Positions 1 to 64,000 of a stretch of DNA of 64,000 nucleotides are shown piece after piece. Source of the stretch: Fluviicola sp. (lineage in GTDB: Bacteria; Bacteroidota; Bacteroidia; Flavobacteriales_D; Crocinitomicaceae); assembly GCA_002734065.2 (NCBI GenBank), contig NVXU02000028.1, positions 1 through 64,000 of the forward strand, given 5' to 3'. How positions within the stretch are numbered: position 1 is the stretch's first letter; the number at the start of each line of letters is the position of its first letter. The notes below the pieces were generated by a model that was not told the DNA's origin, searched no databases, and saw only the letters and a list, made by a program, of their open reading frames with translations. Made by a program: the position numbers and the translations under genes.

Positions 1-2
1 AA

Positions 3-200
3 ATCACAGTACACCAACCAAAAGAAAAGTCCATTCAAGCAGCCTGGGAGAAATCACCATGGATTATTGGAGGAGATAGAATTGAATTCGAATACTTAGG
101 AAAGTTGGTCAAATTCGGAAAAAAACTGAATGACAAAGATACTCAACTCTTGTTTGCCCTTATAACGAAGCGGATAGACCAAAGGTTGCGCAAGAAATAA
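3..200 (+). CDS. C-terminal fragment of an unknown protein
   Basis: An open frame enters from the left edge and stops at 198-200, giving the last 65 residues of a protein whose start is outside the window. The fragment is basic, contains a WIIGGD turn and ends in a Lys/Arg-rich helix (RIDQRLRKK). I do not recognise the family. A pleckstrin-like or DUF2244-like C terminus is only a guess from the pattern of a short beta region followed by a final amphipathic helix. It lies upstream of the cytochrome operon and is separated from it by a 364-base regulatory gap, so it is probably a different transcription unit. Confidence 0.5.
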   Translation: MTVHQPKEKSIQAAWEKSPWIIGGDRIEFEYLGKLVKFGKKLNDKDTQLLFALITKRIDQRLRKK

Positions 201-290
201 AAATCGATCAAATTCATATCGTAACCTATTGCTATAACTACTATTCAGAAGTTATACGTAAAACTATATGACAATAATTATCTAAGAAAG

Positions 291-332
291 TGACAAAGGT
301 CATAGAGACAACAACAGACCTGATTTAAATTT
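291..332 (+). promoter_or_regulatory. Upstream copy of a 42-bp operator/promoter module
   Basis: TGACAAAGGTCA (291-302) is a TGAC-N4-GTCA dyad of the CRP/FNR type. Exactly 35 bases after its start lies a TAAATTTA box (326-333), one base off the Bacteroidetes -7 consensus. The same arrangement recurs at 462-504 with identical spacing and overall length. No gene follows this copy, so it is either a decayed duplicate or a second regulator-binding site. The rest of 201-564 is AT-rich and I see no gene in it. Confidence 0.5.
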
Positions 333-461
333 AACGCGTTAAAGAATTTAAAAAAAAACAAGAGAAATAATAACAGGTTCTATATTTTACCGGTTTTAGT
401 AGAGGTTATCTCATTTTTTGGCATTACATATTAACAATATGATGAGAATTACATCAAAACA

Positions 462-504
462 TGACGAAGGTCATAGAAGCAACTGTTATGTTGGTTTAAA
501 TTTG
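462..504 (+). promoter_or_regulatory. CRP/FNR-type operator plus -7 box for the cytochrome operon
   Basis: TGACGAAGGTCA (462-473) is a dyad, followed by a perfect Bacteroidetes -7 box TAAATTTG (497-504). If transcription starts about 6-8 bases after the box, the dyad centre sits near -41, the class II activator position used by CRP/FNR proteins. No TTG-type -33 box is visible at the usual distance, which fits activator dependence. The regulator is inferred; a low-oxygen or nitrogen-oxide sensor would suit the downstream cytochromes. Confidence 0.6.
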
Positions 505-564
505 TAGGACAAAAGAGTTTATAAGTAGAATAAATAAAAGTAGTAATAACTAAAAACAAGAAAG

Positions 565-984
565 ATGAACAAGTTAAATTTAAGCATCTTAGTAGCATTT
601 TCAGGAATCCTTTTCTGGAGTTTTGGACCTGATACCGTAGAGACGGAAAATGCAGACGTAAAAAATTGGATCGCACCTGCGAGTGCCAATAAATTAAAAA
701 ACCCATATAAAGGTAGTGCATCAGCAACTGCAAAAGGCAAAAAATTGTTCAAGCAAATGTGTGCAATTTGTCACGGAAATTATGGAAAAGGTGATGGAAT
801 GGCTGGAGCTAGTTTGACACCGCGACCAACGAATTTTCATATTGCAAAAGTGCAAAACCAAAGTGACGGTGCCATATTTTGGAAACTGACAGAAGGAAGA
901 GCTCCAATGGCTTCTTACAAAACAATTTTGACAAAAGAGCAACGTTGGCAATTGGTAAGTTTTATTCGAACATTTAAAAAATAG
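565..984 (+). CDS. Secreted class I cytochrome c
   Basis: The 139-residue protein begins with an N-terminal hydrophobic stretch (residues 6-20), which is a signal peptide or anchor. It has one haem-binding CxxCH motif, CAICH at residues 66-70, followed by GKGDG. M115 in the RAPM segment is the likely axial ligand. It should act as a periplasmic one-electron carrier, perhaps docking to a terminal oxidoreductase outside the window. It is the first gene of a three-gene operon with a porin and a second cytochrome (4 bases to the next start). The spacing from the -7 box at 497-504 gives a leader of about 55 bases. The electron acceptor is unknown. Confidence 0.85.
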   Translation: MNKLNLSILVAFSGILFWSFGPDTVETENADVKNWIAPASANKLKNPYKGSASATAKGKKLFKQMCAICHGNYGKGDGMAGASLTPRPTNFHIAKVQNQSDGAIFWKLTEGRAPMASYKTILTKEQRWQLVSFIRTFKK

Positions 985-987
985 ACC

Positions 988-2175
988 ATGAAATATCTGT
1001 TAATAGTATTAGCATTAATTGCGACAAGTTCTATCTATGCGCAAGATTCTTTGTCGACAATAGAAAGACAAGCGCTTCAAAATTACAAAACCTTAAAACC
1101 AGGGAAATCAAAGTTCATGATTAGAGGATTTTTCTTCACTGGTTTTGATGCCGTTGATGTTGAAGGAGTGACAGATTTCGGATTCATTGGAGGTGGTTTT
1201 AATCCTGTTTTATTATACAAACAGTCAGATAAGTTGTTTTTTGAAGCTGAATTAGAAGGAGGTTATGGAGCAAATGGATTTGAACTTGGTTTAGGATATG
1301 CAAATGCATCTTTCATCTTAAACAAGTATGTAACTGTTAGAGCGGGTCAATTCTTACTCCCTTTTGGTACGTTTACTGAAAAAATGCACCCAGCGTGGAT
1401 AAATAGATCTGTCAATGCGCCTCTAGGGTTTGGTCACGATGGTATTGCTCCTTCAAGTGATGTTGGTTTAGAATTAAGAGGTGCTTTTTATACAGGTTCT
1501 CTAAAATTAAACTATCAAATTTATGTTGTTAACGGTCCTCAAATCAAAGATGGATCTATTGAAGAAGGCGAAGCAGGAATGCTCAAATTCGGATACATGA
1601 AGGATAATAACAAAGACAAAACCGTAGGTGGTAGAGTAGGAATATTTCCTTTCTCAAACTCTATGATGGAAGTTGGTTTCTCTGCAATGATGGGGAAAGT
1701 AGGAACAGAAGGAAGTCGATACAAAGATGTTACAGCTAATTTGTACGCAGTTGATTTCTCTCTTGTTAAACCTTTAAGTTTCATGAAAAGTGTGATTGAC
1801 ATTAAAGGGCAATACAACTATTCTCAAGTGAGTAGTGCAGACTTTTTAGATGTGGAAGATACAACAGGAGGCTTTTATAGCTTTGACAATATCAGTAATG
1901 GATATTATGCTCAATTGACAGTTAGACCATCTTTAATAGAGAATAAATTCTTTAGAAATTTAGAATTAGTTGGTAGATACAGTGTTTTACAGACTCCAGA
2001 AGGAGCCCTTTGGGAGCAAAATCCTACACAAATCACAGTGGGTTTAAACTACTGGCTTGATTGGAGAACGGTAATTAAATTTGGATATCAAACAACAAGT
2101 GGGTTGGGGAATCACGATTTAGGTGCTACCATCACACAGGACATGTTCTACTTTCGTTGGGCAATGGGATTTTAA
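988..2175 (+). CDS. Outer-membrane beta-barrel porin
   Basis: This 395-residue protein has a clear signal peptide ending near IYAQ (residue 19). Alternating hydrophobic/aromatic strands fill the rest, and the last residue is phenylalanine (RWAMGF), the usual end of an outer-membrane barrel. The pattern resembles the phosphate-selective porin O/P-like families common in Bacteroidota, but I cannot assign a substrate. It starts four bases after the first cytochrome and is followed 16 bases later by the second. The gene order suggests uptake or release of a small anion linked to a respiratory chain; that role is inference. Confidence 0.75.
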   Translation: MKYLLIVLALIATSSIYAQDSLSTIERQALQNYKTLKPGKSKFMIRGFFFTGFDAVDVEGVTDFGFIGGGFNPVLLYKQSDKLFFEAELEGGYGANGFELGLGYANASFILNKYVTVRAGQFLLPFGTFTEKMHPAWINRSVNAPLGFGHDGIAPSSDVGLELRGAFYTGSLKLNYQIYVVNGPQIKDGSIEEGEAGMLKFGYMKDNNKDKTVGGRVGIFPFSNSMMEVGFSAMMGKVGTEGSRYKDVTANLYAVDFSLVKPLSFMKSVIDIKGQYNYSQVSSADFLDVEDTTGGFYSFDNISNGYYAQLTVRPSLIENKFFRNLELVGRYSVLQTPEGALWEQNPTQITVGLNYWLDWRTVIKFGYQTTSGLGNHDLGATITQDMFYFRWAMGF

Positions 2176-2191
2176 CTTAATAATAGAAATC

Positions 2192-2461
2192 ATGAAAAAA
2201 ATAATCATAATAACATCAGTCATAGCAGTGCTAGTAGGTTCTTTTCTTACAGTTAGTAGTTGCAAAGTTTCACCAATGGTTGCCATGAAATCTGGCGCTC
2301 AAATTTGGGGGGAAAATTGTATTCGTTGTCATAATGGAGTTTCACCAGATGCATTCTCAGACGCAGAATGGGAGGTTACAGGTATGCACATGCGACTTAG
2401 AGCAAATTTGACACAAGAAGAAACAAATAAAGTCATAGAGTTCTTGCAAAGTGCGAACTAA
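2192..2461 (+). CDS. Small cytochrome c lipoprotein
   Basis: The ATG at 2192 gives an 89-residue protein. A longer reading starting inside the porin gene is unlikely, because here the signal sequence begins MKKIIIITS. The hydrophobic segment ends in a lipobox-like VSSC, so the protein is probably lipid-anchored. CIRCH is the haem-c attachment site, and two methionines in GMHM could supply the axial ligand. It is the last gene of the operon and is followed 20 bases later by a strong terminator. It likely passes electrons together with the first cytochrome; the partner enzyme is not visible. Confidence 0.8.
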   Translation: MKKIIIITSVIAVLVGSFLTVSSCKVSPMVAMKSGAQIWGENCIRCHNGVSPDAFSDAEWEVTGMHMRLRANLTQEETNKVIEFLQSAN

Positions 2462-2480
2462 GCAATAATTTTTGGTAATC

Positions 2481-2519
2481 AACCGAGGTTTTAATTTTTT
2501 AAGACCTCGGTTTTTTTTA
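2481..2519 (+). terminator. Rho-independent terminator of the cytochrome operon
   Basis: AACCGAGGT (2481-2489) pairs with ACCTCGGTT (2504-2512) across an AT-rich loop and is followed by a run of T. It ends the plus-strand operon. Confidence 0.85.
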
Positions 2520-2524
2520 TTCTG

Positions 2525-2575
2525 ATCTCCGCGAGTTTAACAATTTCGCCTATTCACCGCAAAATATGCGGAGAT
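2525..2575. repeat. Inverted repeat 3' of dacB
   Basis: ATCTCCGC (2525-2532) and GCGGAGAT (2568-2575) are perfect inverted arms. Inside them CCGCA/TGCGG (2557-2571) forms a smaller hairpin. It sits about 80 bases past the dacB stop on the minus strand and may help 3'-end formation, but no clear U-run follows on that strand. Confidence 0.4.
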
Positions 2576-2653
2576 TAGGAGTGTTTTTTTCTTTCAAAGG
2601 CCTTATAAGCTTCTTTTTAAGGGATAATATGGAACAGCAATGAAGAATGCAGA

Positions 2654-4120
2654 CTAAGGCATCACCGCAATTTTATTAAACAAAGCCGCCATTCTTTTCT
2701 TAACAGCACTCGAACTACCATTAAAATTGTTGACGATAATAGCAAAAGCATAAACTTTCCCGTTAGCAGAATGAATGTAGCCCGAATAGCTCTTAATTCT
2801 TGTCATTGTGCCACTTTTTGCATGAACCTTTCCGTGGGCAGATTGATTTCTGCACAAAGATTTTAACGTTCCACTTTCTCCAGAAATAGGCAAGGAGTTT
2901 AAAAAAGCCACCTTATTCTTACTTTTGGACATATAACTCAATAATGCAGTGTAATTCGCTGCGGAAACGGCATTCGTTCGAGATAAACCACTGCCATCGT
3001 TAATGCGCATTGATTGCACGTTGATTCTAGACGACCAATAATTCTCCAACACTTTTAGCCCACTTTTTGTACTCCCGTCTCCAGTTTTATGATAGCCAAC
3101 TAAGCAAAGCAACTGCTCTGCGAATAGATTAATACTTCTGTGATTCGTGACCTTAATGATGTCTATCAACCTTGCTCCTTTATGTGTATAGATTAGATTT
3201 TTTGTAGAATAGTCTATTTCTCCTTTTGAATTAAATAGTTTCCGAACAGATTTTGACATGTCGCTAACGGTGATTTGTTGCTGCATGAGTTGCTGAACTA
3301 ATTCATAGGCAATTTGACTCTCTGGGTCAGGCATACTTCCTTTTACAGTGAATTCTGATTGATTAACAGGCAATGTCCCAGTAGCAAAGCGGTCTAAAGA
3401 ATAAGGCGCTCCATAAATGTAGGAGTTATCTCCTCTCTTTTTTGACGAGAGAACATAGTTGTGCATAATTAAACCAGGAACTTGAGGTTGAATATCTATG
3501 ATTTTTGCCGGTTGATTCGCAACAGAAGAAGTCTTGAACTTTAGTTGAATAAGGTTGTCGAAAACAGTTAATCCAGAAGGTCCTGATCCGTAATAATTGC
3601 CCATATCGACCCAATTCCAGCCATCTGGAGCACCGTTGTAACCAAATTCTGAGGCATCGGCAATAACAGCACCTGAAATTTCTTTGATTCCTAATTTCTT
3701 GATTTCAGCCACCCATTTTTTCAGAAAATCGCGTTGCTTTTCGGGAGAATTAAAATATTTGCTCCCTAAACTTGGGTCGCCGCCACCACGAATCCAAATA
3801 TTGCCATTGAGTACGCCGTTACTGTCAATTTCTCCGTTGTAATAAATGCGCGTTTTTGCTCTGTAATCAGGTCCTAAAATTTCGAGTGCTGTGGCTGTAG
3901 AAAAAAGTTTTGCCGTAGATGCGGGAGGCAGAATCTGTTGTGGATTGTACGATGCAACGATACCATTGCTTTCTAAATCAATCAAATTAAAACTCACAGA
4001 AGCGTGTTTTAAAGAAGGGTCGTTGACAAAATTTTCCAATTCTGCCTGGATGCTACTTTGGGCAAATAACAAATTTACGCCATAGAACAAGGTTAATAGA
4101 AACAGACTTAGTATCTTCAT
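2654..4120 (-). CDS. dacB: D-alanyl-D-alanine carboxypeptidase/endopeptidase (PBP4 family, S13)
   Basis: The 488-residue protein has a signal peptide (cleavage near LFAQ, residue 21) and the three serine-acyltransferase motifs of family S13. These are STAK at about 68-71 with the catalytic serine, SIN near residue 325, and KSG near 432. The long insert between the first two motifs is typical of PBP4. It trims or cleaves peptidoglycan cross-links in the periplasm. It stands alone on the minus strand, diverging from the exopolysaccharide operon at 4242. Confidence 0.9.
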   Translation of the reverse strand: MKILSLFLLTLFYGVNLLFAQSSIQAELENFVNDPSLKHASVSFNLIDLESNGIVASYNPQQILPPASTAKLFSTATALEILGPDYRAKTRIYYNGEIDSNGVLNGNIWIRGGGDPSLGSKYFNSPEKQRDFLKKWVAEIKKLGIKEISGAVIADASEFGYNGAPDGWNWVDMGNYYGSGPSGLTVFDNLIQLKFKTSSVANQPAKIIDIQPQVPGLIMHNYVLSSKKRGDNSYIYGAPYSLDRFATGTLPVNQSEFTVKGSMPDPESQIAYELVQQLMQQQITVSDMSKSVRKLFNSKGEIDYSTKNLIYTHKGARLIDIIKVTNHRSINLFAEQLLCLVGYHKTGDGSTKSGLKVLENYWSSRINVQSMRINDGSGLSRTNAVSAANYTALLSYMSKSKNKVAFLNSLPISGESGTLKSLCRNQSAHGKVHAKSGTMTRIKSYSGYIHSANGKVYAFAIIVNNFNGSSSAVKKRMAALFNKIAVMP

Positions 4121-4241
4121 CGAACTTTTTTTGATAAATTTCGATAAGAATTGTCAATGAATGTGCCAAAGACGAAAAAACTTGTGAACAATTGATATTT
4201 CAACATGTTCAACGCGAGTAATGAATGACTGACTAAAAGAA

Positions 4242-5456
4242 TTGAAAACGACGACTAATAAATACAAACGGAAGGTAAAAATCCTCCGAATAATCAACCG
4301 ATTCAACGTTGGTGGACCTACTTATAATGCAACATTTTTAAGCGCGTTTATTGGTGATGATTTTGAAACGAAATTAATCGGAGGATTGCCAGATATTGGA
4401 GAATCTGATTCCTTATACATTCTAAAAAAATACGGAGTTGAACCAGTTCTTATCGAAGAAATGGTCAGACAACCCAATTTGAAAAGTGATCGAGCGGCGT
4501 ATAAAAGGCTAAAACAGATTATTGAGGAGTTTCAACCTGACATTGTGCATACACATGCTGCCAAAGCTGGGGCATTAGGTCGAAAAGCGGCAAAAGCATG
4601 CAATGTTCCAATTATCGTTCACACTTTTCACGGTCACGTTTTTCATTCTTACTTCGGAAAAGTGAAAACAGCAATATTTAAGGCAATTGAGCGCAACCTT
4701 GCCAAGAAGTCGGATGCAATTGTCGCAATCTCAGAAATTCAGAAGAGAGAATTGGCAAATACTCATAAAATTTGTCCTGAAAGCAAAATCACAGTGATTC
4801 CGCTAGGCTTTGACCTGTATGAGTTTCAGGAGCGAGCAAAGACTGAGCGAGTAAGAATTAGAAAGGAACAGAGCATTGCTGATGGTGATGTCGCAATCGC
4901 AATTATTGGTCGCTTGGCACCTGTTAAAAATCATGCATTCTTCTTAAATGTTGTGGAGAAAGTTCTTTCAGAAACCACGAAGAATGTCAAAATTTTTATC
5001 GTTGGCGATGGACCAGAAAGAGGATTTATAGAAGAAAAAGTCTCTAAAATCAATAAAAAGCACAATAATTCCATCAAATTAACGTCTTGGGTAACAGATG
5101 TTGCTTCATTTAACGCAGGAATGGATATTATCTGTTTAACTTCTAAAAACGAAGGTACACCTGTGAGTTTAATAGAGGCACAAGCGTCTGGTGTTCCGGT
5201 GATAACAACAGATGTTGGCGGAGTGAGAGACATCTTAGTGGAAGGAGAAACAGGGTTTGTGATTCCAGTAAATAACGAGCAACTATTCTCCGAAAAACTG
5301 CTTGATTTAGTCGAAAATGAAAATAAACGACTAAAACTGTCACAAAATGGATGGACTTTCGTAGAAGAAAAATTCCATTACAAGACTTTGGTCAAAAACA
5401 TGACGAAACTCTATGATGAATTAATAGAAAGAAAAGGGAATGAGACTGATTTATAG
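4242..5456 (+). CDS. GT4-family glycosyltransferase
   Basis: This 404-residue retaining glycosyltransferase has a GT-B fold. The N-terminal domain has RFNVGGPT; the C-terminal domain has IIGRLAPVKNH, VGDGPER and the E-x7-E type element around SKNEGTPVSLIEAQASG. It probably adds a sugar to a lipid-linked exopolysaccharide intermediate at the inner face of the membrane. The start is TTG at 4242: the nearby ATGs at 4221 and 4225 run into stops. The 3' end overlaps the next gene by 17 bases, which indicates translational coupling in the export operon. Donor and acceptor sugars cannot be told from sequence. Confidence 0.85.
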   Translation: MKTTTNKYKRKVKILRIINRFNVGGPTYNATFLSAFIGDDFETKLIGGLPDIGESDSLYILKKYGVEPVLIEEMVRQPNLKSDRAAYKRLKQIIEEFQPDIVHTHAAKAGALGRKAAKACNVPIIVHTFHGHVFHSYFGKVKTAIFKAIERNLAKKSDAIVAISEIQKRELANTHKICPESKITVIPLGFDLYEFQERAKTERVRIRKEQSIADGDVAIAIIGRLAPVKNHAFFLNVVEKVLSETTKNVKIFIVGDGPERGFIEEKVSKINKKHNNSIKLTSWVTDVASFNAGMDIICLTSKNEGTPVSLIEAQASGVPVITTDVGGVRDILVEGETGFVIPVNNEQLFSEKLLDLVENENKRLKLSQNGWTFVEEKFHYKTLVKNMTKLYDELIERKGNETDL

Positions 5457-6213
5457 AATATTATTATTGACAGTTTTTGGTACTGCGATGCTTTTGCAAA
5501 GTTGTGGCATAAACAGTAATCTAATGTTTAAACAGGCAAAAGGGACGGCGGTTAACAGCGATTCTATTCCATTAACGCCGATGGAAGCTTATCGAATTTC
5601 GCCTGACGATAAGATATCTTTCACATTGGCAACCAACAATGGCGCTCAAATAATTGAAGGCATAAGTGGTGTTTCTGATGAGGGACTTAAAAACACAACA
5701 AGCACAGAATATATCGTAAGATCAAATGGAGAGGTCGAAGTTCCCGTTCTTGGTCACGTTAAAATAGCAGGTTTAACAGTTGAGGAATGTGAAGACAAGA
5801 TGATAGAATTGTTTAAAAAAGAATATCAAGACCCTTTTGTGCAAGTGAAAATTACCAACCAACGCGTTATTGTTTTTCCTGGAAATGGTTCAGATGCAAC
5901 CGTTGTGCAATTGACCAATACCAACACAACATTAATGGAAGCTTTGGCACTTGCTGGAGGAATTACAGACAGAGGAAAAGCAAATACGGTCAAGTTAATG
6001 CGACGAGTAGGAGGTGTGCGCAAAATTTACATCATAGATCTTTCAACGATAGACGGTCTTCGTTATGTTGATATGATTGTACAGGCAAATGATTACATTT
6101 ATGTTGAACCAACACCAGAGATAGCCAAAGAAATTGCAGAAGATGTTGTACCTATCGTTTCTATTCTATCAGGTGCAGTGATTATTTTTACAGCCATTAA
6201 CTTATTGAAATAA
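5440..6213 (+). CDS. wza: Polysaccharide export outer-membrane lipoprotein (Wza-like)
   Basis: The 257-residue protein has a lipobox LQSC at residues 19-22. It then has a poly_export domain (about 50-140, with AYRISPDDK near its start) and an SLBB-like domain (about 143-205). A C-terminal hydrophobic helix (about 235-255) is typical of the short Bacteroidetes OPX proteins, which are smaller than E. coli Wza (379 residues). It should form or gate the outer-membrane channel for exopolysaccharide. It overlaps the glycosyltransferase by 17 bases and is followed after one base by the Wzc-like kinase. Confidence 0.88.
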   Translation: MRLIYRILLLTVFGTAMLLQSCGINSNLMFKQAKGTAVNSDSIPLTPMEAYRISPDDKISFTLATNNGAQIIEGISGVSDEGLKNTTSTEYIVRSNGEVEVPVLGHVKIAGLTVEECEDKMIELFKKEYQDPFVQVKITNQRVIVFPGNGSDATVVQLTNTNTTLMEALALAGGITDRGKANTVKLMRRVGGVRKIYIIDLSTIDGLRYVDMIVQANDYIYVEPTPEIAKEIAEDVVPIVSILSGAVIIFTAINLLK

Positions 6214-6214
6214 A

Positions 6215-8623
6215 TTGAGCAACAAGAGTTTCATAATAAATAAGAACTACGACCCTCTCATTCTGAGAACGATTTTAAAGCGGTATTGGTGGTGGCCATT
6301 GACTTTTATTTTGCTGTTTAGCGCTCTTGCGTTTACCTATCTCCGTTATACTAAGCCGGTTTACGAGTCAGCTATGATTCTTCAGTTGTCAGAAAAAGAT
6401 ACAGCAAAAGAAGTCCTAGATTTCCAGAATTTAGGTTCAAGAGATAATCAACTATCAGGTGTTGTAGAGTTACTACGTTCAGAACTACTGTTTAAACGTG
6501 CTGTTAAAAGCTTATCATTAAATGTCAGTTTGTATTCTCGAGGGAACGTACTTACAGAAGAAAAGTATTTATCAAGTAGTTATTATATTCAGCCCTATGA
6601 ATTGTATGATTCTACCTTGATCAATAAAGAAGTAAGAGTCGATTATGACGGGGAGAACATTTCTCTTTCGTATTTGAAAAACGGAGAGACTAAGGTTGTA
6701 AAAGGGTATGTTAATGAACATTTAAAGAATGAAGACTTTGATGTAGTTGTTAAAGTAATCAGTGATGATGCCTTAAGAGATGCTTCTACAATTAATGAAT
6801 TGTATTTCACTTTTAACAGCATCGAGTCCGTAACAGAAAGGTTAAGAAAAGGACTTAAAGTTGTTCCTGTAGAGGTGGGAGCAAAAACGATTTCAATTTC
6901 ATATCGAGGTTATACTCCTCAACTTTGTAAAGATATTACCTTGGCAATTTCAAATTCATATATCTCGTTTGATGAAGATATGCAACGGAAAGGGTCGGAA
7001 AACATACTGGGTTTTATAGATTCTCAATTGGATTCTCTTTCCAATGAATTAAAGTCTTCCAAAGATAGTTTAATGATTTTTCAGAGAAAATCTAACCTAC
7101 CCAACCCTGAAGAAGCAGCGTCAAACATCACAGACAATATCAGTAAACTTCAGGATCAACTATTCCTGATAGAAGACGAATTGAATTCTTTAATCACAGT
7201 GCACAAAATGATTGGTTCTAGTCCAAATAGGCTGGAAGTGTATAAAATGTTACCTGAAATGTTAGGCAAGAGCTATGAAACTTCTCTAGTTAAGCACATT
7301 GAAGAGTTACATTTACTTTTAGAACGTAAAGAAGATCTTCTTTACAGAGTGACTCCAGAAAATTCTGAAGTAAAATTATTGGATAGAAAAGTGAAGGCAA
7401 AAACAAATTTAATTCAACGAAGTGTTTCTGCCATTGAGAATCGATTAATGCAAAATGCGAGAGTTTTAAAAGGGAATTTAGCAAAGTACAAAGATGATAT
7501 TTTCGAGTTGCCAGAAAAGAAAATGGAGTTCAATCGATTGAAGAATATTCAAAATTTGAACGAAAAGTATTTTACTTTACTGACAGAAAAGAAGGTGTTG
7601 TACGCGATTTCTGATGCCGGGTATGCTTCGTCTAACCGAATATTAAGTATGCCAAAGGTCGCGACGACTCCAGTTGAACCGAGTAAGAATTTTATTTACA
7701 GTTCTTTTATCATGTTCGGCATCATCCTTGGATTAGGTGTCATGTTCTTGAAATATGTCATGTTTAATGAAATTAACTTAATTGAAGACCTCGAAAGTGT
7801 TTTACCAGAAAAAGCATCGATTCTTGGAGGTGTTCCTATGTTTAAATACAACATGGAATATTCTCAATTGATTGTTGCCGAGGCGCCAAAGTCTTCCATG
7901 GCAGAATCCATGAGAAAAATTCGAACGAACTTGAGTTACATCAATCCAAATTATCAAACAATTGCTATTTCCTCTTCGATTTCTGGAGAAGGTAAAACCT
8001 TTGTTGCCTTAAATCTTGCTGGAATTATTGCGATGTCAGGTAAGAAAACCGTATTACTGGATTTAGATTTGCGAAAGCCAAAAATTCACCTCGGTATGGA
8101 TGTAGATAATACCAACGGGATGAGTTCTTTAATTGTAGGACAAAGTAAATTGGAAGACTGCATTCATAGTACCAAGTTAAAGGACTTTGATTTTATTACT
8201 GCAGGTCCGACACCTCCAAACCCTTCAGAATTGTTGTTGAGTGATGGTTTTAAGGATGTTATTTCGCAGTTGAAAGAACTTTACGACGTTATAGTGATTG
8301 ATAATCCTCCTGTTGGACTGGTTTCTGATGGAGTTCGTAATTTAACCGATGCTGATATTCCGATTTATGTATTTAAATCACATTATTCTAAACGAAGCTT
8401 TACAAACCGTGTAAAAGAATTGTTCGAAGTGCAACAACTGAAAAGCCTGAATGTAATTCTCAATGGAATTCAAGCAACGAAGTCTTCATCTTACGGTTAT
8501 GGTTACGGTTATGGTTACGGAAGTTATAATAATGGCTACATGGAAGATGATACTAAGGTGTTTAAGCAAGCAGCTAAAGATAATAAATGGTACCGTAAAT
8601 TATTTAGTAAATGGAGAAAGTAA
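6215..8623 (+). CDS. wzc: Wzc-like chain-length regulator with bacterial tyrosine kinase domain
   Basis: The 802-residue protein starts at TTG 6215. It has a Wzz domain with a first membrane helix (about 27-47), a coiled-coil periplasmic region (about 260-455), and a second helix (about 492-514). The cytoplasmic kinase domain has Walker A SGEGKT near 590, Walker A' LLDLDLRKPK near 615 and Walker B VIVIDNPP near 692. The tail has a tyrosine-rich cluster (alternating GY, then YNNGY, about 758-775), the usual autophosphorylation site. It controls polymer length and export with the Wza-like protein. Its last 13 bases overlap the next gene. Confidence 0.92.
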   Translation: MSNKSFIINKNYDPLILRTILKRYWWWPLTFILLFSALAFTYLRYTKPVYESAMILQLSEKDTAKEVLDFQNLGSRDNQLSGVVELLRSELLFKRAVKSLSLNVSLYSRGNVLTEEKYLSSSYYIQPYELYDSTLINKEVRVDYDGENISLSYLKNGETKVVKGYVNEHLKNEDFDVVVKVISDDALRDASTINELYFTFNSIESVTERLRKGLKVVPVEVGAKTISISYRGYTPQLCKDITLAISNSYISFDEDMQRKGSENILGFIDSQLDSLSNELKSSKDSLMIFQRKSNLPNPEEAASNITDNISKLQDQLFLIEDELNSLITVHKMIGSSPNRLEVYKMLPEMLGKSYETSLVKHIEELHLLLERKEDLLYRVTPENSEVKLLDRKVKAKTNLIQRSVSAIENRLMQNARVLKGNLAKYKDDIFELPEKKMEFNRLKNIQNLNEKYFTLLTEKKVLYAISDAGYASSNRILSMPKVATTPVEPSKNFIYSSFIMFGIILGLGVMFLKYVMFNEINLIEDLESVLPEKASILGGVPMFKYNMEYSQLIVAEAPKSSMAESMRKIRTNLSYINPNYQTIAISSSISGEGKTFVALNLAGIIAMSGKKTVLLDLDLRKPKIHLGMDVDNTNGMSSLIVGQSKLEDCIHSTKLKDFDFITAGPTPPNPSELLLSDGFKDVISQLKELYDVIVIDNPPVGLVSDGVRNLTDADIPIYVFKSHYSKRSFTNRVKELFEVQQLKSLNVILNGIQATKSSSYGYGYGYGYGSYNNGYMEDDTKVFKQAAKDNKWYRKLFSKWRK

Positions 8624-9156
8624 CAACCCCTATTGAAGGCTTGTTGGTCTTTAAACCAAGAATTTTTCAAGACAGTCGTGGTGCTTTTTTCGAAAGCTTT
8701 AACCAGAAAGCATTTGATACTGCAACAGAAGGACAATTTACTTTTGTTCAAGACAACCAATCTTTGTCAAAAAAAGGAGTCCTTAGAGGTTTGCATTTTC
8801 AAAAACCTCCTTTCGCCCAAGGAAAATTAGTCCGAGTAATTCAAGGGGCTGTCATAGATGTCGCTGTTGATATCCGAAAAGATTCTAAGACTTATGGAGA
8901 ATACTTTGCCATTGAGTTATCGGCAGAAAATAATTTGCAATTTTGGATACCACCAGGTTTTGCTCATGGATTTTTTGCGACGGAAGAAGACACCATTTTT
9001 TCATACAAATGCACTGATTACTATTCTCCTGAAAGTGAAGGGACTATAAAATGGAATGATGCGGAATTGGATATTGATTGGAAGGGTATTCCAACATTGA
9101 TTTCTGAAAAAGATGAAGAAGGCGAAGAATTTAGTAACTTTGTTTCTTACTTTTAA
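8611..9156 (+). CDS. rfbC: dTDP-4-dehydrorhamnose 3,5-epimerase family protein
   Basis: This 181-residue cupin has the RmlC signatures RGLHFQ (catalytic histidine), KLVRVIQGAVIDVAVDIR and WIPPGFAHGF. It would epimerise dTDP-4-keto-6-deoxyglucose in nucleotide-sugar synthesis. It overlaps wzc by 13 bases, so it belongs to the exopolysaccharide operon. rmlA, rmlB and rmlD are not in the window, so either they lie elsewhere or the enzyme acts on another dTDP-keto-sugar, as some RmlC relatives do. Confidence 0.88.
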   Translation: MEKVTTPIEGLLVFKPRIFQDSRGAFFESFNQKAFDTATEGQFTFVQDNQSLSKKGVLRGLHFQKPPFAQGKLVRVIQGAVIDVAVDIRKDSKTYGEYFAIELSAENNLQFWIPPGFAHGFFATEEDTIFSYKCTDYYSPESEGTIKWNDAELDIDWKGIPTLISEKDEEGEEFSNFVSYF

Positions 9157-9166
9157 CTAAATCAAG

Positions 9167-10249
9167 GTGTTATTTAAGCTACTACAACTTCTTGGATTTG
9201 CTATTGGCGGTGCAGTAATTGCATACATCATAAATATTTTGTTACTTCGATTTTCAAGGTCATTAGGTATTAGAAATAAGAATGATGTAACCATAAGGTG
9301 GAGCAATGAATCAAAACCTTCTCTCGGAGGAATCAGTTTTTTTGTTGTCTTTATTTTTTCAGCAATTGCTTATTCTATCATATTTAGTGATGCTCCAAAT
9401 ATTTTTCAAAATCTTCAATACATAGGCTTATTTGTGGCAGGTTCATTGGCATTCGGAATGGGATTGGCAGATGACGCGTACAATACTCGCCCTCTTTTTA
9501 AATTGTTTATCCAAATTTCTTGCGGTGTTATTTTCGTTGCAACAGGTTCAATGATTGACTTTTTCCATATCTGGACAGCGGATGCGATTCTCACTGTTTT
9601 GTGGGTGGTTGTAATCATGAATTCTCTCAATATGCTCGACAATATGGACGGAATTACTGGAACTACAGTTTTCTTCATTCTACTTACTTGCGTTTTTTCA
9701 AGTTGGATTATCTTTCCTTTCAATGTCAATATTTGGATGCTCATTATGGTCTCTGTTTTGGGTGCAGTTGCAGGTTTTTTAACAATGAACATTCATCCTT
9801 CTAAATTATTTATGGGTGATGCAGGTTCTCAATTTATTGGCCTATTTGTTGCCTTTTTTGGAATGAAATACTTATGGAATATCGGCAACGCAGATCCAAG
9901 TCATGTTCACCCTTCTTGGTTAGGACTTTCTGTTGTGGTTGTTGCCTTCACTCCAGCAATGGTCGATACCTTAACTGTTGTTATCAATCGCTTAAAAAGA
10001 GGTCAATCACCAATGGTTGGGGGTAAAGACCACACAACGCATCACTTGGTTTATGCTGGTCTTTCTGATAGGAAAGTATGGCTGGTTTTTGTTTTGATTG
10101 GCGCACTTTCAACCATCCTTGCCGTTGCCATGGTTAATTTAATTTCGCTCGAAACCTACTATCCGGTTGCGTTCTTTGTGGTTTATTCTGCATTTGTTTT
10201 TGGCTTCTTGTATAAGAATACGATTAAGTATCAGGCTCCGAAGAAGTAG
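9167..10249 (+). CDS. WecA/MraY-like undecaprenyl-phosphate sugar-1-phosphate transferase
   Basis: The 360-residue protein is polytopic (about 10-11 helices) and starts at GTG 9167. The family motifs are LADDAYNTRP, NMLDNMDGITG with the catalytic acidic residues, FMGDAGSQ, and a cytoplasmic loop HTTHHLVYAG. It resembles WecA more than MraY by context, and would transfer a HexNAc-1-phosphate to undecaprenyl phosphate to start exopolysaccharide or O-antigen synthesis. It closes the operon that begins at 4242. The sugar specificity is inferred. Confidence 0.85.
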   Translation: MLFKLLQLLGFAIGGAVIAYIINILLLRFSRSLGIRNKNDVTIRWSNESKPSLGGISFFVVFIFSAIAYSIIFSDAPNIFQNLQYIGLFVAGSLAFGMGLADDAYNTRPLFKLFIQISCGVIFVATGSMIDFFHIWTADAILTVLWVVVIMNSLNMLDNMDGITGTTVFFILLTCVFSSWIIFPFNVNIWMLIMVSVLGAVAGFLTMNIHPSKLFMGDAGSQFIGLFVAFFGMKYLWNIGNADPSHVHPSWLGLSVVVVAFTPAMVDTLTVVINRLKRGQSPMVGGKDHTTHHLVYAGLSDRKVWLVFVLIGALSTILAVAMVNLISLETYYPVAFFVVYSAFVFGFLYKNTIKYQAPKK

Positions 10250-10333
10250 GTGATTTAACATTTATTACGATCGAAAGTTCAATCTCTTTCTCTTGTTCGA
10301 TATTTAGTATTCTTTAATTCGTATTTTCGTAAC

Positions 10334-11239
10334 ATGACAATACAATCCCCCTTAACTATTTTTGCAAGTGCACTATTAATTATCCAATTTTCGTCCTGTA
10401 ATTCGCAAAACGAACGCCCAACACCAGAGCGTACTTATGTAATAGGCGAAGCTGAAAAACATTTTACCATGCCGCCAACTCCAGACTCCATAAGCTTTTG
10501 CGGAGTCACTGTGAGAATGGATAACTTTGATTTAAGAGAACGATTAGACAGAGAATTGATCGTGAACACCTACCGACACAGTGCAACAATCCAGTACATA
10601 AAACGTGCAAAACGATTCTTTCCAGCAATAGAAAAAGCATTGGCGAAGAATGGAATTCCCGAGGATATGAAATACCTCTGCGTTGCCGAAAGCGGATTGG
10701 CGCAAGTAACTTCTCGTTCTGGTGCAAAAGGATTCTGGCAATTCATGCCGGCAACCGCCAAAGAATACGGAATGAAAATCAACTCGGAAATAGACGAGCG
10801 AATGAATGTGGAAAAAAGCACCACGGCGGCTTGCAAATATTTAAATACGGCTTACAAGAAGTTTGACGATTGGTTTTTGGCCGCTGCAGGTTATAACAGA
10901 GGCATGGGAGGTATCCAAAAGGACCTTGATGCGCAAGGTGTTTCCAGTTATTTCGACTTGCAAATGCCGGAAGAAACAAATCGATACGTTTTTAGAATTA
11001 TTGCCTTAAAAATTGTCATGGAGAATCCCGAAGCTTATGGTTTTTATCCTGAAGAATTTGAGCTGTACGAACCCGTCGAAACAAGAACAATTACCGTGAA
11101 TTCTTCCATTCCTAACCTCGCAACTTGGGCAAAAGAAAATGGATCAACGTATAGAATGCTCCGTTTATTAAATACTTGGATTGTTGGAAATAAACTGACA
11201 TTTAGAGGTTCGGAATACAAGATTCAACTGCCGAAATAA
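10334..11239 (+). CDS. Membrane-bound lytic transglycosylase (SLT, MltD-like)
   Basis: The 301-residue lipoprotein has a lipobox FSSC (C22). Its SLT domain has the catalytic glutamate in AESG (about residue 119) followed by GAKGFWQFMPATAKEYG and the AAGYNRGMG segment. The C-terminal part (TITVNSSIPNLATWA to KIQLP) looks like a degenerate LysM-type module. It would cleave peptidoglycan glycan strands from the periplasmic face. Its stop overlaps the uvrA start by one base. Confidence 0.88.
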   Translation: MTIQSPLTIFASALLIIQFSSCNSQNERPTPERTYVIGEAEKHFTMPPTPDSISFCGVTVRMDNFDLRERLDRELIVNTYRHSATIQYIKRAKRFFPAIEKALAKNGIPEDMKYLCVAESGLAQVTSRSGAKGFWQFMPATAKEYGMKINSEIDERMNVEKSTTAACKYLNTAYKKFDDWFLAAAGYNRGMGGIQKDLDAQGVSSYFDLQMPEETNRYVFRIIALKIVMENPEAYGFYPEEFELYEPVETRTITVNSSIPNLATWAKENGSTYRMLRLLNTWIVGNKLTFRGSEYKIQLPK

Positions 11240-14052
11240 TGGCAAAGAAAACATACATAGAGGTTTACGGTGCTCGTGTACACAACTTGAAGAACATTGA
11301 CATCAAGATTCCTCGCAATGAATTAGTGGTCTTTACAGGTTTGAGTGGCAGTGGTAAATCTTCGCTCGCTTTCGATACTATTTTTGCGGAAGGTCAGCGC
11401 CGTTACATCGAAACATTTTCTTCTTATGCACGTCAATTTTTAGGTGGATTAGAACGACCAGATGTCGATAAAATTGAGGGCTTAAGTCCAGTGATTTCTA
11501 TTGAACAAAAAACGGTTTCCCGTTCTCCAAGATCAACTGTCGGTACGATTACCGAGATTTATGATTTCATGCGTTTGCTCTTCGCAAGAGTCGGAACGGC
11601 CTATTCTTACAACACTGGAGAAGCAATGGTTAAGTATTCTGACGACCAAATTGTGGATTTAATCATTGAACAATACGACGGCAAGAAAATTAGTGTGCTT
11701 TCTCCGAAAATTAAGGGAAGAAAAGGACATTATCGTGAATTATTCGAGCAAATTCTCAAAATGGGCTTTACCAAAGTGAGAATTGATGGAGAATTGAAAG
11801 ACATCACGAAAGGAATGCGAACTGACCGCTATAAAATCCACGATATTGAGATTGTCATTGACCGATTGGCGATTAGTAAAAAAGATAGACAACGTATCTA
11901 CGACGATGTTGTCATGGCAATGAAACACGGCGATAAATCCATGATGATTATGGATTTTGAAACGGAAGAAGTTCGCCATTTTAGTCGTTCATTAATGTGC
12001 CCAACAACAGGAATTAGTTACCCAGAACCTGAACCGAATTTGTTCTCTTTTAATTCTCCCTACGGAGCTTGCAAAACGTGCAGTGGTCTTGGAGAAGTGT
12101 CAGAAGTTGACATGGATAAAATCATTCCGGACACATCAAAATCGATTAAAAAAGGCGGTTTGGCACCTTTGGGAGAATACAAACGCAAGTGGATTTTCGA
12201 GCGATTGGATGCTTATTTATCGCAAGAAGGATATTCTTTGACGACGCCATTAAAAGACATGGAAGAATCAGTGCTCGACGTGATTCTCAATGGCAATGAG
12301 GGCTTGGAGCAATCGCAAACATCAAATGCTAATCTTGTAAAGGTTCGTTTTGAAGGTGTGATTCCTTTTATTTCTCGACATTCTGAAGAAAGTTCTGCAG
12401 CTATACAACGCTGGGCGCAAAGTTTTATGAATAAGAACGTTTGTTCAACTTGCAAAGGAACGAGGATTAAAAAAGAAGCACATTTCTTTAAAATTGACGG
12501 AAAAAATATTGGAGAATTAGCAACAACTGACATTTCGGAATTGGCGGAATGGTTCAAAGACGTGGAAACAAAGTTGAGCAAGACACAAAAGAAAATTGCC
12601 GTTGAAATTCTCAAAGAAATCAATGCGCGATTGGGCTTTATTGTTGAGGTTGGATTGACCTATCTTTCATTGCACCGTTCGGCAAAAACTTTGTCGGGTG
12701 GAGAAGCTCAACGCATCCGTTTGGCGACGCAAATCGGAAGCGAACTCATCAACGTTTTGTACATTCTTGACGAACCTTCTATCGGTTTGCATCAACGAGA
12801 TAATTCTCGGTTAATAAAGTCTCTGCAACGTTTACGGGACACAGGAAATTCGGTCATAGTGGTCGAACACGACAAAGAAATGATAGAAGCAGCCGATTTT
12901 GTCGTTGATTTAGGTCCTGGAGCAGGGAAAAACGGTGGAGAGGTTGTAAATGCGTCACCGATTGGTCAATTGCAGAATGAGAATTCGCTCACCAATCAAT
13001 ATTTAACAGGCAAAAAAAAGATAGAAGTTCCAAAAAAACGCAGAAAAGGCAATGGAAAAAAGCTGATTTTGAAAGGAGCAACGGGTAGGAATTTACAGAA
13101 CGTCAACCTGACCATTCCCCTGGGGACGATGACCTGTGTGACGGGGGTTTCTGGCAGTGGAAAATCGTCGCTGATTAACCAGACTTTGTATCCAATTCTC
13201 TTGAAAGAAATTTACCACGGCGTGAAAAAACCACTGCCGTATAAGTCCATTTCGGGCATGCAACATTTGGACAAAGTCATCGAGATTGACCAAAGTCCAA
13301 TTGGGCGAACTCCACGTTCTAATCCGGCAACTTACACAAAGTTATTCGATGAAATTCGCAGTATTTTTGCCAGTTTACCAGAAGCACAAATCAGAGGTTA
13401 TAAACCCGGTCGTTTTTCATTCAACGTTGTTGGTGGAAGATGCGAAACGTGCAAAGGCGGTGGAATGAAAGTCATAGAAATGAACTTCTTGCCTGATGTT
13501 TTGGTAGAATGCGAAACCTGCAATGGGAGACGATACAACCGAGAAACTTTAGAGGTTCGCTACAAGGGAAAGTCAATCAGTGATGTTCTTGAAATGACCA
13601 TTGCATCTGCCTCTCCGTTCTTTGCAAGTATTCCGAAGATACACAGAATTCTCTCCACTTTGGTTTCCGTAGGCTTGGGTTATGTGAAGTTGGGGCAACC
13701 TTCAACCACCTTATCGGGAGGAGAAGCGCAACGGATAAAACTCTCGGCAGAATTGTCAAAAAAAGGCACGGGAAATACAATGTACATCCTCGATGAACCT
13801 TCCACAGGTTTGCATTTCGAGGACATTAAAATGCTGTTGGCAGTTCTCCAGCGATTGGTGGATGAGGGCAACACAGTTTTGGTGATAGAACACAACCTCG
13901 ACATCGTAAAAGTAGCCGATCACATTGTGGACATTGGTCCTGATGGCGGTAAATTTGGCGGAGAAATTGTTTGCGCTGGAACACCGGAGGAGATTGTGAA
14001 GAAGAGTCAAGATGTTTCGTTTACGGCGAAGTATTTGGCGGGGGAGGTGTAG
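11239..14052 (+). CDS. uvrA: Excinuclease ABC subunit A
   Basis: The 937-residue protein is of normal length. It has two ABC ATPase modules with Walker [10 protein letters not shown] (about 33) and GVSGSGKSS (about 637) and signatures [11 protein letters not shown] and [11 protein letters not shown]. Its zinc modules are ACKTC and CETCKGG/CETCNG. The first zinc finger reads CPTTG rather than CPxC, a variant I believe is common in Bacteroidota. It recognises DNA damage with UvrB. It overlaps the transglycosylase stop by one base. Its stop lies four bases from the first attC-like core of the accessory stretch. Confidence 0.97.
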
Positions 14053-14055
14053 GCG

Positions 14056-14187
14056 GTTAACGGTTCAGGCTACAATGACGTGCGTCTTTTAACCTTGATT
14101 AGTTTTAGAAATAAAGATAGTCATTTTCGAGTAAACAATGGTTCGAAGAGTAAGCGGAGCATGCATTTGTAGGTAGTGTTATGCGTA
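14056..14187 (-). other. attC-like recombination site abutting uvrA
   Basis: Read on the minus strand, the site runs from an inverse core TACGCATAAC (14187-14178) to a core GTTAACC (14062-14056). The arms CTACAAATG (after the inverse core) and CATTGTAG (before the core) pair with an extrahelical base, as in attC stems. Its 132-bp length is within the attC range. The inverse core is a 10-base perfect complement of the start of the same cassette at 16070. No integrase is present in the window. Confidence 0.6.
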
Positions 14188-16070
14188 TTTACTCCCTTAT
14201 CATAGTTGTTTCAGATGTAGCATTGTTAACAGCTGGTAGGAAAAAGTATCTTCTTCTACCCGTGACGGTACTTGAATCATTTCCCATAGCCAACTATTTC
14301 TGATGTGGCGTTATTCTAATAGGTGGTCGTTAAGAACGCACTATTACCATGATAGAGAAATATTTGAGAAGGTGAAGGAGTTTAGGTTGTGGAAGTGATT
14401 ATATACAACTAATTGGATTTACGAAATTTACCAATCAAAGGTCCATGAGAATATATAACAGCATCTCCAAATCCAACATCTATTATATTCAACTTCGCAT
14501 TTCTCATTCCTCCAACGATATATCTATAATTATCCGAATCTGTGTAGATTTTGAAAGAATGGTTTCTATAAGTAGGAAGCTTAATTATATCCACTTGCTG
14601 TAATGAACCATCGGTTAAAATTGTGGCAAGAAACATTTTTTCAAAATACCCTAAGCTATCGAAAACAATCTCTCCCACTTTATAGCTTATATCAAAATAC
14701 CCTAATAATAACAATTCATCATTATTAAGGGCTAAATCCTTTACAACAGAAGAGGATATTGGTTTAACCCAGTTCATGACTCCATTTGAACTGACCGACA
14801 CAATCATTGAGCTGTAAAAATTGATAGCATCAATGCCTATGTCATAAAATGTTCCTGTATCGTTTTTCATTCGATAGCTAACATATACTCCTTCTTTATC
14901 TCCGCAGATTGCCATACATTCTGCCTTTATATTAGGACTATCTAAAACCCAAAGCTGGTCTCCTTTTGTTGAATAGCATGCAATATATGGCTTCCATAAC
15001 CTTTTCTTAAACTCTTTAGTTTTTGTTACAGCAACTCCAGCGACATAAAGAGAATTATTCGTGACAGCTATATGAAATTTTGAGGAATAATATGAGGTTC
15101 CATCAAAATCAAAAAATGCTTGATGAGCTTGTACTGGAGTTCCCTTCTTATTCAAAAACAAAATGAAACCAGCGTCTCCAGATTCAGAGGTCAACTGAAA
15201 TTCAGAACATAGAGTTGTACCATGCTCTTGATTTCCGGTCAGCACGTAACCATTTCGGCATGCTTTAAAGTCATGAATATTAAGGTCTCCATATTCATTC
15301 TCAAAAACTCTTTCTAATCTGGTATGCTTACCCTTTGAGTTTATGTGAAAGAGATAATACCCTTTCGTTAAACTATCAAATACAGAAGGCAACCATCCTC
15401 TGGTAATTCCAACGCTATCAACCCATTGTCTCGTTTCTTTAACCCTAATTAATAAAACCGTTGAACTAGACTGATGACATACACCTAGTACCTCTGTGCG
15501 CTGTTGATACAATCTATAGTTCCAGTTGACAATTCCCTCAGATGAATAACTGATAATAATATTTTGACGAGATATAAAAGTCCCTTGCTCAATAGTATCA
15601 TTATTCCCATCATATATTACAGGCTCAGTAGGTCCCCGCTTAATTGGAACTCCTACAACTACAACATTTCCAGAATTATCCATTGAGGAGTAATCATAAA
15701 CCATATCCAAAGAAGTAGCACTTGCACACCACTCAAATTGACTTACAGTATCTATTTGGCATGAGGAATTAAATAATACTAAAATGAATATAAGTCGTAA
15801 CATAAATATATAAGTCCATTGAAGTTAGAAAGTTACTCATTTTAACAAAAGTCCACTCCACAAAAAAAAACCTCATCAGTAATATTGACAAGATTACAAT
15901 GGTCAAAAAATAATTAAGAAGTTTAGGTTGTAGAGAAGAGGTGGTATTTGAAAAAGAACTACAACCATACCCTGTATAGGATTTGAACCACTGCTACTTA
16001 CCACAACCAAATACAACTGAAGTTACTATATGGTGAGGCTGCATGAGAATTATCTACTATTACGCATAAC
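14178..16070 (-). mobile_element. Candidate integron-type gene cassette carrying one lipoprotein gene
   Basis: GTTATGCGTA at 14178-14187 and its exact complement TACGCATAAC at 16061-16070 bracket a 1.9 kb segment with a single minus-strand gene. The cassette start being complementary to its own inverse core is the rule for integron cassettes. Between the gene stop and the inverse core (14188-14408) two imperfect copies of a roughly 40-base sequence occur (near 14199-14240 and 14286-14328), which I cannot explain. The region 14053-14408 holds no gene. Confidence 0.55.
14409..15803 (-). CDS. Secreted lipoprotein of unknown function, propeller-like
   Basis: The 464-residue protein has a hydrophobic leader ending in a lipobox-like NSSC (C15). 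The rest is beta-rich with recurring Gly-Asn and aromatic positions, such as GNVVVVG, GYVLTGNQ, LYVAGVAVT and LLLLGYF, spaced about 40-60 residues apart. This suggests a beta-propeller of the SBBP/PQQ sort. There is no T9SS tail. It is the only gene of a cassette-like segment. I cannot name its function. Confidence 0.7.
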   Translation of the reverse strand: MLRLIFILVLFNSSCQIDTVSQFEWCASATSLDMVYDYSSMDNSGNVVVVGVPIKRGPTEPVIYDGNNDTIEQGTFISRQNIIISYSSEGIVNWNYRLYQQRTEVLGVCHQSSSTVLLIRVKETRQWVDSVGITRGWLPSVFDSLTKGYYLFHINSKGKHTRLERVFENEYGDLNIHDFKACRNGYVLTGNQEHGTTLCSEFQLTSESGDAGFILFLNKKGTPVQAHQAFFDFDGTSYYSSKFHIAVTNNSLYVAGVAVTKTKEFKKRLWKPYIACYSTKGDQLWVLDSPNIKAECMAICGDKEGVYVSYRMKNDTGTFYDIGIDAINFYSSMIVSVSSNGVMNWVKPISSSVVKDLALNNDELLLLGYFDISYKVGEIVFDSLGYFEKMFLATILTDGSLQQVDIIKLPTYRNHSFKIYTDSDNYRYIVGGMRNAKLNIIDVGFGDAVIYSHGPLIGKFRKSN

Positions 16071-16279
16071 GGTATAATAATGCACATATGTGCATTATCC
16101 GCCTAGTGTTTTTATTTCAAATATAGTAAGTCTAAAGATTTCTTCACAGTTTGCCTACACTTTTTTAAGAATTTCCAAATTCAATTTTTCCAAATTCTTC
16201 ATCTTTTCCATTCTCACAGCACATCTCAAACGTCAATGGTATCAGCACCTACAGAAGTTTGCAAAGGTTTTTTTATTAC
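15804..16279. other. Gene-free stretch with a second attC-like core and a 22-bp palindrome
   Basis: Positions 16077-16098 form a perfect 22-base palindrome centred on CATATG. It sits inside a compact attC-like site (16064-16110): on the minus strand AACACTAGG at one end and CCGTTATGC at the other, with GG/CC and ATAAT/ATTAT outer arms. Its core is the start of the cassette below. A tRNA-like word near 15977 is discussed as rejected. No coding sequence is credible here. Confidence 0.5.
16200..16270 (-). repeat. Dispersed repeat, copy 1
   Basis: On the plus strand it reads CATTCTCACAG (16209-16219), exactly 37 bases, then GTTTGCAAAGG (16257-16267). It is about 85-90 percent identical along its length to copy 2 at 17248-17318. 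It lies just 3' of the minus-strand gene ending at 16280. Confidence 0.75.
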
Positions 16280-17116
16280 CTACTTCTTCTTTCCGTCTAT
16301 TTTTTTAATTTTATTTTCGGGTAAATAATTTTGTTCTGAAACTATTTTTTGTCCAGATTCTAATTCAAGAGCTTTCCTTGCGTCTCCTGCAATTGCACCA
16401 CCTTTTTTAGCAACATCCTTATTTTCTAAAAATCCTTGGGCATCTATATTTCTTGCAATTTCTGTTGTAGAAGCTTCTCCAAGCATTGAGAAAATCAATT
16501 CTAAATCACTCATGTGGTCTCGAAGATTTTCTCTTTTAAGCCCTTTAATTTCTTTGTATTCTGAAGGAGTGAGTCCGAAAGCCGCTTTAGAAATTTCTGC
16601 GGTTAAAATAGCATATTCTTGGTGTTCTTTTATTCCTCTTTCTTTCCATTCATCTGTCAATTCTTCACGAATAGCAATACTTCGCATCCGTTTTTCAATC
16701 CAATCGTCGGGATAGCCTTTGGCTTTATAAATCTCTCTCGCTCTTTTTGAAGCTAATTCAGGATCTTCAATCTCTTGAAGTCTTTCGTAACCGACTTTTG
16801 CTAACCATCTTTTAAATGGCTCTGCCTTTGGAGAAGGAATTGATTGAATAATTCTTAAAAGCCCTTCGGTGTCTGCGCAGTCTGTTTCTCTTAATTTTCC
16901 ATCAGGGGCTTCTAATTTCAACTGTACGATATTTTCGTACAGTTCATTATAACCTTCTTTTGTAAGCTTTCTTTTTAAGTCACTCCAATACCTACGAGCA
17001 TTTGAACTTTCCGTTAATACTTGAACTACATCAATGATAGCGAAATACCATTTTTGGTCTGTTTCATTAAAGGTAGTTCTAATTTGTTTGTCTTGAAAAA
17101 GTTTAATATTGCTCAT
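16280..17116 (-). CDS. BRO-N/DinD-like protein (phage antirepressor family)
   Basis: The start is ATG at 17116, giving 278 residues; an upstream reading of 22 more residues is less likely, because MSNIKLF is the usual family start. The BRO-N domain (about 1-110) has W-x-FAIIDVVQVLT, the pattern ARRYWSDLK, and TDCADTEGLLRIIQSIPSPKAEPFKRWLAKVG. The C-terminal half (DEWKERGIKEHQEYAILT onward) matches DinD-like proteins. These are DNA-binding or damage-inducible proteins often found on mobile DNA. The gene sits alone between two 70-base direct repeats, which suggests recent acquisition. Confidence 0.85.
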   Translation of the reverse strand: MSNIKLFQDKQIRTTFNETDQKWYFAIIDVVQVLTESSNARRYWSDLKRKLTKEGYNELYENIVQLKLEAPDGKLRETDCADTEGLLRIIQSIPSPKAEPFKRWLAKVGYERLQEIEDPELASKRAREIYKAKGYPDDWIEKRMRSIAIREELTDEWKERGIKEHQEYAILTAEISKAAFGLTPSEYKEIKGLKRENLRDHMSDLELIFSMLGEASTTEIARNIDAQGFLENKDVAKKGGAIAGDARKALELESGQKIVSEQNYLPENKIKKIDGKKK

Positions 17117-17247
17117 GGTCAAGTAAATTTCTAAGGAGTAATAAAAATAAGAATTTATTTTACTTTTTCTCGCTTTCTGCAACAGTATTTGCTAAGATTA
17201 TGGTCTTAAATATATTAATTTATTTATTCGGACTTTTAGTGTTTTAC

Positions 17248-17318
17248 CATCTTTTTCATTCTCACAGCACATCTCGAATCTCAATGACATCAGCACCTAC
17301 AAGAGTTTGCAAAGATTT
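17248..17318 (-). repeat. Dispersed repeat, copy 2
   Basis: CATTCTCACAG (17257-17267), 37 bases, GTTTGCAAAG (17305-17314). It flanks the BRO-like gene on the side opposite copy 1, in the same orientation. The gap 17117-17428 also holds an attC-like stretch on the minus strand between AACACTAG (near 17396) and GTTAAAT (17321-17315). I see no gene in this gap. Confidence 0.75.
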
Positions 17319-17428
17319 AACACCACCATAGTCACTTCTCTAATGCTTTACGATGTGTCTGTTTTGTTTCGTTTACGGCGGAGTTGCTAGTGTTAACGAT
17401 ATATTCCCATAGAACAACGCTACTATCG

Positions 17429-18289
17429 TCATTTGAATGGCTTTAGAAATTGATTTTTGAATCCTTGAGTATCTTTTTCACCTTGAACTCCAACTTGCTC
17501 TACTTTTCTTTCTTTAGGCCATAGGAAGGTTCCAAATAAAAGGTCCCAAACAATGAGGGCTTTTCCATAATTGTGATTTGATTCCGCTTCCAATTGAGAA
17601 TGATGCCATCGGTGTAATTCCGCAGTGTTAAAAACGTAGTTCAAATAACCAGCTTTGAACTTGATATTCACGTGCTCCAAAAACCCTGTGATACCTGAAA
17701 AAACAAGAAGCATTACAATGAGTTCATCTGAGACATTCAATAGTAATACCGGTATAAAATAAGCTGTACTACTTAACAAGGCATCGAAAAAATGAAATCG
17801 TCCAGAATTAGCCCAATACACACGTTTTGAAGAATGATGTATAGCATGTAGTTTCCATAATTTAGGCACAGTATGGCTCAGTCGATGCATCCAGTAATAG
17901 CAAAATTCAGAAAGTATAAGTACAATAATAAAGGCCCATATGAAACCGTAATTTGATTCTAGAAATTCGTTATGAAACGTTTTTGACATCCATGTATTTG
18001 GAACAATAAGCAATAGAGTTAAAAGGAATTGGCCCAAATGTATTGCAGTTGGAAGCGTAATGAAAGTTTGTAATAAGTCTGTTTTAAAGTCACCACGATT
18101 CAAATTCCATTTTTTGTCGTAGGGCATATATCGTTCGAGAAACACAAATAATACTAATAATGGGGTCAATAAGAGTAGTGGAACAATTATAAAATAAGAT
18201 TCTGGCAACATTTGAATAAATGCAAATGCGAGCAACATTGAAGCCAAAACAACTGTTGGGTAAAAAAGGTGTTGAAGAACTATTTTCAT
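17429..18289 (-). CDS. Sterol desaturase/fatty acid hydroxylase family membrane protein
   Basis: The 286-residue protein has about five membrane helices and the di-iron histidine clusters of this superfamily: HRLSH, HAIHH and HRWHH with an intervening EHVN. It would hydroxylate or desaturate a lipid at the membrane, using oxygen. The substrate is unknown; carotenoid, sterol-like and alkylglycerol substrates are all known in the family. It lies between the BRO-like gene and a POT-type transporter, all on the minus strand. Confidence 0.85.
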   Translation of the reverse strand: MKIVLQHLFYPTVVLASMLLAFAFIQMLPESYFIIVPLLLLTPLLVLFVFLERYMPYDKKWNLNRGDFKTDLLQTFITLPTAIHLGQFLLTLLLIVPNTWMSKTFHNEFLESNYGFIWAFIIVLILSEFCYYWMHRLSHTVPKLWKLHAIHHSSKRVYWANSGRFHFFDALLSSTAYFIPVLLLNVSDELIVMLLVFSGITGFLEHVNIKFKAGYLNYVFNTAELHRWHHSQLEAESNHNYGKALIVWDLLFGTFLWPKERKVEQVGVQGEKDTQGFKNQFLKPFK

Positions 18290-18448
18290 CGATTATTTCA
18301 TTGAATTTGCTTTGCTTATAGTGATACTCTTATGTTCCAATTATGACTTCGTTTTTTTCGTAATCCGTCTTTAAATTACCATTTTCTTGTTCGAAAATAT
18401 AAGCGAGAGCTTCAAGTTGATGATTGCTTAGCTTCATTTAGAATTGAG

Positions 18449-19654
18449 TTATGAAATTGATTTTTTATCACTTCGATTAAAAAGATATAATCCTACTATT
18501 AGAAACGCCATTATTAGCCCACCAACGAACAATATTATAACTGTGTTTTCTAATAAACCATCAGTAAACAGACCTAATAAATATGAAATCAATCCTATTG
18601 GGATAAATATCAGACTCATCACAATTGCTAGGTATTTTGGATCTGCGTATTGGGTTATGATTGAATAAACGATTGCAGCAATATGTATTTCTGCAATGCT
18701 CATAAATAAAAAAGAGAGGATGAAAAGAACGACATAATATTCTGAAGACACAATAGAAACTAATAACAGAACTCCAAAAGACAATAAACCAAAAATAGAG
18801 CCAGCGACTATTTTAAAAAATTGATTCTTGTAAAAGAATGACCAAAGAATAATTGCTAAAATACCAAAGATGATAATAAAGATGAAGTTTAAAGAAGAAT
18901 ACAGCGCTATTGGAAAATCAAATGTGGAGATTTCTTTTATTTTGTCTTGTAAATCAAATGATGCGAGAGAATTTAATTCGAAAGATGCCCAGAACAATCC
19001 AATTACTACAAAGGCAATAACAACCTTAATAATTCTTTTGCTAAGAGTCATTTTAGTTGTTTCTTCAATAATTTTAAGTTCCTGCTCTTTAAAGAAAAGA
19101 ACAGGAATTGTCGCTAGTAACATTATGACCCCAGCAACCAGAAACCCATTTGACCATCCATATTTTTCTCCAATAAGTCCAATAAAAAGCACACCGATAA
19201 AGGCTCCGATATTGATAGCCAAATAATATGTCATAAAACCAGCATCTAAAAGTTTGGTTTTATTAAGGTATAGTTTTCCGAAATTTGCGATAATATTTGG
19301 ATTGTAAAGCCCATTCCCAAGAACAACAAGTAGCATTCCTGTATAAAGTCCTGTAGTTGAAGGAATACAAAAAACAAATGTCCCAACAGCTTGAAGTATT
19401 CCTCCAAACAACATCGATTTTTTATTACCAATCAACAGATCTCCAATAATTGCTCCTAACACATTTGCAATTAAAAAAGAAGAGACGAACAAACCGAATA
19501 TAGACAGCGCGTCTTTAGTTTCCATTTTAATAACGGAATCAATCATATACAATACAATCAAGGAGCGCAAACCATAATAAGAAGTTCTCTCTAAAGTTTT
19601 TGAAATGAGGAATAAATATAATTCTTTGGGGTGTCTTTCGTCTTTTATTTTCAC
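18449..19654 (-). CDS. POT/PTR2-family (MFS) transporter
   Basis: This 401-residue protein has about 11-12 membrane helices. The N-terminal segment ERTSYYGLRSLIVLYM is the PTR2 signature region that carries the proton-coupling ERxxYY motif. It is shorter than typical peptide transporters (450-500 residues) because loops are trimmed, not because of a frameshift. It would import di- or tripeptides with protons, although other substrates are possible. It starts 12 bases downstream of the T9SS protein gene at 19667 and may be cotranscribed with it. Confidence 0.8.
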   Translation of the reverse strand: MKIKDERHPKELYLFLISKTLERTSYYGLRSLIVLYMIDSVIKMETKDALSIFGLFVSSFLIANVLGAIIGDLLIGNKKSMLFGGILQAVGTFVFCIPSTTGLYTGMLLVVLGNGLYNPNIIANFGKLYLNKTKLLDAGFMTYYLAINIGAFIGVLFIGLIGEKYGWSNGFLVAGVIMLLATIPVLFFKEQELKIIEETTKMTLSKRIIKVVIAFVVIGLFWASFELNSLASFDLQDKIKEISTFDFPIALYSSLNFIFIIIFGILAIILWSFFYKNQFFKIVAGSIFGLLSFGVLLLVSIVSSEYYVVLFILSFLFMSIAEIHIAAIVYSIITQYADPKYLAIVMSLIFIPIGLISYLLGLFTDGLLENTVIILFVGGLIMAFLIVGLYLFNRSDKKSIS

Positions 19655-19666
19655 AATATGTACTAA

Positions 19667-20848
19667 TTATTTCTTAACAAATTGAATCGTTTCAACCAGT
19701 CTATTGTTTTCGTGAAATTGGATTAAATAAGTCCCACTATTTAGGTTTGAAGTATTCACTTCGTGCTTCTCACTAGAAATTTTTTGCTCTTCTAAGACAA
19801 TTTCTCCCAACGCATTTACAATGGTATAAGAGTAACCATCAGAAAGATTGGAGTACTCAATAGTAATGTCATTGCTGCTTGGATTCGGATAAACCGTGAA
19901 AAACACCTCGTTTTTAGTAAGATTTTCTACATTGAGCGTTGTGTCTCTGTATCTCATCACTATTCTATGAGTAGTAGGAATTTTTCTGTGATAATACATG
20001 ATTTTTTTGTCCGTCGTTAGGGTGGGGGCTTCAATCAAATCACCGATAGGTTCGGAAAACAAGACCGAAGGAACGGAATAAACGTCTGTTGATGTGTTCC
20101 GAACAACGACACAGATTTCGAAAAGCGTACTCGTCGTAATGGAGTCTTTTAAATAACGGGTATAATAAAGTTCCAAGTTGTCACTGCTAACACAGGGGGC
20201 GTAGTAAATGTAATTGGTGTCACTGATAATGGTTTGCAGAATGTTGTCTGAATTTAGAATCTTATTAAAAACAGAATCATTCACTTTTTGTGCGATTCCC
20301 AGTTCAGTCTCACGAGGACTTGGCGTAATTCCATCAAAACGAGCATTGTTGTAATAAAGAAATTGCCCGTCCAAACTTATTCCATGATCCATGACCAACC
20401 AGCCCTGTATGTTCTTGTTAAAATCTCCTCGCACACGTCCAATGTTTGTTACGCTTCCAGCACTAAATGTTCCGTGATGTAAATTGTATAAATCGGCAGG
20501 ATAACCTCTATCTGAAGTCCAGTAAAAAGCACCGAATAAATCCATGTCGGGAACGGCATCGAGATGTGGCGGTGTAGGGCGATTCGTTCCATTCACTTCT
20601 CCAGCCAAGTTAAAAGTAGAATCATCCACTTTTGTAGCGAAATAAAGTCGTGTATTCACTCCGTCATTCAAATTATTGAAGAACAAAACAGTTCCGTCTG
20701 CTGATAAAAATGGTTCCATGGCATCGAAAGTCAATCCATTGATAGTTACGTTGATTTCAGGACCAAATACTGGATAAACCTGAGTTTTACCTTCTGCAGT
20801 GATGAATAACAGAAGAATTAAAAGGAGTTGGCTCAATTGGGTTTTCAT
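19667..20848 (-). CDS. T9SS-secreted protein with PD40-like propeller repeats
   Basis: The 393-residue protein has a signal peptide (to about residue 21). It then has WD40-like/PD40 segments of the type DLFGAFYWTSDRG and GQFLYYNNARFDG, and a C-terminal Por sorting domain starting near FTVYPNPSSNDITIEY and ending in IQFVKK. It is exported by the type IX system and probably surface-attached or released. The function beyond that is unknown. A -7 box lies 23 bases upstream. Confidence 0.82.
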   Translation of the reverse strand: MKTQLSQLLLILLLFITAEGKTQVYPVFGPEINVTINGLTFDAMEPFLSADGTVLFFNNLNDGVNTRLYFATKVDDSTFNLAGEVNGTNRPTPPHLDAVPDMDLFGAFYWTSDRGYPADLYNLHHGTFSAGSVTNIGRVRGDFNKNIQGWLVMDHGISLDGQFLYYNNARFDGITPSPRETELGIAQKVNDSVFNKILNSDNILQTIISDTNYIYYAPCVSSDNLELYYTRYLKDSITTSTLFEICVVVRNTSTDVYSVPSVLFSEPIGDLIEAPTLTTDKKIMYYHRKIPTTHRIVMRYRDTTLNVENLTKNEVFFTVYPNPSSNDITIEYSNLSDGYSYTIVNALGEIVLEEQKISSEKHEVNTSNLNSGTYLIQFHENNRLVETIQFVKK

Positions 20849-20870
20849 GATTTGTAGTTTTGTGCTCTTT

Positions 20871-20878
20871 CAAAGATA
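20871..20878 (-). promoter_or_regulatory. Bacteroidetes -7 box (TATCTTTG) for the T9SS gene
   Basis: TATCTTTG on the minus strand matches TAnnTTTG and is 23 bases upstream of the ATG at 20848. Confidence 0.6.
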
Positions 20879-20902
20879 CGAAAATTAAAGTAAGAGTTTT
20901 TG

Positions 20903-20966
20903 CATTCTCACAGGGTGTCGGTATTTGTAGTGTGAGAAAGGGGTGTGACGGTTTGCAAAGGTTTTT
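20903..20966 (-). repeat. Dispersed repeat, copy 3 (conserved ends only)
   Basis: CATTCTCACAG (20903-20913), exactly 37 bases, then GTTTGCAAAGG (20951-20961). The ends and spacing equal copies 1 and 2, but the middle differs. It lies 3' of the minus-strand DUF218 gene. Confidence 0.65.
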
Positions 20967-20994
20967 GAAACGCTGATGATGCCTCTAGAATTTC

Positions 20995-21696
20995 TTATTC
21001 TACTACCAATCTTCCTTTTTTTCTAAACTTTTTGACCGTCTTTTGATTGGGTAAATCTTCTTCATACCACATTATATGTTGACCAGCCGTTCCTTTCAGT
21101 CGGGTAAAGAATGACTCTCTATCTTTAATCGATTGAAAAGACTTTTCAATGGCGATGTCAAAGGAAATTTTTGGTTCGATACGCTCATATTCCCGAATAG
21201 TATCATAAAGAATTGGAATTAGATCTATAGGTAATTCTAGTTTTTTAATCATGCCTCGAAGCGATTTCGCTTGAAACGGGTCCGTAGCTAAGGCAATTTT
21301 TTTAAATCCTTGTTTTTTAGCTATTAAATAAGAATAATAAACATTTTCGGTGCTATGTTCTGCATTGGTATCTGTGAAAATGTGTTCTTCAGGAATTCCT
21401 AAGGCCTTCCCATATTCTGCCATTATTTTCGCTTCAGAATACTTTGTGTAAACTGCTCCACCCGAAAAAATTATATTTTTAGTGATGCCTTTTTTGTATA
21501 AATAATCTGCCCAACTAACCCTAATATTCATAATGGAAGACCAAGATTTGCCGTCATGAGGAACGCCTGGAACAATAATCGCATCGTAGGGTGCATTCTT
21601 TTTCGCTTGTTGAAAATATTCATACGACTTTCTCTTAGAAAAAGAGCAGCCAATTAATGTTGCTGTAAGTATAGAAAGTATAAAAATTGATTTCAT
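20995..21696 (-). CDS. DUF218/YdcF-like lipoprotein
   Basis: This 233-residue protein has a lipobox-like LIGC (C17). Its DUF218 core includes YDAIIVPGVPHDG, the IFSGGA turn and AEHSTENVYYS with the conserved acidic and asparagine residues. Homologues such as YdcF, ElyC and SanA act in envelope processes; the exact reaction is unresolved. The end contains basic Lys/Arg residues. It follows the DUF4846 gene by 26 bases, so the two are likely cotranscribed. Confidence 0.78.
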   Translation of the reverse strand: MKSIFILSILTATLIGCSFSKRKSYEYFQQAKKNAPYDAIIVPGVPHDGKSWSSIMNIRVSWADYLYKKGITKNIIFSGGAVYTKYSEAKIMAEYGKALGIPEEHIFTDTNAEHSTENVYYSYLIAKKQGFKKIALATDPFQAKSLRGMIKKLELPIDLIPILYDTIREYERIEPKISFDIAIEKSFQSIKDRESFFTRLKGTAGQHIMWYEEDLPNQKTVKKFRKKGRLVVE

Positions 21697-21722
21697 AATG
21701 ATAGAAACAGATTAAATTGAAT

Positions 21723-22595
21723 TTAAAACCTCTTCAAACTCCCTTCCTCAAAACCCCACTCCGGCGTTTCCAATCCTCCGTCGCAATCTCTCACAGCATA
21801 CCAAGGACTGTCAGTGTTATTAGGGTTTTGCAAGATTTGCAAGTCCTGAGCGGGCATGTAAGACTGTGCCAATAAGAACATTTTTTCACCAGTTGAGTTG
21901 CTTGCCAAGTCAATGACGACAATCGCATGACCGGGAGAACCTCCTTTGATGAAAACATCTCCAATTTGCAGGTCATTAATCGGGACGGACTTCAATTCTC
22001 TCGACAGAGAAAGCGTTCCGGCATAGTTGAAAATCAATTCCATGTACTTCCAAAAATCAGTGTAAGTATTGGACGGCGCATTTCGATTGCTCCAATAAGT
22101 TTTGTTGCCTTTGACAATCATTCTTCGCCCTTTCATCCATTCAGAATAATCGACACGAAAACCATTGGTGAAATTGAAGTGAATTTCATCGTAACGCTTC
22201 TGATTCCATAAATATTCTGCGCGCAAACGCATAATGGCATCGGCGCATTGGTGTAAATCACGCGAGCCAATTTTTAGGTCAACAACCGCATCGTAAACCT
22301 GGTAGTTCGGTTTGCTGGTCCCGTCATAATGCTTCACCAAAGAACCGTGTTTCTTCAATGGAAGATGCTGCAAATAGAATGCGTAAGAAGCAGAATCGGA
22401 TTGCTCTCTTTGAAATCCAGCAGGTGCATTGAAGCGGGTGGCAACGGTCATCCCCTTCGGATTGATGATTTCTATCTCTACTTTTTCAAGTGTATCTTGC
22501 TCAATGGAGGTAGAATCAAGAGGAGTGTTTTTTGTGTCTTGTGCACATGCTTGCAGGACGATTATTGAGAAAAAGATGTAGATGTAAGATCGCAT
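21723..22595 (-). CDS. DUF4846 lipoprotein
   Basis: The 290-residue protein has a lipobox LQAC (C17). The DUF4846 pattern is clear: TVATRFNAPAGF, FYLQHLPLKKHGS, the DLHQCADAIMRLRAEYLW segment, FTNGFRVDY, and later GDVFIKGGSPGHAIVVID. That last GSPGHA segment looks like a papain/NlpC-type fold, so a hydrolase or amidase role is possible but unproven. Confidence 0.82.
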   Translation of the reverse strand: MRSYIYIFFSIIVLQACAQDTKNTPLDSTSIEQDTLEKVEIEIINPKGMTVATRFNAPAGFQREQSDSASYAFYLQHLPLKKHGSLVKHYDGTSKPNYQVYDAVVDLKIGSRDLHQCADAIMRLRAEYLWNQKRYDEIHFNFTNGFRVDYSEWMKGRRMIVKGNKTYWSNRNAPSNTYTDFWKYMELIFNYAGTLSLSRELKSVPINDLQIGDVFIKGGSPGHAIVVIDLASNSTGEKMFLLAQSYMPAQDLQILQNPNNTDSPWYAVRDCDGGLETPEWGFEEGSLKRF

Positions 22596-22924
22596 TTAGG
22601 GTTGTTTAATTAATATTTTTATTAGTCTCCGATTAAAATTTAATTTTATTTATTTCCACTTTTTTTTGCCAAAGCAGAAAAAAAAGTTCGCAAAAAAACT
22701 GCATTGCGCTGAGATTTCTTCACTCACTCAATCTTTATCAATATTAAGTTAATGCGTCTGAGCTCCTGTGTCGCTAGTCTTTTAACTAAAAATATTGACT
22801 TCGATTTCACTCTTTCCAAAATCAAGGCGCGAACCCGCTTCGAAACAAAATTTTACCTTTAACGAAAAACTCTGTTAATTCTAAAAGCATGGTCTAATAA
22901 TTTCAATTTTTAAACATTACATGA
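22596..22924. other. Gene-free gap upstream of the DUF4846 gene
   Basis: This stretch is AT-rich with an A-run/T-run pair near 22660-22690 (ACTTTTTTTTGCC and AAAAAAAAGTTCG), which could form a weak hairpin. I see no gene, promoter box or known RNA in it. Confidence 0.4.
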
Positions 22925-24163
22925 TTAATATTTCTTAAAAATAATGGAAGCAATGTGTCCTCCAAAACCAAAAGTATTACTCATGGCATAGGTCATCTCT
23001 TTTTTAACGCCTTTCCCCATAGGAAAATGAAATTTATCCTTAAAATCAGGTTCAATATCGGTTGTGTTAATGGTTGGTGGAACAATTCCTTCTTGCAGTG
23101 CTAGAATACTTGCGATGCCCTCAACTGCCCCAGTAGCGCCGAGCAGATGACCTGTCATTGATTTTGTTCCAGACAGAGAAAGCGATTTTCTTTTGCCAAA
23201 AACACGTTCTACTGCAATCAGTTCACTTTTGTCTCCTTGCGGTGTAGAAGTTGCGTGCATATTAACGTAATCAATGTCTTCTGGAGAAAGTTTTGCCTCT
23301 CGCAAGGCTTCTTTCATTCCTAAAACAGCACCGTCTCCCTCAGGATGCGTGCCGGTTAAATGATAAGCATCTGCCGCTTGTCCGCCACCAACAACTTCGC
23401 CGTAAATGGTTGCTCCTCGTGCTTTGGCGTGTTCTAGTTCTTCAAGAATCAATGCACCCGCACCTTCTCCCATGACAAAACCGTCTCTGTTGACATCGAA
23501 AGGTCGCGAAGCCATTTCTGGATTATCATTTTGCATAGAAAGTGCCCTTGCAGAAGCAAATCCACCCATGGCGGATTCGGTAATTGCAGCTTCAGAACCT
23601 CCAGAAACAATCATGTCCGCTTTGTCCCATTTGATGTAGTTGAACGCTTCAATCAATGCGGTATTGGAGGTTGCACAGGCCGAAACAGGACAGAAGTTCA
23701 CTCCGCGAAGACCGTATTTGATAGAAATAATTCCAGAAGCAATATCCACGAGAATTCTAGGAATAAAGAAGGGAGTAAAACGCGGAGTTCCGTCGCCTTC
23801 GCAATATTCTTTCATCTGGTCTTGAAAAGTTTGAATTCCGCCATTGCCAGAACCCCAAATAACGCCAATTCTGTCTTTGTTGAGTCCTTCAAAGTCTATT
23901 CCCCCGTTTTTCAATGCTTCTTCAACTGCGTACAATGCATATTGCGAGAAAGGATCATATTTCCGTAATTCTTTGACATGAAAATGCTCTTTTGGCTCGA
24001 AATTTTTTAATTCACACGCTATTTTAGAACGAAATTTCTCAGGATTGAATTTTGTGATAATCCCAGCTCCGCTAACACCATTTTTGATGCTCGACCAGTA
24101 ATCATCAAGGTTATTTCCGATAGGCGTCAACGCACCCATTCCAGTTACTACAACTCTTCTCAT
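22925..24163 (-). CDS. fabF: Beta-ketoacyl-ACP synthase II
   Basis: The ATG at 24163 (MRRVVVTGMGALTPIG) gives 412 residues, the normal length; a 22-residue upstream extension lacks support. The catalytic cysteine is in SACATSN (about residue 163), with histidines in NMHATSTPQGDKSE and SMTGHLLGATG. It condenses malonyl-ACP with acyl-ACP in fatty acid elongation. No acpP or other fab gene is adjacent in the window. The upstream 270 bases are filled by dispersed repeats. Confidence 0.95.
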   Translation of the reverse strand: MRRVVVTGMGALTPIGNNLDDYWSSIKNGVSGAGIITKFNPEKFRSKIACELKNFEPKEHFHVKELRKYDPFSQYALYAVEEALKNGGIDFEGLNKDRIGVIWGSGNGGIQTFQDQMKEYCEGDGTPRFTPFFIPRILVDIASGIISIKYGLRGVNFCPVSACATSNTALIEAFNYIKWDKADMIVSGGSEAAITESAMGGFASARALSMQNDNPEMASRPFDVNRDGFVMGEGAGALILEELEHAKARGATIYGEVVGGGQAADAYHLTGTHPEGDGAVLGMKEALREAKLSPEDIDYVNMHATSTPQGDKSELIAVERVFGKRKSLSLSGTKSMTGHLLGATGAVEGIASILALQEGIVPPTINTTDIEPDFKDKFHFPMGKGVKKEMTYAMSNTFGFGGHIASIIFKKY

Positions 24164-24261
24164 TTTTTGCTTACTAATTTGTATCGAAGATACAGTTTTT
24201 TTTGAATTACGAGACTCATCACTCATCACTCCACACTCATCACTTTTACACTGAGCTGCCC

Positions 24262-24419
24262 CTGCTGAGCCTGTCGAAGTGCTAACACCAATCGACTTCC
24301 ATTATCCACAATACATTATACATTTTAACAAAAGTCTACTTCAAAACTCATCACTGGTTGCCGAGCGTTAGTCGAGGTACACTCCACACTCCACACTCCA
24401 CACTCCACACTCCACACTC
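24262..24419. repeat. Repeat-rich spacer between sufT and fabF
   Basis: It contains CTGCTGAGCCTGTCGAAG (about 24262-24280). A minus-strand copy of the gene-end repeat follows (24345-24385; on the minus strand GTGTACCTCGAC, then GCTCGGCAACCAGTGATGAG). A tandem array of the 7-mer ACACTCC completes it, at 24379-24419 (almost six units). The segment CATTATCC...ATACATTATACATTT (24298-24330) recurs at about 25299-25325, on the other side of sufT-sufE. Confidence 0.7.
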
Positions 24420-24434
24420 TAACACCTACCTACT

Positions 24435-24746
24435 TCACAGAAACCCCAACTCCAACTGCGCCTCTTCACTCATCATGTCCTTATCCCAAGGCGGGTCAAA
24501 AACGATGTTCACTTTTGCAGATTTAATTGCCGGGTGTGCAGCGACTTTATCTTCCACTTCTTGCGGCATTGATTCAGCAACTGGACAATTAGGCGATGTT
24601 AATGTCATTTCAATTTCGACATGGTGTTCTTTGTCAATTTTTACTTCGTAGATTAGTCCCAACTCAAAAACATCCACTGGAATTTCTGGATCGTAAATCG
24701 TTTTTAAGATTTCTACAACTTTATTTTCTAATTCGTTCAATGTCAT
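24435..24746 (-). CDS. sufT: SUF-associated DUF59/MIP18-family protein (SufT-like)
   Basis: The 103-residue protein contains the DUF59 core: EILKTIYDPEIPVDVFELG, LTSPNCPVAESMP with the conserved cysteine, and FDPPWDKDMM. It assists Fe-S cluster maturation, probably cluster transfer to targets. Its start overlaps the sufE stop by four bases, indicating translational coupling. Confidence 0.9.
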   Translation of the reverse strand: MTLNELENKVVEILKTIYDPEIPVDVFELGLIYEVKIDKEHHVEIEMTLTSPNCPVAESMPQEVEDKVAAHPAIKSAKVNIVFDPPWDKDMMSEEAQLELGFL

Positions 24747-25159
24747 TTTTGAATTGCTTTAAGTGCACTTAATTTCATTTTTTGGACCATACTTGCCAGT
24801 CCATTGGCTCTTGTTGGAGAAAGATGTTCTTGCAAACCAATATCTGCGATGAAATGCAAGTCAGTGGTAGCAATCGTTTCGGGAGACTCATTGTTTAATA
24901 CACGAATCAATAATCCAATAATTCCTTTGGTGATAATCGCGTCAGAATCAGCGAAGAATTGCATCTTTCCGTCTTTCAATTCAGCATCCAACCATACTCT
25001 AGATTGGCATCCTTCGATGAGTTTGTCATCCGTTTTTTTATCTTCTGCAATGATAGGAAGTTCTTTGCCGAGCTCGATGATGTACTCATACTTGTCCATC
25101 CAGTCGTCGTAAACTTCGAATTCTTCTACTATCTCTATTTGTTTTTCTTCTAATGTCAT
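24743..25159 (-). CDS. sufE: Cysteine desulfurase sulfur acceptor
   Basis: This 138-residue SufE has the active cysteine in EGCQSRVW (about residue 51) and a C-terminal SPTRANGLASMV segment. It accepts persulfide from SufS and passes it on for Fe-S assembly. It is coupled to sufT by overlap, but is separated from sufS by 480 bases of repeat-rich DNA that includes a copy of its own 5' end. Confidence 0.93.
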   Translation of the reverse strand: MTLEEKQIEIVEEFEVYDDWMDKYEYIIELGKELPIIAEDKKTDDKLIEGCQSRVWLDAELKDGKMQFFADSDAIITKGIIGLLIRVLNNESPETIATTDLHFIADIGLQEHLSPTRANGLASMVQKMKLSALKAIQK

Positions 25160-25335
25160 TTTTTAATAGATTCTTGGAAACGCTACGCTCTTAGATCGCT
25201 AGAAACGCCTGCGGCTCTTATATTTAATTTCGCTTCTATTTTATCAATTCATTATTTTCAATTAATTTCGCCTCAACACTCTAACACCTATCTACGTCCA
25301 TTATCCGCTATACATTATACATTTCTAACAATAGT

Positions 25336-25377
25336 CAACTTCCAACTTCCAACTTCCAACTTCCAACTTCCAACTCC
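25336..25377. repeat. Tandem array of the 7-mer CAACTTC
   Basis: Five exact units plus a variant sixth lie in the sufE-sufS spacer (25160-25638). The rest of that spacer is AT-rich, holds words shared with the sufT-fabF spacer, and contains no gene apart from the sufE fragment below. Confidence 0.8.
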
Positions 25378-25417
25378 ACACTCCTCTCTCATCACTCCGC
25401 ACTCTAAACCTACTTCA

Positions 25418-25457
25418 ACTATTTCTATTTGTTTTTCTTCTAGTGTCATTTTTTGAT
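25418..25457 (-). pseudogene. Duplicated 5' end of sufE
   Basis: About 36 of 40 bases match the sufE start region (25128-25167), covering the first ten or so codons and the bases just upstream. On the minus strand the start codon reads as ACACTAG rather than ACATTAG, so the ATG is lost. It is a fragment left by local duplication or recombination and not a gene. Confidence 0.7.
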
Positions 25458-25638
25458 TTTTTCGTCTACACTCATTTCGGGGAAGGTCACGACCATTCCC
25501 CTACATTCTCTCTTCGATTTATCAATTCTTTCTTTCCCCACCCTAACAAATATTAGCTTCAATAATTCATAATTCATAATCCATAACTCTAACAACAGAA
25601 TTCTTCCAACTCATCACTCCTCTCTCCACACTCAAAAC

Positions 25639-26877
25639 CTACTTCAACATCCCCACACTTCTCCTCAAGGCCTTCAAAAACACCTCCACCTCACTCATTG
25701 TATTGTAAAACGCAAAGGATGCTCTAATTGTTCCTGGAATTTCAAAGAAATCCATCAACGGTTGCGTGCAGTGATGTCCTGTTCTTACGGCAATCCCTTG
25801 TTTATCTAATAATGTTCCAATATCAAAAGGATGCAGTCCATCAATCACGAAAGAAACAACACTTGTTTTGTGTTTCGCCGTTCCAATGATTCTCGCACCT
25901 TCTATTTTTAAAATCTCTTTCTCTGCGTATTTCGCCAATGCATTCTCATGCTCCGAAATAGCATCTAAATCTTGTTCTGCAAGAAATTCAAAGGCTGTTC
26001 CTAAGCAAATACCACCAGAAATATTAGGTGTTCCTGCCTCAAATTTATGCGGAAGCGTATTGTAAGTTGTTTTTTCAAAAGTCACCTTTGCAATCATATC
26101 TCCACCACCTTGATAGGGAGGGAGGCTATTTAAAATCTCTTTCTTGCCATATACCACCCCAACTCCCGTTGGTCCGAACACTTTATGTCCGGAGAATATG
26201 AAGAAGTCGCAATCCAATTCTTGCATATCAATTTTCATGTGCTGAATGCTTTGAGCGCCGTCTATCAAAACCTTTGCTCCCACCTTGTGCGCCATGTCAA
26301 TAATGTCTTTCACAGGGTTGATTGTTCCTAAAGTATTGGAAATATGCGTCACTGCAACCAACTTCGTTCTTTCAGAAAGAAAGGATTCAAAAACGTCCAT
26401 TTTCAATTCTCCAGCTTCATTGATTGGAATGACTTTTAAAACGCATTTTTTTCTTTCACACAGCATTTGCCAAGGCACGATATTCGAATGATGCTCCATG
26501 GCAGAAATGATGATTTCATCTCCTTCTTTCAATGTTTCTCCCAGAGAAAAAGCAATCATGTTTATTCCTGCAGTTGTGCCTGCGGTAAAAAGAACTTCTT
26601 CGAGTAAAGGGGCATTGATGTATTGTTGAATGGTTGCTCGAGCATTTTCATATTGCTCTGTTGCAACTTGACTCAAGTGGTGGACTCCACGATGAATATT
26701 AGAATTGTCATCGCTGTAGTATTTTGCAATTGCATCGATAACCACCTGCGGTTTTTGCGAAGTTGCACCATTGTCCAGATAGACCAAATCTTTGCCATAA
26801 ATCTGTCGTGACAAAGTCGGGAATTCTTTCCTAATTTGTTCAACATCAAAGGGTAATTTTACTTTTTGGTCTATCAT
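25639..26877 (-). CDS. sufS: SufS cysteine desulfurase
   Basis: The ATG at 26877 (MIDQKVKLPF) is preferred over a TTG three codons upstream; it gives 412 residues. This is a class V aminotransferase fold: the PLP lysine is in SGHKVFG (about 232) and the persulfide cysteine in GHHCTQP (about 368). It mobilises sulfur from cysteine to SufE. The -7 box lies only seven bases upstream, so the mRNA may be leaderless or nearly so. sufBCD are not in the window. Confidence 0.95.
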   Translation of the reverse strand: MIDQKVKLPFDVEQIRKEFPTLSRQIYGKDLVYLDNGATSQKPQVVIDAIAKYYSDDNSNIHRGVHHLSQVATEQYENARATIQQYINAPLLEEVLFTAGTTAGINMIAFSLGETLKEGDEIIISAMEHHSNIVPWQMLCERKKCVLKVIPINEAGELKMDVFESFLSERTKLVAVTHISNTLGTINPVKDIIDMAHKVGAKVLIDGAQSIQHMKIDMQELDCDFFIFSGHKVFGPTGVGVVYGKKEILNSLPPYQGGGDMIAKVTFEKTTYNTLPHKFEAGTPNISGGICLGTAFEFLAEQDLDAISEHENALAKYAEKEILKIEGARIIGTAKHKTSVVSFVIDGLHPFDIGTLLDKQGIAVRTGHHCTQPLMDFFEIPGTIRASFAFYNTMSEVEVFLKALRRSVGMLK

Positions 26878-26883
26878 ACGGTA

Positions 26884-26891
26884 CAAAGATA
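26884..26891 (-). promoter_or_regulatory. -7 box (TATCTTTG) of sufS
   Basis: A perfect TAnnTTTG box on the minus strand ends seven bases before the ATG, placing the predicted transcript start at or next to the start codon. Confidence 0.6.
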
Positions 26892-26955
26892 CGAAAAACC
26901 CTTATTTTGAATGATTCTTAATTAGATTTTTAGAAAATAGTTGACACTCTCACTT

Positions 26956-27010
26956 GGTTGCCGAGTTGACTCTGCTGAGCCTGTCGGAGTATACCGAGGT
27001 ATAATGCTCC
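26956..27010. repeat. Diverged dispersed repeats between sufS and queD
   Basis: It has GGTTGCCGAG, CTGCTGAGCCTGTCGGAG and ACCGAGGTATAATGCTCC, words shared with the repeats at 24262-24385 and 31113-31250. Confidence 0.6.
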
Positions 27011-27029
27011 TAACTCTTGCTCTTTTTAC

Positions 27030-27037
27030 TATATTTG
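27030..27037 (+). promoter_or_regulatory. -7 box (TATATTTG) of the queD-folE unit
   Basis: A perfect TAnnTTTG box lies 39 bases upstream of the chosen GTG start at 27077. It also argues against a TTG start at 27017. Confidence 0.6.
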
Positions 27038-27076
27038 TCGTCTATTTTTAGAAACGATCACAATCTCAACACAAGC

Positions 27077-27508
27077 GTGAAAACAGTATATATTACAAGA
27101 AGAGAATCTTTCAACGCGGCGCATAAATTGTACCGTGAAGATTGGTCAGAGGAAAAAAACTGGGAAATTTTCGGAAAGTGCAGCAATCACAATTGGCACG
27201 GACATAACTTTACAATTTATGTGACTGTCAAAGGAATTCCTAGTCCTGACACTGGTTTTGTCATGAATTTAAAGGACTTGAGTAGAATCATGAAGGAAGA
27301 GGTAATAGAACCTTTAGATCACAAAAACTTGAACTTAGACGTTCCTTTTATGAAAGACATTCTTGCTTCTACGGAGAATTTAGTGATTCAAGTCTGGGAT
27401 AGAATAAAAGAGCCAATAGCAAAAGCGAATGGTGAATTAGTAAAAATTAAACTGGTTGAAACGGAGAACAACTTTGTAGAATATTTCGGAGGAGAACAGC
27501 CTTTTTAA
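27077..27508 (+). CDS. queD: 6-carboxy/6-pyruvoyl-tetrahydropterin synthase family protein
   Basis: Starting at GTG 27077 ([17 protein letters not shown]) the protein has 143 residues. Zinc and catalytic residues are visible: FNAAH, then [12 protein letters not shown] with the catalytic cysteine and two zinc histidines, and later DHKNLN and the VETENN end. It converts dihydroneopterin triphosphate in queuosine or pterin synthesis. folE, which makes that substrate, follows 64 bases downstream, so this is a functional pair. QueD and PTPS activities cannot be separated by eye. Confidence 0.9.
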
Positions 27509-27542
27509 AAAGAGCTTTGGAGCTTTTGAGTGTTTGAGCTTT

Positions 27543-27570
27543 CGAACACTCGAACACTCGAACACTCGAA
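27543..27570 (+). repeat. Three tandem copies of CGAACACT before folE
   Basis: The 8-mer repeats three and a half times, ending two bases before the folE ATG, so it occupies the ribosome-binding region. No purine-rich site is visible there. Confidence 0.75.
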
Positions 27571-27572
27571 TT

Positions 27573-28163
27573 ATGGAAGATAAAAATTACAACGATAAAG
27601 TAACAGAGATTCTCTCAGAGAGTTTTAAAGTAGTTATTGAGCAAATTGGAGAAGATCCAAACCGTGAAGGCTTGCAAAAAACACCTGAACGTGTTGCCAA
27701 AGCAATGCAATTTTTAACGCACGGTTACGATTTAAATCCAACAGACATTTTAAATCAGGCAATTTTTCATGAAGAATATTCTGAAATGGTTATTGTGAAG
27801 GATATTGAATTGTATTCTTTGTGTGAGCATCACATGTTGCCTTTCTTCGGGAAAGCACACGTGGCATATATTCCAGATGGGAAAATCGTTGGATTGAGCA
27901 AAATTCCTCGTGTTGTAGATGCTTTTTCAAGAAGATTGCAAGTTCAAGAGCGTTTAACCATCGAAATTAGAGATGCAATTCAAGAGGTTTTAAATCCTAA
28001 AGGAGTAGCAGTTGTTATTGAAGCTTCTCATATGTGTATGCAAATGAGAGGAGTGCAAAAACAGAATTCTGTGACAACTACCAGTGCTTTTACAGGATTA
28101 TTCATGACCAATGATTCTACCAGAAAAGAATTCATTGATTTAATTCAAGCAAGACTGCATTAA
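27573..28163 (+). CDS. folE: GTP cyclohydrolase I
   Basis: The ATG at 27573 gives 196 residues; a longer reading would run back through the tandem repeat. The zinc ligands are in [10 protein letters not shown] (about 84-87) and SHMCMQMRG (cysteine about 155), with QVQERLT between. It opens GTP to dihydroneopterin triphosphate for folate, queuosine or tetrahydropterin synthesis. Confidence 0.95.
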
Positions 28164-28205
28164 TTTATTTAATCAAAAATTACAACCACACAAAAATACA
28201 ATCAC

Positions 28206-29357
28206 ATGAAAAAAATTATTCTATTAGCAAGTTTATTCATTGGAACAGTAGGCTTTGCGCAAACATTAGTAGCATCTTTTAAACCCGTAGATTCTAAAAC
28301 GAATTGGGGATATATGAACGAAAAAGGGGAGGCCATTATTGAACCGTCGTATAAAACGGTCGTTGACTTTAACAGTGATGGAGTTACCCCTGTTTTTGAT
28401 GCAGCAACAAAAACATGGAAGTTTATTAATCTTAATAATGAAACAATAGATGTTCCGTTTAAAAAATTCGAACCCTACAGTATTTTTGGTTTTGGGAAGA
28501 CAAGTTTCGTTGATGGTTTGGCTTTAGTAGTTGTAAAAAAGAAAAAGGGAGTTGTTAATCTTAAAGGGGAAGTCGTTTTTGACCCAATATATGATTTTAT
28601 TTCTCCTTTTGAAAATGGTTTTGCGACGGCAAAAATCGGACTATCTTTTTATATCTTATCCAAGAATGGAGAAAGAACGGAATTAGAGCAAGGAATTACT
28701 GTAATTCGAAAATTTTCTGAGGGATTTGCTCCTTTCAAGGCTAAAAATGAATTGTTTGGATACCTAAATTATAAAGGAGAGGCTATAATTGAACCTAAGT
28801 TCATGAAAGTAGGTCATTTTATTAATGGAATTGCATGGGCAAGAAATTATAATAAGCAAATTGGCTTTATCGATACCAAAGGAGACTGGGTGGTTGATGC
28901 GAAATATTTAGGAGCAAAAGACATGAGTCGTGAGGAAGGAATTGCTCGTGTTAAAACAGCAGAAGGATGGAAGTTTGTTGCCAAGGATGGGAGTGAAATA
29001 TCAGCAAGTGGAGCTATTTCTTATGGAGACTTTCACAATGGTTTAGCATTCGCAAGACAAGGTAAAATGTATGGTTATATTAACCCTGAAGGGGAATGGA
29101 TAATCAAACCAAAATACCTCAAGGTCAAAGATTTTCACGATGGTGTAGCGGCAGTTCGAACAACAGATAAATGGGGATTCATTAATATAGAAGGAGAAAT
29201 TATTTTCAAAGAAGAAGCAAGAGCTATTCGCAACTTTCAAAATGGATATGCAGCGGTTCAAAACATGCAAGACTTGTGGGGATTCATCAATACTAAGGGA
29301 GAATGGGTAATCGAGCCACAGTTCACAAGAGTAAGAGATTTTTTCTTGGTGAAATAA
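28206..29357 (+). CDS. Secreted WG-repeat protein
   Basis: The 383-residue protein has a signal peptide (cleavage near GFAQ, residue 19). It has seven to eight WG repeats of about 45-50 residues, each of the form WGFINTKGEWVIEPQF (for example near the C terminus). The repeats form a beta-rich scaffold on the cell surface or in the periplasm. The function is unknown; such proteins are abundant in Bacteroidota. It ends without an attached sorting domain. Confidence 0.85.
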   Translation: MKKIILLASLFIGTVGFAQTLVASFKPVDSKTNWGYMNEKGEAIIEPSYKTVVDFNSDGVTPVFDAATKTWKFINLNNETIDVPFKKFEPYSIFGFGKTSFVDGLALVVVKKKKGVVNLKGEVVFDPIYDFISPFENGFATAKIGLSFYILSKNGERTELEQGITVIRKFSEGFAPFKAKNELFGYLNYKGEAIIEPKFMKVGHFINGIAWARNYNKQIGFIDTKGDWVVDAKYLGAKDMSREEGIARVKTAEGWKFVAKDGSEISASGAISYGDFHNGLAFARQGKMYGYINPEGEWIIKPKYLKVKDFHDGVAAVRTTDKWGFINIEGEIIFKEEARAIRNFQNGYAAVQNMQDLWGFINTKGEWVIEPQFTRVRDFFLVK

Positions 29358-29393
29358 AATTTTCTTAAAGAGAATAAATTATAGATAATTTCC

Positions 29394-29401
29394 TACCTTT
29401 G
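29394..29401 (+). promoter_or_regulatory. -7 box (TACCTTTG) of the small-peptide gene
   Basis: A perfect TAnnTTTG box lies 16 bases upstream of the ATG at 29418, placing the start of transcription within about ten bases of it. Confidence 0.6.
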
Positions 29402-29417
29402 ATTAAAAATAACAATT

Positions 29418-29516
29418 ATGTCATTTATACATTTTGAAAAGTCAACAGTTGCTTTGGGAACAATCGTTACAATTGCATTACTTGCAATTATAGGTTGTAT
29501 CGTTGCTTTCGGTTAG
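29418..29516 (+). CDS. 32-residue single-span membrane peptide
   Basis: The ATG at 29418 opens a 32-residue frame, MSFIHFEKST followed by a 20-residue hydrophobic helix ending in VAFG. It has its own -7 box and its own terminator, so it forms a complete monocistronic unit of about 170 bases. Small single-helix proteins of this kind act as membrane-protein cofactors or toxins; nothing here decides which. It could instead be a small RNA, but the codon periodicity and the clean hydrophobic helix favour a peptide. Confidence 0.6.
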   Translation: MSFIHFEKSTVALGTIVTIALLAIIGCIVAFG

Positions 29517-29536
29517 ACAAAAACATTATAAGAGTA

Positions 29537-29573
29537 AATCCTGTCCGTCCATGACGAATAGGATTTTTTTGTT
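29537..29573 (+). terminator. Rho-independent terminator of the small-peptide unit
   Basis: AAATCCT (29537-29543) pairs with AGGATTT (29561-29567), followed by more T residues. Confidence 0.75.
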
Positions 29574-29590
29574 TAATCTTTAAGCAAGTT

Positions 29591-31114
29591 ATGCCATTTA
29601 ATTCTATTTTTTCTTGGATGATGAAAAAAAGACTTCATCAAATTGACCTTTTTCGGAAGTATCCGCATCAAGTGCAAAAAGAATTGTTTGGCAACCTCAT
29701 CCGAACGGGGGCAACGACAACCTACGGAGCAATAAATGACTTCAAATTAGTCAATTCTTACGACGATTATCGAGAAAAAATCCCTTTGCAAACTTACGAG
29801 GATGCAAAAATGTGGATAGATCGAGCAATGGAGGGTGAGAAGAACTTGCTTTGGCCCAATAAGACAAGTTGGTTCGCGAAAACTTCGGGAACAACCAGTC
29901 GGAGCAAGTTTATTCCTGTTACCAAAGAATCACTGGATATTTGCCATTACAATGGGGGCAAAGATTTGCTGGCGATGTATTACGACAATCACTCGAATAG
30001 AAAATTGTACAAAGGCAAGCATCTAATCATCGGCGGAAGTGCAGAAATCAATGAGTTGAGTAATGATTCGTATTTCGGGGATCTTTCTGCCATCATTGTG
30101 AAGAATTTACCTTGGTATATTGAAGCAAGAAGAACGCCGTCCAAAGAAATCACCCTCATGACCGACTGGCAAGAGAAGATGCAAAAAATGGCGGAATCAA
30201 CCATCAATGAAGACGTAGTCATTATTGCAGGCGTACCAAGTTGGACGATGGTTCTTGCAAATAAAGTACTGGAAATAAGCGGAAAGAAAAACTTGAAAGA
30301 AGTCTGGCCCAACCTTGAATTATTCATGCACGGAGGAGTGAGTTTTGAACCTTATCGGGAACAGTTTAAAAAACTAATTCCAGACCCAGACATGAACTAT
30401 GTGCAAACCTACAACGCCTCGGAAGGATTCTTCGGAATTCAAGATCAAGTCAATTCTGACGAGATGCTTTTGATGCTCGATTATGGCATTTATTACGAAT
30501 TTATTCCAATGGACGAATACGATGGTGTGAATTCTAAAAAGGTCATCAATATTGAAGAAGTTGAACTGGATGTCAATTATGCCATGGTTATTTCTACCAA
30601 CGCAGGACTTTGGCGGTATATTATTGGCGACACCATAAAATTCACATCGCTTTTGCCCTATCGTTTTAAAATCACTGGGCGCGTAAATAGTTTTATCAAT
30701 TGTTTTGGAGAAGAAGTGATTGTTGAGAATGCAGATTTGGCAATTGCCCGAGCAAGTAAAAAAACAGATGCACAAATCAAAGAATACACCGTTGCACCAA
30801 TTTTTATGGATGGCAAAGAAAAAGGGGCACATGAATGGGCAATCGAGTTTGTAAATCAGCCAGATGACTTGGAAAGGTTCTCTATTGTTTTAGATGAAGA
30901 ATTGCGAGAATTAAATTCCGACTACGACGCAAAACGATCACACAATATGATTCTCGATAAACCCGTTATTAATGTAATTAAGAAAGGAACCTTCGATAAT
31001 TGGTTAAAAACGCAAGGAAAGTTGGGTGGGCAGAATAAAATCCTTAGATTGTCAAACAGTAGAGCATTTTTGGAACAGATGTTGGAAGAGGAAAGTGGAT
31101 TCTTGTTAGAGTGA
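29591..31114 (+). CDS. GH3-family acyl-acid-amido synthetase
   Basis: The 507-residue protein has the GH3 ATP-binding motif TSGTTSRSKFIPVT (about 96-109), a YNASEGFFGIQ motif near 278 and WRYIIGD near 340. These are of the ANL superfamily and named after plant auxin-conjugating enzymes. It would adenylate a carboxylic acid and join it to an amine. Bacterial substrates are unknown. No obvious partner genes flank it, and a repeat element begins at its stop codon. Confidence 0.88.
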   Translation: MPFNSIFSWMMKKRLHQIDLFRKYPHQVQKELFGNLIRTGATTTYGAINDFKLVNSYDDYREKIPLQTYEDAKMWIDRAMEGEKNLLWPNKTSWFAKTSGTTSRSKFIPVTKESLDICHYNGGKDLLAMYYDNHSNRKLYKGKHLIIGGSAEINELSNDSYFGDLSAIIVKNLPWYIEARRTPSKEITLMTDWQEKMQKMAESTINEDVVIIAGVPSWTMVLANKVLEISGKKNLKEVWPNLELFMHGGVSFEPYREQFKKLIPDPDMNYVQTYNASEGFFGIQDQVNSDEMLLMLDYGIYYEFIPMDEYDGVNSKKVINIEEVELDVNYAMVISTNAGLWRYIIGDTIKFTSLLPYRFKITGRVNSFINCFGEEVIVENADLAIARASKKTDAQIKEYTVAPIFMDGKEKGAHEWAIEFVNQPDDLERFSIVLDEELRELNSDYDAKRSHNMILDKPVINVIKKGTFDNWLKTQGKLGGQNKILRLSNSRAFLEQMLEEESGFLLE

Positions 31115-31255
31115 TGAGTGTACCTCGACTGACGCTCGGTAACCAGTGATGAGTGATGAGTGTGAAGTGATGAGTTTTTACGTAGATAGGTGCTAGAATT
31201 ACTTGTGTTGAGCTTGTCGAAATACGGTTATCGAGCCTGTCGAGATATGGATTCC
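31113..31255 (+). repeat. Gene-end repeat and CCTGTCGA-type repeats after the GH3 gene
   Basis: GTGTACCTCGAC (31118-31129), GCTCGGTAACCAGTGATGAG (31133-31152), further GATGAGT units, then TTGAGCTTGTCGAAATA (about 31208) and TCGAGCCTGTCGAGATATGG (31231-31250). The first part matches copies at 24345-24385 (minus) and 53480-53545. Confidence 0.7.
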
Positions 31256-31293
31256 TTTCTGCGGCTCTCTTTATAATAAATTATGGTTAGAAT

Positions 31294-32175
31294 ATGAAGT
31301 GTAAATCAAATAGAACAAGTCGTGCGAGAATTACTCTTCTTAACTCCTTAACTCCTGTTTTCGTAGCTTCAATTTTCCTTCTTACCTTCTTAACCCCGAA
31401 CACAACCTTCGCACAAGATTCTGTTTCCTATTCTTGGGAGAACAAAGGAGTCATCGAAATTACCGAAAGCGAAACTTGGGCATTGGATGCATTTGACAAC
31501 CTCTATATTTCTGATGATGGAATTATCAATAAATACGATTCTGACGGAACTTTAATGTTCTCCCAAAGTATAAAATCATTGGGTAGAATGACGCAAATGG
31601 TTCTCATTAACACCATGAAATTGGTCCACTTTTCTGAAGAACAACAAACGCTTTGCTATTTCGATAATACGCTTTCTCCAATGGACGATTGCATAGATTT
31701 GGCAGAAGAAGACATCATCAACGCAAGTCTTGTTTGCAGTTCTGACCAGCCGAATAAAATATGGGTGCTCGACAATCTAAATTTAACCCTGAATTTATTA
31801 TCGCTCGATGGTTTGAACCAAAGTCAGCAAATTAAGAACCTAAAAGGAATTTTAGACATGGACAACATCGTTCAAATGAAAGAAATTGGAAATCGATTGT
31901 ATTTATTGGATAAATCGAAAGGAATTTACGTTTTTGACATGTATGGGTCGCTTTTGGAATTTATTGAAGAGAAAAGTATTCAACATTTTGAGGTTGTTGG
32001 CTCAACGTTATTCACATTGATTGACAATTCTCTGCATATTCATGCCATAGATTATGACGACTTTATTCTCGTTAATCTACCAATAGACGGAGTTATAGAA
32101 CTTAAAGCAGAAAATGAAATTTTCTATTTGAGAACAAAAAACATTGTTCATAAATTCAAGTTAGTATTTAACTAA
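31294..32175 (+). CDS. Secreted propeller-like protein of unknown function
   Basis: The 293-residue protein has a long signal region (hydrophobic 24-38, cleavage near TFAQ). After it come repeated blade-like segments such as NLYISDDGIINKYDSDG, IWVLDNLNLTLNLLSLDG and LYLLDKSKGIYVFDMYGS. It is probably a periplasmic or surface beta-propeller. It lies 69 bases upstream of the deoxynucleoside kinase, with no evident functional link. Confidence 0.72.
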   Translation: MKCKSNRTSRARITLLNSLTPVFVASIFLLTFLTPNTTFAQDSVSYSWENKGVIEITESETWALDAFDNLYISDDGIINKYDSDGTLMFSQSIKSLGRMTQMVLINTMKLVHFSEEQQTLCYFDNTLSPMDDCIDLAEEDIINASLVCSSDQPNKIWVLDNLNLTLNLLSLDGLNQSQQIKNLKGILDMDNIVQMKEIGNRLYLLDKSKGIYVFDMYGSLLEFIEEKSIQHFEVVGSTLFTLIDNSLHIHAIDYDDFILVNLPIDGVIELKAENEIFYLRTKNIVHKFKLVFN

Positions 32176-32244
32176 ATCTTGTTGCCACTTCTCGCAAAGT
32201 TTGTAATTTAGTCAGACCAAAAAAGGACTAAAAACAGAATCAAT

Positions 32245-32859
32245 ATGCACATTGCAATCGCCGGAAATATAGGATCAGGAAAAACCACATTAACACGAAT
32301 GTTGGCCAAACATTTTGAATGGGACACACACTTCGAAGATGTGGAGCAAAACCCTTACCTCAATGATTTTTACGAAGATATGCAACGCTGGTCGTTTAAT
32401 TTGCAAATCTATTATCTGAACAGTCGTTTTAATCAGATTCAAGAGATTCAAAAATCGGATGGAACAGTGATTCAAGATAGAACCATCTATGAAGATGCAT
32501 TTATTTTTGCACCCAACCTTCATTCTATGGGACTGATGACAACACGAGATTTTGAGAATTATTTCTCGCTATTCAACTTGATGGAGTCTTTCGTTTCTCC
32601 TCCAGATTTATTGATTTATTTGCGAGCAAGCGTTCCGACATTGGTCAACCAAATTCAAAAAAGAGGACGTGATTACGAAGAAAGCATCCGCTTGGATTAC
32701 CTAAAACGACTCAACGAGCGTTACGAAGCGTGGACTTCGACATACGATAAGGGTAAATTGCTCGTTATCGATGTTGACAACAATAATTTCCCAGAAGATC
32801 CAGAGGATTTAGGGAAGATAATCAACGCAATTGACGCAGAGATTAACGGATTATTCTAA
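32245..32859 (+). CDS. Deoxynucleoside kinase (dCK/dGK family)
   Basis: This 204-residue protein has a P-loop GNIGSGKT at residues 7-14, a DRTIYED segment (about 79-85) matching the family DR-S motif, and a lid region with KRGRDYEESIRLDYL. It phosphorylates deoxynucleosides in salvage. The specificity (dA/dG or pyrimidine) is not readable. It is 13 bases from the epimerase downstream. Confidence 0.88.
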   Translation: MHIAIAGNIGSGKTTLTRMLAKHFEWDTHFEDVEQNPYLNDFYEDMQRWSFNLQIYYLNSRFNQIQEIQKSDGTVIQDRTIYEDAFIFAPNLHSMGLMTTRDFENYFSLFNLMESFVSPPDLLIYLRASVPTLVNQIQKRGRDYEESIRLDYLKRLNERYEAWTSTYDKGKLLVIDVDNNNFPEDPEDLGKIINAIDAEINGLF

Positions 32860-32872
32860 AAAAGAATTTCAC

Positions 32873-33847
32873 ATGATAGTAGTAACAGGAGCAGCAGGAT
32901 TTATCGGAAGTTGCCTCGTTGGCAGGTTGAATAAATCAGGTCATGACAATATTGTTGCCGTTGATGATTTCTCAAAGACAGAGAAAGACAGCAACCTTGA
33001 AGGCAAAACCTTAATTGCAAAAATCGGCAGAAAAGATTTCGTGAATTGGCTCAAAGAATTCGGCGAAGAGGTTGATTTTATTTATCACATTGGAGCAAGA
33101 ACGGACACCACAGAATTTGATATTGATATTTTCAATGAATTGAACCTCAATTATTCAAAAGATGTGTGGAATTTGTGCGCAGAATATAAAATTCCGTTGG
33201 TGTATGCTAGTTCTGCCGCAACTTATGGTTTGGGTGAAAATGGCTACAAAGACGATCATTCTATCATTGAGAAATTAAAACCTTTGAATCCTTACGGTGA
33301 TTCGAAGAATGATTTTGATAAATGGGCCCTTCGAGAAGTAGAGAAAGGAAACCAACCTCCATTTTGGGCAGGTTTAAAATTCTTCAATGTTTACGGACCC
33401 AATGAATTTCACAAAGGGAGAATGGCATCTGTGATTTTTCACGCCTATCACCAGATCAACAAAACAGGCGGTATGAAGTTGTTTCGTTCGCACAATTCTG
33501 ACTATAAAAATGGAGAGCAACTGCGTGATTTCATCTATGTAAAAGATGTGGTAGAAGTTTGCTATTACTTAATGGACACACCACCAACTTCTGGAATTTA
33601 CAACCTCGGAACAGGTCAAGCAAGAACGTTTTTAGACTTGACTAAGAATACCTTTTCTGCGATGAACAAGGAAGAAAACATCTCGTTTGTTGACACTCCA
33701 GAAGATATTCGCGATAAATACCAATACTTCACGGAGGCCGACATGACCAAGTTGATTGACTCAGGTTATAGCAAAGGTTTTCACTCTTTGGAAGAAGGTG
33801 TGAGTGATTATGTGAAGAATTATTTGATGGTGGGGGAGTGGTATTAG
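32873..33847 (+). CDS. hldD: ADP-L-glycero-D-manno-heptose 6-epimerase-like SDR
   Basis: The start ATG 32873 (MIVVTGAAGFIGS) gives 324 residues; an upstream reading overlaps the kinase. The NAD-binding GAAGFIG (about 6-12), the SSAATYG segment and the YGDSK motif (Y141, K145) are visible. HIGARTDTTE and FNVYGPNEFHKGRMASV are typical of HldD. It would supply heptose for lipopolysaccharide core. Other heptose genes are not nearby. Confidence 0.88.
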   Translation: MIVVTGAAGFIGSCLVGRLNKSGHDNIVAVDDFSKTEKDSNLEGKTLIAKIGRKDFVNWLKEFGEEVDFIYHIGARTDTTEFDIDIFNELNLNYSKDVWNLCAEYKIPLVYASSAATYGLGENGYKDDHSIIEKLKPLNPYGDSKNDFDKWALREVEKGNQPPFWAGLKFFNVYGPNEFHKGRMASVIFHAYHQINKTGGMKLFRSHNSDYKNGEQLRDFIYVKDVVEVCYYLMDTPPTSGIYNLGTGQARTFLDLTKNTFSAMNKEENISFVDTPEDIRDKYQYFTEADMTKLIDSGYSKGFHSLEEGVSDYVKNYLMVGEWY

Positions 33848-33877
33848 TTGGGAAGTTTATTTTAAATTAAGCACACT

Positions 33878-34165
33878 ATGTCAGATGATTTTCAAATTTT
33901 ATTACTCCTGTATGTACTGAATTTTATAATTGGAATTCTTGTTTATTGGAAAATAGAAAACAGAAAAATATTTGCAGTGATTAGTCTTGCCGCTATAGTA
34001 TTATACTCGATTCTCTTTATAATATCTTACCTCAGATCTGGACCTGGTGGAGGAGTGTTGGCTGTTTGGATTTTTTGGTATATCTTTTTATCCTTGCAGT
34101 TGTGCTTTAATATAGTATTTGGTGTTTATTTGGTACTTAAGAAGTATTTCCGTCCCTTAAAATAA
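33878..34165 (+). CDS. Small three-helix membrane protein
   Basis: The 95-residue protein has hydrophobic helices at about 6-24, 32-52 and 60-86 and a basic end. There is no recognisable family. It lies 30 bases after hldD on the same strand. Confidence 0.6.
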   Translation: MSDDFQILLLLYVLNFIIGILVYWKIENRKIFAVISLAAIVLYSILFIISYLRSGPGGGVLAVWIFWYIFLSLQLCFNIVFGVYLVLKKYFRPLK

Positions 34166-34169
34166 TACC

Positions 34170-34571
34170 CTACCTCAACCTTTCACTTCTTCGTCTTCGT
34201 CTCCGTTTTCGAGCTTCGCTCTTTACTCCATAAACTGTTCGGATATTAGACTTTGGAATTCCATATTTTACAGGTGTCAATTCATTAGCACTACTCAAAT
34301 GACAAAGTTTATCTTCTATGCGTATAAAAGTTGACGTTGAATTGTCAATTTTTATCCTTACAGTATCATTCGCCTGAGTCCAGCAGCCCGTTTTTTTTGT
34401 TCCTCTATCCTTACAATCACTTGTAAACCAAACTACCTTTCTGTTTTTTCTCAGTTTAATATAGGAAGTACTATAATAAGTGACAATTAACCAATTCCCA
34501 TCACTTTTTTGGCAGAAAGATAAATGAGGCGAGAAAAAGATCACCACTATCAAAAGATTAATTAGTCTCAT
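34170..34571 (-). CDS. Secreted protein with a polyarginine tail
   Basis: The 133-residue protein has a signal peptide (to about residue 20) and a small beta-rich body (LIVTYYSTSYIKLRKNRKVVWF), then a very basic tail with six consecutive arginines near 123-128. The fold resembles small lipocalin-like META or copper-resistance domains only vaguely. The function is unknown. It converges with the gene at 33878 (four bases between stops). Confidence 0.6.
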   Translation of the reverse strand: MRLINLLIVVIFFSPHLSFCQKSDGNWLIVTYYSTSYIKLRKNRKVVWFTSDCKDRGTKKTGCWTQANDTVRIKIDNSTSTFIRIEDKLCHLSSANELTPVKYGIPKSNIRTVYGVKSEARKRRRRRRSERLR

Positions 34572-34628
34572 AATAGTTAAAACAAAGTTGATGCTACTTT
34601 TGTTACAATTCGGGTGTCTTACTCTGCT

Positions 34629-35315
34629 TCATTTCTTCCGAAACAAAGTATAAACATAGGGTCTAACTCCTCCATTTGGCATCGTGTAATCAAAGTCAAA
34701 AAACTCAATTAGTTGATAATTTTCCCCTAAGAATTTGGCAATTCCCTTTTCATCGTATTGTTGAACAGGCAATCCGCTGCATCGTTCTGCACCAGTGAGG
34801 TTAAAGGTTGCAATAATGACATATTTTCCCGATGCAACCGCGTTGTCTAGCAAGTTAAAATAGGTTTGTCTGTCTTTTTCTTTGGTAAGAAAATGAAAAA
34901 CGGCTCTGTCATGCCAGATGGCGATATTGCTCAGTGATTTTAGTTCCGTTGGCTCTGTTAAATCGTCAGTCATCCACGAAACGCGTGTTAATTCTTCTTC
35001 AGAAAGTCTGTTTTTTGTGTTTTGCAAAGCAGATGCAGAAATATCACTCGCAATGATGTTGGAATACCCTACGTCTAATAAATCATCAATGAGAATAGAA
35101 GAACCGGAACCAATATCAATGATTTTTTCGTCTTTGGAAATAGTCGCTTTTGCAATTAATCCCATTGATTCTTTCGCCGATTCTTGATACCAACCCAATT
35201 GAGTTGTATCTTTTTCGTAAGATTTCTCCCAATGATTTTGCAAGTTGATTTCTGTAGTTTCCTTCGCAGAATTACAATTGTCTAATTCATTACTACAACT
35301 GTTTTTTTCTGACAT
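34629..35315 (-). CDS. Class I SAM-dependent methyltransferase
   Basis: The ATG at 35315 (MSEKNSCSN) gives 228 residues. SAM-binding motif I is IIDIGSGSS, followed by IIASDISASAL and SWMTDDL. It includes IWHDRAVFHFLT, a pattern seen in thiopurine- or tellurite-type methyltransferases. The substrate is unknown. A -7 box lies 20 bases upstream. Confidence 0.82.
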   Translation of the reverse strand: MSEKNSCSNELDNCNSAKETTEINLQNHWEKSYEKDTTQLGWYQESAKESMGLIAKATISKDEKIIDIGSGSSILIDDLLDVGYSNIIASDISASALQNTKNRLSEEELTRVSWMTDDLTEPTELKSLSNIAIWHDRAVFHFLTKEKDRQTYFNLLDNAVASGKYVIIATFNLTGAERCSGLPVQQYDEKGIAKFLGENYQLIEFFDFDYTMPNGGVRPYVYTLFRKK

Positions 35316-35334
35316 AATTTGATTCGATTTCAAG

Positions 35335-35342
35335 CAAAGATA
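35335..35342 (-). promoter_or_regulatory. -7 box (TATCTTTG) of the methyltransferase
   Basis: A perfect TAnnTTTG box on the minus strand lies 20 bases before the ATG at 35315. Confidence 0.6.
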
Positions 35343-35408
35343 ATAGAATGACAGTAGATAAAATGACACCTAAGTTACATTACTCCAATGCTCCAAAGCT
35401 CCAAAAAT

Positions 35409-36028
35409 CTAACGATCTATTGCTCCAGCAATCCAATGAGAAAATTCTCCAGCGATCTTAGAATTTTTTAAGTCCTCAACTGTATCGATGTCATTTAATT
35501 CAACTAACTTTTGACAAGAAAAGCCTTTTTTTCAATTTCTTCAATGGTTAAATCAAGAAGTCCTTCTGTACTCCAAGGTTTATTCTCAAAAACGAAGGGG
35601 AGCAGTTGGTTCATTCCGATAAGGTAATAGCCACCATCTTCTGCAGGACCAAAAACAGTATCGTTCTTTTGCAAGGCATCAAAACCATTTTGAATGATTA
35701 CTTCATCTAGGTCAGGAATGTCTGTTCCAACTCCAACAACGTTAGAATAACCGGCATCAAAGCCATTTTTGAGTGCGTTGAACATTCTTTCTCCTAAATC
35801 ATCACCTTTCTGAACGAATTTTTGCTGGTTCGGCCATTTTTCTTCAATAATAACATCTGAAAAGTAAATATGAATGTCGCAATTGGTTATTTTAGAAGTC
35901 GTTCGTTCGAGCATTTCTACAAGATGTTTATATACTTCAAACGCTCCTTCACCGCCAATAGTTTTGGCAAGACGCGTTTTCACTTTTCCAAGCTTGATGT
36001 TTTTCGCGAAGATGATAAGGAGGTTCAT
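35409..36028 (-). pseudogene. DUF2064/TIGR04282-family glycosyltransferase with a C-terminal frameshift
   Basis: The uninterrupted frame 36028-35504 encodes 174 residues starting MNLLIIFAKNIKLGKVKTRL, with GTDIPDL and FGPAEDGGYYLIG, clear family motifs. It then stops at KAFLVKS. In the neighbouring frame the sequence continues with QKLVELNDIDTVEDL and ends at 35409. This is the expected family C terminus, with the conserved DIDT-x-DL element. One extra A in the A7 run (35526-35532) would join the two parts. It may be a real mutation, a sequencing error, or slippage at the homopolymer. The truncated product keeps the nucleotidyl-transfer-like core. Confidence 0.75.
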
Positions 36029-36055
36029 TTTCTAATGCTTCAATGCTCTAAAATA

Positions 36056-36085
36056 GAACGCTGATTACGCAGATTTTTATGATTA
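36056..36085. repeat. Dispersed repeat (GAACGCTGATTACGCAGATTT)-type
   Basis: It matches, on the opposite strand, the sequence at about 45040-45073 with words CTGCGTCATCAGCGTTCT. Short Crick/Watson copies of such words are common in Bacteroidota spacers. Confidence 0.55.
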
Positions 36086-36223
36086 AATATGATTGAAGTA
36101 GGTTCTTTATAATTTAAACCTTCGGTTTTTTTGTCTTGTCTTTTCATTTTGATTTTAAGGGATGTTTTGTAAGATGTCCAAAGCTCGAATGCTCCAATAC
36201 TCCAAAGCTCGAACCATTCTCCA

Positions 36224-36712
36224 CTAATAAACCACATCTCCTTTCACCCATTTGCCCCAATCTTTATTGTAACCGTGAATTCTTGCCGTTTTATTTTCTT
36301 TTAAATCAACCATTGGGTATTTTTCATTGGCCCAGTAGAAAAGTCCCCCGTAGAGGTTTTTTACATTTGTATATCCTTTCTTTTTGAGCATTTCGCCAAA
36401 GGTTTGACTTCTTGCGCCAACACTACAATAGACGATGATTAGTTTGTTTTTGGCAACATTCTTTAAATCACTGATATTGGAGCCGTCAAGGTTCATTCTC
36501 TTGGCAGATTTAATGTGACTGACTAAAAATTCATCCTTCTTTCTGACGTCTAAGAACAGCGCATCTCCTTTTTTAACGTGTGTCAGTGCGTTCTCAATGC
36601 TAATTGTTGGGAAATCATTGTAATATTTGCTCAGCATCTTTTTATACTCAGCGGATTGACCAAAAGAATTAGACATAAGAACGAAAGACAATATAAGGGT
36701 TAAAAACTTCAT
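36224..36712 (-). CDS. Secreted single-domain rhodanese
   Basis: The 162-residue protein has a signal peptide (to about residue 18). Its rhodanese domain (about 40-135) contains LFLDVRKKDEF and the active-site loop YCSVGARS (cysteine near 96). It would transfer sulfane sulfur in the periplasm, or act as a persulfide carrier. It sits 35 bases downstream of the DUF4249 gene but may be separately regulated because of the hairpin at 36738. Confidence 0.85.
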   Translation of the reverse strand: MKFLTLILSFVLMSNSFGQSAEYKKMLSKYYNDFPTISIENALTHVKKGDALFLDVRKKDEFLVSHIKSAKRMNLDGSNISDLKNVAKNKLIIVYCSVGARSQTFGEMLKKKGYTNVKNLYGGLFYWANEKYPMVDLKENKTARIHGYNKDWGKWVKGDVVY

Positions 36713-36737
36713 AATACTTAGACGGTATCAAATAGCA

Positions 36738-36755
36738 TACCTTACTTTTAAGGTA
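36738..36755 (-). terminator. Hairpin overlapping the DUF4249 stop codon
   Basis: TACCTTA (36738-36744) and TAAGGTA (36749-36755) pair perfectly around a four-base loop. On the minus strand it is at the stop codon, followed by an AT-rich stretch without a long U-run, so it may be a weak terminator or an mRNA 3' end. Confidence 0.4.
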
Positions 36756-37695
36756 CACAAATTAAAGTGTCGAATGTTGGTGAGTATCCTGCCCAAATAC
36801 CCAAAGCGCCACCTGTAATGTTGTTGGGTATATTCGTCGGCGTTGCAAATGGATTACCTGCTGTAGCTTGTTGAATATCCTTTTTCTCCATGAACTCAAA
36901 GACACCCTTGTCTATTCTAGAAAATCGTATAACGACGGTGTCATTGAGGGCGTAAAGACCTTCGAGACCATCTGCAACTCCCGATCCATGTGCGGCAGGG
37001 TTGTCAAAAAAGAAGTCAAAAGTAAGTCCTCCGAAAAATTCATCATCGAAAACAGAACCAAAAGGTCTTAAAAAACTGGCATCCAAAGGATCACCGTTTG
37101 CATCTGTATTTATTCGCTTAGATTCCCACATATATGCATCGTATTGGCCTGGAGGATCCGAAAGTGTTGCCCATGAAAAGCCATAATTCGTTAAATTCCC
37201 ATCAGGCTTCCAATATACAGCATCTAGCGAAACGGGAACCTCAATTTTAGTCGTTGCTGTGTATGTTTCTCCTTCAAAGCTAACGGTAAGGTCATAGCTT
37301 TTACCGACCTCTCCAAAAATTAATGGGTCTAATGAAGTGTATCCGCAAATACTCACAGTTGCAAGATCAGCTACAGGAATACCTAATAATTCTGCAACAA
37401 ATGGTTCGCTTCCCGGTGGCAGGTTGTCGGTGCAAACTTCGATTAACTGAACAGTGGTTGTTCCGTTAGAAACAGTAACCTGTGCACCTGTTACGAAAGA
37501 ATTTAAAAAAGCAGTTAAATCAGTCTGTGCATAGATGTCTTTTGATTTCGAAATAAGCAAAAATGGAGGTTGTCCAGTATCGATTCTCCCATCAAGGACA
37601 ATTTGCTCCTCAAATCCGGGTATATCAATAACAACCTCTTTCGTACATGCAAAGAGGACAGAAATTATGCTAAGGATGTATATTAATTTTTTCAT
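36748..37695 (-). CDS. DUF4249 lipoprotein
   Basis: This 315-residue protein has a lipobox LFAC (C17) and the DUF4249 pattern: EEQIVLDGRID, FLLISKSKD, then VTGAQVTVSNG, and a YDLTV-x-FEG-x-TYTATT segment. DUF4249 lipoproteins are usually encoded beside a TonB-dependent receptor, as here, and probably form an outer-membrane import pair. The cargo is unknown. Confidence 0.85.
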   Translation of the reverse strand: MKKLIYILSIISVLFACTKEVVIDIPGFEEQIVLDGRIDTGQPPFLLISKSKDIYAQTDLTAFLNSFVTGAQVTVSNGTTTVQLIEVCTDNLPPGSEPFVAELLGIPVADLATVSICGYTSLDPLIFGEVGKSYDLTVSFEGETYTATTKIEVPVSLDAVYWKPDGNLTNYGFSWATLSDPPGQYDAYMWESKRINTDANGDPLDASFLRPFGSVFDDEFFGGLTFDFFFDNPAAHGSGVADGLEGLYALNDTVVIRFSRIDKGVFEFMEKKDIQQATAGNPFATPTNIPNNITGGALGIWAGYSPTFDTLICVP

Positions 37696-37707
37696 ATCTT
37701 ATTTTAG

Positions 37708-37783
37708 TAGTTAAGAAGTTAAGAAGTTAAAGAATATGGCACGAGCCAACTTCCTTCTTAACTTCTGACTTCTTAACTTCTTT
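37708..37783 (-). promoter_or_regulatory. Long inverted repeat between the TonB receptor and DUF4249 genes
   Basis: AGTTAAGAAGTTAAGAAG (about 37709-37726) is complementary to CTTCTTAACTTCTGACTTCTTAACTT (about 37754-37779) with a loop of about 25 bases. It fills the 101-base spacer inside an apparent operon, so it may lower or stabilise downstream mRNA. Confidence 0.6.
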
Positions 37784-37796
37784 TTTCTTCTCATTA

Positions 37797-40202
37797 TCAA
37801 AATTCAAAATTCCATGTAACACTTGGTATTATTGGAAATAGCGTTACTTGTTTTACTTTTATTTCAAAATCTCCAGCGAGAAAGTCTCCATCATTGTCAA
37901 TATACAAAAAATAAGGGTTCGCACGGTTGTAAACATTGTAAATGGAGAATGCTACATTCGTTTTTAACTTCTTTTTCACCCGAATTGTCTCTTTGGTTGC
38001 TTCGTTGTATTTTTCTTTATACTCCTTGCTGTACCAAGTTGCAGAGATGTCTAGTCTGTGGTACGGTGCCATTCTTGTCGAATTTCTTGCTCCATAGTTA
38101 AAGAGTAATTCTTGGTTTTGCACATACCACGATGTTGGTAAAGTCAAGGTGTTTCCAGTTGCGAAAATGAACGCACTGGTAAAAATCCAACGTTTGTTTG
38201 GCTTGTAACTTGCAACAATTGATAAATCATGTCTTCTGTCGTACTTCGCAGGGTAGATATTACCATCATTCAAGTCTTCAAATTGTCGTTCGGTTTTACT
38301 TAGCGTATAACCTATCCAACCTGTGAATTTACCCGCAGATTTTTTGATAAACAACTCGATTCCATAACTCCAACCTTTGCCAAAAACGAGCAAATTGTCA
38401 GTGTTATCATTCACATTGTCACCAGGCAAAGCACCTTCTTTGTATTCAATAAGGTTGTCCATTCCCTTGTAGTAAACCTCAACGGATGTCTCTATCTTAT
38501 TATTCAGAAAGTTCTTAAAATAACCCAAAGAAGTCTGCCAACCTTTCTGAGGTTTTGCAATGTCTGTTGCAGGATACCAAATATCTGTAGGCAAAGACAC
38601 GGCACTTAATGACGTTAAATTAACGTATTGATAATTGTAAGAATAACCTGCTTTTACAGAGCCTTTACCAGGAAGCATCCAACGCATGGAAATTCGAGGT
38701 TCTAATCCATGGTAGAACTGAATAACATCACCTTTGTTGTAAACAACAGTCGTGTCAGGAGTACTCAAATCGCCCTTAATATAGCGCGTAAAAGGTCCGA
38801 CATGTTGAAATGCGCTGTACCGAAGTCCAGCATTTACTCTAATATTCTCATTGATGTCAAATTCATCCAAAATATACGCCGCAGATTCATGGCTCTTCAA
38901 TTGTTGTGCTAGTCCTGTATCAAAAACTGTTTCATCGCTTTCTGCAGAGACACTGATAGGTGTAAAAGTATGGTAAATATAATCCAACCCAAATTTCACT
39001 TTGTTGCGAGAATTTGGGAAGTAAGTAAAATCAACTTTTCCTCCCCAATCTCGGACTCCAGAGTTTAGCCTAAAACGAAATTGATCTTGTGCAGAAATAA
39101 AACTGAATTGGTAATCGGTCATTGTTGTCGTTACGTTCATGAACAACTTACTCGTGAAGATATGGTTCCAACGAAGTGCTGCAATAGCGTTTCCCCAAGG
39201 CATATCTACTTGAAAGTTATCGTTAGTGTTACCAAAACTGAACTTATCTTTACCATAATATCCGCTCAAAAATATTTTATCCTTTTTAGTGATTTCATAG
39301 TTCATTTTGAGGTTCAAATCATAGAAAAAGTAACTTGTTCCTGCAAAAGGTGAGTCATCGGGAATAGCCGCTTTCATAATCACGTCTAAATAGGTTCTTC
39401 TGGCAGAAACAATGAATGAACCTTTGTCTTTTTTCAATGGCCCCTCTAAGGTTAAGCGAGAAGAAATGGCACCAATCCCTCCTTTTACACCGAAGCGTTT
39501 TTTGTTGCCTTCATTCATATTGACTTCTAACACAGAAGATAATCGACCTCCAAAATTTGCAGGCATACCTCCTTTAATAAGGTTGACACTTTTTACAGCA
39601 TCTGCGTTAAACACAGAGAAGAATCCGAAAAGATGGGCAGCATTATAAACCACTGCTTCGTCCAATAAAACAAGGTTCTGATCAGGTCCTCCACCACGAA
39701 CATAGAAACCTTGTCCTCCTTCTGCAGCAGAAGAAACTCCTGGCAACAATTGAATAATTTTAATGATATCAACTTCTCCCATAAAGGCAGGAAGTGTTTT
39801 CATTTCATCAATATCCAACTCAATTTGACCAATTTTTGTGCTTTTCACATTGTCCTCTGCTGTTGCGTTAACAAGTACTTCATCAATGTCTTGAAAATCA
39901 GTTCCAAGTTCATAGTCATAGCGAACATCTTTGGTCAAGTCAATCTCCCTTGTCTCCGTTTCTTGCCCAGACATTCTAAACTCAACGGTGTATTTCCCCG
40001 CAGGAACGGTCAAAGAATAGAAACCATAATTGTTGGTGATTGCTCCTTTTTTGATGCTCGGAATGTAAATTTTCGCTCCGATGACTGTTTCTCCACTTCG
40101 AGCGTCTGTAATGTATCCACTAATGGTTGCATTCTCTTGAGAGAAAGTTAAAGTCGCTGTAAAAACTATTAAAAAAGAAAAAATGACTTTAATCATGGGC
40201 AT
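37797..40202 (-). CDS. TonB-dependent outer-membrane receptor with CarboxypepD-like domain
   Basis: The 801-residue protein has a signal peptide (to about 21). Its N-terminal CarboxypepD_reg-like domain (about 24-110) starts ATISGYITDARSGETVIGAK. It then has a plug (about 120-235, with VRGGGPDQNLVLLDEA), and a 22-strand barrel ending SVTWNFEF with a terminal phenylalanine. Two adjacent start codons (residues 1 and 3) are equally possible. It should import a ligand across the outer membrane together with the DUF4249 lipoprotein. Confidence 0.9.
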   Translation of the reverse strand: MPMIKVIFSFLIVFTATLTFSQENATISGYITDARSGETVIGAKIYIPSIKKGAITNNYGFYSLTVPAGKYTVEFRMSGQETETREIDLTKDVRYDYELGTDFQDIDEVLVNATAEDNVKSTKIGQIELDIDEMKTLPAFMGEVDIIKIIQLLPGVSSAAEGGQGFYVRGGGPDQNLVLLDEAVVYNAAHLFGFFSVFNADAVKSVNLIKGGMPANFGGRLSSVLEVNMNEGNKKRFGVKGGIGAISSRLTLEGPLKKDKGSFIVSARRTYLDVIMKAAIPDDSPFAGTSYFFYDLNLKMNYEITKKDKIFLSGYYGKDKFSFGNTNDNFQVDMPWGNAIAALRWNHIFTSKLFMNVTTTMTDYQFSFISAQDQFRFRLNSGVRDWGGKVDFTYFPNSRNKVKFGLDYIYHTFTPISVSAESDETVFDTGLAQQLKSHESAAYILDEFDINENIRVNAGLRYSAFQHVGPFTRYIKGDLSTPDTTVVYNKGDVIQFYHGLEPRISMRWMLPGKGSVKAGYSYNYQYVNLTSLSAVSLPTDIWYPATDIAKPQKGWQTSLGYFKNFLNNKIETSVEVYYKGMDNLIEYKEGALPGDNVNDNTDNLLVFGKGWSYGIELFIKKSAGKFTGWIGYTLSKTERQFEDLNDGNIYPAKYDRRHDLSIVASYKPNKRWIFTSAFIFATGNTLTLPTSWYVQNQELLFNYGARNSTRMAPYHRLDISATWYSKEYKEKYNEATKETIRVKKKLKTNVAFSIYNVYNRANPYFLYIDNDGDFLAGDFEIKVKQVTLFPIIPSVTWNFEF

Positions 40203-40308
40203 AATTGTCGCGTAAAAGTCGGTAAAAAAGGATGTTTATCAAAATCATAGGAGTAATTTAACATTATTTCATGACTAATTTGAGACGGTGCAACTAAGAT
40301 TTTCTTAC

Positions 40309-40316
40309 TACCTTTG
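40309..40316 (+). promoter_or_regulatory. -7 box (TACCTTTG) of the histidine kinase
   Basis: A perfect TAnnTTTG box ends nine bases before the ATG at 40326, so the transcript has almost no leader. Confidence 0.6.
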
Positions 40317-40325
40317 ACGCTTCTT

Positions 40326-42392
40326 ATGAAGCAGATACTATTTTTATTTTTAATTGTCAATGGATTTCTATCTCTCGCACAAAAAAATGAGTTAGATAGT
40401 CTAAAATCATTGTTAAAAAACACTGTAGTAACTGAGGATAAAATACTTTATTTAACTAAATTAAGTAGAGTTACAGAGGATTCTTTAGAATCCAAGGAAT
40501 ATATTTCTTCGGCAATTTTAAAGTTAGAATCTTTAAGTGGCGACAGCAAACTAATTAGTACATACCGTATTGCCAATGCTTTATACGCAGTGAATGACTG
40601 GGAGGAATCTCTATTAATGATTGATGAGGCGCTGTCAATTCCGAATGTTAACGATTTTGATGCTCTGGGTAAAGTATATCGATTAGCATCAAGAATTCAC
40701 ACTAAAAAATCACACTACGATAAAGCGATTTTATCTTATCAGAAGGCGATTGAGATGTTTACGAAATCTGGAAATATTCCCAGGCAGATAGACTGTTTAA
40801 ATGGAGTTGGAGTCATCCATAAAAACTTGGGAAACTATAACCAAGCATTGCCATTATACCATGCTGCATATAAGTTGGCGAAAAAGGCTTCATTGCCGTT
40901 AAAACTCGCGGCAACTACTACAAATATTGGTGTTTTGCTTAAAAAACAAGAGAAATACGACAATGCTTTAGAATATTATTTTAAAGCGGAAAAAATATAC
41001 AAAAGAGAGAACGATTTTGGAGGATTGGCGAATATTTACAATAACCAGGGTAATATCTATAGGCTACAAAAAAAGTATCCTCAATCGTTAAAAAAATATC
41101 AGTTAGCTATAGAGAATAGAAACAAAGCTGGAAATAAACGAATGCTCAGTTATACTTATAACAACATTGCACTTTCTTATCAGGAAATGGGTAACTACCA
41201 AAAGGCGATAGAAAATCTAAATTTCTCCATGAAATTGAAAATTGAAAATGAAGAATATGAATCATTATCAAGTACGCATCTTAACTTTTCTGAAATCTAT
41301 TTAGAACTCAATGACAGTAAGAAATTTAAGTTTCATATAAACGAAGCAAGAAGGATAGCGATTGAATTTCATCAAGATAAAATAAGACGGTCTGTTCTTG
41401 TCAATATGAGTCAGTTCGCTGCAAATAACAAAGATTTCAAAAGTGCATATATCTACCTTTCGAGTGTTTACGACGAATTGGACACCTTAGACTTAGAATC
41501 ACAAAAGGCTTTGACATCAGCTTTACAAGCTCATTTTGAGTCCGAGCAAGATCGAAATGAAATTCATGAGTTGAGTGATGCTATTTTATTATTAGATCTT
41601 CAGAAAGAAGAATTGGAAAAGAAACAGTCCGTTTCTAATTGGTTAATAATCGGTTTAGGGTTGATAATACTTGTGCTAGTTGTTTTGTCTGTTCTGTTCT
41701 ATTTGAAACAAAAAGCATTGAAAACGAAGACCACAGAATTGGCCATTGCGAATGAGCAAATACTTTCGACAACTATAAGTATAGAAGAGAAAGAGCTGCT
41801 CTTGAAAGAAATTCATCATCGAGTAAAAAATAACCTTCAAATTGTTAAAAGTTTGATTCGCTTACAAGCTGATGGCAACCACGATAGTTCTCAAAACGCA
41901 TTGTTAACTGATTTTGAATTGAGAGTTTCTTCGATGGCGATGGTACACGAATCGCTTTATAAAAGTGGTGATTTTGCTCGGGTAAATGTGCAAAATTACT
42001 TTAAAGACCTGCTCGACAACCTCATCACGGTCTATCATCTGAATCAAACAGTAAAAACGAATATTTCTATCAATATTTTGGAATTAGGGATTGATACTTT
42101 AGTACCTTTGGGATTACTCTCTACGGAAATTATTTCTAACTCTATGAAATATGGAATCGGAGATAAACCTGGAGGTGAAATTACAATTGAACTTAAATCG
42201 ATAGGCGAAAATAAATATGAGTTAATCGTTGGTGACAATGGTGATGGATTTGATTTTGAAGAAGCTTCTAATAAGAAGACATTGGGAATTGAATTGATTC
42301 ACACACTCGTTGAACAACTCGATGGGGAGCTGAAATTTGTAAATGATAAAGGAGCTTCTTATCGAATTGAATTTAAAGGACAAGAAAAATAA
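40326..42392 (+). CDS. TPR sensor histidine kinase (HisKA_2 type)
   Basis: The ATG at 40326 (MKQILFLFLIVNG) gives 688 residues; a TTG four codons upstream would overlap the promoter box. It has a signal peptide to about 19, tetratricopeptide repeats (about 70-400), and a coiled region. One membrane helix (about 438-461) is followed by the H-box EIHHRVKNNLQIVKSLI (H497/H498) and an HATPase domain with N-box NSMKYGI and DNGDGF. The sensor is periplasmic. No response regulator is adjacent. Confidence 0.88.
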   Translation: MKQILFLFLIVNGFLSLAQKNELDSLKSLLKNTVVTEDKILYLTKLSRVTEDSLESKEYISSAILKLESLSGDSKLISTYRIANALYAVNDWEESLLMIDEALSIPNVNDFDALGKVYRLASRIHTKKSHYDKAILSYQKAIEMFTKSGNIPRQIDCLNGVGVIHKNLGNYNQALPLYHAAYKLAKKASLPLKLAATTTNIGVLLKKQEKYDNALEYYFKAEKIYKRENDFGGLANIYNNQGNIYRLQKKYPQSLKKYQLAIENRNKAGNKRMLSYTYNNIALSYQEMGNYQKAIENLNFSMKLKIENEEYESLSSTHLNFSEIYLELNDSKKFKFHINEARRIAIEFHQDKIRRSVLVNMSQFAANNKDFKSAYIYLSSVYDELDTLDLESQKALTSALQAHFESEQDRNEIHELSDAILLLDLQKEELEKKQSVSNWLIIGLGLIILVLVVLSVLFYLKQKALKTKTTELAIANEQILSTTISIEEKELLLKEIHHRVKNNLQIVKSLIRLQADGNHDSSQNALLTDFELRVSSMAMVHESLYKSGDFARVNVQNYFKDLLDNLITVYHLNQTVKTNISINILELGIDTLVPLGLLSTEIISNSMKYGIGDKPGGEITIELKSIGENKYELIVGDNGDGFDFEEASNKKTLGIELIHTLVEQLDGELKFVNDKGASYRIEFKGQEK

Positions 42393-42400
42393 AAATAGAT

Positions 42401-44836
42401 ATGAAAATTTCATATAACTGGCTAAAAGAATACATTAACATTGATTTACCTGCAGAAAGAGCATGCGAAATTCTAACAGATACAGGTTTAGAGGTTGAAG
42501 GATTGCACAAGGTAGAAGGTGTGAAAGGAGGATTGAAAGGTGTCGTTGTTGGTGAGGTTCTTAGTTGTGAAAAACACCCAGATGCTGACCGATTAAATGT
42601 CACAACTGTCAATATTGATGCAGATGAACCTTTGCAAATTGTTTGTGGGGCTCCAAATGTGGCTGTTGGACAGAAAGTGATTGTCGCAACGGTAGGTTGC
42701 ACACTTTTTCCTTCTCCGGAAGAACCTTTTAAGATAAAAAAGTCGAAAATTAGAGGCGTTGAATCGTTTGGAATGATTTGCGCTGAAGATGAGTTAGGTT
42801 TAGGGAAATCTCACGACGGCATCCTCGTTTTGGATAATTCTGTTCCAGTTGGAACACAAGCAGCGACCTATTTTGAACTGGAAGATGACTATGAAATTGA
42901 AATTGGCTTGACTCCAAACCGTTCTGATGCAATGGGACATATCGGTGTGGCAAGAGATTTAGTAGCGTATTTGAATGTGCATGAAAAGGCAAATCTTTCT
43001 TTGAATATTCCTTCAGTGGAGAATTTTAAAGTGGAGAATAATGACCTTAAAATTGCAATTTCTGTAGAGAATGAAGAATTCTGCCCGAGGTACATGGGAA
43101 CGACCATTAAAGACGTAAAAGTGGAAGCTTCGCCGACATGGTTGCAAAAAAGATTGCGTGCAATTGGACTTTCTCCGATAAATAATGTAGTCGATGTGAC
43201 CAACTTCGTAATGCACGAATTAGGAACGCCTTTACATGCCTTTGATGCGGATAAATTGAACGGTAAAATTGTTGTAAAAACAGCAAGGGATAAAGATAAA
43301 TTTACAACCTTAGACAATGTCGAAAGAGAACTGTCTTCGGAGAATTTAATAATCACTGACGGTTCTGAAACCCTTTGCATTGCTGGGGTGCTTGGGGGTA
43401 GCAAATCTGGAATCAATGAAAATTCTACCAGTGTTTTCCTAGAATCTGCCTATTTTAATGCTGTCGCTATTCGTAAAACCGCGAAGATGCACGCACTGAA
43501 TACCGATGCGTCTTTTCGCTTTGAAAGAGGGGTTGACCCCAACATGACGGAATACGCTTTGAAAAGAGCTGCGCTGTTGATTCAAGAAGTTGCTGGAGGA
43601 ACTATTGCGATGGATGTTGTCGATACTAACTCTAAACCAGTTGCCGATTGGACAGTTGAATTTAATTACGACAGATGCAACCGATTAATTGGTCATAACT
43701 TGCCAAAAGAAATGGTGAACGATATTCTGCAGAATTTAGACATTGAGATTGTTGCAGAAAATGGAGAAGACGTTACCTTAAAAATTCCAACGTATCGCGT
43801 AGATGTTACTCGAGAAGCGGATGTCATTGAAGAAGTTCTACGAATTTATGGTTTCAACAATGTGCCAATTCCGGCAAAATTAAATTCTTCGATTTCGTAT
43901 TTCAAAAAGCCAGATGCTGAGAAAGTGCAAACGGTGATTTCTGAAATGTTAGTCGGCTTAGGTTGTATAGAAACCTTGAATAATTCCTTGACAAAATCTG
44001 ATTATTCTAAGAAATTAGGAGGAGAAACCGTTTTACCCGAACGAAATGTCGAAATGTTGAACCCATTGAGTCTTGATTTAGACGTAATGCGCCAATCATT
44101 GGTATTTAACGCTCTCGAAATGGTTGCGCACAATCAAAATCGTCAGAATGCAGATTTGAAGTTGTATGAATTCGGTAAAACCTATCATAAATTCGATTCT
44201 GGTTACTCAGAAAATAAACGTTTGTTGATTGTTCTTTCCGGAAAAAGAGAAGATGAAAGTTGGAATTCTTCGAAAGAAAAATCGAGTTATTTTACCATAA
44301 AAGGAACTGCTTTGACCATCTTTAAGAGACTTGGCTTAAACGAAATGCTCAAAGAAAAAGCATTGAAAAATTCATTGTTGCAAGACGGTGTGCAATTGTT
44401 TGTCTTGAAGAATAAAGTCGGAGAAATAGGTTGGGCATCTGCAAAAATGAAGAAACATTTCGGAATAAAACAAGATGTTTTCATTGCAGATTTAGATTGG
44501 GATGCCATCATAGAAAGTTTGAAATTCTCCAAAGTAAAGTACACAGAATTGGCAAAAACCTTTGCTGTTCGACGAGATTTTTCCTTGCTTTTAGACACTA
44601 AAATAACATTCTCTGAAATAGAAGACTTGGCCAGAGCTTGCGACAAGAAAATATTGAAAGAAATAGGTTTGTTTGATGTTTACGAGGGCAAAAACTTGGA
44701 AGAAGGCAAGAAATCGTATGCCGTTTCATTCAAATTTCAAGACGCTGAAAAAACGTTGAAAGACCAACAAGTAGATGCTGTGATGGAGAAGATTAGAGAA
44801 CAATTGGAAGGGAAGTTGGGGGCAGAGCTGAGGTAA
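42401..44836 (+). CDS. pheT: Phenylalanyl-tRNA synthetase beta subunit
   Basis: This 811-residue protein is of the normal length. It has an N-terminal tRNA-binding OB domain (about 40-150, CEKHPDADRLNVTTVN), B3/B4 editing region, B5, the core (SFRFERGVDPNMTEYALKRAA) and the C-terminal FDX-ACB anticodon-binding domain (about 715-811). It charges tRNA-Phe together with PheS, which is not in the window. It follows the histidine kinase by eight bases, so the two may share a transcript. Confidence 0.97.
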   Translation: MKISYNWLKEYINIDLPAERACEILTDTGLEVEGLHKVEGVKGGLKGVVVGEVLSCEKHPDADRLNVTTVNIDADEPLQIVCGAPNVAVGQKVIVATVGCTLFPSPEEPFKIKKSKIRGVESFGMICAEDELGLGKSHDGILVLDNSVPVGTQAATYFELEDDYEIEIGLTPNRSDAMGHIGVARDLVAYLNVHEKANLSLNIPSVENFKVENNDLKIAISVENEEFCPRYMGTTIKDVKVEASPTWLQKRLRAIGLSPINNVVDVTNFVMHELGTPLHAFDADKLNGKIVVKTARDKDKFTTLDNVERELSSENLIITDGSETLCIAGVLGGSKSGINENSTSVFLESAYFNAVAIRKTAKMHALNTDASFRFERGVDPNMTEYALKRAALLIQEVAGGTIAMDVVDTNSKPVADWTVEFNYDRCNRLIGHNLPKEMVNDILQNLDIEIVAENGEDVTLKIPTYRVDVTREADVIEEVLRIYGFNNVPIPAKLNSSISYFKKPDAEKVQTVISEMLVGLGCIETLNNSLTKSDYSKKLGGETVLPERNVEMLNPLSLDLDVMRQSLVFNALEMVAHNQNRQNADLKLYEFGKTYHKFDSGYSENKRLLIVLSGKREDESWNSSKEKSSYFTIKGTALTIFKRLGLNEMLKEKALKNSLLQDGVQLFVLKNKVGEIGWASAKMKKHFGIKQDVFIADLDWDAIIESLKFSKVKYTELAKTFAVRRDFSLLLDTKITFSEIEDLARACDKKILKEIGLFDVYEGKNLEEGKKSYAVSFKFQDAEKTLKDQQVDAVMEKIREQLEGKLGAELR

Positions 44837-44869
44837 TGGGAGTTTTGGAGTGTTAGAGCATTAGAGCAT

Positions 44870-45073
44870 TAGATCTGACTTCTCACAAACAAAACCTACC
44901 TAAACTCTGCGAACCTCTGTGCCTTCTCTGTGGCTCTCTGTGAAAATATAGAGCATTCATTGGAGCACTCGATAGTTCGACGTTCAGCACACTACTTTTC
45001 TACAACTTTCAAAATATATATTACGCATTTACATCATCTGCGAAAATCAGCTAAATCTGCGTCATCAGCGTTC
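44870..45073. repeat. Repeat words in the pheT-PLP spacer
   Basis: CTCTGCGAACCTCTGTGCC and TTCTCTGTGGCTCTCTGTG (44915-44952) recur inverted at 54868-54912; CTGCGTCATCAGCGTTCT (about 45055-45072) recurs near 36056. No gene in this 239-base gap. Confidence 0.6.
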
Positions 45074-45075
45074 TA

Positions 45076-46986
45076 TTAAACCAATACAGTATCAACATTC
45101 TTTACGAAATCTAAAAACACTTTCTTATGCATTTCCAAATCCATATTTGCCGATAGCGCCACGCGTACAATGTAATCTTTGTCCCCTTCTTTCGTTGTTC
45201 CTTGCGTTGAGGTTGCCGGAATCGTCCAATAGCACCCTTTTAATTGCCCGTAACTCACACAATACTTGCTTTCTTCCGGAATTTCGTTAATCATTAGGTT
45301 AATCAAGCGATCATTCGAGGCTCTTTTATAGGCTTCTCTTTCTTCATCGGTATTTCCTTTTGTTGGCAGGTCCAGTGAGAATACAGACGGCGTAAATCCT
45401 TCGTTGGCTAATTCTTCTGAAACGAAATTGATTTTTGCATCGGGCAGAACCTCTTGGATATAGTTGACAAACTCCCGCGTGTTCTTATAGGCATCAATGA
45501 CTCTTTGCTTCATGGAAGGCAATTGCTTTGCCAAAATCTCCAATTGCAAATCTGTCGCTTCGTTGTCGCAAAGTTGCAAATGCAGTTCAATTTTCTCCAG
45601 CAAAGCATTCGTTTTACTGTTTCCTACGCAGTAACCTGCAGTACATTTTCCACCACTTGGGAACTTAGAACCACTGGCAAAAGAGATGGTTCTTACCGAC
45701 GATAGAACGTCATTGTCACCTAAAAAGTGAACGTTGGGGCAAAATGTCTGGTCCAAGATAAAAACAGGATCAACAGCCATTTCTCCCGATGAATTTTGTC
45801 GTTTTTGGCTTAAAACAGCTCTTAATTGTTGCAAATCAGGCACTTCAACCCTCGGGTTCGTTGGGATTTCAGCAATGATGTAGGGAATTGCATCTTCTTT
45901 GGCGATTTTCTCTAAAACGATGTCAATACTTTGCACCATGTCGTTGCCACCATCAACGGGTAGGTCCATCACTTCGACATTCTCAATGCAATCAGCCACA
46001 CGTCTTGCTTGGTCATTTGTTCCGCCATAACAATTTGGTGGAACCACAATTTTAATTGCTTTTCCTTGGTGATTTTCGAGTGCATTGTGCACCAATCCCA
46101 TCAAAATTGCATATTGAATAGACAATCCGCTAGAACCGACCAGTGCTTTGGTGGAAGTTCCAGTGATCTCTTTTATTGAAGCCAAAACGCTTGCCTTATC
46201 TTCAATAACGGTGTTTTTCTTACCTGCCTTGTCGTCAGACAGGTTCTCAGAAGAAGATTTTCCGACCAAAGAATTTAAAACTTCTAAGCAATTGGCAGGA
46301 GTCATTGCGATGGTCTCTCTTCTTCGCACGTGCTGAATTTCTGAAATATATTCTTCGTTTTGCTGACCGTTAACCAATAGAATACTGCCTAAATGAGGAT
46401 GAACATTGATGAAAAAGTCGATATTCTGCGAGAGTTTAAAATCACAGATATTATCTTGTTGCGAGATAAAAATAGTGCTGCCGTTAAACGCTTCGACCTC
46501 TTCGGTTTTCTCAATTTGCTTCAAATCGAAGGCATAACCGTACACATTTCCCAGAATTTCAGCGTTAAAAGATGCTGGTAGTTCTCCCGTGTAAAGAATT
46601 TGCGTTTTTTTATTATCCAGTGAGTTTTTTCTTAAAACAGCCAAAATAGGCATCGTTTTGGAAGAAAAACTGATGATATTTCCTGCCTGTTCTGCCGACA
46701 AGTCTGCTTGTTGACCATTTATGTTGGCAATTGCCCATTCTAACACACAAGATAATGGATGCCCTAATCGAATGTAGTCGTAAGCGGTAGGTAATTCATT
46801 GAGTGCAGTCGCTCTAAAATCATCTTCAATAAACAAGTTATTAAACTGCTCTAAGAATTGTATTTTTGCTTTTTGCTCGTTGTAAATGTCTAGTCTGTGG
46901 GTTGTTATGTTCAACCAACCAGACGGCATATTTTCCAAAACGTTTTTGATATAAGCAATCATTTTCTTGTCTTCCATGTTGTTCAT
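45076..46986 (-). CDS. Long Cys/Met-metabolism-type PLP enzyme
   Basis: Starting at ATG 46986 the protein has 636 residues. The C-terminal 390 or so carry a cystathionine-gamma-synthase/lyase-like fold: VVPPNCYGGTNDQARRVAD, FILDQTFCPN, and the PLP lysine in FASGSKFPSGG near residue 430. The N-terminal ~240 residues contain ELPTAYDYIRLGHPLSCVLE and are not in standard 390-residue members. The length resembles the long fungal cystathionine gamma-synthases, but that comparison is by memory only. It probably acts in sulfur amino acid metabolism; specificity is unknown. Confidence 0.75.
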   Translation of the reverse strand: MNNMEDKKMIAYIKNVLENMPSGWLNITTHRLDIYNEQKAKIQFLEQFNNLFIEDDFRATALNELPTAYDYIRLGHPLSCVLEWAIANINGQQADLSAEQAGNIISFSSKTMPILAVLRKNSLDNKKTQILYTGELPASFNAEILGNVYGYAFDLKQIEKTEEVEAFNGSTIFISQQDNICDFKLSQNIDFFINVHPHLGSILLVNGQQNEEYISEIQHVRRRETIAMTPANCLEVLNSLVGKSSSENLSDDKAGKKNTVIEDKASVLASIKEITGTSTKALVGSSGLSIQYAILMGLVHNALENHQGKAIKIVVPPNCYGGTNDQARRVADCIENVEVMDLPVDGGNDMVQSIDIVLEKIAKEDAIPYIIAEIPTNPRVEVPDLQQLRAVLSQKRQNSSGEMAVDPVFILDQTFCPNVHFLGDNDVLSSVRTISFASGSKFPSGGKCTAGYCVGNSKTNALLEKIELHLQLCDNEATDLQLEILAKQLPSMKQRVIDAYKNTREFVNYIQEVLPDAKINFVSEELANEGFTPSVFSLDLPTKGNTDEEREAYKRASNDRLINLMINEIPEESKYCVSYGQLKGCYWTIPATSTQGTTKEGDKDYIVRVALSANMDLEMHKKVFLDFVKNVDTVLV

Positions 46987-47051
46987 CTTTAAAGAGGTTG
47001 GCAAGATAATTATTTCGTTTTATTTATGGGGTAGGGTGGGGGATTTGTTTT

Positions 47052-47129
47052 TGGGGGACGTTTGGCTATGAAGCGTAGCCAACCCCGAAGGGTGCTATGC
47101 ACTATACATATTATTGTGTTTTCGTTATT
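47052..47129 (-). other. Degenerate attC-like site after fic
   Basis: On the minus strand it runs from TAAC just past the fic stop to CATAGCCAAACGTCC, and it contains a hairpin TTGGCTACGCTTCATAGCCAA-like (47061-47080). The end CATAGCCAAACGT equals the long attC site at 51657-51851, but the core GTT is mutated to GTC. It may be the worn outer edge of the array. Confidence 0.45.
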
Positions 47130-48215
47130 TTATTTCTTTTCAAGTATTTTCATTAGTCTTTGATTCAGATATAGTTTTTCTTTTCCAACTTTTACAGATT
47201 TGAGAAATCCTTTATCTTCAAGAGCCATTAAGTAATTTCCTACAGTTTTGGGGCTTCCAAGTCTAGCGTCAATTAAGTTTTGTCTTTTAGTGTATGGAAG
47301 TTTAAAGATAATTTCTATTAAATCTTTAGTATAAACTTTTGGGAGTTCATTTCTTATTTCTTCAGACATTTTATGCATTAATTCAATTATTTCTTTTAAC
47401 TGAATTAACCCTTTTTGAGCAGTACTTTCAATCATGTTAAGCATATAGATAACCCAATTTTCCCAATCTTCTTTTTCAGTCACTAATCTTAATCTTTTAT
47501 AGTATTCTGATTTGTTTTGAGTAATATATTCACTTAAATAAATAGCTGGAACATCTAATAGGTTTTCCATTTTAAGGTAAAGTAAAAGCAAAATTCGTCC
47601 AGTCCTACCATTTCCATCTGAGAATGGGTGTATTGCCTCAAATTGATAATGCATTAACGCCATTTTAATCAATGGGTCAAGGGAACCATCTTCATTTATA
47701 AATTTTTCAAAATTGGATAATTTTTTACGAATTACGTCTTCTCCCGATGGGGGAGTGTAAATAACATCTCCATTTGTGTTGGAAAGAGTCGTTCCAGTTG
47801 TAGTTCTAACACTTGATGTGTTTTCTTTAATTCTTTGCATTATATCAATACAAAGATTTGTTGTTATAAATGGTCTTGTCTCTAATTGTTTTAACCCATG
47901 CCACAAAGCATTCTTGTAACTTATTACTTCTTTAGCAGCAGGGTTTTCAAACTTTTTATCTGCAACAATAGATTTGTAAAGTTCATCATTAGTGGTAATA
48001 ATATTTTCAATTTCAGAACTAGCTTTTGCTTCCTGTAAATGAATTGTGTCAAGAAATAATTGAGGGTTAGGAAGGTTTATTATTGCACCATTTAGGTTTG
48101 CTAATGCTCTACTAGCAGTTATGGTTTTTCGCAAGATTTTAGTTGTTTCCAGATTGCTTTTTGGGGGCAATAATGGTAAATCATTATACGGTATGTCTTT
48201 CTTAAAATTACTCAT
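47130..48215 (-). CDS. Fic-family AMP-transferase with C-terminal winged helix
   Basis: The ATG at 48215 gives 361 residues. The Fic core HPFSDGNGRTGR lies near 195-206, and the class II inhibitory motif S-x3-E-N is present (SSEIEN, residues 66-71). The C terminus (about 300-361; YTKRQNLIDARLGSPKTVGNYLMALEDKGFL) is a winged helix-turn-helix of the kind seen in Fic transcription-linked proteins. It would transfer AMP to a target or to itself. Operator-like GGGTAAA repeats upstream suggest autoregulation. It lies at the end of the cassette array. Confidence 0.9.
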   Translation of the reverse strand: MSNFKKDIPYNDLPLLPPKSNLETTKILRKTITASRALANLNGAIINLPNPQLFLDTIHLQEAKASSEIENIITTNDELYKSIVADKKFENPAAKEVISYKNALWHGLKQLETRPFITTNLCIDIMQRIKENTSSVRTTTGTTLSNTNGDVIYTPPSGEDVIRKKLSNFEKFINEDGSLDPLIKMALMHYQFEAIHPFSDGNGRTGRILLLLYLKMENLLDVPAIYLSEYITQNKSEYYKRLRLVTEKEDWENWVIYMLNMIESTAQKGLIQLKEIIELMHKMSEEIRNELPKVYTKDLIEIIFKLPYTKRQNLIDARLGSPKTVGNYLMALEDKGFLKSVKVGKEKLYLNQRLMKILEKK

Positions 48216-48220
48216 TTTGA

Positions 48221-48300
48221 ACAAGGGTAAATTTTACACTCTTTATCTTTACAAGGGTAAATATACGTATAATTTACCCTCGTCTTTACATTGAAGGTAA
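48221..48300 (-). promoter_or_regulatory. GGGTAAA operator cluster upstream of fic
   Basis: ACAAGGGTAAA occurs at 48221-48231 and 48251-48261. The second is one arm of an inverted repeat AGGGTAAAT (48254-48262) / ATTTACCCT (48272-48280) centred on ATACGTAT. A further GGTAAAT lies at about 48295. These are likely binding sites for the winged helix of the Fic protein; that link is inferred. Confidence 0.55.
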
Positions 48301-48548
48301 ATATTGCTCTTATAAGTCAACTTTTCTTCTGAAGAAGGGTATTCACTCGCGGAGAGGAAGAATAATGCATCAATTCTCCATTTTGACCTAAAAAAGGAGA
48401 AATTAGTGCCAAAAAAGAGTAAACAGATCAAATAAATTGAAAAAACAGGCTCAAAAAGATTAATGCTGAGTGGGTCGAAGTAGCAAAAACGAGATGAACG
48501 TCTAAAAACGAACTTGATATCCAACACCGAATCGTTCGTTTTACCCAT
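48249..48548 (-). CDS. Doubtful 99-residue open frame in the fic upstream region
   Basis: It starts 41 bases after the 59-bp attC-like site, so it is placed like a cassette gene. However, the composition is odd (many Phe and Ser), there is no family, and it overlaps the fic operator cluster. It may be a decayed gene or chance frame. Apart from this and the operator, 48216-48639 holds only the attC site. Confidence 0.2.
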   Translation of the reverse strand: MGKTNDSVLDIKFVFRRSSRFCYFDPLSINLFEPVFSIYLICLLFFGTNFSFFRSKWRIDALFFLSASEYPSSEEKLTYKSNIYLQCKDEGKLYVYLPL

Positions 48549-48588
48549 AGAGATATTTTGAAACCTTAGGCGAAACTGGAAACGGGTT

Positions 48589-48647
48589 AGTCAACACTAG
48601 ATACAAACTTGGCCTATCGGCAGTTCGTATGCTTAGTTATTAGCACC
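48589..48647 (-). other. Compact 59-bp attC-like site
   Basis: On the minus strand it begins at GGTGCTAA (containing the methyltransferase stop codon) and ends at core GTTGAC. ATACGAACTGCC and GGCCAAGTTTGTAT pair around a GATA loop with single extrahelical bases, and outer AAC/GTT arms close it. This is the size and geometry of a classical 59-base element. Confidence 0.7.
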
Positions 48648-49299
48648 TTTTTTTATGTTTGTTTTTTTTCTTTGCTACTATAAAATAACAAGATGCACCT
48701 TTATAAATCTTCTCGGAATCAACAGTTTGAAAATATTTATTTGTGATTAAATCATCTAAATCAGAACTTTTAAGTCTTCTTATAGGAACTGGGATTATAC
48801 CAATTTTACACATTATTTGAACAAACCTAATTTGTAAACCGACTAAAAATGACAATTTCCCTCCTAAGCACGGTGTTACAGAAATAAACAGCCCATTAGG
48901 CTTTAATAATTCATCTATTCTTTGTACCACATCTTTGGGGTTAGGAATAGTATGCAGCATATTGAAAGCTAGTATTCTATCATAAGATTCTTTTTTGTGT
49001 TTTTCGTCAAAGATATCCGTTTGAGAGAAAGTGATATTTTCAATTTTTTTATCGACTACTTTTTCTTTAGCAATTTCAATCATCTTTGATGATATATCAA
49101 TTGCGTGTATTTCTTTAACATAGTGGGCAATTTCACAAGATACTGTACCCGTTCCACATCCGTAATCTAAAACAACATTACTATTCTCTAGATACTTTTT
49201 AGTATTTTTTCGAGACTTACTATGAATGTATTCAAAGCGTTCTTCTGTTTTGTCGTAGTTCTTTGAAGCACTATCCCAAAATTTTTTTGATTTACTCAT
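48640..49299 (-). CDS. Class I SAM-dependent methyltransferase (cassette gene)
   Basis: The 219-residue protein has motif I VLDYGCGTGTVS, then IHAIDISSKMI and ITFSQTDIF, with LAFNMLHTIPNPKDVV in the catalytic half. UbiE/Coq5-like proteins are the closest fold class. The substrate is unknown. Its TAA stop is part of the attC inverse core, as in many cassettes. The end is basic (KKKNKHKKRC). Confidence 0.82.
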   Translation of the reverse strand: MSKSKKFWDSASKNYDKTEERFEYIHSKSRKNTKKYLENSNVVLDYGCGTGTVSCEIAHYVKEIHAIDISSKMIEIAKEKVVDKKIENITFSQTDIFDEKHKKESYDRILAFNMLHTIPNPKDVVQRIDELLKPNGLFISVTPCLGGKLSFLVGLQIRFVQIMCKIGIIPVPIRRLKSSDLDDLITNKYFQTVDSEKIYKGASCYFIVAKKKNKHKKRC

Positions 49300-49339
49300 T
49301 TTTTATGTCATTTGTAATTAAGGTCTTATTTCATTAAAA

Positions 49340-49555
49340 TTAATCAGGTAAGGCTTCACAAATGAATCCTTTATTTTTAATGATTTGTATTATTTCATTT
49401 TCCAATAATTCGACAGAAATAATCCGAAGAACATTATCAATGTCTTCAATGTCAATTGACCAATCCGAAATGTATTGGTTTGAATTTAATAGTGGTTTCA
49501 CTGATTCAATTAAAGAAGCTGAATTTATATCGGTTTTAAACACATACACACCCAT
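49340..49555 (-). CDS. Small conserved protein, 71 residues
   Basis: It starts MGVYVFKTDINSAS and has alternating beta and helical segments (ISDWSIDIEDIDNVLRI), a pattern like small ferredoxin-fold proteins. I have seen similar short proteins in Bacteroidota but cannot give a function. It lies two bases from the XRE gene upstream and is likely cotranscribed. Confidence 0.65.
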   Translation of the reverse strand: MGVYVFKTDINSASLIESVKPLLNSNQYISDWSIDIEDIDNVLRIISVELLENEIIQIIKNKGFICEALPD

Positions 49556-49557
49556 AA

Positions 49558-49806
49558 TTATTTACTTTTCTTTCTCTTTTTGTATTTGTCTTTAGACGAA
49601 TCATAAGTGAATACTTCATCCAAAGTCACATTAAATACTTTCGCAATTCTAAACGCTAGTTCCAGTGTTGGGAAATATTTCCCGCTTTCGATAGCTGCTA
49701 GTGTTTGCCTTGTAACACCTACTTCGTCTGCCAATTGTTGTTGTGTCATTTCATCTCTAAAAAAACGTAACGTTCTAACTTTGTTTTGGATATGGTCTTT
49801 ACTCAT
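49558..49806 (-). CDS. XRE-family transcriptional regulator (YozG-like)
   Basis: The ATG at 49806 gives 82 residues. The HTH_3 domain is clear: MTQQQLADEVGVTRQTLAAIE, then GKYFPTLELAFRIAKVFNV, and a lysine-rich end. It starts one base after the membrane-protein stop. Such pairs of a small XRE regulator and a membrane protein are usually autoregulated; a dyad operator lies at 50310-50324. Confidence 0.85.
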   Translation of the reverse strand: MSKDHIQNKVRTLRFFRDEMTQQQLADEVGVTRQTLAAIESGKYFPTLELAFRIAKVFNVTLDEVFTYDSSKDKYKKRKKSK

Positions 49807-49807
49807 C

Positions 49808-50263
49808 TTAAGCTTCTTTACTATAGAAATAAATTTTCCAAACGTCACTCATCACTGTTGCTATAAATCCACAACTTAAAATGGTTAAAAACATATACTG
49901 TACTCCGTACCCCATTGAAAGTGGAATCATTGAAACGATAAATCCAACAATGGCAATCCAATGACTGTAACGACCCGATTTTGTTTCGATTAACTTATCT
50001 CGTTCATCAACAAAACCTAAGTCTTCTACATTTTTACGACCGCTAACCATTGTTTTAAAAATTGCGAACAATATGAATAAGATGATTTTTGCAACTATCA
50101 ATACACCAGTCATTGTTAGGATGAAGCTACCCCAAAATTGAATTTCTGTCATCTTTGAAATATTAATATCACCATTAATACCAAAAACATAAATTAAGTA
50201 TACTCCTATTGATAAGATGGTGGTTACAAGGTTGAAAATTGATTTTTGAATTTGTATAGACAT
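49808..50263 (-). CDS. Four-helix membrane protein, DUF2178-like
   Basis: The 151-residue protein has four membrane helices (about 9-30, 43-70, 100-118, 122-142) and a DERDKLIETKSGRYS segment typical of DUF2178-type proteins found beside small XRE regulators. The function is unknown. It is the first gene of the four-gene cassette, with a -7 box 32 bases upstream. Confidence 0.75.
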   Translation of the reverse strand: MSIQIQKSIFNLVTTILSIGVYLIYVFGINGDINISKMTEIQFWGSFILTMTGVLIVAKIILFILFAIFKTMVSGRKNVEDLGFVDERDKLIETKSGRYSHWIAIVGFIVSMIPLSMGYGVQYMFLTILSCGFIATVMSDVWKIYFYSKEA

Positions 50264-50294
50264 TATTTCTTTTTTATGTAAACTAATTATAACG

Positions 50295-50324
50295 CAAAGT
50301 TACATATTTTTTACACAATGTAAA
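50295..50324 (-). promoter_or_regulatory. Promoter and dyad operator of the four-gene cassette
   Basis: TAACTTTG (50302-50295 on the minus strand) matches TAnnTTTG. TTTACA-CAA-TGTAAA (50310-50324) is a perfect six-base dyad just upstream in the -33 region, so binding would block RNA polymerase. The XRE protein of the same cassette is the likely ligand. The rest of 50264-50446 holds no gene. Confidence 0.6.
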
Positions 50325-50448
50325 GTATTATTAACATTAAATAGTGAAAATTTAATTAGACAGAAGAAATCTATAAAGGGGGAAATGAATTTGAGATTTG
50401 ATAACCTCTTTATAGTCAATCATTACGCAGGTTCTTTCTCAGAATTGG

Positions 50449-50607
50449 TGCTAACGTCTCGGCTATGGTTAGTGCGGGATTTCAAAGCTCTGAACTTTCA
50501 AATTGGCAATTAGCTAAACCAAAGGTTTAGCGGTATTCATTAATTGCTCCAAACTTTCAGTTTGCCACCAAAACCCGTATTGCGTATAGGTTTTATTATT
50601 CGGGTTT
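50449..50607 (-). other. Long attC-like site (159 bp)
   Basis: On the minus strand the site runs from AAACCCGAAT to core GTTAGCACC. The outer arms CCTATACGCAATACGGG and CCCGCACTAACCATAGCC pair imperfectly. The middle has a perfect GCTAAACC/GGTTTAGC hairpin. It is closely similar to the site at 51657-51851. Confidence 0.65.
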
Positions 50608-50612
50608 GTTTT

Positions 50613-51125
50613 TTATCCTGCACCATGAATTTGCTTTAATTTATATGCTCCGTCAATTAATTTAAAAGTAAATATCATAGAATACTCTCCAATTGGGTCT
50701 TCTAGTAATTCAACGCAACCAACACTCCACTGAAAATAGCTATTATCCTCTGCAATAAACAAGTGTGCTTTATATATACATCCTTTGTATTCAATTCCAG
50801 AGTTTTTTGATTTGTTTATTAAAGAAAATTGCTTTAGTACTTTTAATTCAATAGAATCCAAAAGAGTGCATTTTTGCATTAGCAGCTCTTTTGAAATTTC
50901 ATAATTGTGTTTTTTCATGTCAATTCGAGGAGGGTCAGATGTTACAAGTCGCGCTAATCCCATATCTCCCTCAATTGGAAAACTAGATACCGCAACCAAT
51001 TTCTTGCAATCCTCTTTTAACAAAGCAGTTTGAAATTTAGTAAATACTTTTTCAATTGTATCATTTTGTGCAAATGAATATGTCACACAAAACAGTATCA
51101 AAATTGATGTAGTTATTATCTTCAT
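50613..51125 (-). CDS. Secreted protein of unknown function (cassette gene)
   Basis: This 170-residue protein has a signal peptide (to about residue 19, SFAQ). The body mixes helix and beta with conserved-looking LKEDCKKLVAVSSFPIEG and a C-terminal LIDGAYKLKQIH, a NTF2-like feel. There is no confident family. Its stop lies five bases before the inverse core of the cassette, and its start 13 bases after the cassette boundary region, so it fills a 550-base single-gene cassette (50598-51147). No promoter box is visible. Confidence 0.72.
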   Translation of the reverse strand: MKIITTSILILFCVTYSFAQNDTIEKVFTKFQTALLKEDCKKLVAVSSFPIEGDMGLARLVTSDPPRIDMKKHNYEISKELLMQKCTLLDSIELKVLKQFSLINKSKNSGIEYKGCIYKAHLFIAEDNSYFQWSVGCVELLEDPIGEYSMIFTFKLIDGAYKLKQIHGAG

Positions 51126-51140
51126 ACTTTATTTAATAAA

Positions 51141-51273
51141 CCCTAACATTTAGGCTAGGAAAAATAGTACGGCTCCTGAGCGTAACTTTCTTTTAAAGAT
51201 AGGAATGATTTCCTAACAGTAAGTAATTGTACGAAGCATAAACTCCGTATTTTTTTTTAGCCAGTATTATGGG
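51141..51273 (-). other. attC-like site (133 bp)
   Basis: From CCCATAAT (51273-51266, inside the last codons of the gene) to core GTTAGGG (51147-51141). Outer arms GGCTAAAAAA and TTTTTCCTAGCC pair, as do ACGGAG and the CTC...CCGT side. TACGGAGTTTATGCTTCGTA-like hairpin lies at 51231-51252. Confidence 0.6.
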
Positions 51274-51652
51274 CATCTATTTTTGTTAATTCTAATCTAT
51301 CTTCAATATTAGTAAAACTCCTATTTGTCCGAAGTGTCAATTTCCCGAATTCCTTAGAGATTTCTAGTACTTTGAGTTGTTTTCCATCGCTAGTCCATAA
51401 TTCCAAATTGTAGAACTCGTCAAAGTCAATTATTTTCCATTTTCCAGATTTCACGGGTAACAATTCTGTGTTAGAATTAAATGTTCCATTTTCTTTTATG
51501 TGGAGTAGAGTAGAATCACCGTCTACAATGTATTCACCTACATACTCTGGGGTTTTCTCTTCATTGCCACTACAAGAATAACAAGTTGCTAATCCAACGA
51601 GAATTGTAAAAATCAATATAATACTTCGGGAAATATTCATTCTACTCTTCAT
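51257..51652 (-). CDS. Small lipoprotein of unknown function (cassette gene)
   Basis: The protein has 131 residues, or 127 if it starts at the second methionine at 51640. The lipobox is CYSC. The body looks like a lipocalin-type small barrel of the kind GEYIVDGDSTLLHIKENG and GKWKIIDFDEFYNLELW. The function is unknown. The gene nearly fills its cassette (51266-51664): the start is within 12 bases of the core, and the last codons overlap the inverse core. Confidence 0.72.
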   Translation of the reverse strand: MKSRMNISRSIILIFTILVGLATCYSCSGNEEKTPEYVGEYIVDGDSTLLHIKENGTFNSNTELLPVKSGKWKIIDFDEFYNLELWTSDGKQLKVLEISKEFGKLTLRTNRSFTNIEDRLELTKIDAHNTG

Positions 51653-51656
51653 TACC

Positions 51657-51851
51657 CATAACGTTTGGCTATGCGTAGTGCGGGATTTAAAAGCTACGAA
51701 CTTTCAAATTAGCACTTAGCTAAACCTTTGCGTTTTGTTTTTATCTTTTCATTTTTAAAAGCTAAACCAAAGGTTTAGCGGTTTTCATTAATTGCTCTAA
51801 ACTTTCAATTTACCGTCAAAGCCCTTATTACGTATAGGTTTTGTTACCACC
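51657..51851 (-). other. Long attC-like site (195 bp)
   Basis: From GGTGGTAAC (51851-51843) to core GTTATGGG (51664-51657). The outer arms CCTATACGTAATAAGGG and CCGCACTACGCATAGCC pair. The same inner hairpin as in the 159-bp site is present (GCTAAACC/GGTTTAGC near 51764-51782), with about 45 extra bases inserted next to it. Confidence 0.65.
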
Positions 51852-51858
51852 AGTGGTC

Positions 51859-52626
51859 TTATTCTTCGATTTGACTTAATTCTTTTTTTCTGCGTTTAAC
51901 AAATAAATCATGGTAATCTTCCTTCTCTTTAAATTTTCCTAGCTGTTCATTGTAGATGTAAATGTATTCTACATTGTCGACAAATTCATATTGGTAAAGA
52001 GTCCAGTGTTTTTTACCGCTAAATATTAAATCAGTAAATCCGTCATTATTAATGTCTTGTATCATCAAGTTAAGCCCGTTTGGGTCATTAATATCTTCAT
52101 CATCATGCGCATCAAATGTTCTCGAATAATATCCCTTTGGTTCCTCAACTAAATTCACTAATTTATCTTTCACTAGCTTATAAATCCCATAGCTTCCATT
52201 TCCTTTAGAAGTTGCATTCAATCCTTTTAAATATACTTTGTCTTTTGGAAAAATAGTCAAGAGTTCAAATTCTTCAAATTGAGTGATGGTAATAAGTTCT
52301 CCACTAAGTTGAAACAGTAATTGATACTTGAAAGGAAAAGCTGCACCGCAACCATCTCCATAATCATACTCTAGGATTATTATTGAGTCCTTCGAACCAG
52401 AAATTTCTATTTTTTCATAATGAGTCAAAAAATCGGGAGCTAAATATTCTTTCACAGTCATGCTGTCTACTTCGAGATTGTAGTCATTTATAATTGTTTT
52501 AATTAAACTTACCGTGTCAGAAATATGAGGAAAATCTTTTATAATGTCAAGGTTTTTAGATTGTCCAAAAGATGTAACAGTTAAAAATAATATTGATATA
52601 AAAGCTAGTAGTTTCATTTTTTGCAT
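51859..52626 (-). CDS. Secreted protein with a VCBS/FG-GAP-like segment (first cassette gene)
   Basis: Starting at ATG 52626 (or 52617) the protein has 252-255 residues. A signal peptide ends near SFGQ. A C-terminal DINNDGFTDLIFSG element is typical of VCBS/FG-GAP calcium-binding repeats; the first half has IIILEYDYGDGCGAAFPF. The function is unknown. Its cassette is bounded by GTTACCACC (52636-52628) and GGTGGTAAC (51851-51843), a perfect 9-base complement. Confidence 0.72.
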   Translation of the reverse strand: MQKMKLLAFISILFLTVTSFGQSKNLDIIKDFPHISDTVSLIKTIINDYNLEVDSMTVKEYLAPDFLTHYEKIEISGSKDSIIILEYDYGDGCGAAFPFKYQLLFQLSGELITITQFEEFELLTIFPKDKVYLKGLNATSKGNGSYGIYKLVKDKLVNLVEEPKGYYSRTFDAHDDEDINDPNGLNLMIQDINNDGFTDLIFSGKKHWTLYQYEFVDNVEYIYIYNEQLGKFKEKEDYHDLFVKRRKKELSQIEE

Positions 52627-52661
52627 TGGTGGTAACAACTGAATATAGCCCACTAATGCAC
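52623..52661 (-). other. Boundary site at the head of the array (attI-like or half attC)
   Basis: On the plus strand TGCATTGGTGG (52623-52633) pairs with CCCACTAATGCA (52650-52661). The core GTTACCACC (52636-52628, minus) lies inside. The bases before the core, GGGCTATATTCAGTTG on the minus strand, vaguely resemble the 3' arms of the other sites, but a matching 5' arm is missing, so it could be an attI-type site. Confidence 0.45.
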
Positions 52662-52682
52662 TTTATCCACATTACACTTTCC

Positions 52683-52711
52683 CAAAGATACAAATTATTT
52701 CTCATCTTCAA
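52683..52711 (-). promoter_or_regulatory. Promoter reading into the cassette array (Pc-like)
   Basis: On the minus strand TTG (52711-52709), 18 bases, then TATCTTTG (52690-52683) match the Bacteroidetes -33/-7 pattern. The box is 47 bases outside the first cassette core, so it could drive the first cassette from outside. Confidence 0.55.
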
Positions 52712-52809
52712 CCTTCACAAAATCAGCTCACAAAGCGACAAACAATCATTTACAATTAATTCTTTTGCAATAAGTTTTCCTCTAGGCTTAGCACTTCTCT
52801 GAGAATAAA

Positions 52810-52817
52810 TATCTTTG
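52810..52817 (+). promoter_or_regulatory. -7 box (TATCTTTG) of bioD
   Basis: A perfect TAnnTTTG box ends 17 bases before the TTG start at 52835, divergent from the array promoter. Confidence 0.6.
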
Positions 52818-52834
52818 TTTAAAATAAAGAGACT

Positions 52835-53467
52835 TTGAAAAAGAATCAACAATATTTCATCACTGGCATCGGCACGGACGTAGGCAAAACAATTGTCAGC
52901 GCCATTGTATCCGAAGCATTGCAAGCCACCTACTGGAAACCAATACAAGCGGGAGATTTGCATCAGTTGGATTCACAAACGGTTGATTCTTTAACTGAAA
53001 ACGTGAAAATTCTGCCAGAAGGAATGACACTTTCTCAACCGATGTCGCCCCATGCAGCCGCCAAAATTGATGGAGTGAAAATAGAACTTGCTGACTTCAC
53101 ATTACCAAAAGTAGAAGGCAACTTCGTGGTTGAAGGAGCTGGAGGCTTGATGGTGCCACTCAACGAAGATGGATTGATGATTATTGATGTCATTGAGAAG
53201 TTTAAATTGCCAGTGATTCTCGTTTCAAGACACTACTTAGGAAGCATCAATCACAGTATTCTTTCTGCAGAAATTTTGAAGAAAAAAGGAATAGAGGTTG
53301 CTGGTTTTGTCTTCGTCGGAGAAGAGAACAAAGAGACAGAATCAATTATTTTAAAAATCACAGGCCTCTCTGTAATAGGCAGAATACCTGAGGCTGCAGA
53401 GCTTTGCAAAGAATTTATTTTGGAGCAAGCGGAGGAATTGAAGATAGGAGATAGGAGTGATGAGTGA
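52835..53467 (+). CDS. bioD: Dethiobiotin synthetase
   Basis: The 210-residue protein starts at TTG 52835; no ATG with a better fit exists. It has a P-loop GIGTDVGKT (about 11-19), KPIQAGD, EGAGGLMVPL with conserved glycine loop, and VSRHYLGSINHS. It makes dethiobiotin from DAPA, CO2 and ATP. Its extreme C terminus (DRSDE) is encoded by the repeat that follows. bioA lies 110 bases downstream, in pathway order. Confidence 0.93.
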   Translation: MKKNQQYFITGIGTDVGKTIVSAIVSEALQATYWKPIQAGDLHQLDSQTVDSLTENVKILPEGMTLSQPMSPHAAAKIDGVKIELADFTLPKVEGNFVVEGAGGLMVPLNEDGLMIIDVIEKFKLPVILVSRHYLGSINHSILSAEILKKKGIEVAGFVFVGEENKETESIILKITGLSVIGRIPEAAELCKEFILEQAEELKIGDRSDE

Positions 53468-53545
53468 GGGGTGATGAGTTAGGAGTGTACCTCGACCGCA
53501 TCTCGACTTCGCTCGATGGGCGACTCGGTAACCAGTGATGAGTCA
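53460..53545 (+). repeat. Gene-end repeat after bioD
   Basis: GATGAGT-type units, then GTGTACCTCGAC (53485-53496), a 27-base insertion containing CTCGACTTCGCTCGATGGG, and CTCGGTAACCAGTGATGAGT. Same family as 24345-24385 and 31113-31155; the bioD stop is within it. Confidence 0.7.
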
Positions 53546-53576
53546 ACTTCTGATTCCTTAAAAAAAACAACAAAAA

Positions 53577-54845
53577 ATGAACATTCAACAAAAAGATAAA
53601 AATCACGTTTGGCATCCCTTTACACAACATCATACGGCTAAAAATCACCTTGAAATCATCAAAGCGTACGGTGTTTATTTAGAAGATGCTTCGGGAAAGA
53701 AATACATTGATGCGAATTCTTCGTGGTGGGTAAATACGCATGGTCATGGGCATCCGCACATTGCAAAAGCAATCAATGAACAATTCACGACCATGGATCA
53801 CATTGTTTTTGCAGGTGTTACACATCCAAAAGCGGTGGAGTTGGCAGACAGAATAACGTCCATTCTCCCCGACCATTTAGAAAAGGTCTTTTTCTCGGAT
53901 AACGGTTCAACAGCTGTGGAAGTTGCGATCAAAATGGTGATGCAATATTTTTACAACAAAGGAGAAAAAAAGAATCGTTTTTTAGCAATGAACGGTTCCT
54001 ATCATGGCGATACTTTTGGAGCAATGTCGGTAGGTCAGCGAGGTTATTTTAACAAGCCTTTTGAACCTTTTTTCTTCGATGTCGATACCATTGATTTCCC
54101 GAATGGAGAGAATGAACAAGCCATTTTGGAGAATGCAAAAGGACTTTTCGCAACGAAAGAATTTGCAGGGTTAATCATAGAACCTCTCGTTCAAGGTGCC
54201 GCAGGAATGAGGATGTATTCTGCAGAATTTTTGGATCAGTTGACCGCTTTGGCTCAAGAAAATGATGTTTTAGTGATTTTTGATGAGGTAATGACAGGTT
54301 TTGGAAGAACGGGCAAGATGTTCTCTCTGGATTTTTGCCAAAACAAACCAGATTTAGTCGCACTTTCCAAAGGTTTAACCGCAGGAGTGATGGCTTTGGG
54401 TTTAACGATTGCCTCCAACAAAATTTACGACGCTTTTCTTTCTGACGATATCGGAAAAGCGCTGTTGCACGGACATTCTTTTACCGCAAATCCGATTGCA
54501 TGTGCCGTTGCATGTGCCAACCTCGATATTTTTGAAGAAAAGAAAACATGGCAAAGAATCAATGACATCATTGCATGGAATGAAGATTTCGCAAAGCAAC
54601 TTGCTCAATTGGATAATGTAGAAAACATTCGTCAGCAAGGAACAATCATCGCTTTTGAGGTGAAAACAGGGGAGGAGAACAGCTATTTTTCTGATGTTAA
54701 AACCAAAGCTTATGATTTCTTTCTGGAGAATGGGATTTTGTTGAGACCACTCGGAAACACGATTTTTGTGAATGCACCGTATGTGATAGAAGAGGAAGAG
54801 TATGGGGAAATTACGGGGAGTATTCTTAACTTCTTAACTTCTTAA
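53577..54845 (+). CDS. bioA: Adenosylmethionine-8-amino-7-oxononanoate aminotransferase
   Basis: The 422-residue class III aminotransferase starts MNIQQKDKNHVWHPFTQH. It has SSWWVNTHGHGHP, the NGSYHGDTFGAMSVG segment, IFDEVMTGFGRTG and PLP lysine in ALSKGLTAG (about 265). HPF and WW residues near the N terminus are BioA-specific. It makes DAPA from KAPA using SAM. With bioD it forms a two-gene biotin unit; bioB and bioF are not in the window. Confidence 0.93.
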   Translation: MNIQQKDKNHVWHPFTQHHTAKNHLEIIKAYGVYLEDASGKKYIDANSSWWVNTHGHGHPHIAKAINEQFTTMDHIVFAGVTHPKAVELADRITSILPDHLEKVFFSDNGSTAVEVAIKMVMQYFYNKGEKKNRFLAMNGSYHGDTFGAMSVGQRGYFNKPFEPFFFDVDTIDFPNGENEQAILENAKGLFATKEFAGLIIEPLVQGAAGMRMYSAEFLDQLTALAQENDVLVIFDEVMTGFGRTGKMFSLDFCQNKPDLVALSKGLTAGVMALGLTIASNKIYDAFLSDDIGKALLHGHSFTANPIACAVACANLDIFEEKKTWQRINDIIAWNEDFAKQLAQLDNVENIRQQGTIIAFEVKTGEENSYFSDVKTKAYDFFLENGILLRPLGNTIFVNAPYVIEEEEYGEITGSILNFLTS

Positions 54846-54912
54846 CTACTTAACTCCTTTTTTATATTGCACAGAGAAGCACAGAGAAGGCGCAGAGGTT
54901 CACAGAGTAAGT
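54826..54912. repeat. TTAACTTC repeats and CAGAGAAG repeats after bioA
   Basis: Four TTCTTAAC-like units overlap the end of bioA (about 54824-54853). CACAGAGAAGCACAGAGAAG and GCGCAGAGGTTCACAGAG (54868-54905) are inverted relative to 44915-44952. Confidence 0.6.
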
Positions 54913-54969
54913 ATCGTAAAACGAAAAACTTTTGAAGATTCATTCTTAACTACTCATCTACTTAATTCC

Positions 54970-55698
54970 TTATTTTACAATACAAAACGTATTCAACTTC
55001 CCTTTTCCTTGTGTCAACTTTCCATTCGCATAAGAATAAAACTCATAACCAAACGGCTTTAAAAATGCAATAACTTCCTCAGAAATTGCTTCTATCAACA
55101 AGATTGGTTTATACTTCTCAATGGTAGATTTCCCACCTTCCAAAACTTCGAGTTCAAACCCTTGCACATCTATCTTAACGAATGCAGGCTTGAGGTTCAG
55201 TGAGTCCATTGATTTTGTTTTACACGCAACTTCTTTAACGGTTAATTTCTTTTCTTGGTAGTTCCAAAGACGTGTTCTTAGCCAATTTGCCGCGTCATCA
55301 TAGTTGAAAGAGGACAGACCGTCAAACATCCATTTTCGGTAAAAGGGAACGAATAATTTTAGTTCTTCTTCTTTCTTGCCCAATCCAAAATTATGAACGG
55401 TGACTCTGTCATTTTTACGGAATTTTGCTTCTAATTTCTCGAAAATAAGCCCGTTGGGTTCAAAACCAATGATTTTGTTGCTGAGATTTTTTGCCAATAA
55501 AATAGATGCGATTGCCTCTCCTCGGTTAGAACCGACATCAACAAGGACGTCATCTTTATCAAAATTGAACAATTTCAACGCGTTAAAATCATTCTCATGA
55601 GGTGTTTTACTTACTCTCATTCTGCAGAATTTCAACGAAAAACGCAAATCATGCAATGACGGAAAAAACGTTTGTATGGATCGGAAAAAATTCTTCAT
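54970..55698 (-). CDS. FkbM-family methyltransferase
   Basis: This 242-residue protein has the SAM-binding VLVDVGSNRGEAIASI (about 54-70), the IIGFEPNGLIFEKLE segment and VKIDVQGFELEVLEGG (about 172-188), typical of FkbM. It would O-methylate a sugar or similar small acceptor. It stands alone, with no polysaccharide genes adjacent. Confidence 0.85.
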   Translation of the reverse strand: MKNFFRSIQTFFPSLHDLRFSLKFCRMRVSKTPHENDFNALKLFNFDKDDVLVDVGSNRGEAIASILLAKNLSNKIIGFEPNGLIFEKLEAKFRKNDRVTVHNFGLGKKEEELKLFVPFYRKWMFDGLSSFNYDDAANWLRTRLWNYQEKKLTVKEVACKTKSMDSLNLKPAFVKIDVQGFELEVLEGGKSTIEKYKPILLIEAISEEVIAFLKPFGYEFYSYANGKLTQGKGKLNTFCIVK

Positions 55699-55892
55699 TA
55701 AAATTATTAGTCTTTGTTCTTGGCGTGCAAAGATAATTTATTAAATGAAGAATGAAATATGAAGAATGAATATTTCGATAAACTCAATGCAAGAAATTAA
55801 GAATGATTTCCTATTCTTGCTTCGCGCCTCTATTCTAGCAGAACTAATGGGCAATAAGAAGAATTATAATTACAGAATAAAGACTTCTGCGA

Positions 55893-57020
55893 TTATTTCT
55901 TTACAATTTTTTTACTTTCACCCCCAACTTTAAGAATGTATATTCCGCTAACTAAACTTTCAGTGTCTAAATAAATAAGATTGTTTTGGTGAATCAATTT
56001 GACTGGATGCTGATTTCCTAGGACATCAAATAGTGTAATTTTTTCTCGTTCTCCATTTGCTATTGTCAGTGTTTTGTCAAATGGATTGGGGAATACGCGA
56101 ACTTGACTTCCAGTGTTGCAATCCGAAGAATGTGTTACTAAATTTTCTCGTTCTCCATTAAAATCAGTCTGTGACAAACGATAGTAGTTGGTCTCAAATT
56201 TTCTATCTTTCTTTATTTTTTCAGAATAGAATACTCTGTCTTGCGAGCTTCCTTGACCGTTTACTATTTTTTCTTGATGCCAATTAATTCCGTCTTCAGA
56301 ACTTTCAACTGTAAAGTAATCATTATTTTCTTCTGAATCTGTCACCCAGCTCAATGTGACAAACTCATCATCACAATCCAATGTTGATGAACTAAGTGTC
56401 ACAGGTAGCGGATAAGCTCCACAAGTAGTATTGTTAATTTGCAAGTTAAACCTTCTGTTTGTACTTATAGTCATGGCGTTTGCCCACGACGAACCCCATC
56501 CTAATTTTCCAGGGAAAACACCTGGAGGAGATGCATTCGTTCTGTCAAACCAGGGCTCATCCCATGTATTGTCAACACCGCCTCTATGTTCAAATAAAAC
56601 TTCTAATTGATCTATACCGTTGTAATTAAAGGAGGGAGCAACGTTGAAATTGTACGTATAAACTCCAGGGCCATTGAACGTAAAGTTACCGCTATATACT
56701 TCGGTAAAACCTGCTGTTCCAGGATAACCAGGGCTTGACGCATAATTATCAACAGCTGTATTTCGCACCCAGATTCTGCAATTTGTATAGGTGTAAGTAC
56801 TACAACCATTACACGCATCATTATCTAGCCGAAAAGAGATAAATGTTAAAGTTTGTGCTCCTCCCATTTGTATAGGCAAGTACAATCCGGCAGACCAACT
56901 ATAAGGATTCCAATCATCAGTTGTTTCAATGGGGAATTCAGGTGTATTTAACGGACAATTAACTTGCGCAATACTTTGATTAAGAATTAGAAGGCTAAAA
57001 ATAATGATAAAGTGTTTCAT
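55893..57020 (-). CDS. T9SS-secreted adhesin-like protein
   Basis: The 375-residue protein has a signal peptide (to about 18, SIAQ). A first module with many Tyr, Asn and paired cysteines (DACNGCSTY) follows, then a segment like a fibronectin/immunoglobulin strand (LDCDDEFVTLSWVTDSEEN with ENNDYFTVESSEDG). It ends in a Por sorting domain from VRVFPNPFDKTLTI to KKIVKK. It is exported by the type IX system. Ligands are unknown. Confidence 0.82.
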   Translation of the reverse strand: MKHFIIIFSLLILNQSIAQVNCPLNTPEFPIETTDDWNPYSWSAGLYLPIQMGGAQTLTFISFRLDNDACNGCSTYTYTNCRIWVRNTAVDNYASSPGYPGTAGFTEVYSGNFTFNGPGVYTYNFNVAPSFNYNGIDQLEVLFEHRGGVDNTWDEPWFDRTNASPPGVFPGKLGWGSSWANAMTISTNRRFNLQINNTTCGAYPLPVTLSSSTLDCDDEFVTLSWVTDSEENNDYFTVESSEDGINWHQEKIVNGQGSSQDRVFYSEKIKKDRKFETNYYRLSQTDFNGERENLVTHSSDCNTGSQVRVFPNPFDKTLTIANGEREKITLFDVLGNQHPVKLIHQNNLIYLDTESLVSGIYILKVGGESKKIVKK

Positions 57021-57122
57021 CTGAGTAGGATATTTTTTTACACCTTAAAATTACAATTTTATTTTGACTAAACCGTTATAATTGTGATGAATAGCAAGTA
57101 TTCTTGATAATTGGTTGATTTC

Positions 57123-58301
57123 TTATTTCCCAATCGCCTCTCGAATAATCGCGCACGCTTTTCTTACCTCTTCTTCTGTAATATTTAAAGGTGGTGAAAG
57201 CCTAAAACTAGTAGGATGCGACAAGAACCAAAAAGCAATCAATCCTTTTTCTAAGCATTTTTTCACGACTTTTTCTACACGTTCAAATGATGCCATATCA
57301 AAGGCGAAGAGCATTCCGATTCTGCGAATTTCCAAAATTTCATCTTCTTTAGACAATTCAGATTCTATGATTGCTCCCAAACGTTCAACTTCTTTAAAAT
57401 CAATTTCTGTTGTCAAAACTTCAAGACAAGCATTGGCTGCTGCGCAAATTACGGGATGTCCTCCGAAGGTTGTGATATGACCTAACATTGGTTCGAAGGT
57501 GAACTGATGTAAATTCTCTCGCGAAGAAACCAAAGCACCAATTGGCATGCCTCCACCGAGAGCTTTTCCTAAGGTTAAGATATCAGGAATGACGTTAAAA
57601 TGCTCAAAAGCGAACAGTTTTCCAGTTCGTCCCATACCGCATTGAATTTCATCAAAAATAAGCAATGCTCCCACTTCTGAGCATCTTTTTCGGAGGGCTA
57701 TTAAGAACTCTTTACTGGGTATTCTAACACCTGCGTCGCCCTGTATCGTTTCTACAATAACGCCTGCAGACTTGTCAGTGATTCTCTGTAAGTCAGCAAT
57801 TGAATTGAATTCTAAGAACTGAATATTGGGGAGCAAAGGTCGATAAGCTTGCTTTTTTTCTTCGTTTCCAGAGACTGACATCGAGCCTTGTGTGCTGCCG
57901 TGATAAGAACCTCGAAAAGAAATGAGTTCTGACCTTCCAGTCATGCGTTTTACTAATTTCAAAGCAGCTTCATTTGCTTCCGTGCCTGAATTGACCGTGT
58001 AAACGGTGTTCAATTTCTCCGGAAGCAAAGAAGCCAATCTCTTTGAAAAGGCAAGCTGTGCATCTTGGATAAATTCTCCATAAACCATGACATGCAGATG
58101 CTTGTCAATTTGCTTTTTGAGTGCTGCAACAACTTTTGGGTGATTGTGACCGATGTTATTGACTGCAACCCCTGCAATCATATCCAAATAAGATTTTTCA
58201 TTCTTGTCATAGATATAAACTCCCTCTGCTCGCTCAACCTCTATAAGATAGGGCGATTGATTGGTCTGTCCTTGATAAGATAAAAAATCTTTTTTGCTCA
58301 T
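57123..58301 (-). CDS. Class III (acetylornithine/ornithine-type) aminotransferase
   Basis: The 392-residue protein has GVAVNNIGHNHPKVVAALKK, NSGTEANEAALKLVKR, FRGSYHGSTQG, IFDEIQCGMGRTG and the PLP lysine in LTLGKALGGGMP (about 245). It belongs to the argD/rocD group; which substrate it uses cannot be read. It is the last gene of the long minus-strand block that starts with transketolase, four bases after the Spy-like gene. Confidence 0.88.
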   Translation of the reverse strand: MSKKDFLSYQGQTNQSPYLIEVERAEGVYIYDKNEKSYLDMIAGVAVNNIGHNHPKVVAALKKQIDKHLHVMVYGEFIQDAQLAFSKRLASLLPEKLNTVYTVNSGTEANEAALKLVKRMTGRSELISFRGSYHGSTQGSMSVSGNEEKKQAYRPLLPNIQFLEFNSIADLQRITDKSAGVIVETIQGDAGVRIPSKEFLIALRKRCSEVGALLIFDEIQCGMGRTGKLFAFEHFNVIPDILTLGKALGGGMPIGALVSSRENLHQFTFEPMLGHITTFGGHPVICAAANACLEVLTTEIDFKEVERLGAIIESELSKEDEILEIRRIGMLFAFDMASFERVEKVVKKCLEKGLIAFWFLSHPTSFRLSPPLNITEEEVRKACAIIREAIGK

Positions 58302-58305
58302 TGTT

Positions 58306-58836
58306 TTATTCTGGACGCTCTTGTCTTTCTGGACGTTCCGGCCTTTCAGGGCGTTCTGGTCTTTCTGGACGTTCAGCGCGGTTCATTCTGTTCAGTAATT
58401 CTCTTTTGAATCGCTGCTCCAAACTTAACAATTTAACGGCTTTCTTGTAGCCAATTACGTCAGCAATTTTCGATATGTACTCTTTTTTGATGGCAAGCTC
58501 TTTTGCTTCACTATCAAATATGGCGGTAGATTTTGATTTGAAATCAGCGTCAGAATAAGTCTCGTAGTTGGCTTTTAAATCTTTTGCTGTTTCTCTTTGC
58601 GCTTTTTTCTCTGCCTTAATTTTCTTAGACATTTCGTTGTAAACCGGCCAGAATTTTTGTGCTTCTTCAGAAGATAAATCCAATTCATTCGTAATGAATC
58701 CAATTTTCATCTTTTCAATTTTCTCGTGCTGAGCCTGTTTATTTCCTTTCCCTTTGGGTTGTGCAAGAACATTTCCTGCAAAAAAGAGTGTGACTACTAA
58801 AAACGGAATTGTTTTAATTAAATTTAATCTTTTCAT
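58306..58836 (-). CDS. Spy/CpxP-like periplasmic protein with a PER-repeat tail
   Basis: This 176-residue protein has a signal peptide (to about 25, VLAQ). It then has a helical LTxxQ-like body (LDLSSEEAQKFWPVYNEM and LLSLEQRFKRELLNRM). The tail has five to six repeats of Pro-Glu-Arg (RPERPE, residues 155-176). The tail is charged and probably extended. It follows the ECF sigma and anti-sigma-like genes by 10 bases, and resembles the sensors that modulate such systems. Metal or misfolded-protein sensing is inferred. Confidence 0.75.
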   Translation of the reverse strand: MKRLNLIKTIPFLVVTLFFAGNVLAQPKGKGNKQAQHEKIEKMKIGFITNELDLSSEEAQKFWPVYNEMSKKIKAEKKAQRETAKDLKANYETYSDADFKSKSTAIFDSEAKELAIKKEYISKIADVIGYKKAVKLLSLEQRFKRELLNRMNRAERPERPERPERPERPERQERPE

Positions 58837-58846
58837 GGTGTTTGTT

Positions 58847-59338
58847 TTAAATGTATAATTCGTCTTCTAAATCTTCGATATCAATTTCTTCTAATTCCAA
58901 GTAGTCTAGGATATCATCTAGATCTACTTCCTCGAGTTCTTTTATGGGGTCAGTATCACTGCTTGGAGATTCTACAATAATATCTGTTTTGCTTTCTTCA
59001 ACACTTTCTTCGCTTACAAATTCTGAGAGAAGGTAGGTGTCAAATTCATCGATGTTGGCATCAATGTATGTTCTGATTTCTTCAGTAGAAATATCGTTCA
59101 TTGCTAAAAGAGTCACTGGTCCTTCGGTTGATTTTACATTCAATAATAATATGAATACAATGGATGCAGCGGTCGCAACGAGCCATACCACGGGCTTCTT
59201 GTAGAAGGGAGTGATTCTTTTTTTAGCCATTGATTCTTGTAGAATGACATTCTTAGCCAATTGCTCAAAATAGGAAGCGTCTGGAGAATTACCTTTCTGC
59301 GGGTTTAAAAAATCAACGATATTTTTATCTTCTTTCAT
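58847..59338 (-). CDS. Single-span anti-sigma-like membrane protein
   Basis: The 163-residue protein has a cytoplasmic N-terminal part (about 1-47), one membrane helix (WLVATAASIVFILLLNV, about 50-66), and a very acidic periplasmic C-terminal half full of Glu and Asp. It lacks a clear zinc-binding HxxxCxxC motif. It lies 25 bases after the ECF sigma gene, the usual place for an anti-sigma factor; that role is inferred from position and topology. Confidence 0.65.
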   Translation of the reverse strand: MKEDKNIVDFLNPQKGNSPDASYFEQLAKNVILQESMAKKRITPFYKKPVVWLVATAASIVFILLLNVKSTEGPVTLLAMNDISTEEIRTYIDANIDEFDTYLLSEFVSEESVEESKTDIIVESPSSDTDPIKELEEVDLDDILDYLELEEIDIEDLEDELYI

Positions 59339-59363
59339 CTGTTAGTTTAGATTGGTGAGAACC

Positions 59364-59927
59364 TCAATGGTTTAATCGTGTGAGAATAAATTTTTCGATT
59401 TTTTGCTTGGCATGATGAAAATTGGCTTTCAGAGCGCCTTCACTGGTGTTGAGTTTTTGTGAAATTTCTTTGTATTTCAAATCTTCAAAGTATTTCAACT
59501 GAAAAACGGCGGCTTGTTTTTCTGGCAAGGTTGCAATGGCTTCTTGAAGAATATTGGAGATTAATTCTGGCGTTGTTGCATCCAAGACATCGTGCCCAGC
59601 GAGAATTTCTAATAGTGGAGCGTCAATGTCAACGCCAGTTCTGCGTTTTTCTTTCTCCAGAAAATTCAGACTTTCATTTCTTGCGATACGGTACATCCAA
59701 GTATATAATGCAGCATCGCCTTTAAACGTGGAGAGGTTCTGGAAGACTTTGACAAATACGTTTTGCAGAATGTCATTGGTCCACTCGTGGTTTTTTGCCA
59801 ATGCTCTAATTTGATTGTAAAGAATAGGGCCATAATGCGTTACTATTTGAGTAAACGCATCATTAGAAGCACTACCACCTTGATTGAATAATTTGATTAT
59901 CGCTTTGTCATCAAGGTGTTTTATCAT
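59364..59927 (-). CDS. ECF RNA polymerase sigma factor
   Basis: This 187-residue protein has sigma region 2 (WTNDILQNVFVKVFQNLSTF, WMYRIARNESLNFLEKEKRR) and region 4 (LPEKQAAVFQLKYFEDLKYKEISQ with LNTSEGALKANFHHAKQKI). It starts four bases after the transketolase stop, so its expression may be tied to that operon. It likely controls an envelope-stress regulon with the two downstream genes. Confidence 0.9.
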   Translation of the reverse strand: MIKHLDDKAIIKLFNQGGSASNDAFTQIVTHYGPILYNQIRALAKNHEWTNDILQNVFVKVFQNLSTFKGDAALYTWMYRIARNESLNFLEKEKRRTGVDIDAPLLEILAGHDVLDATTPELISNILQEAIATLPEKQAAVFQLKYFEDLKYKEISQKLNTSEGALKANFHHAKQKIEKFILTRLNH

Positions 59928-59930
59928 TGG

Positions 59931-60890
59931 CTATTTTCTTTGTATTACTTTCTTTGCCGCTTTAATTACATCGGGTGTATCAATGTTGTATTTCGCCAAA
60001 AGTTCATCCGGCGTTCCACTTTCTCCAAAAGAATCATTCACAGCAACGAATTCTTGTGGTGTTGGGTTGTTTTTTGCTAAAACTCTTGCAATTGATTCTC
60101 CCAAACCACCGTTGTACATGTGTTCTTCTGCAGTAACAACACAACCTGTTTTGGCTACAGAAGATAAGACAGCTTGTTCGTCCAAAGGTTTAATCGTATG
60201 CATATTGATAACCTCCGCAGAGATACCTTCTTTCTCTAATTCTTGCGCTGCTTCAATGGCTTTCCAAACCAAATGACCGCAAGCAATGATGGTAACATCT
60301 GTTCCCTCGGTGATAATATCGGCTTTACCAATTGTAAATTTTGCATCAGGTTTCACAAAAATAGGCACAGATGGTCGCCCAAAACGCAAATAAACAGGAC
60401 CTTCATGTTCTGCAACAGCAATTGTTGCTTGTTTTGTCTGGTTAAAATCACACGGAACGATAACTGTCATGTTCGGAAGCATCTTCATCATTCCGATATC
60501 TTCGAGGACTTGGTGAGTTGCTCCATCTTCTCCCAAAGTTAATCCAGCATGCGATGCAGCAATTTTCACATTCTTTTTAGAATAAGCAACGGACTGTCGG
60601 ATTTGGTCGTAAACTCTGGAGGTAGAGAAGTTTGCAAAGGTTCCAGTAAAGGGAATTTTGCCACCAACAGTCATTCCTGCTGCCATGCAAATCATGTTTG
60701 CTTCTGCAATTCCAACTTGAAAAAATCGTTCGGAAAATTCATTCTCAAAAGCATTCATTTTTAGCGAGCCTGTTAAATCGGCACATAGCGCAACTACATC
60801 TTTGTTTCGTTTTCCGGCCTCCAATAAACCTTCGCCAAATCCTGATCTTGTGTCTTTCTTTCCTAATACTTCGATTTCTGATGCTTTCAT
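59931..60890 (-). CDS. Transketolase, C-terminal half
   Basis: The 319-residue protein has a pyrimidine-binding domain ([54 protein letters not shown]) and a transketolase C domain from about 190. It pairs with the N half to form the enzyme. The gene starts inside the VWA gene by a four-base overlap. Split transketolases are common in Bacteroidota. Confidence 0.9.
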
Positions 60891-62239
60891 AATTTTAAAG
60901 ATGTCGTTTTGTTTGAATTAATTCTAAATTTTCGTTCCATTGTGTATGTGGAAGATTTTAATTTTTTCTGTCGATAGACAATGGTATATTGACCCGGTTG
61001 CAATGACCAAGAACCACTTCTTGATGCGTCTTTTAAATTACAGACCCAATCCAATGTTCCGTTATAATTTTCTACGAAGATTTGCCCAACAATTCCACTT
61101 CCTGTAGAATATTTCATCACGCCAGGAGCTTTTATATCAATGTAGGAAGTTGTACTTTGATTGACGTCAAGCGTTACGTAAATTCTTGGCAAGGTCAGAA
61201 TTTCAACAGAATAGGTCCCGACAATGTACTTGTCCGAAGAACCTATTTTTTGTGTATTCAATGTTTTTGAACTGTCTTCTTGAGAAATTCTCATTTCAAT
61301 TTGGTAAGGGCGACTTGCGTTTGTGAACCTCGCTTTTAGATAACCTTGCGGACAGTCAGCAACGATTGTATTGTGTGTGTTTTTGATAATTTTAATGCCT
61401 TTTAATTCAACTTTTGGCGTTGTATTGACTACTAAATCATACTCAAAAGCAGGATCGAGAATTAGCGTGTCGGGATTACCGTATTTGTTAATGGTGTGCG
61501 TAAAAGTGTATTTCAATTCTGTTGTTCCTGCTTTGTAAAGAAACATAGTAACATTTGTTTCTGAAGGAGAAGCATTGATGTCGTTGAGGTTTATTTGTGT
61601 AGTTGTATTTAGCAATGCTTTGGAAATAACATTCTGCAAAACCTTAGCGAAAGCATCCCTTGTTTCGGCGTCAGAATAACTACCAATGCATTTGAATTTC
61701 TCCAAATAAGAGAGATCCATTCCTAATCCAATAACGAATGGCGTAACTTTCACACCTTTATCGTGTAATTTCTTTGCAATAACACATGGGTCATTATCAC
61801 ACGCTTCTAATCCGTCAGTGATCAGAATGATAATGTTACGCGATGTATTGTCTGGGAAGTCTCCAGCCGCTGCTTCTAAAGAACGAGCAATAGGAGTTGT
61901 TCCTTTCGCATAAATGGACTTAATTCGCGCTTTTACTTGGTGAAAATTATCTTTTCCAAACGGAACTTCGAGTTTTGTATCGTTACAGTCTTGAAAGGTC
62001 GCTGTAATGGGTGATTGATGACCGTAAACGCGCAGCGCAATTTCTAGGTTGGGAACATCGTGCAAATCATTGACTGTTTTTGCGAGCAATTCTTTTGCCG
62101 CTTCAATTCTTGTTTGATCGCCCCATCGTGCATTCATACTATTCGACGCGTCGAGGATAAAAAGTATCCTCGTTAATTCTTCTTGTCCGTAACTAAACGA
62201 AGCGAAGAATAAGGTCGATATAAGTAAGAAATTTTTCAA
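60887..62239 (-). CDS. Secreted von Willebrand factor A-domain protein
   Basis: The 450-residue protein has a signal peptide (to about 18). Its VWA domain (about 22-215) has a MIDAS DASNS (D30), the TTPIARSL threonine and ITDGLEACD aspartate loop. The C-terminal beta-rich half contains repeat-like segments such as [11 protein letters not shown] and KYTVEIL-type strands, and no T9SS tail. It binds Mg-dependent protein partners in the periplasm. It is sandwiched between the transketolase halves with no gap before and a four-base overlap after. Confidence 0.85.
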
Positions 62240-63082
62240 TTAATAATCTCCCATTGTTTCTTCTATTTGACTTAGAGCATCTGCTAATTGTTCTGCATTC
62301 GGCGTGCTTCCATGCCACTTATGCGTCCCCATCATATAGTCAACTCCTTGTCCCATTTCTGTCTTCATAACGATCATGATAGGCTTTCCGTTACCAGTTA
62401 ATTTTTTTGCTTGCGCAAAAGTCGCTTTGATTTCATCCATGTTGTGACCATCTAATTCAAGTACTTCCCATCCAAAAGCTTGCCATTTTTGAGAAAGGTC
62501 ACCCATTGGTAGGACATCGTCTAAGTCTCCGTCAATCTGACGCCCGTTATAATCGATTGTTGAAATGAGGTTATCTATTTTATTGGCAGCCGCATAAAGA
62601 GCCGCTTCCCAAATTTGCCCTTCTTGCAATTCACCGTCTCCATGAAGTGTGTAAACGAGTGCATTGTCGCCATTTAATTTCTTTGTTTCTGCCGTTCCTA
62701 TTGCCACTGACAACCCCTGTCCAAGAGAACCTGAAGCCATTCTGATTCCAGGTAAGCCTTTATCAGTAGCTGGATGTCCTTGCAAACGAGAACCTAATTT
62801 TCTCAATGTACTCAATTCTGGCACTGGAAAATAACCTCCTCTTGCCAAAACACTGTACCAAACAGGTGCAATGTGACCGTTAGAAAGGTAAAAGACGTCG
62901 TCATTGATTCCATCCATTGTGAAATTAGCAGGGTCGTGCTTCATTTGGTCGAAATATAAAACCGTCATGAAATCAGTGCAACCAAGAGAACCTCCAGGGT
63001 GTCCTGAACTACATTCACATACCATTCTTAATATATCTCGTCTTACTTGAGATGCAATTCTTTGAAGTTCTTTCGTTTCCAT
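62240..63082 (-). CDS. Transketolase, N-terminal half
   Basis: This 280-residue protein has the TPP-binding motif HGDGELQEGQIWEA (about 150-163) with the SGHPGGSLG loop near the N terminus, LSNGHIAPVWY and MGTHKWHG near the end. It forms the thiamine-diphosphate half of transketolase, transferring two-carbon units in the pentose phosphate pathway. It is the first gene of the block; its stop is followed directly by the VWA gene. Confidence 0.92.
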   Translation of the reverse strand: METKELQRIASQVRRDILRMVCECSSGHPGGSLGCTDFMTVLYFDQMKHDPANFTMDGINDDVFYLSNGHIAPVWYSVLARGGYFPVPELSTLRKLGSRLQGHPATDKGLPGIRMASGSLGQGLSVAIGTAETKKLNGDNALVYTLHGDGELQEGQIWEAALYAAANKIDNLISTIDYNGRQIDGDLDDVLPMGDLSQKWQAFGWEVLELDGHNMDEIKATFAQAKKLTGNGKPIMIVMKTEMGQGVDYMMGTHKWHGSTPNAEQLADALSQIEETMGDY

Positions 63083-63236
63083 TCTAAACCGATTATTGAG
63101 TATAAATTTTATGCTGTAAAATTAATTTTAATTCTTACATTTGCGATTAGAAATCGGAGACTTTTATGCTCATAATGCAACTATTTATGAACAATGGGAG
63201 TCTTAATGATTAAATATACATTTTATTACTTTTTTT

Positions 63237-63599
63237 ATGAAAAATATCCACATCGTAATCGTATCAATACTTCTTTCGAGCTCTCTTTATTCTCAAGAGG
63301 TTGACTCTCGATTATTAAAAAATTACTCCTCTGAAGAATTAAGCGAATTAATTACAACGGATAGTGATAAATACAATATTCTTGTTCTTGCGATAGAGAA
63401 TGGAATAGAAATTTTAGATTTCCCCTCAGAAAAATCAAAAAAAGTAACTCAAGAAATTGAATTGCCAGCAGGTAAATTTTCTTATTTGGACTTAGGGTTG
63501 AAAATAGAGGATTCAAATCAGTATTTTAGAATAAAAGACACTGATAAGATACTCTACGTGAAATCATTTTTTGTATTAAAGAACGAATTAAATAAATAG
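63237..63599 (+). CDS. Secreted small protein of unknown function
   Basis: The 120-residue protein has a signal peptide (to about 19, LYSQ), then alternating helices and beta segments (YNILVLAIENGIEIL, FSYLDLGLKI). I do not recognise it, although small proteins of this composition occur beside T9SS-type secreted proteins. It diverges from the transketolase block by 154 bases and is followed four bases later by the CUB-like gene. Confidence 0.6.
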   Translation: MKNIHIVIVSILLSSSLYSQEVDSRLLKNYSSEELSELITTDSDKYNILVLAIENGIEILDFPSEKSKKVTQEIELPAGKFSYLDLGLKIEDSNQYFRIKDTDKILYVKSFFVLKNELNK

Positions 63600-63603
63600 T
63601 TAC

Positions 63604-64000
63604 ATGAAAAAATTATTAGCTGTAATGGTGATAGGATTCATTTCTTTCACTAATATTTTTGCACAGAACACTAACATGGGAGACCTTGGTTACCCATTGA
63701 CAAATACAATTCCTTGCAATACTTTTAGCAATGGTTCAATCCCAAACTTTTTTGATGATGCCGGAGCAGCAAACTATTCGGGAAATTATAACGACACCAT
63801 TACCTTTTGTCCAGATCTTACGCAAGGGACAAAAGTTACTTTGACTTTTGGTATCAATGCAGGATTCAGTTTCAATGTTGATGGAAGTGATTCAATTTAC
63901 GTTTATGATGGTTCAGATGTCAATGCACCTTTCTTAGGAGCTCACAATTCAGTTACTGACCCTAATGGGTTTGCTTATACTGCTTCTTGGAATAATCCTT
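63604..64000 (+). CDS. Secreted CUB-like protein, cut by the window end
   Basis: The first 132 residues are open to the edge. A signal peptide ends near IFAQ (residue 20). The following region has the CUB-like pattern NFFDDAGAANYSGNYNDTI, TFCPD, and SIYVYDGSDVNAPFLGAHN with paired acidic residues and DGS turns. Such domains often begin long T9SS surface proteins. The rest and any sorting domain lie outside the window. Confidence 0.75.
   Translation, partial: MKKLLAVMVIGFISFTNIFAQNTNMGDLGYPLTNTIPCNTFSNGSIPNFFDDAGAANYSGNYNDTITFCPDLTQGTKVTLTFGINAGFSFNVDGSDSIYVYDGSDVNAPFLGAHNSVTDPNGFAYTASWNNP

Follow-up and report, generated by a model that had tools for sequence, protein, structure and literature searches.

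A gene cassette of integron type beside uvrA in a Fluviicola genome and a candidate integrase family in Bacteroidia

Integrons are generally recognised by the integrase IntI, whose extra domain is the accepted marker, and surveys relying on it find integrons to be nearly absent from Bacteroidetes (PMC9024848). IntegronFinder 2.0, which tells IntI apart by this domain, reported In0 elements from Bacteroidetes and one complete integron, in Salinibacter ruber (PMC9024848). A survey of tyrosine recombinases described the IntI insertion as essential for integron function, yet as incompletely conserved among its integron-like proteins (PMC8138268). The rAID arrays of gut Bacteroidales are described as consisting of a tyrosine recombinase, immunity genes of one orientation and intergenic motifs that are conserved (PMC12247911). 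Here we analysed a stretch of 64 kb from Fluviicola sp. (contig NVXU02000028.1, positions 1–64,000; 'the window' throughout) and found beside uvrA a unit that, judged by its anatomy, is close to certain to be an integron-type cassette. We consider it highly probable that this unit, 14061–16069, belongs to a system of integron type that is particular to the Bacteroidia, with the integrase, attI and promoter proposed below.

The cassette beside uvrA

The locus comprises the following features:

11239–14052, plus strand: uvrA, the neighbour gene, stop codon at 14050–14052
14050–14056: TAGGCGG, containing the uvrA stop codon; complementary to CCGCCTA at 16099–16105
14053–14060: flank between cassette and uvrA stop, minus strand reading TTAACCGC; the other half of the predicted empty site
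14061–16069, minus strand: gene cassette of 2,009 bp, starting TTATGCGTA after G16070 and ending ...CCTGAACCG at 14061
14061–14187, minus strand: attC-like site of 127 bp, crossover G at 14061
14187–14178, minus strand: R'' box TACGCATAAC of this site, followed by the spacer ACTAC
14172–14159 and 14083–14070, minus strand: its L'' box CTACAAATGCATGC and L' box GCACGTCATTGTAG
14409–15803, minus strand: lipoprotein-like ORF of 464 aa, the only long gene of the cassette
16070–16098, minus strand: attI-like site, i.e. the palindrome ATAATGCACATATGTGCATTAT (16077–16098), TATACC, then G16070 before the cassette

Read along the minus strand, the palindrome ATAATGCACATATGTGCATTAT (16098–16077), TATACC, G16070, TTATGCGTA... 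and the lipoprotein gene are followed by TACGCATAAC, ACTAC, CTACAAATGCATGC, a loop, GCACGTCATTGTAG, CCTGAACC, G14061, TTAACCGCC and the end of uvrA. The preliminary description had placed a cassette at 14057–16069, four bases from the uvrA stop; the placement against uvrA holds, while the G|TT rule sets the bounds at 14061–16069 and the distance to the stop codon at 8 bases. Its exact core match, 16070–16061 (minus) against 14187–14178, is confirmed: GTTATGCGTA lies at 14178–14187 on the plus and at 16061–16070 on the minus strand. The two copies are the start and the R'' box of one cassette, complementary in 10/10 positions. As a bare 10-mer GTTATGCGTA is unremarkable, with 3 copies in the genome of 3.49 Mb, and it was dropped as genome-wide evidence for this reason; what is notable is its placement. 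The third copy (contig C49) lies between ordinary genes, and no site was seen there by eye. The ORF of 464 aa carries a lipobox-like LFNSSC on direct reading of the sequence; it matched no Pfam family over the cut-off, and an Rfam search of the whole window gave no match.

In 29 other genomes the region downstream of uvrA holds various genes (one locus ended at a contig edge), and the lipoprotein gene never adjoins uvrA. The gene is therefore not an ancestral neighbour of uvrA, and its constant presence there in relatives, which had been named as the observation that would speak against a cassette, is not what these genomes contain. The empty site is predicted to read ...TTATACCG|TTAACCGCC...; no uninterrupted copy was found in close relatives, the nearest of which shares 93% identity in the C-terminus of uvrA and carries different DNA at this position.

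The 22-bp palindrome at 16077–16098 is perfect, and its centre lies 18 nt from the crossover G16070. Only two perfect palindromes with arms of at least 9 bp, this one included, occur in the window. The preliminary description took the site before the cassette for a compact attC-like palindrome; the palindrome is real, but since its spacing to the crossover is the one found behind integrases of the genus (see below), attI appears to be the better reading of 16070–16098. A dif-like reading was rejected by eye, the spacing being wrong. Further upstream, a 71-bp direct repeat (16200–16270 and 17248–17318, 87% identity) flanks a BRO-N domain gene (16280–17182); its two copies resemble the 3' end of a protein gene. 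At 17365–17400, minus strand, CGTTAACACTAGCAACTCCGCCGTAAACG is possibly the decayed 5' half of a further attC upstream of the BRO-N gene.

The attC family and its cassettes

A covariance model (R1) was built from three sites, among them 14061–14187 of the window. The genome-wide covariance search that the preliminary description had proposed yields 5 matches in this genome; 46 were found in one congener (G023) and 1–12 in most other members of the genus, while outside the genus no match was better than E 0.1. Most R1 sites examined in G023 stand head-to-tail in the same orientation along a contig, interspersed with shorter ones (42, 63 and 71 bp) whose arms are nearly perfect. Across the genus, attC counts track the presence of the integrase described below only loosely, partly because draft assemblies break at repeats.

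An integron cassette arrives as a circle, in which the bases that now follow G|TT at its start completed its own attC. As the cassette carries its own TT... start in this way, the start should complement its own R'' and not the start of the next cassette. In 37 neighbouring pairs from one congener, R'' matched its own start beyond GTT at 5.84 of 7 positions, but the next cassette's start at only 3.24/7, as compared with 3.29/7 for random starts (permutation 0/20,000); the match was perfect in 18/37 cassettes. The 10/10 complementarity between start and R'' in the window is this cassette rule. The arms of the sites covary as well: 84.3% of cells were paired (20–34% with slid partners), none of 500 shuffles equalled the score and all 14 pairs were changed on both sides, in an alignment that was fitted to the model and hence leans toward pairing.

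When folded as DNA, the bottom strand was the more stable one in 81/86 sites (47/48 from the genus and 34/38 from other Bacteroidia), without any such bias in control segments (123 versus 130). For the window site we calculated −11.6 kcal/mol for the bottom and −6.0 kcal/mol for the top strand. The bottom strand is the strand recombined in classical integrons (PMC8352920), and by folding energy it would also be the folded attC substrate here. Taken together, arm covariation, the start/R'' rule, arrays and bottom-strand bias are, as far as sequence can tell, the signatures of integron attC sites.

The window holds a second locus of this kind (50455–52671):

52636–52671, minus strand: attI-like relic TGTGGATAAAGTGCATTAGTGGGCTATATTCAGTT|G, close to the attI of the congener G012 (TGTGGATAAAGTGCACTAGTGCACTTTATCCACTTG)
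51662–52635, minus strand: cassette 1, ORF 51859–52653, start GTTACCACC, R'' GGTGGTAAC
51147–51661, minus strand: cassette 2, ORF 51257–51652, start GTTATGGGT, R'' decayed to CCCATAAT
50455–51146, minus strand: cassette 3, ORF 50613–51125, start GTTAGGGTT, R'' decayed

Three cassettes, two of them with a decaying R'', thus follow a relic attI; the attC of cassette 2 was matched by R1 at 51142–51272. Just before the relic attI, TTG-N19-TATCTTTG on the minus strand (52680–52720) matches the Bacteroidetes promoter consensus and could drive the cassettes. No integrase lies beside either the uvrA locus or the second locus, so that both are read as insertions in trans or as remnants.

By DNA search, the window site (14059–14182) recurs with 79% identity on another contig of the same genome (C33:15544–15668) and with 72% identity in a congener. 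The cassette on C33 has an esterase-like gene between its start GTTATAGAC and its R'' GTCTATGAC, and there is no palindrome at its start. A DNA search for its empty site in 26 relatives matched only the attC itself, plus scattered short repeats of the flanks, and so yielded no empty site. A further cassette of this genome (C32:190120–190250) shows 10/10 complementarity of start and R'' and has a compact attC-like hairpin before it. From two loci of the same architecture the preliminary description had concluded that cassettes spread within this genome. The site family does extend across genome and genus; what has to be widened is the scale, from a local matter to a system that spans the class and has an integrase of its own.

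A XerA-like candidate integrase and its attI sites

The candidate integrase of this genome (C44:151–1293) is a XerA-like tyrosine recombinase of 381 aa. Its score is 224.6 for NF040815, the XerA/integron model (cut-off 220), and 187.7, below the threshold, for the IntI model TIGR02249 (cut-off 265). Its GLR and HxLRH motifs are 93 residues apart; the distance is 91–93 residues in almost all relatives but 133 in thirteen IntI proteins, and the 42-residue insertion of IntI is therefore absent from this family. In a quick tree, IntI forms one clade (SH-aLRT 100) and the Bacteroidia integrases another (87), both apart from the XerC/XerD of the genome, from which the Bacteroidia integrases are split with an SH-aLRT of 99. 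The predicted structure of residues 102–368 matches XerA (Z 23.5) and IntI4 (Z 21.1). An additional N-terminal domain of ~80 residues is found on this integrase; VIA-align related it to the DNA-damage-recognition domain of XPB (Z 6.0–6.6) and the HARP domain of SMARCAL1 (Z 3.9), both in the grey zone. Foldseek returned no match for it under E 0.001, and one family member matches Pfam HARP at E 0.0014.

Among 295 Bacteroidia genomes newly sampled across the class, 147 carried the insertion-free integrase. IntI over the cut-off was found in none of 40 relatives, not even in G023 with its 46 sites; the same search was positive in 105/395 genomes of the phylum, nearly all from other classes and only one from the same class. 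Because the insertion-free integrases (~380 aa) adjoin arrays in many genomes and IntI is absent, this family very likely moves the cassettes, as far as gene neighbourhood can indicate.

Behind the integrase stop codon of G023 come TGAATAAACAACATGTGTTGTTTATTCA, CTTG|TTAGTGG and then a cassette with the R'' CCACTAAC; in our genome GATATGTGTACCGGTACACATATC and TGATTG|TTACCC stand at the same place after the integrase on C44. The crossover G lies 17–19 nt past the palindrome centre at these two and at most other integrases of the genus, and the 18 nt of the C44 and G023 attI equal the distance in the window. In a complete genome (G014) about twenty cassettes are strung behind integrase and attI, each end being the next start (with a few gaps in the automatic tracing). 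Shorter chains behind integrase and attI occur in Winogradskyella ursingii, Aequorivita sinensis, Seonamhaeicola aphaedonensis and Flavobacteriaceae S0862. Among 24 newly sampled integrase loci, 13 had an exact 9-mer match of start and R'', compared with 6/480 shuffles. A palindromic attI is not universal: only 3 of 26 fresh integrase loci passed a strict palindrome test. Other loci have a different sequence ahead of G|TT, and attI is therefore not of one type. A sigma-70 promoter scan gave no excess; it is also the wrong promoter type for this phylum.

Alternative explanations and comparison with known systems

Site anatomy, cassette rule, arrays, strand bias and the integrase beside arrays are read from sequence, and from them we infer a recombination scheme. 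The XerA-like recombinase of ~380 aa would cleave the folded bottom strand of attC at G|TT, and the cut attC would be joined to attI, or else to a G|TT that occurs by chance; the cassette would enter as a circle with its own TT... start. The window cassette, sitting at the attI-like palindrome beside uvrA without an integrase of its own, could have been placed there by an integrase acting in trans, or could be the remnant of an integron whose integrase was lost. Expression of the lipoprotein gene probably starts from a promoter upstream of the palindrome. Against this scheme weigh the missing integrase at both window loci, the different DNA at the predicted empty site of the nearest relative, the restricted occurrence of the palindromic attI and the loose link between attC counts and integrase across the genus.

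The nature of the palindrome leaves most room for a different view. If the flanks are joined, TAGGCGG, CCGCCTA and the palindrome form a perfect inverted repeat of 36 bp that includes the uvrA stop codon and has T-rich DNA after it; for this reason the cassette seems to interrupt a terminator. The repeat is likely the former terminator of uvrA, a role we infer from its structure, interrupted by the insertion and by 11 further bases that are unaccounted for. The palindrome may accordingly be a uvrA terminator with a mere resemblance to attI. That it is only a terminator, with the cassette having entered a chance G|TT inside it (an attG-like insertion), would agree with the C33 cassette, which starts without a palindrome; yet the distance from centre to crossover equals that of true attI sites, palindromes of such length are rare and no terminator role attaches to the relic attI at the other window locus. 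We regard this alternative as possible, if doubtful.

Other movers fit the data less well. A conventional IntI that has the extra domain, and that either came from a plasmid or has disappeared again, would account for attC anatomy and bottom-strand bias, both of which resemble classical integrons; genuine IntI is found in other classes of the phylum. Given the lack of IntI over the cut-off in the 40 relatives, even in the one with 46 sites, the single positive genome of the same class and the insertion-free recombinase directly adjoining the arrays, we judge a classical integron to be very unlikely. Spread as a transposon, or by single-strand transposition of a hairpin-ended element, would turn the 10-bp complementarity at the ends into short terminal inverted repeats, and in one congener a transposase-like gene does adjoin such a site. 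Against this, the units vary in their end sequences and abut without target duplication, head-to-tail behind an integrase, which makes such a route extremely unlikely.

The integron-type reading with the XerA-like integrase is the one compared here with described systems; in the literature covered, mostly outside subscription journals, we found no description of a class-wide system in Bacteroidia. If this reading is true, about half of the Bacteroidia carry a gene-capture platform missed by IntI surveys, attC recombination is possible without the IntI insertion, rAID arrays and integrons are unified and the published question about 'XerD' beside tet(X) (PMC7473080) receives a testable answer. 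More tentatively, and with somewhat less than even confidence, we propose that integron function arose or persists without the insertion in a second lineage across Bacteroidia, in which the N-terminal domain, weakly similar to the DNA-fork-reading domains of XPB and SMARCAL1, may substitute for it in the recognition of folded attC, and that the rAID arrays, as well as the route of tet(X) into Acinetobacter, go back to this lineage.

With XerA, XerC and XerD the integrase shares core fold and sequence (NF040815 over the cut-off), but it forms a clade separate from the XerC/XerD of the genome and serves cassette arrays instead of one dif site. In the xerD-tet(X3)/tet(X5) modules of Acinetobacter (PMC7494873, PMC7473080), the 'xerD' fragment is the C-terminal part of a member of the integrase family (54% identity), and between this fragment and tet(X) stands AGTGGATATATACGCCATTTGGCGTATAGCCACTT|GTTATGTGCC, its G at centre + 18. 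On the plasmids NZ_CP041297 (6717–6920) and NZ_CP044520 (3158–3360) an attI-type palindrome is located between the truncated integrase and tet(X3) or tet(X5). The modules differ in this truncation and in an attC-like remnant after tet(X3) that does not match the cassette start; with its R'' not matching the start at 7 bases, the tet(X3) cassette may not be whole. The arrangement suggests that tet(X) may have left Bacteroidota as a cassette of the Bacteroidia integron-type system.

The integrase of the rAID arrays is related (47% identity, covering 73% of the query) and is followed by co-oriented short genes, and in the array of the Bacteroides ovatus plasmid NZ_CP081918 8/8 cassettes follow the start/R'' rule (8–9/9, versus 5.9 in wrong pairs). 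Their crossover, in contrast, is CA|TT, and their cargo consists of orphan immunity genes; the window lipoprotein has no Pfam family over the cut-off. The passages covered of the rAID account describe the arrays by intergenic motifs and give no attC/attI anatomy (PMC12247911).

The closest likeness is with IntI integrons (class 1, Vibrio superintegrons, Salinibacter and others): an attC of R''/L''/L'/R', the G|TT crossover, a start complementary to R'', head-to-tail arrays from attI and a bottom strand that folds better. The Bacteroidia integrase differs in lacking the 42-residue insertion, in its extra N-terminal domain and in its position upstream of attI in the direction of the array, and part of the family has a palindromic attI of 22–34 bp, 17–19 nt from the crossover. 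Covariation of attC, the pairing of R'' with its own start and bottom-strand folding are all present, as is, in relatives but not in the window, an array next to the integrase; the integrase itself lacks the IntI-specific domain. Because it does not belong to the IntI family, the system is, on this comparison of sequences, best described as one that would work like an integron with a different integrase.
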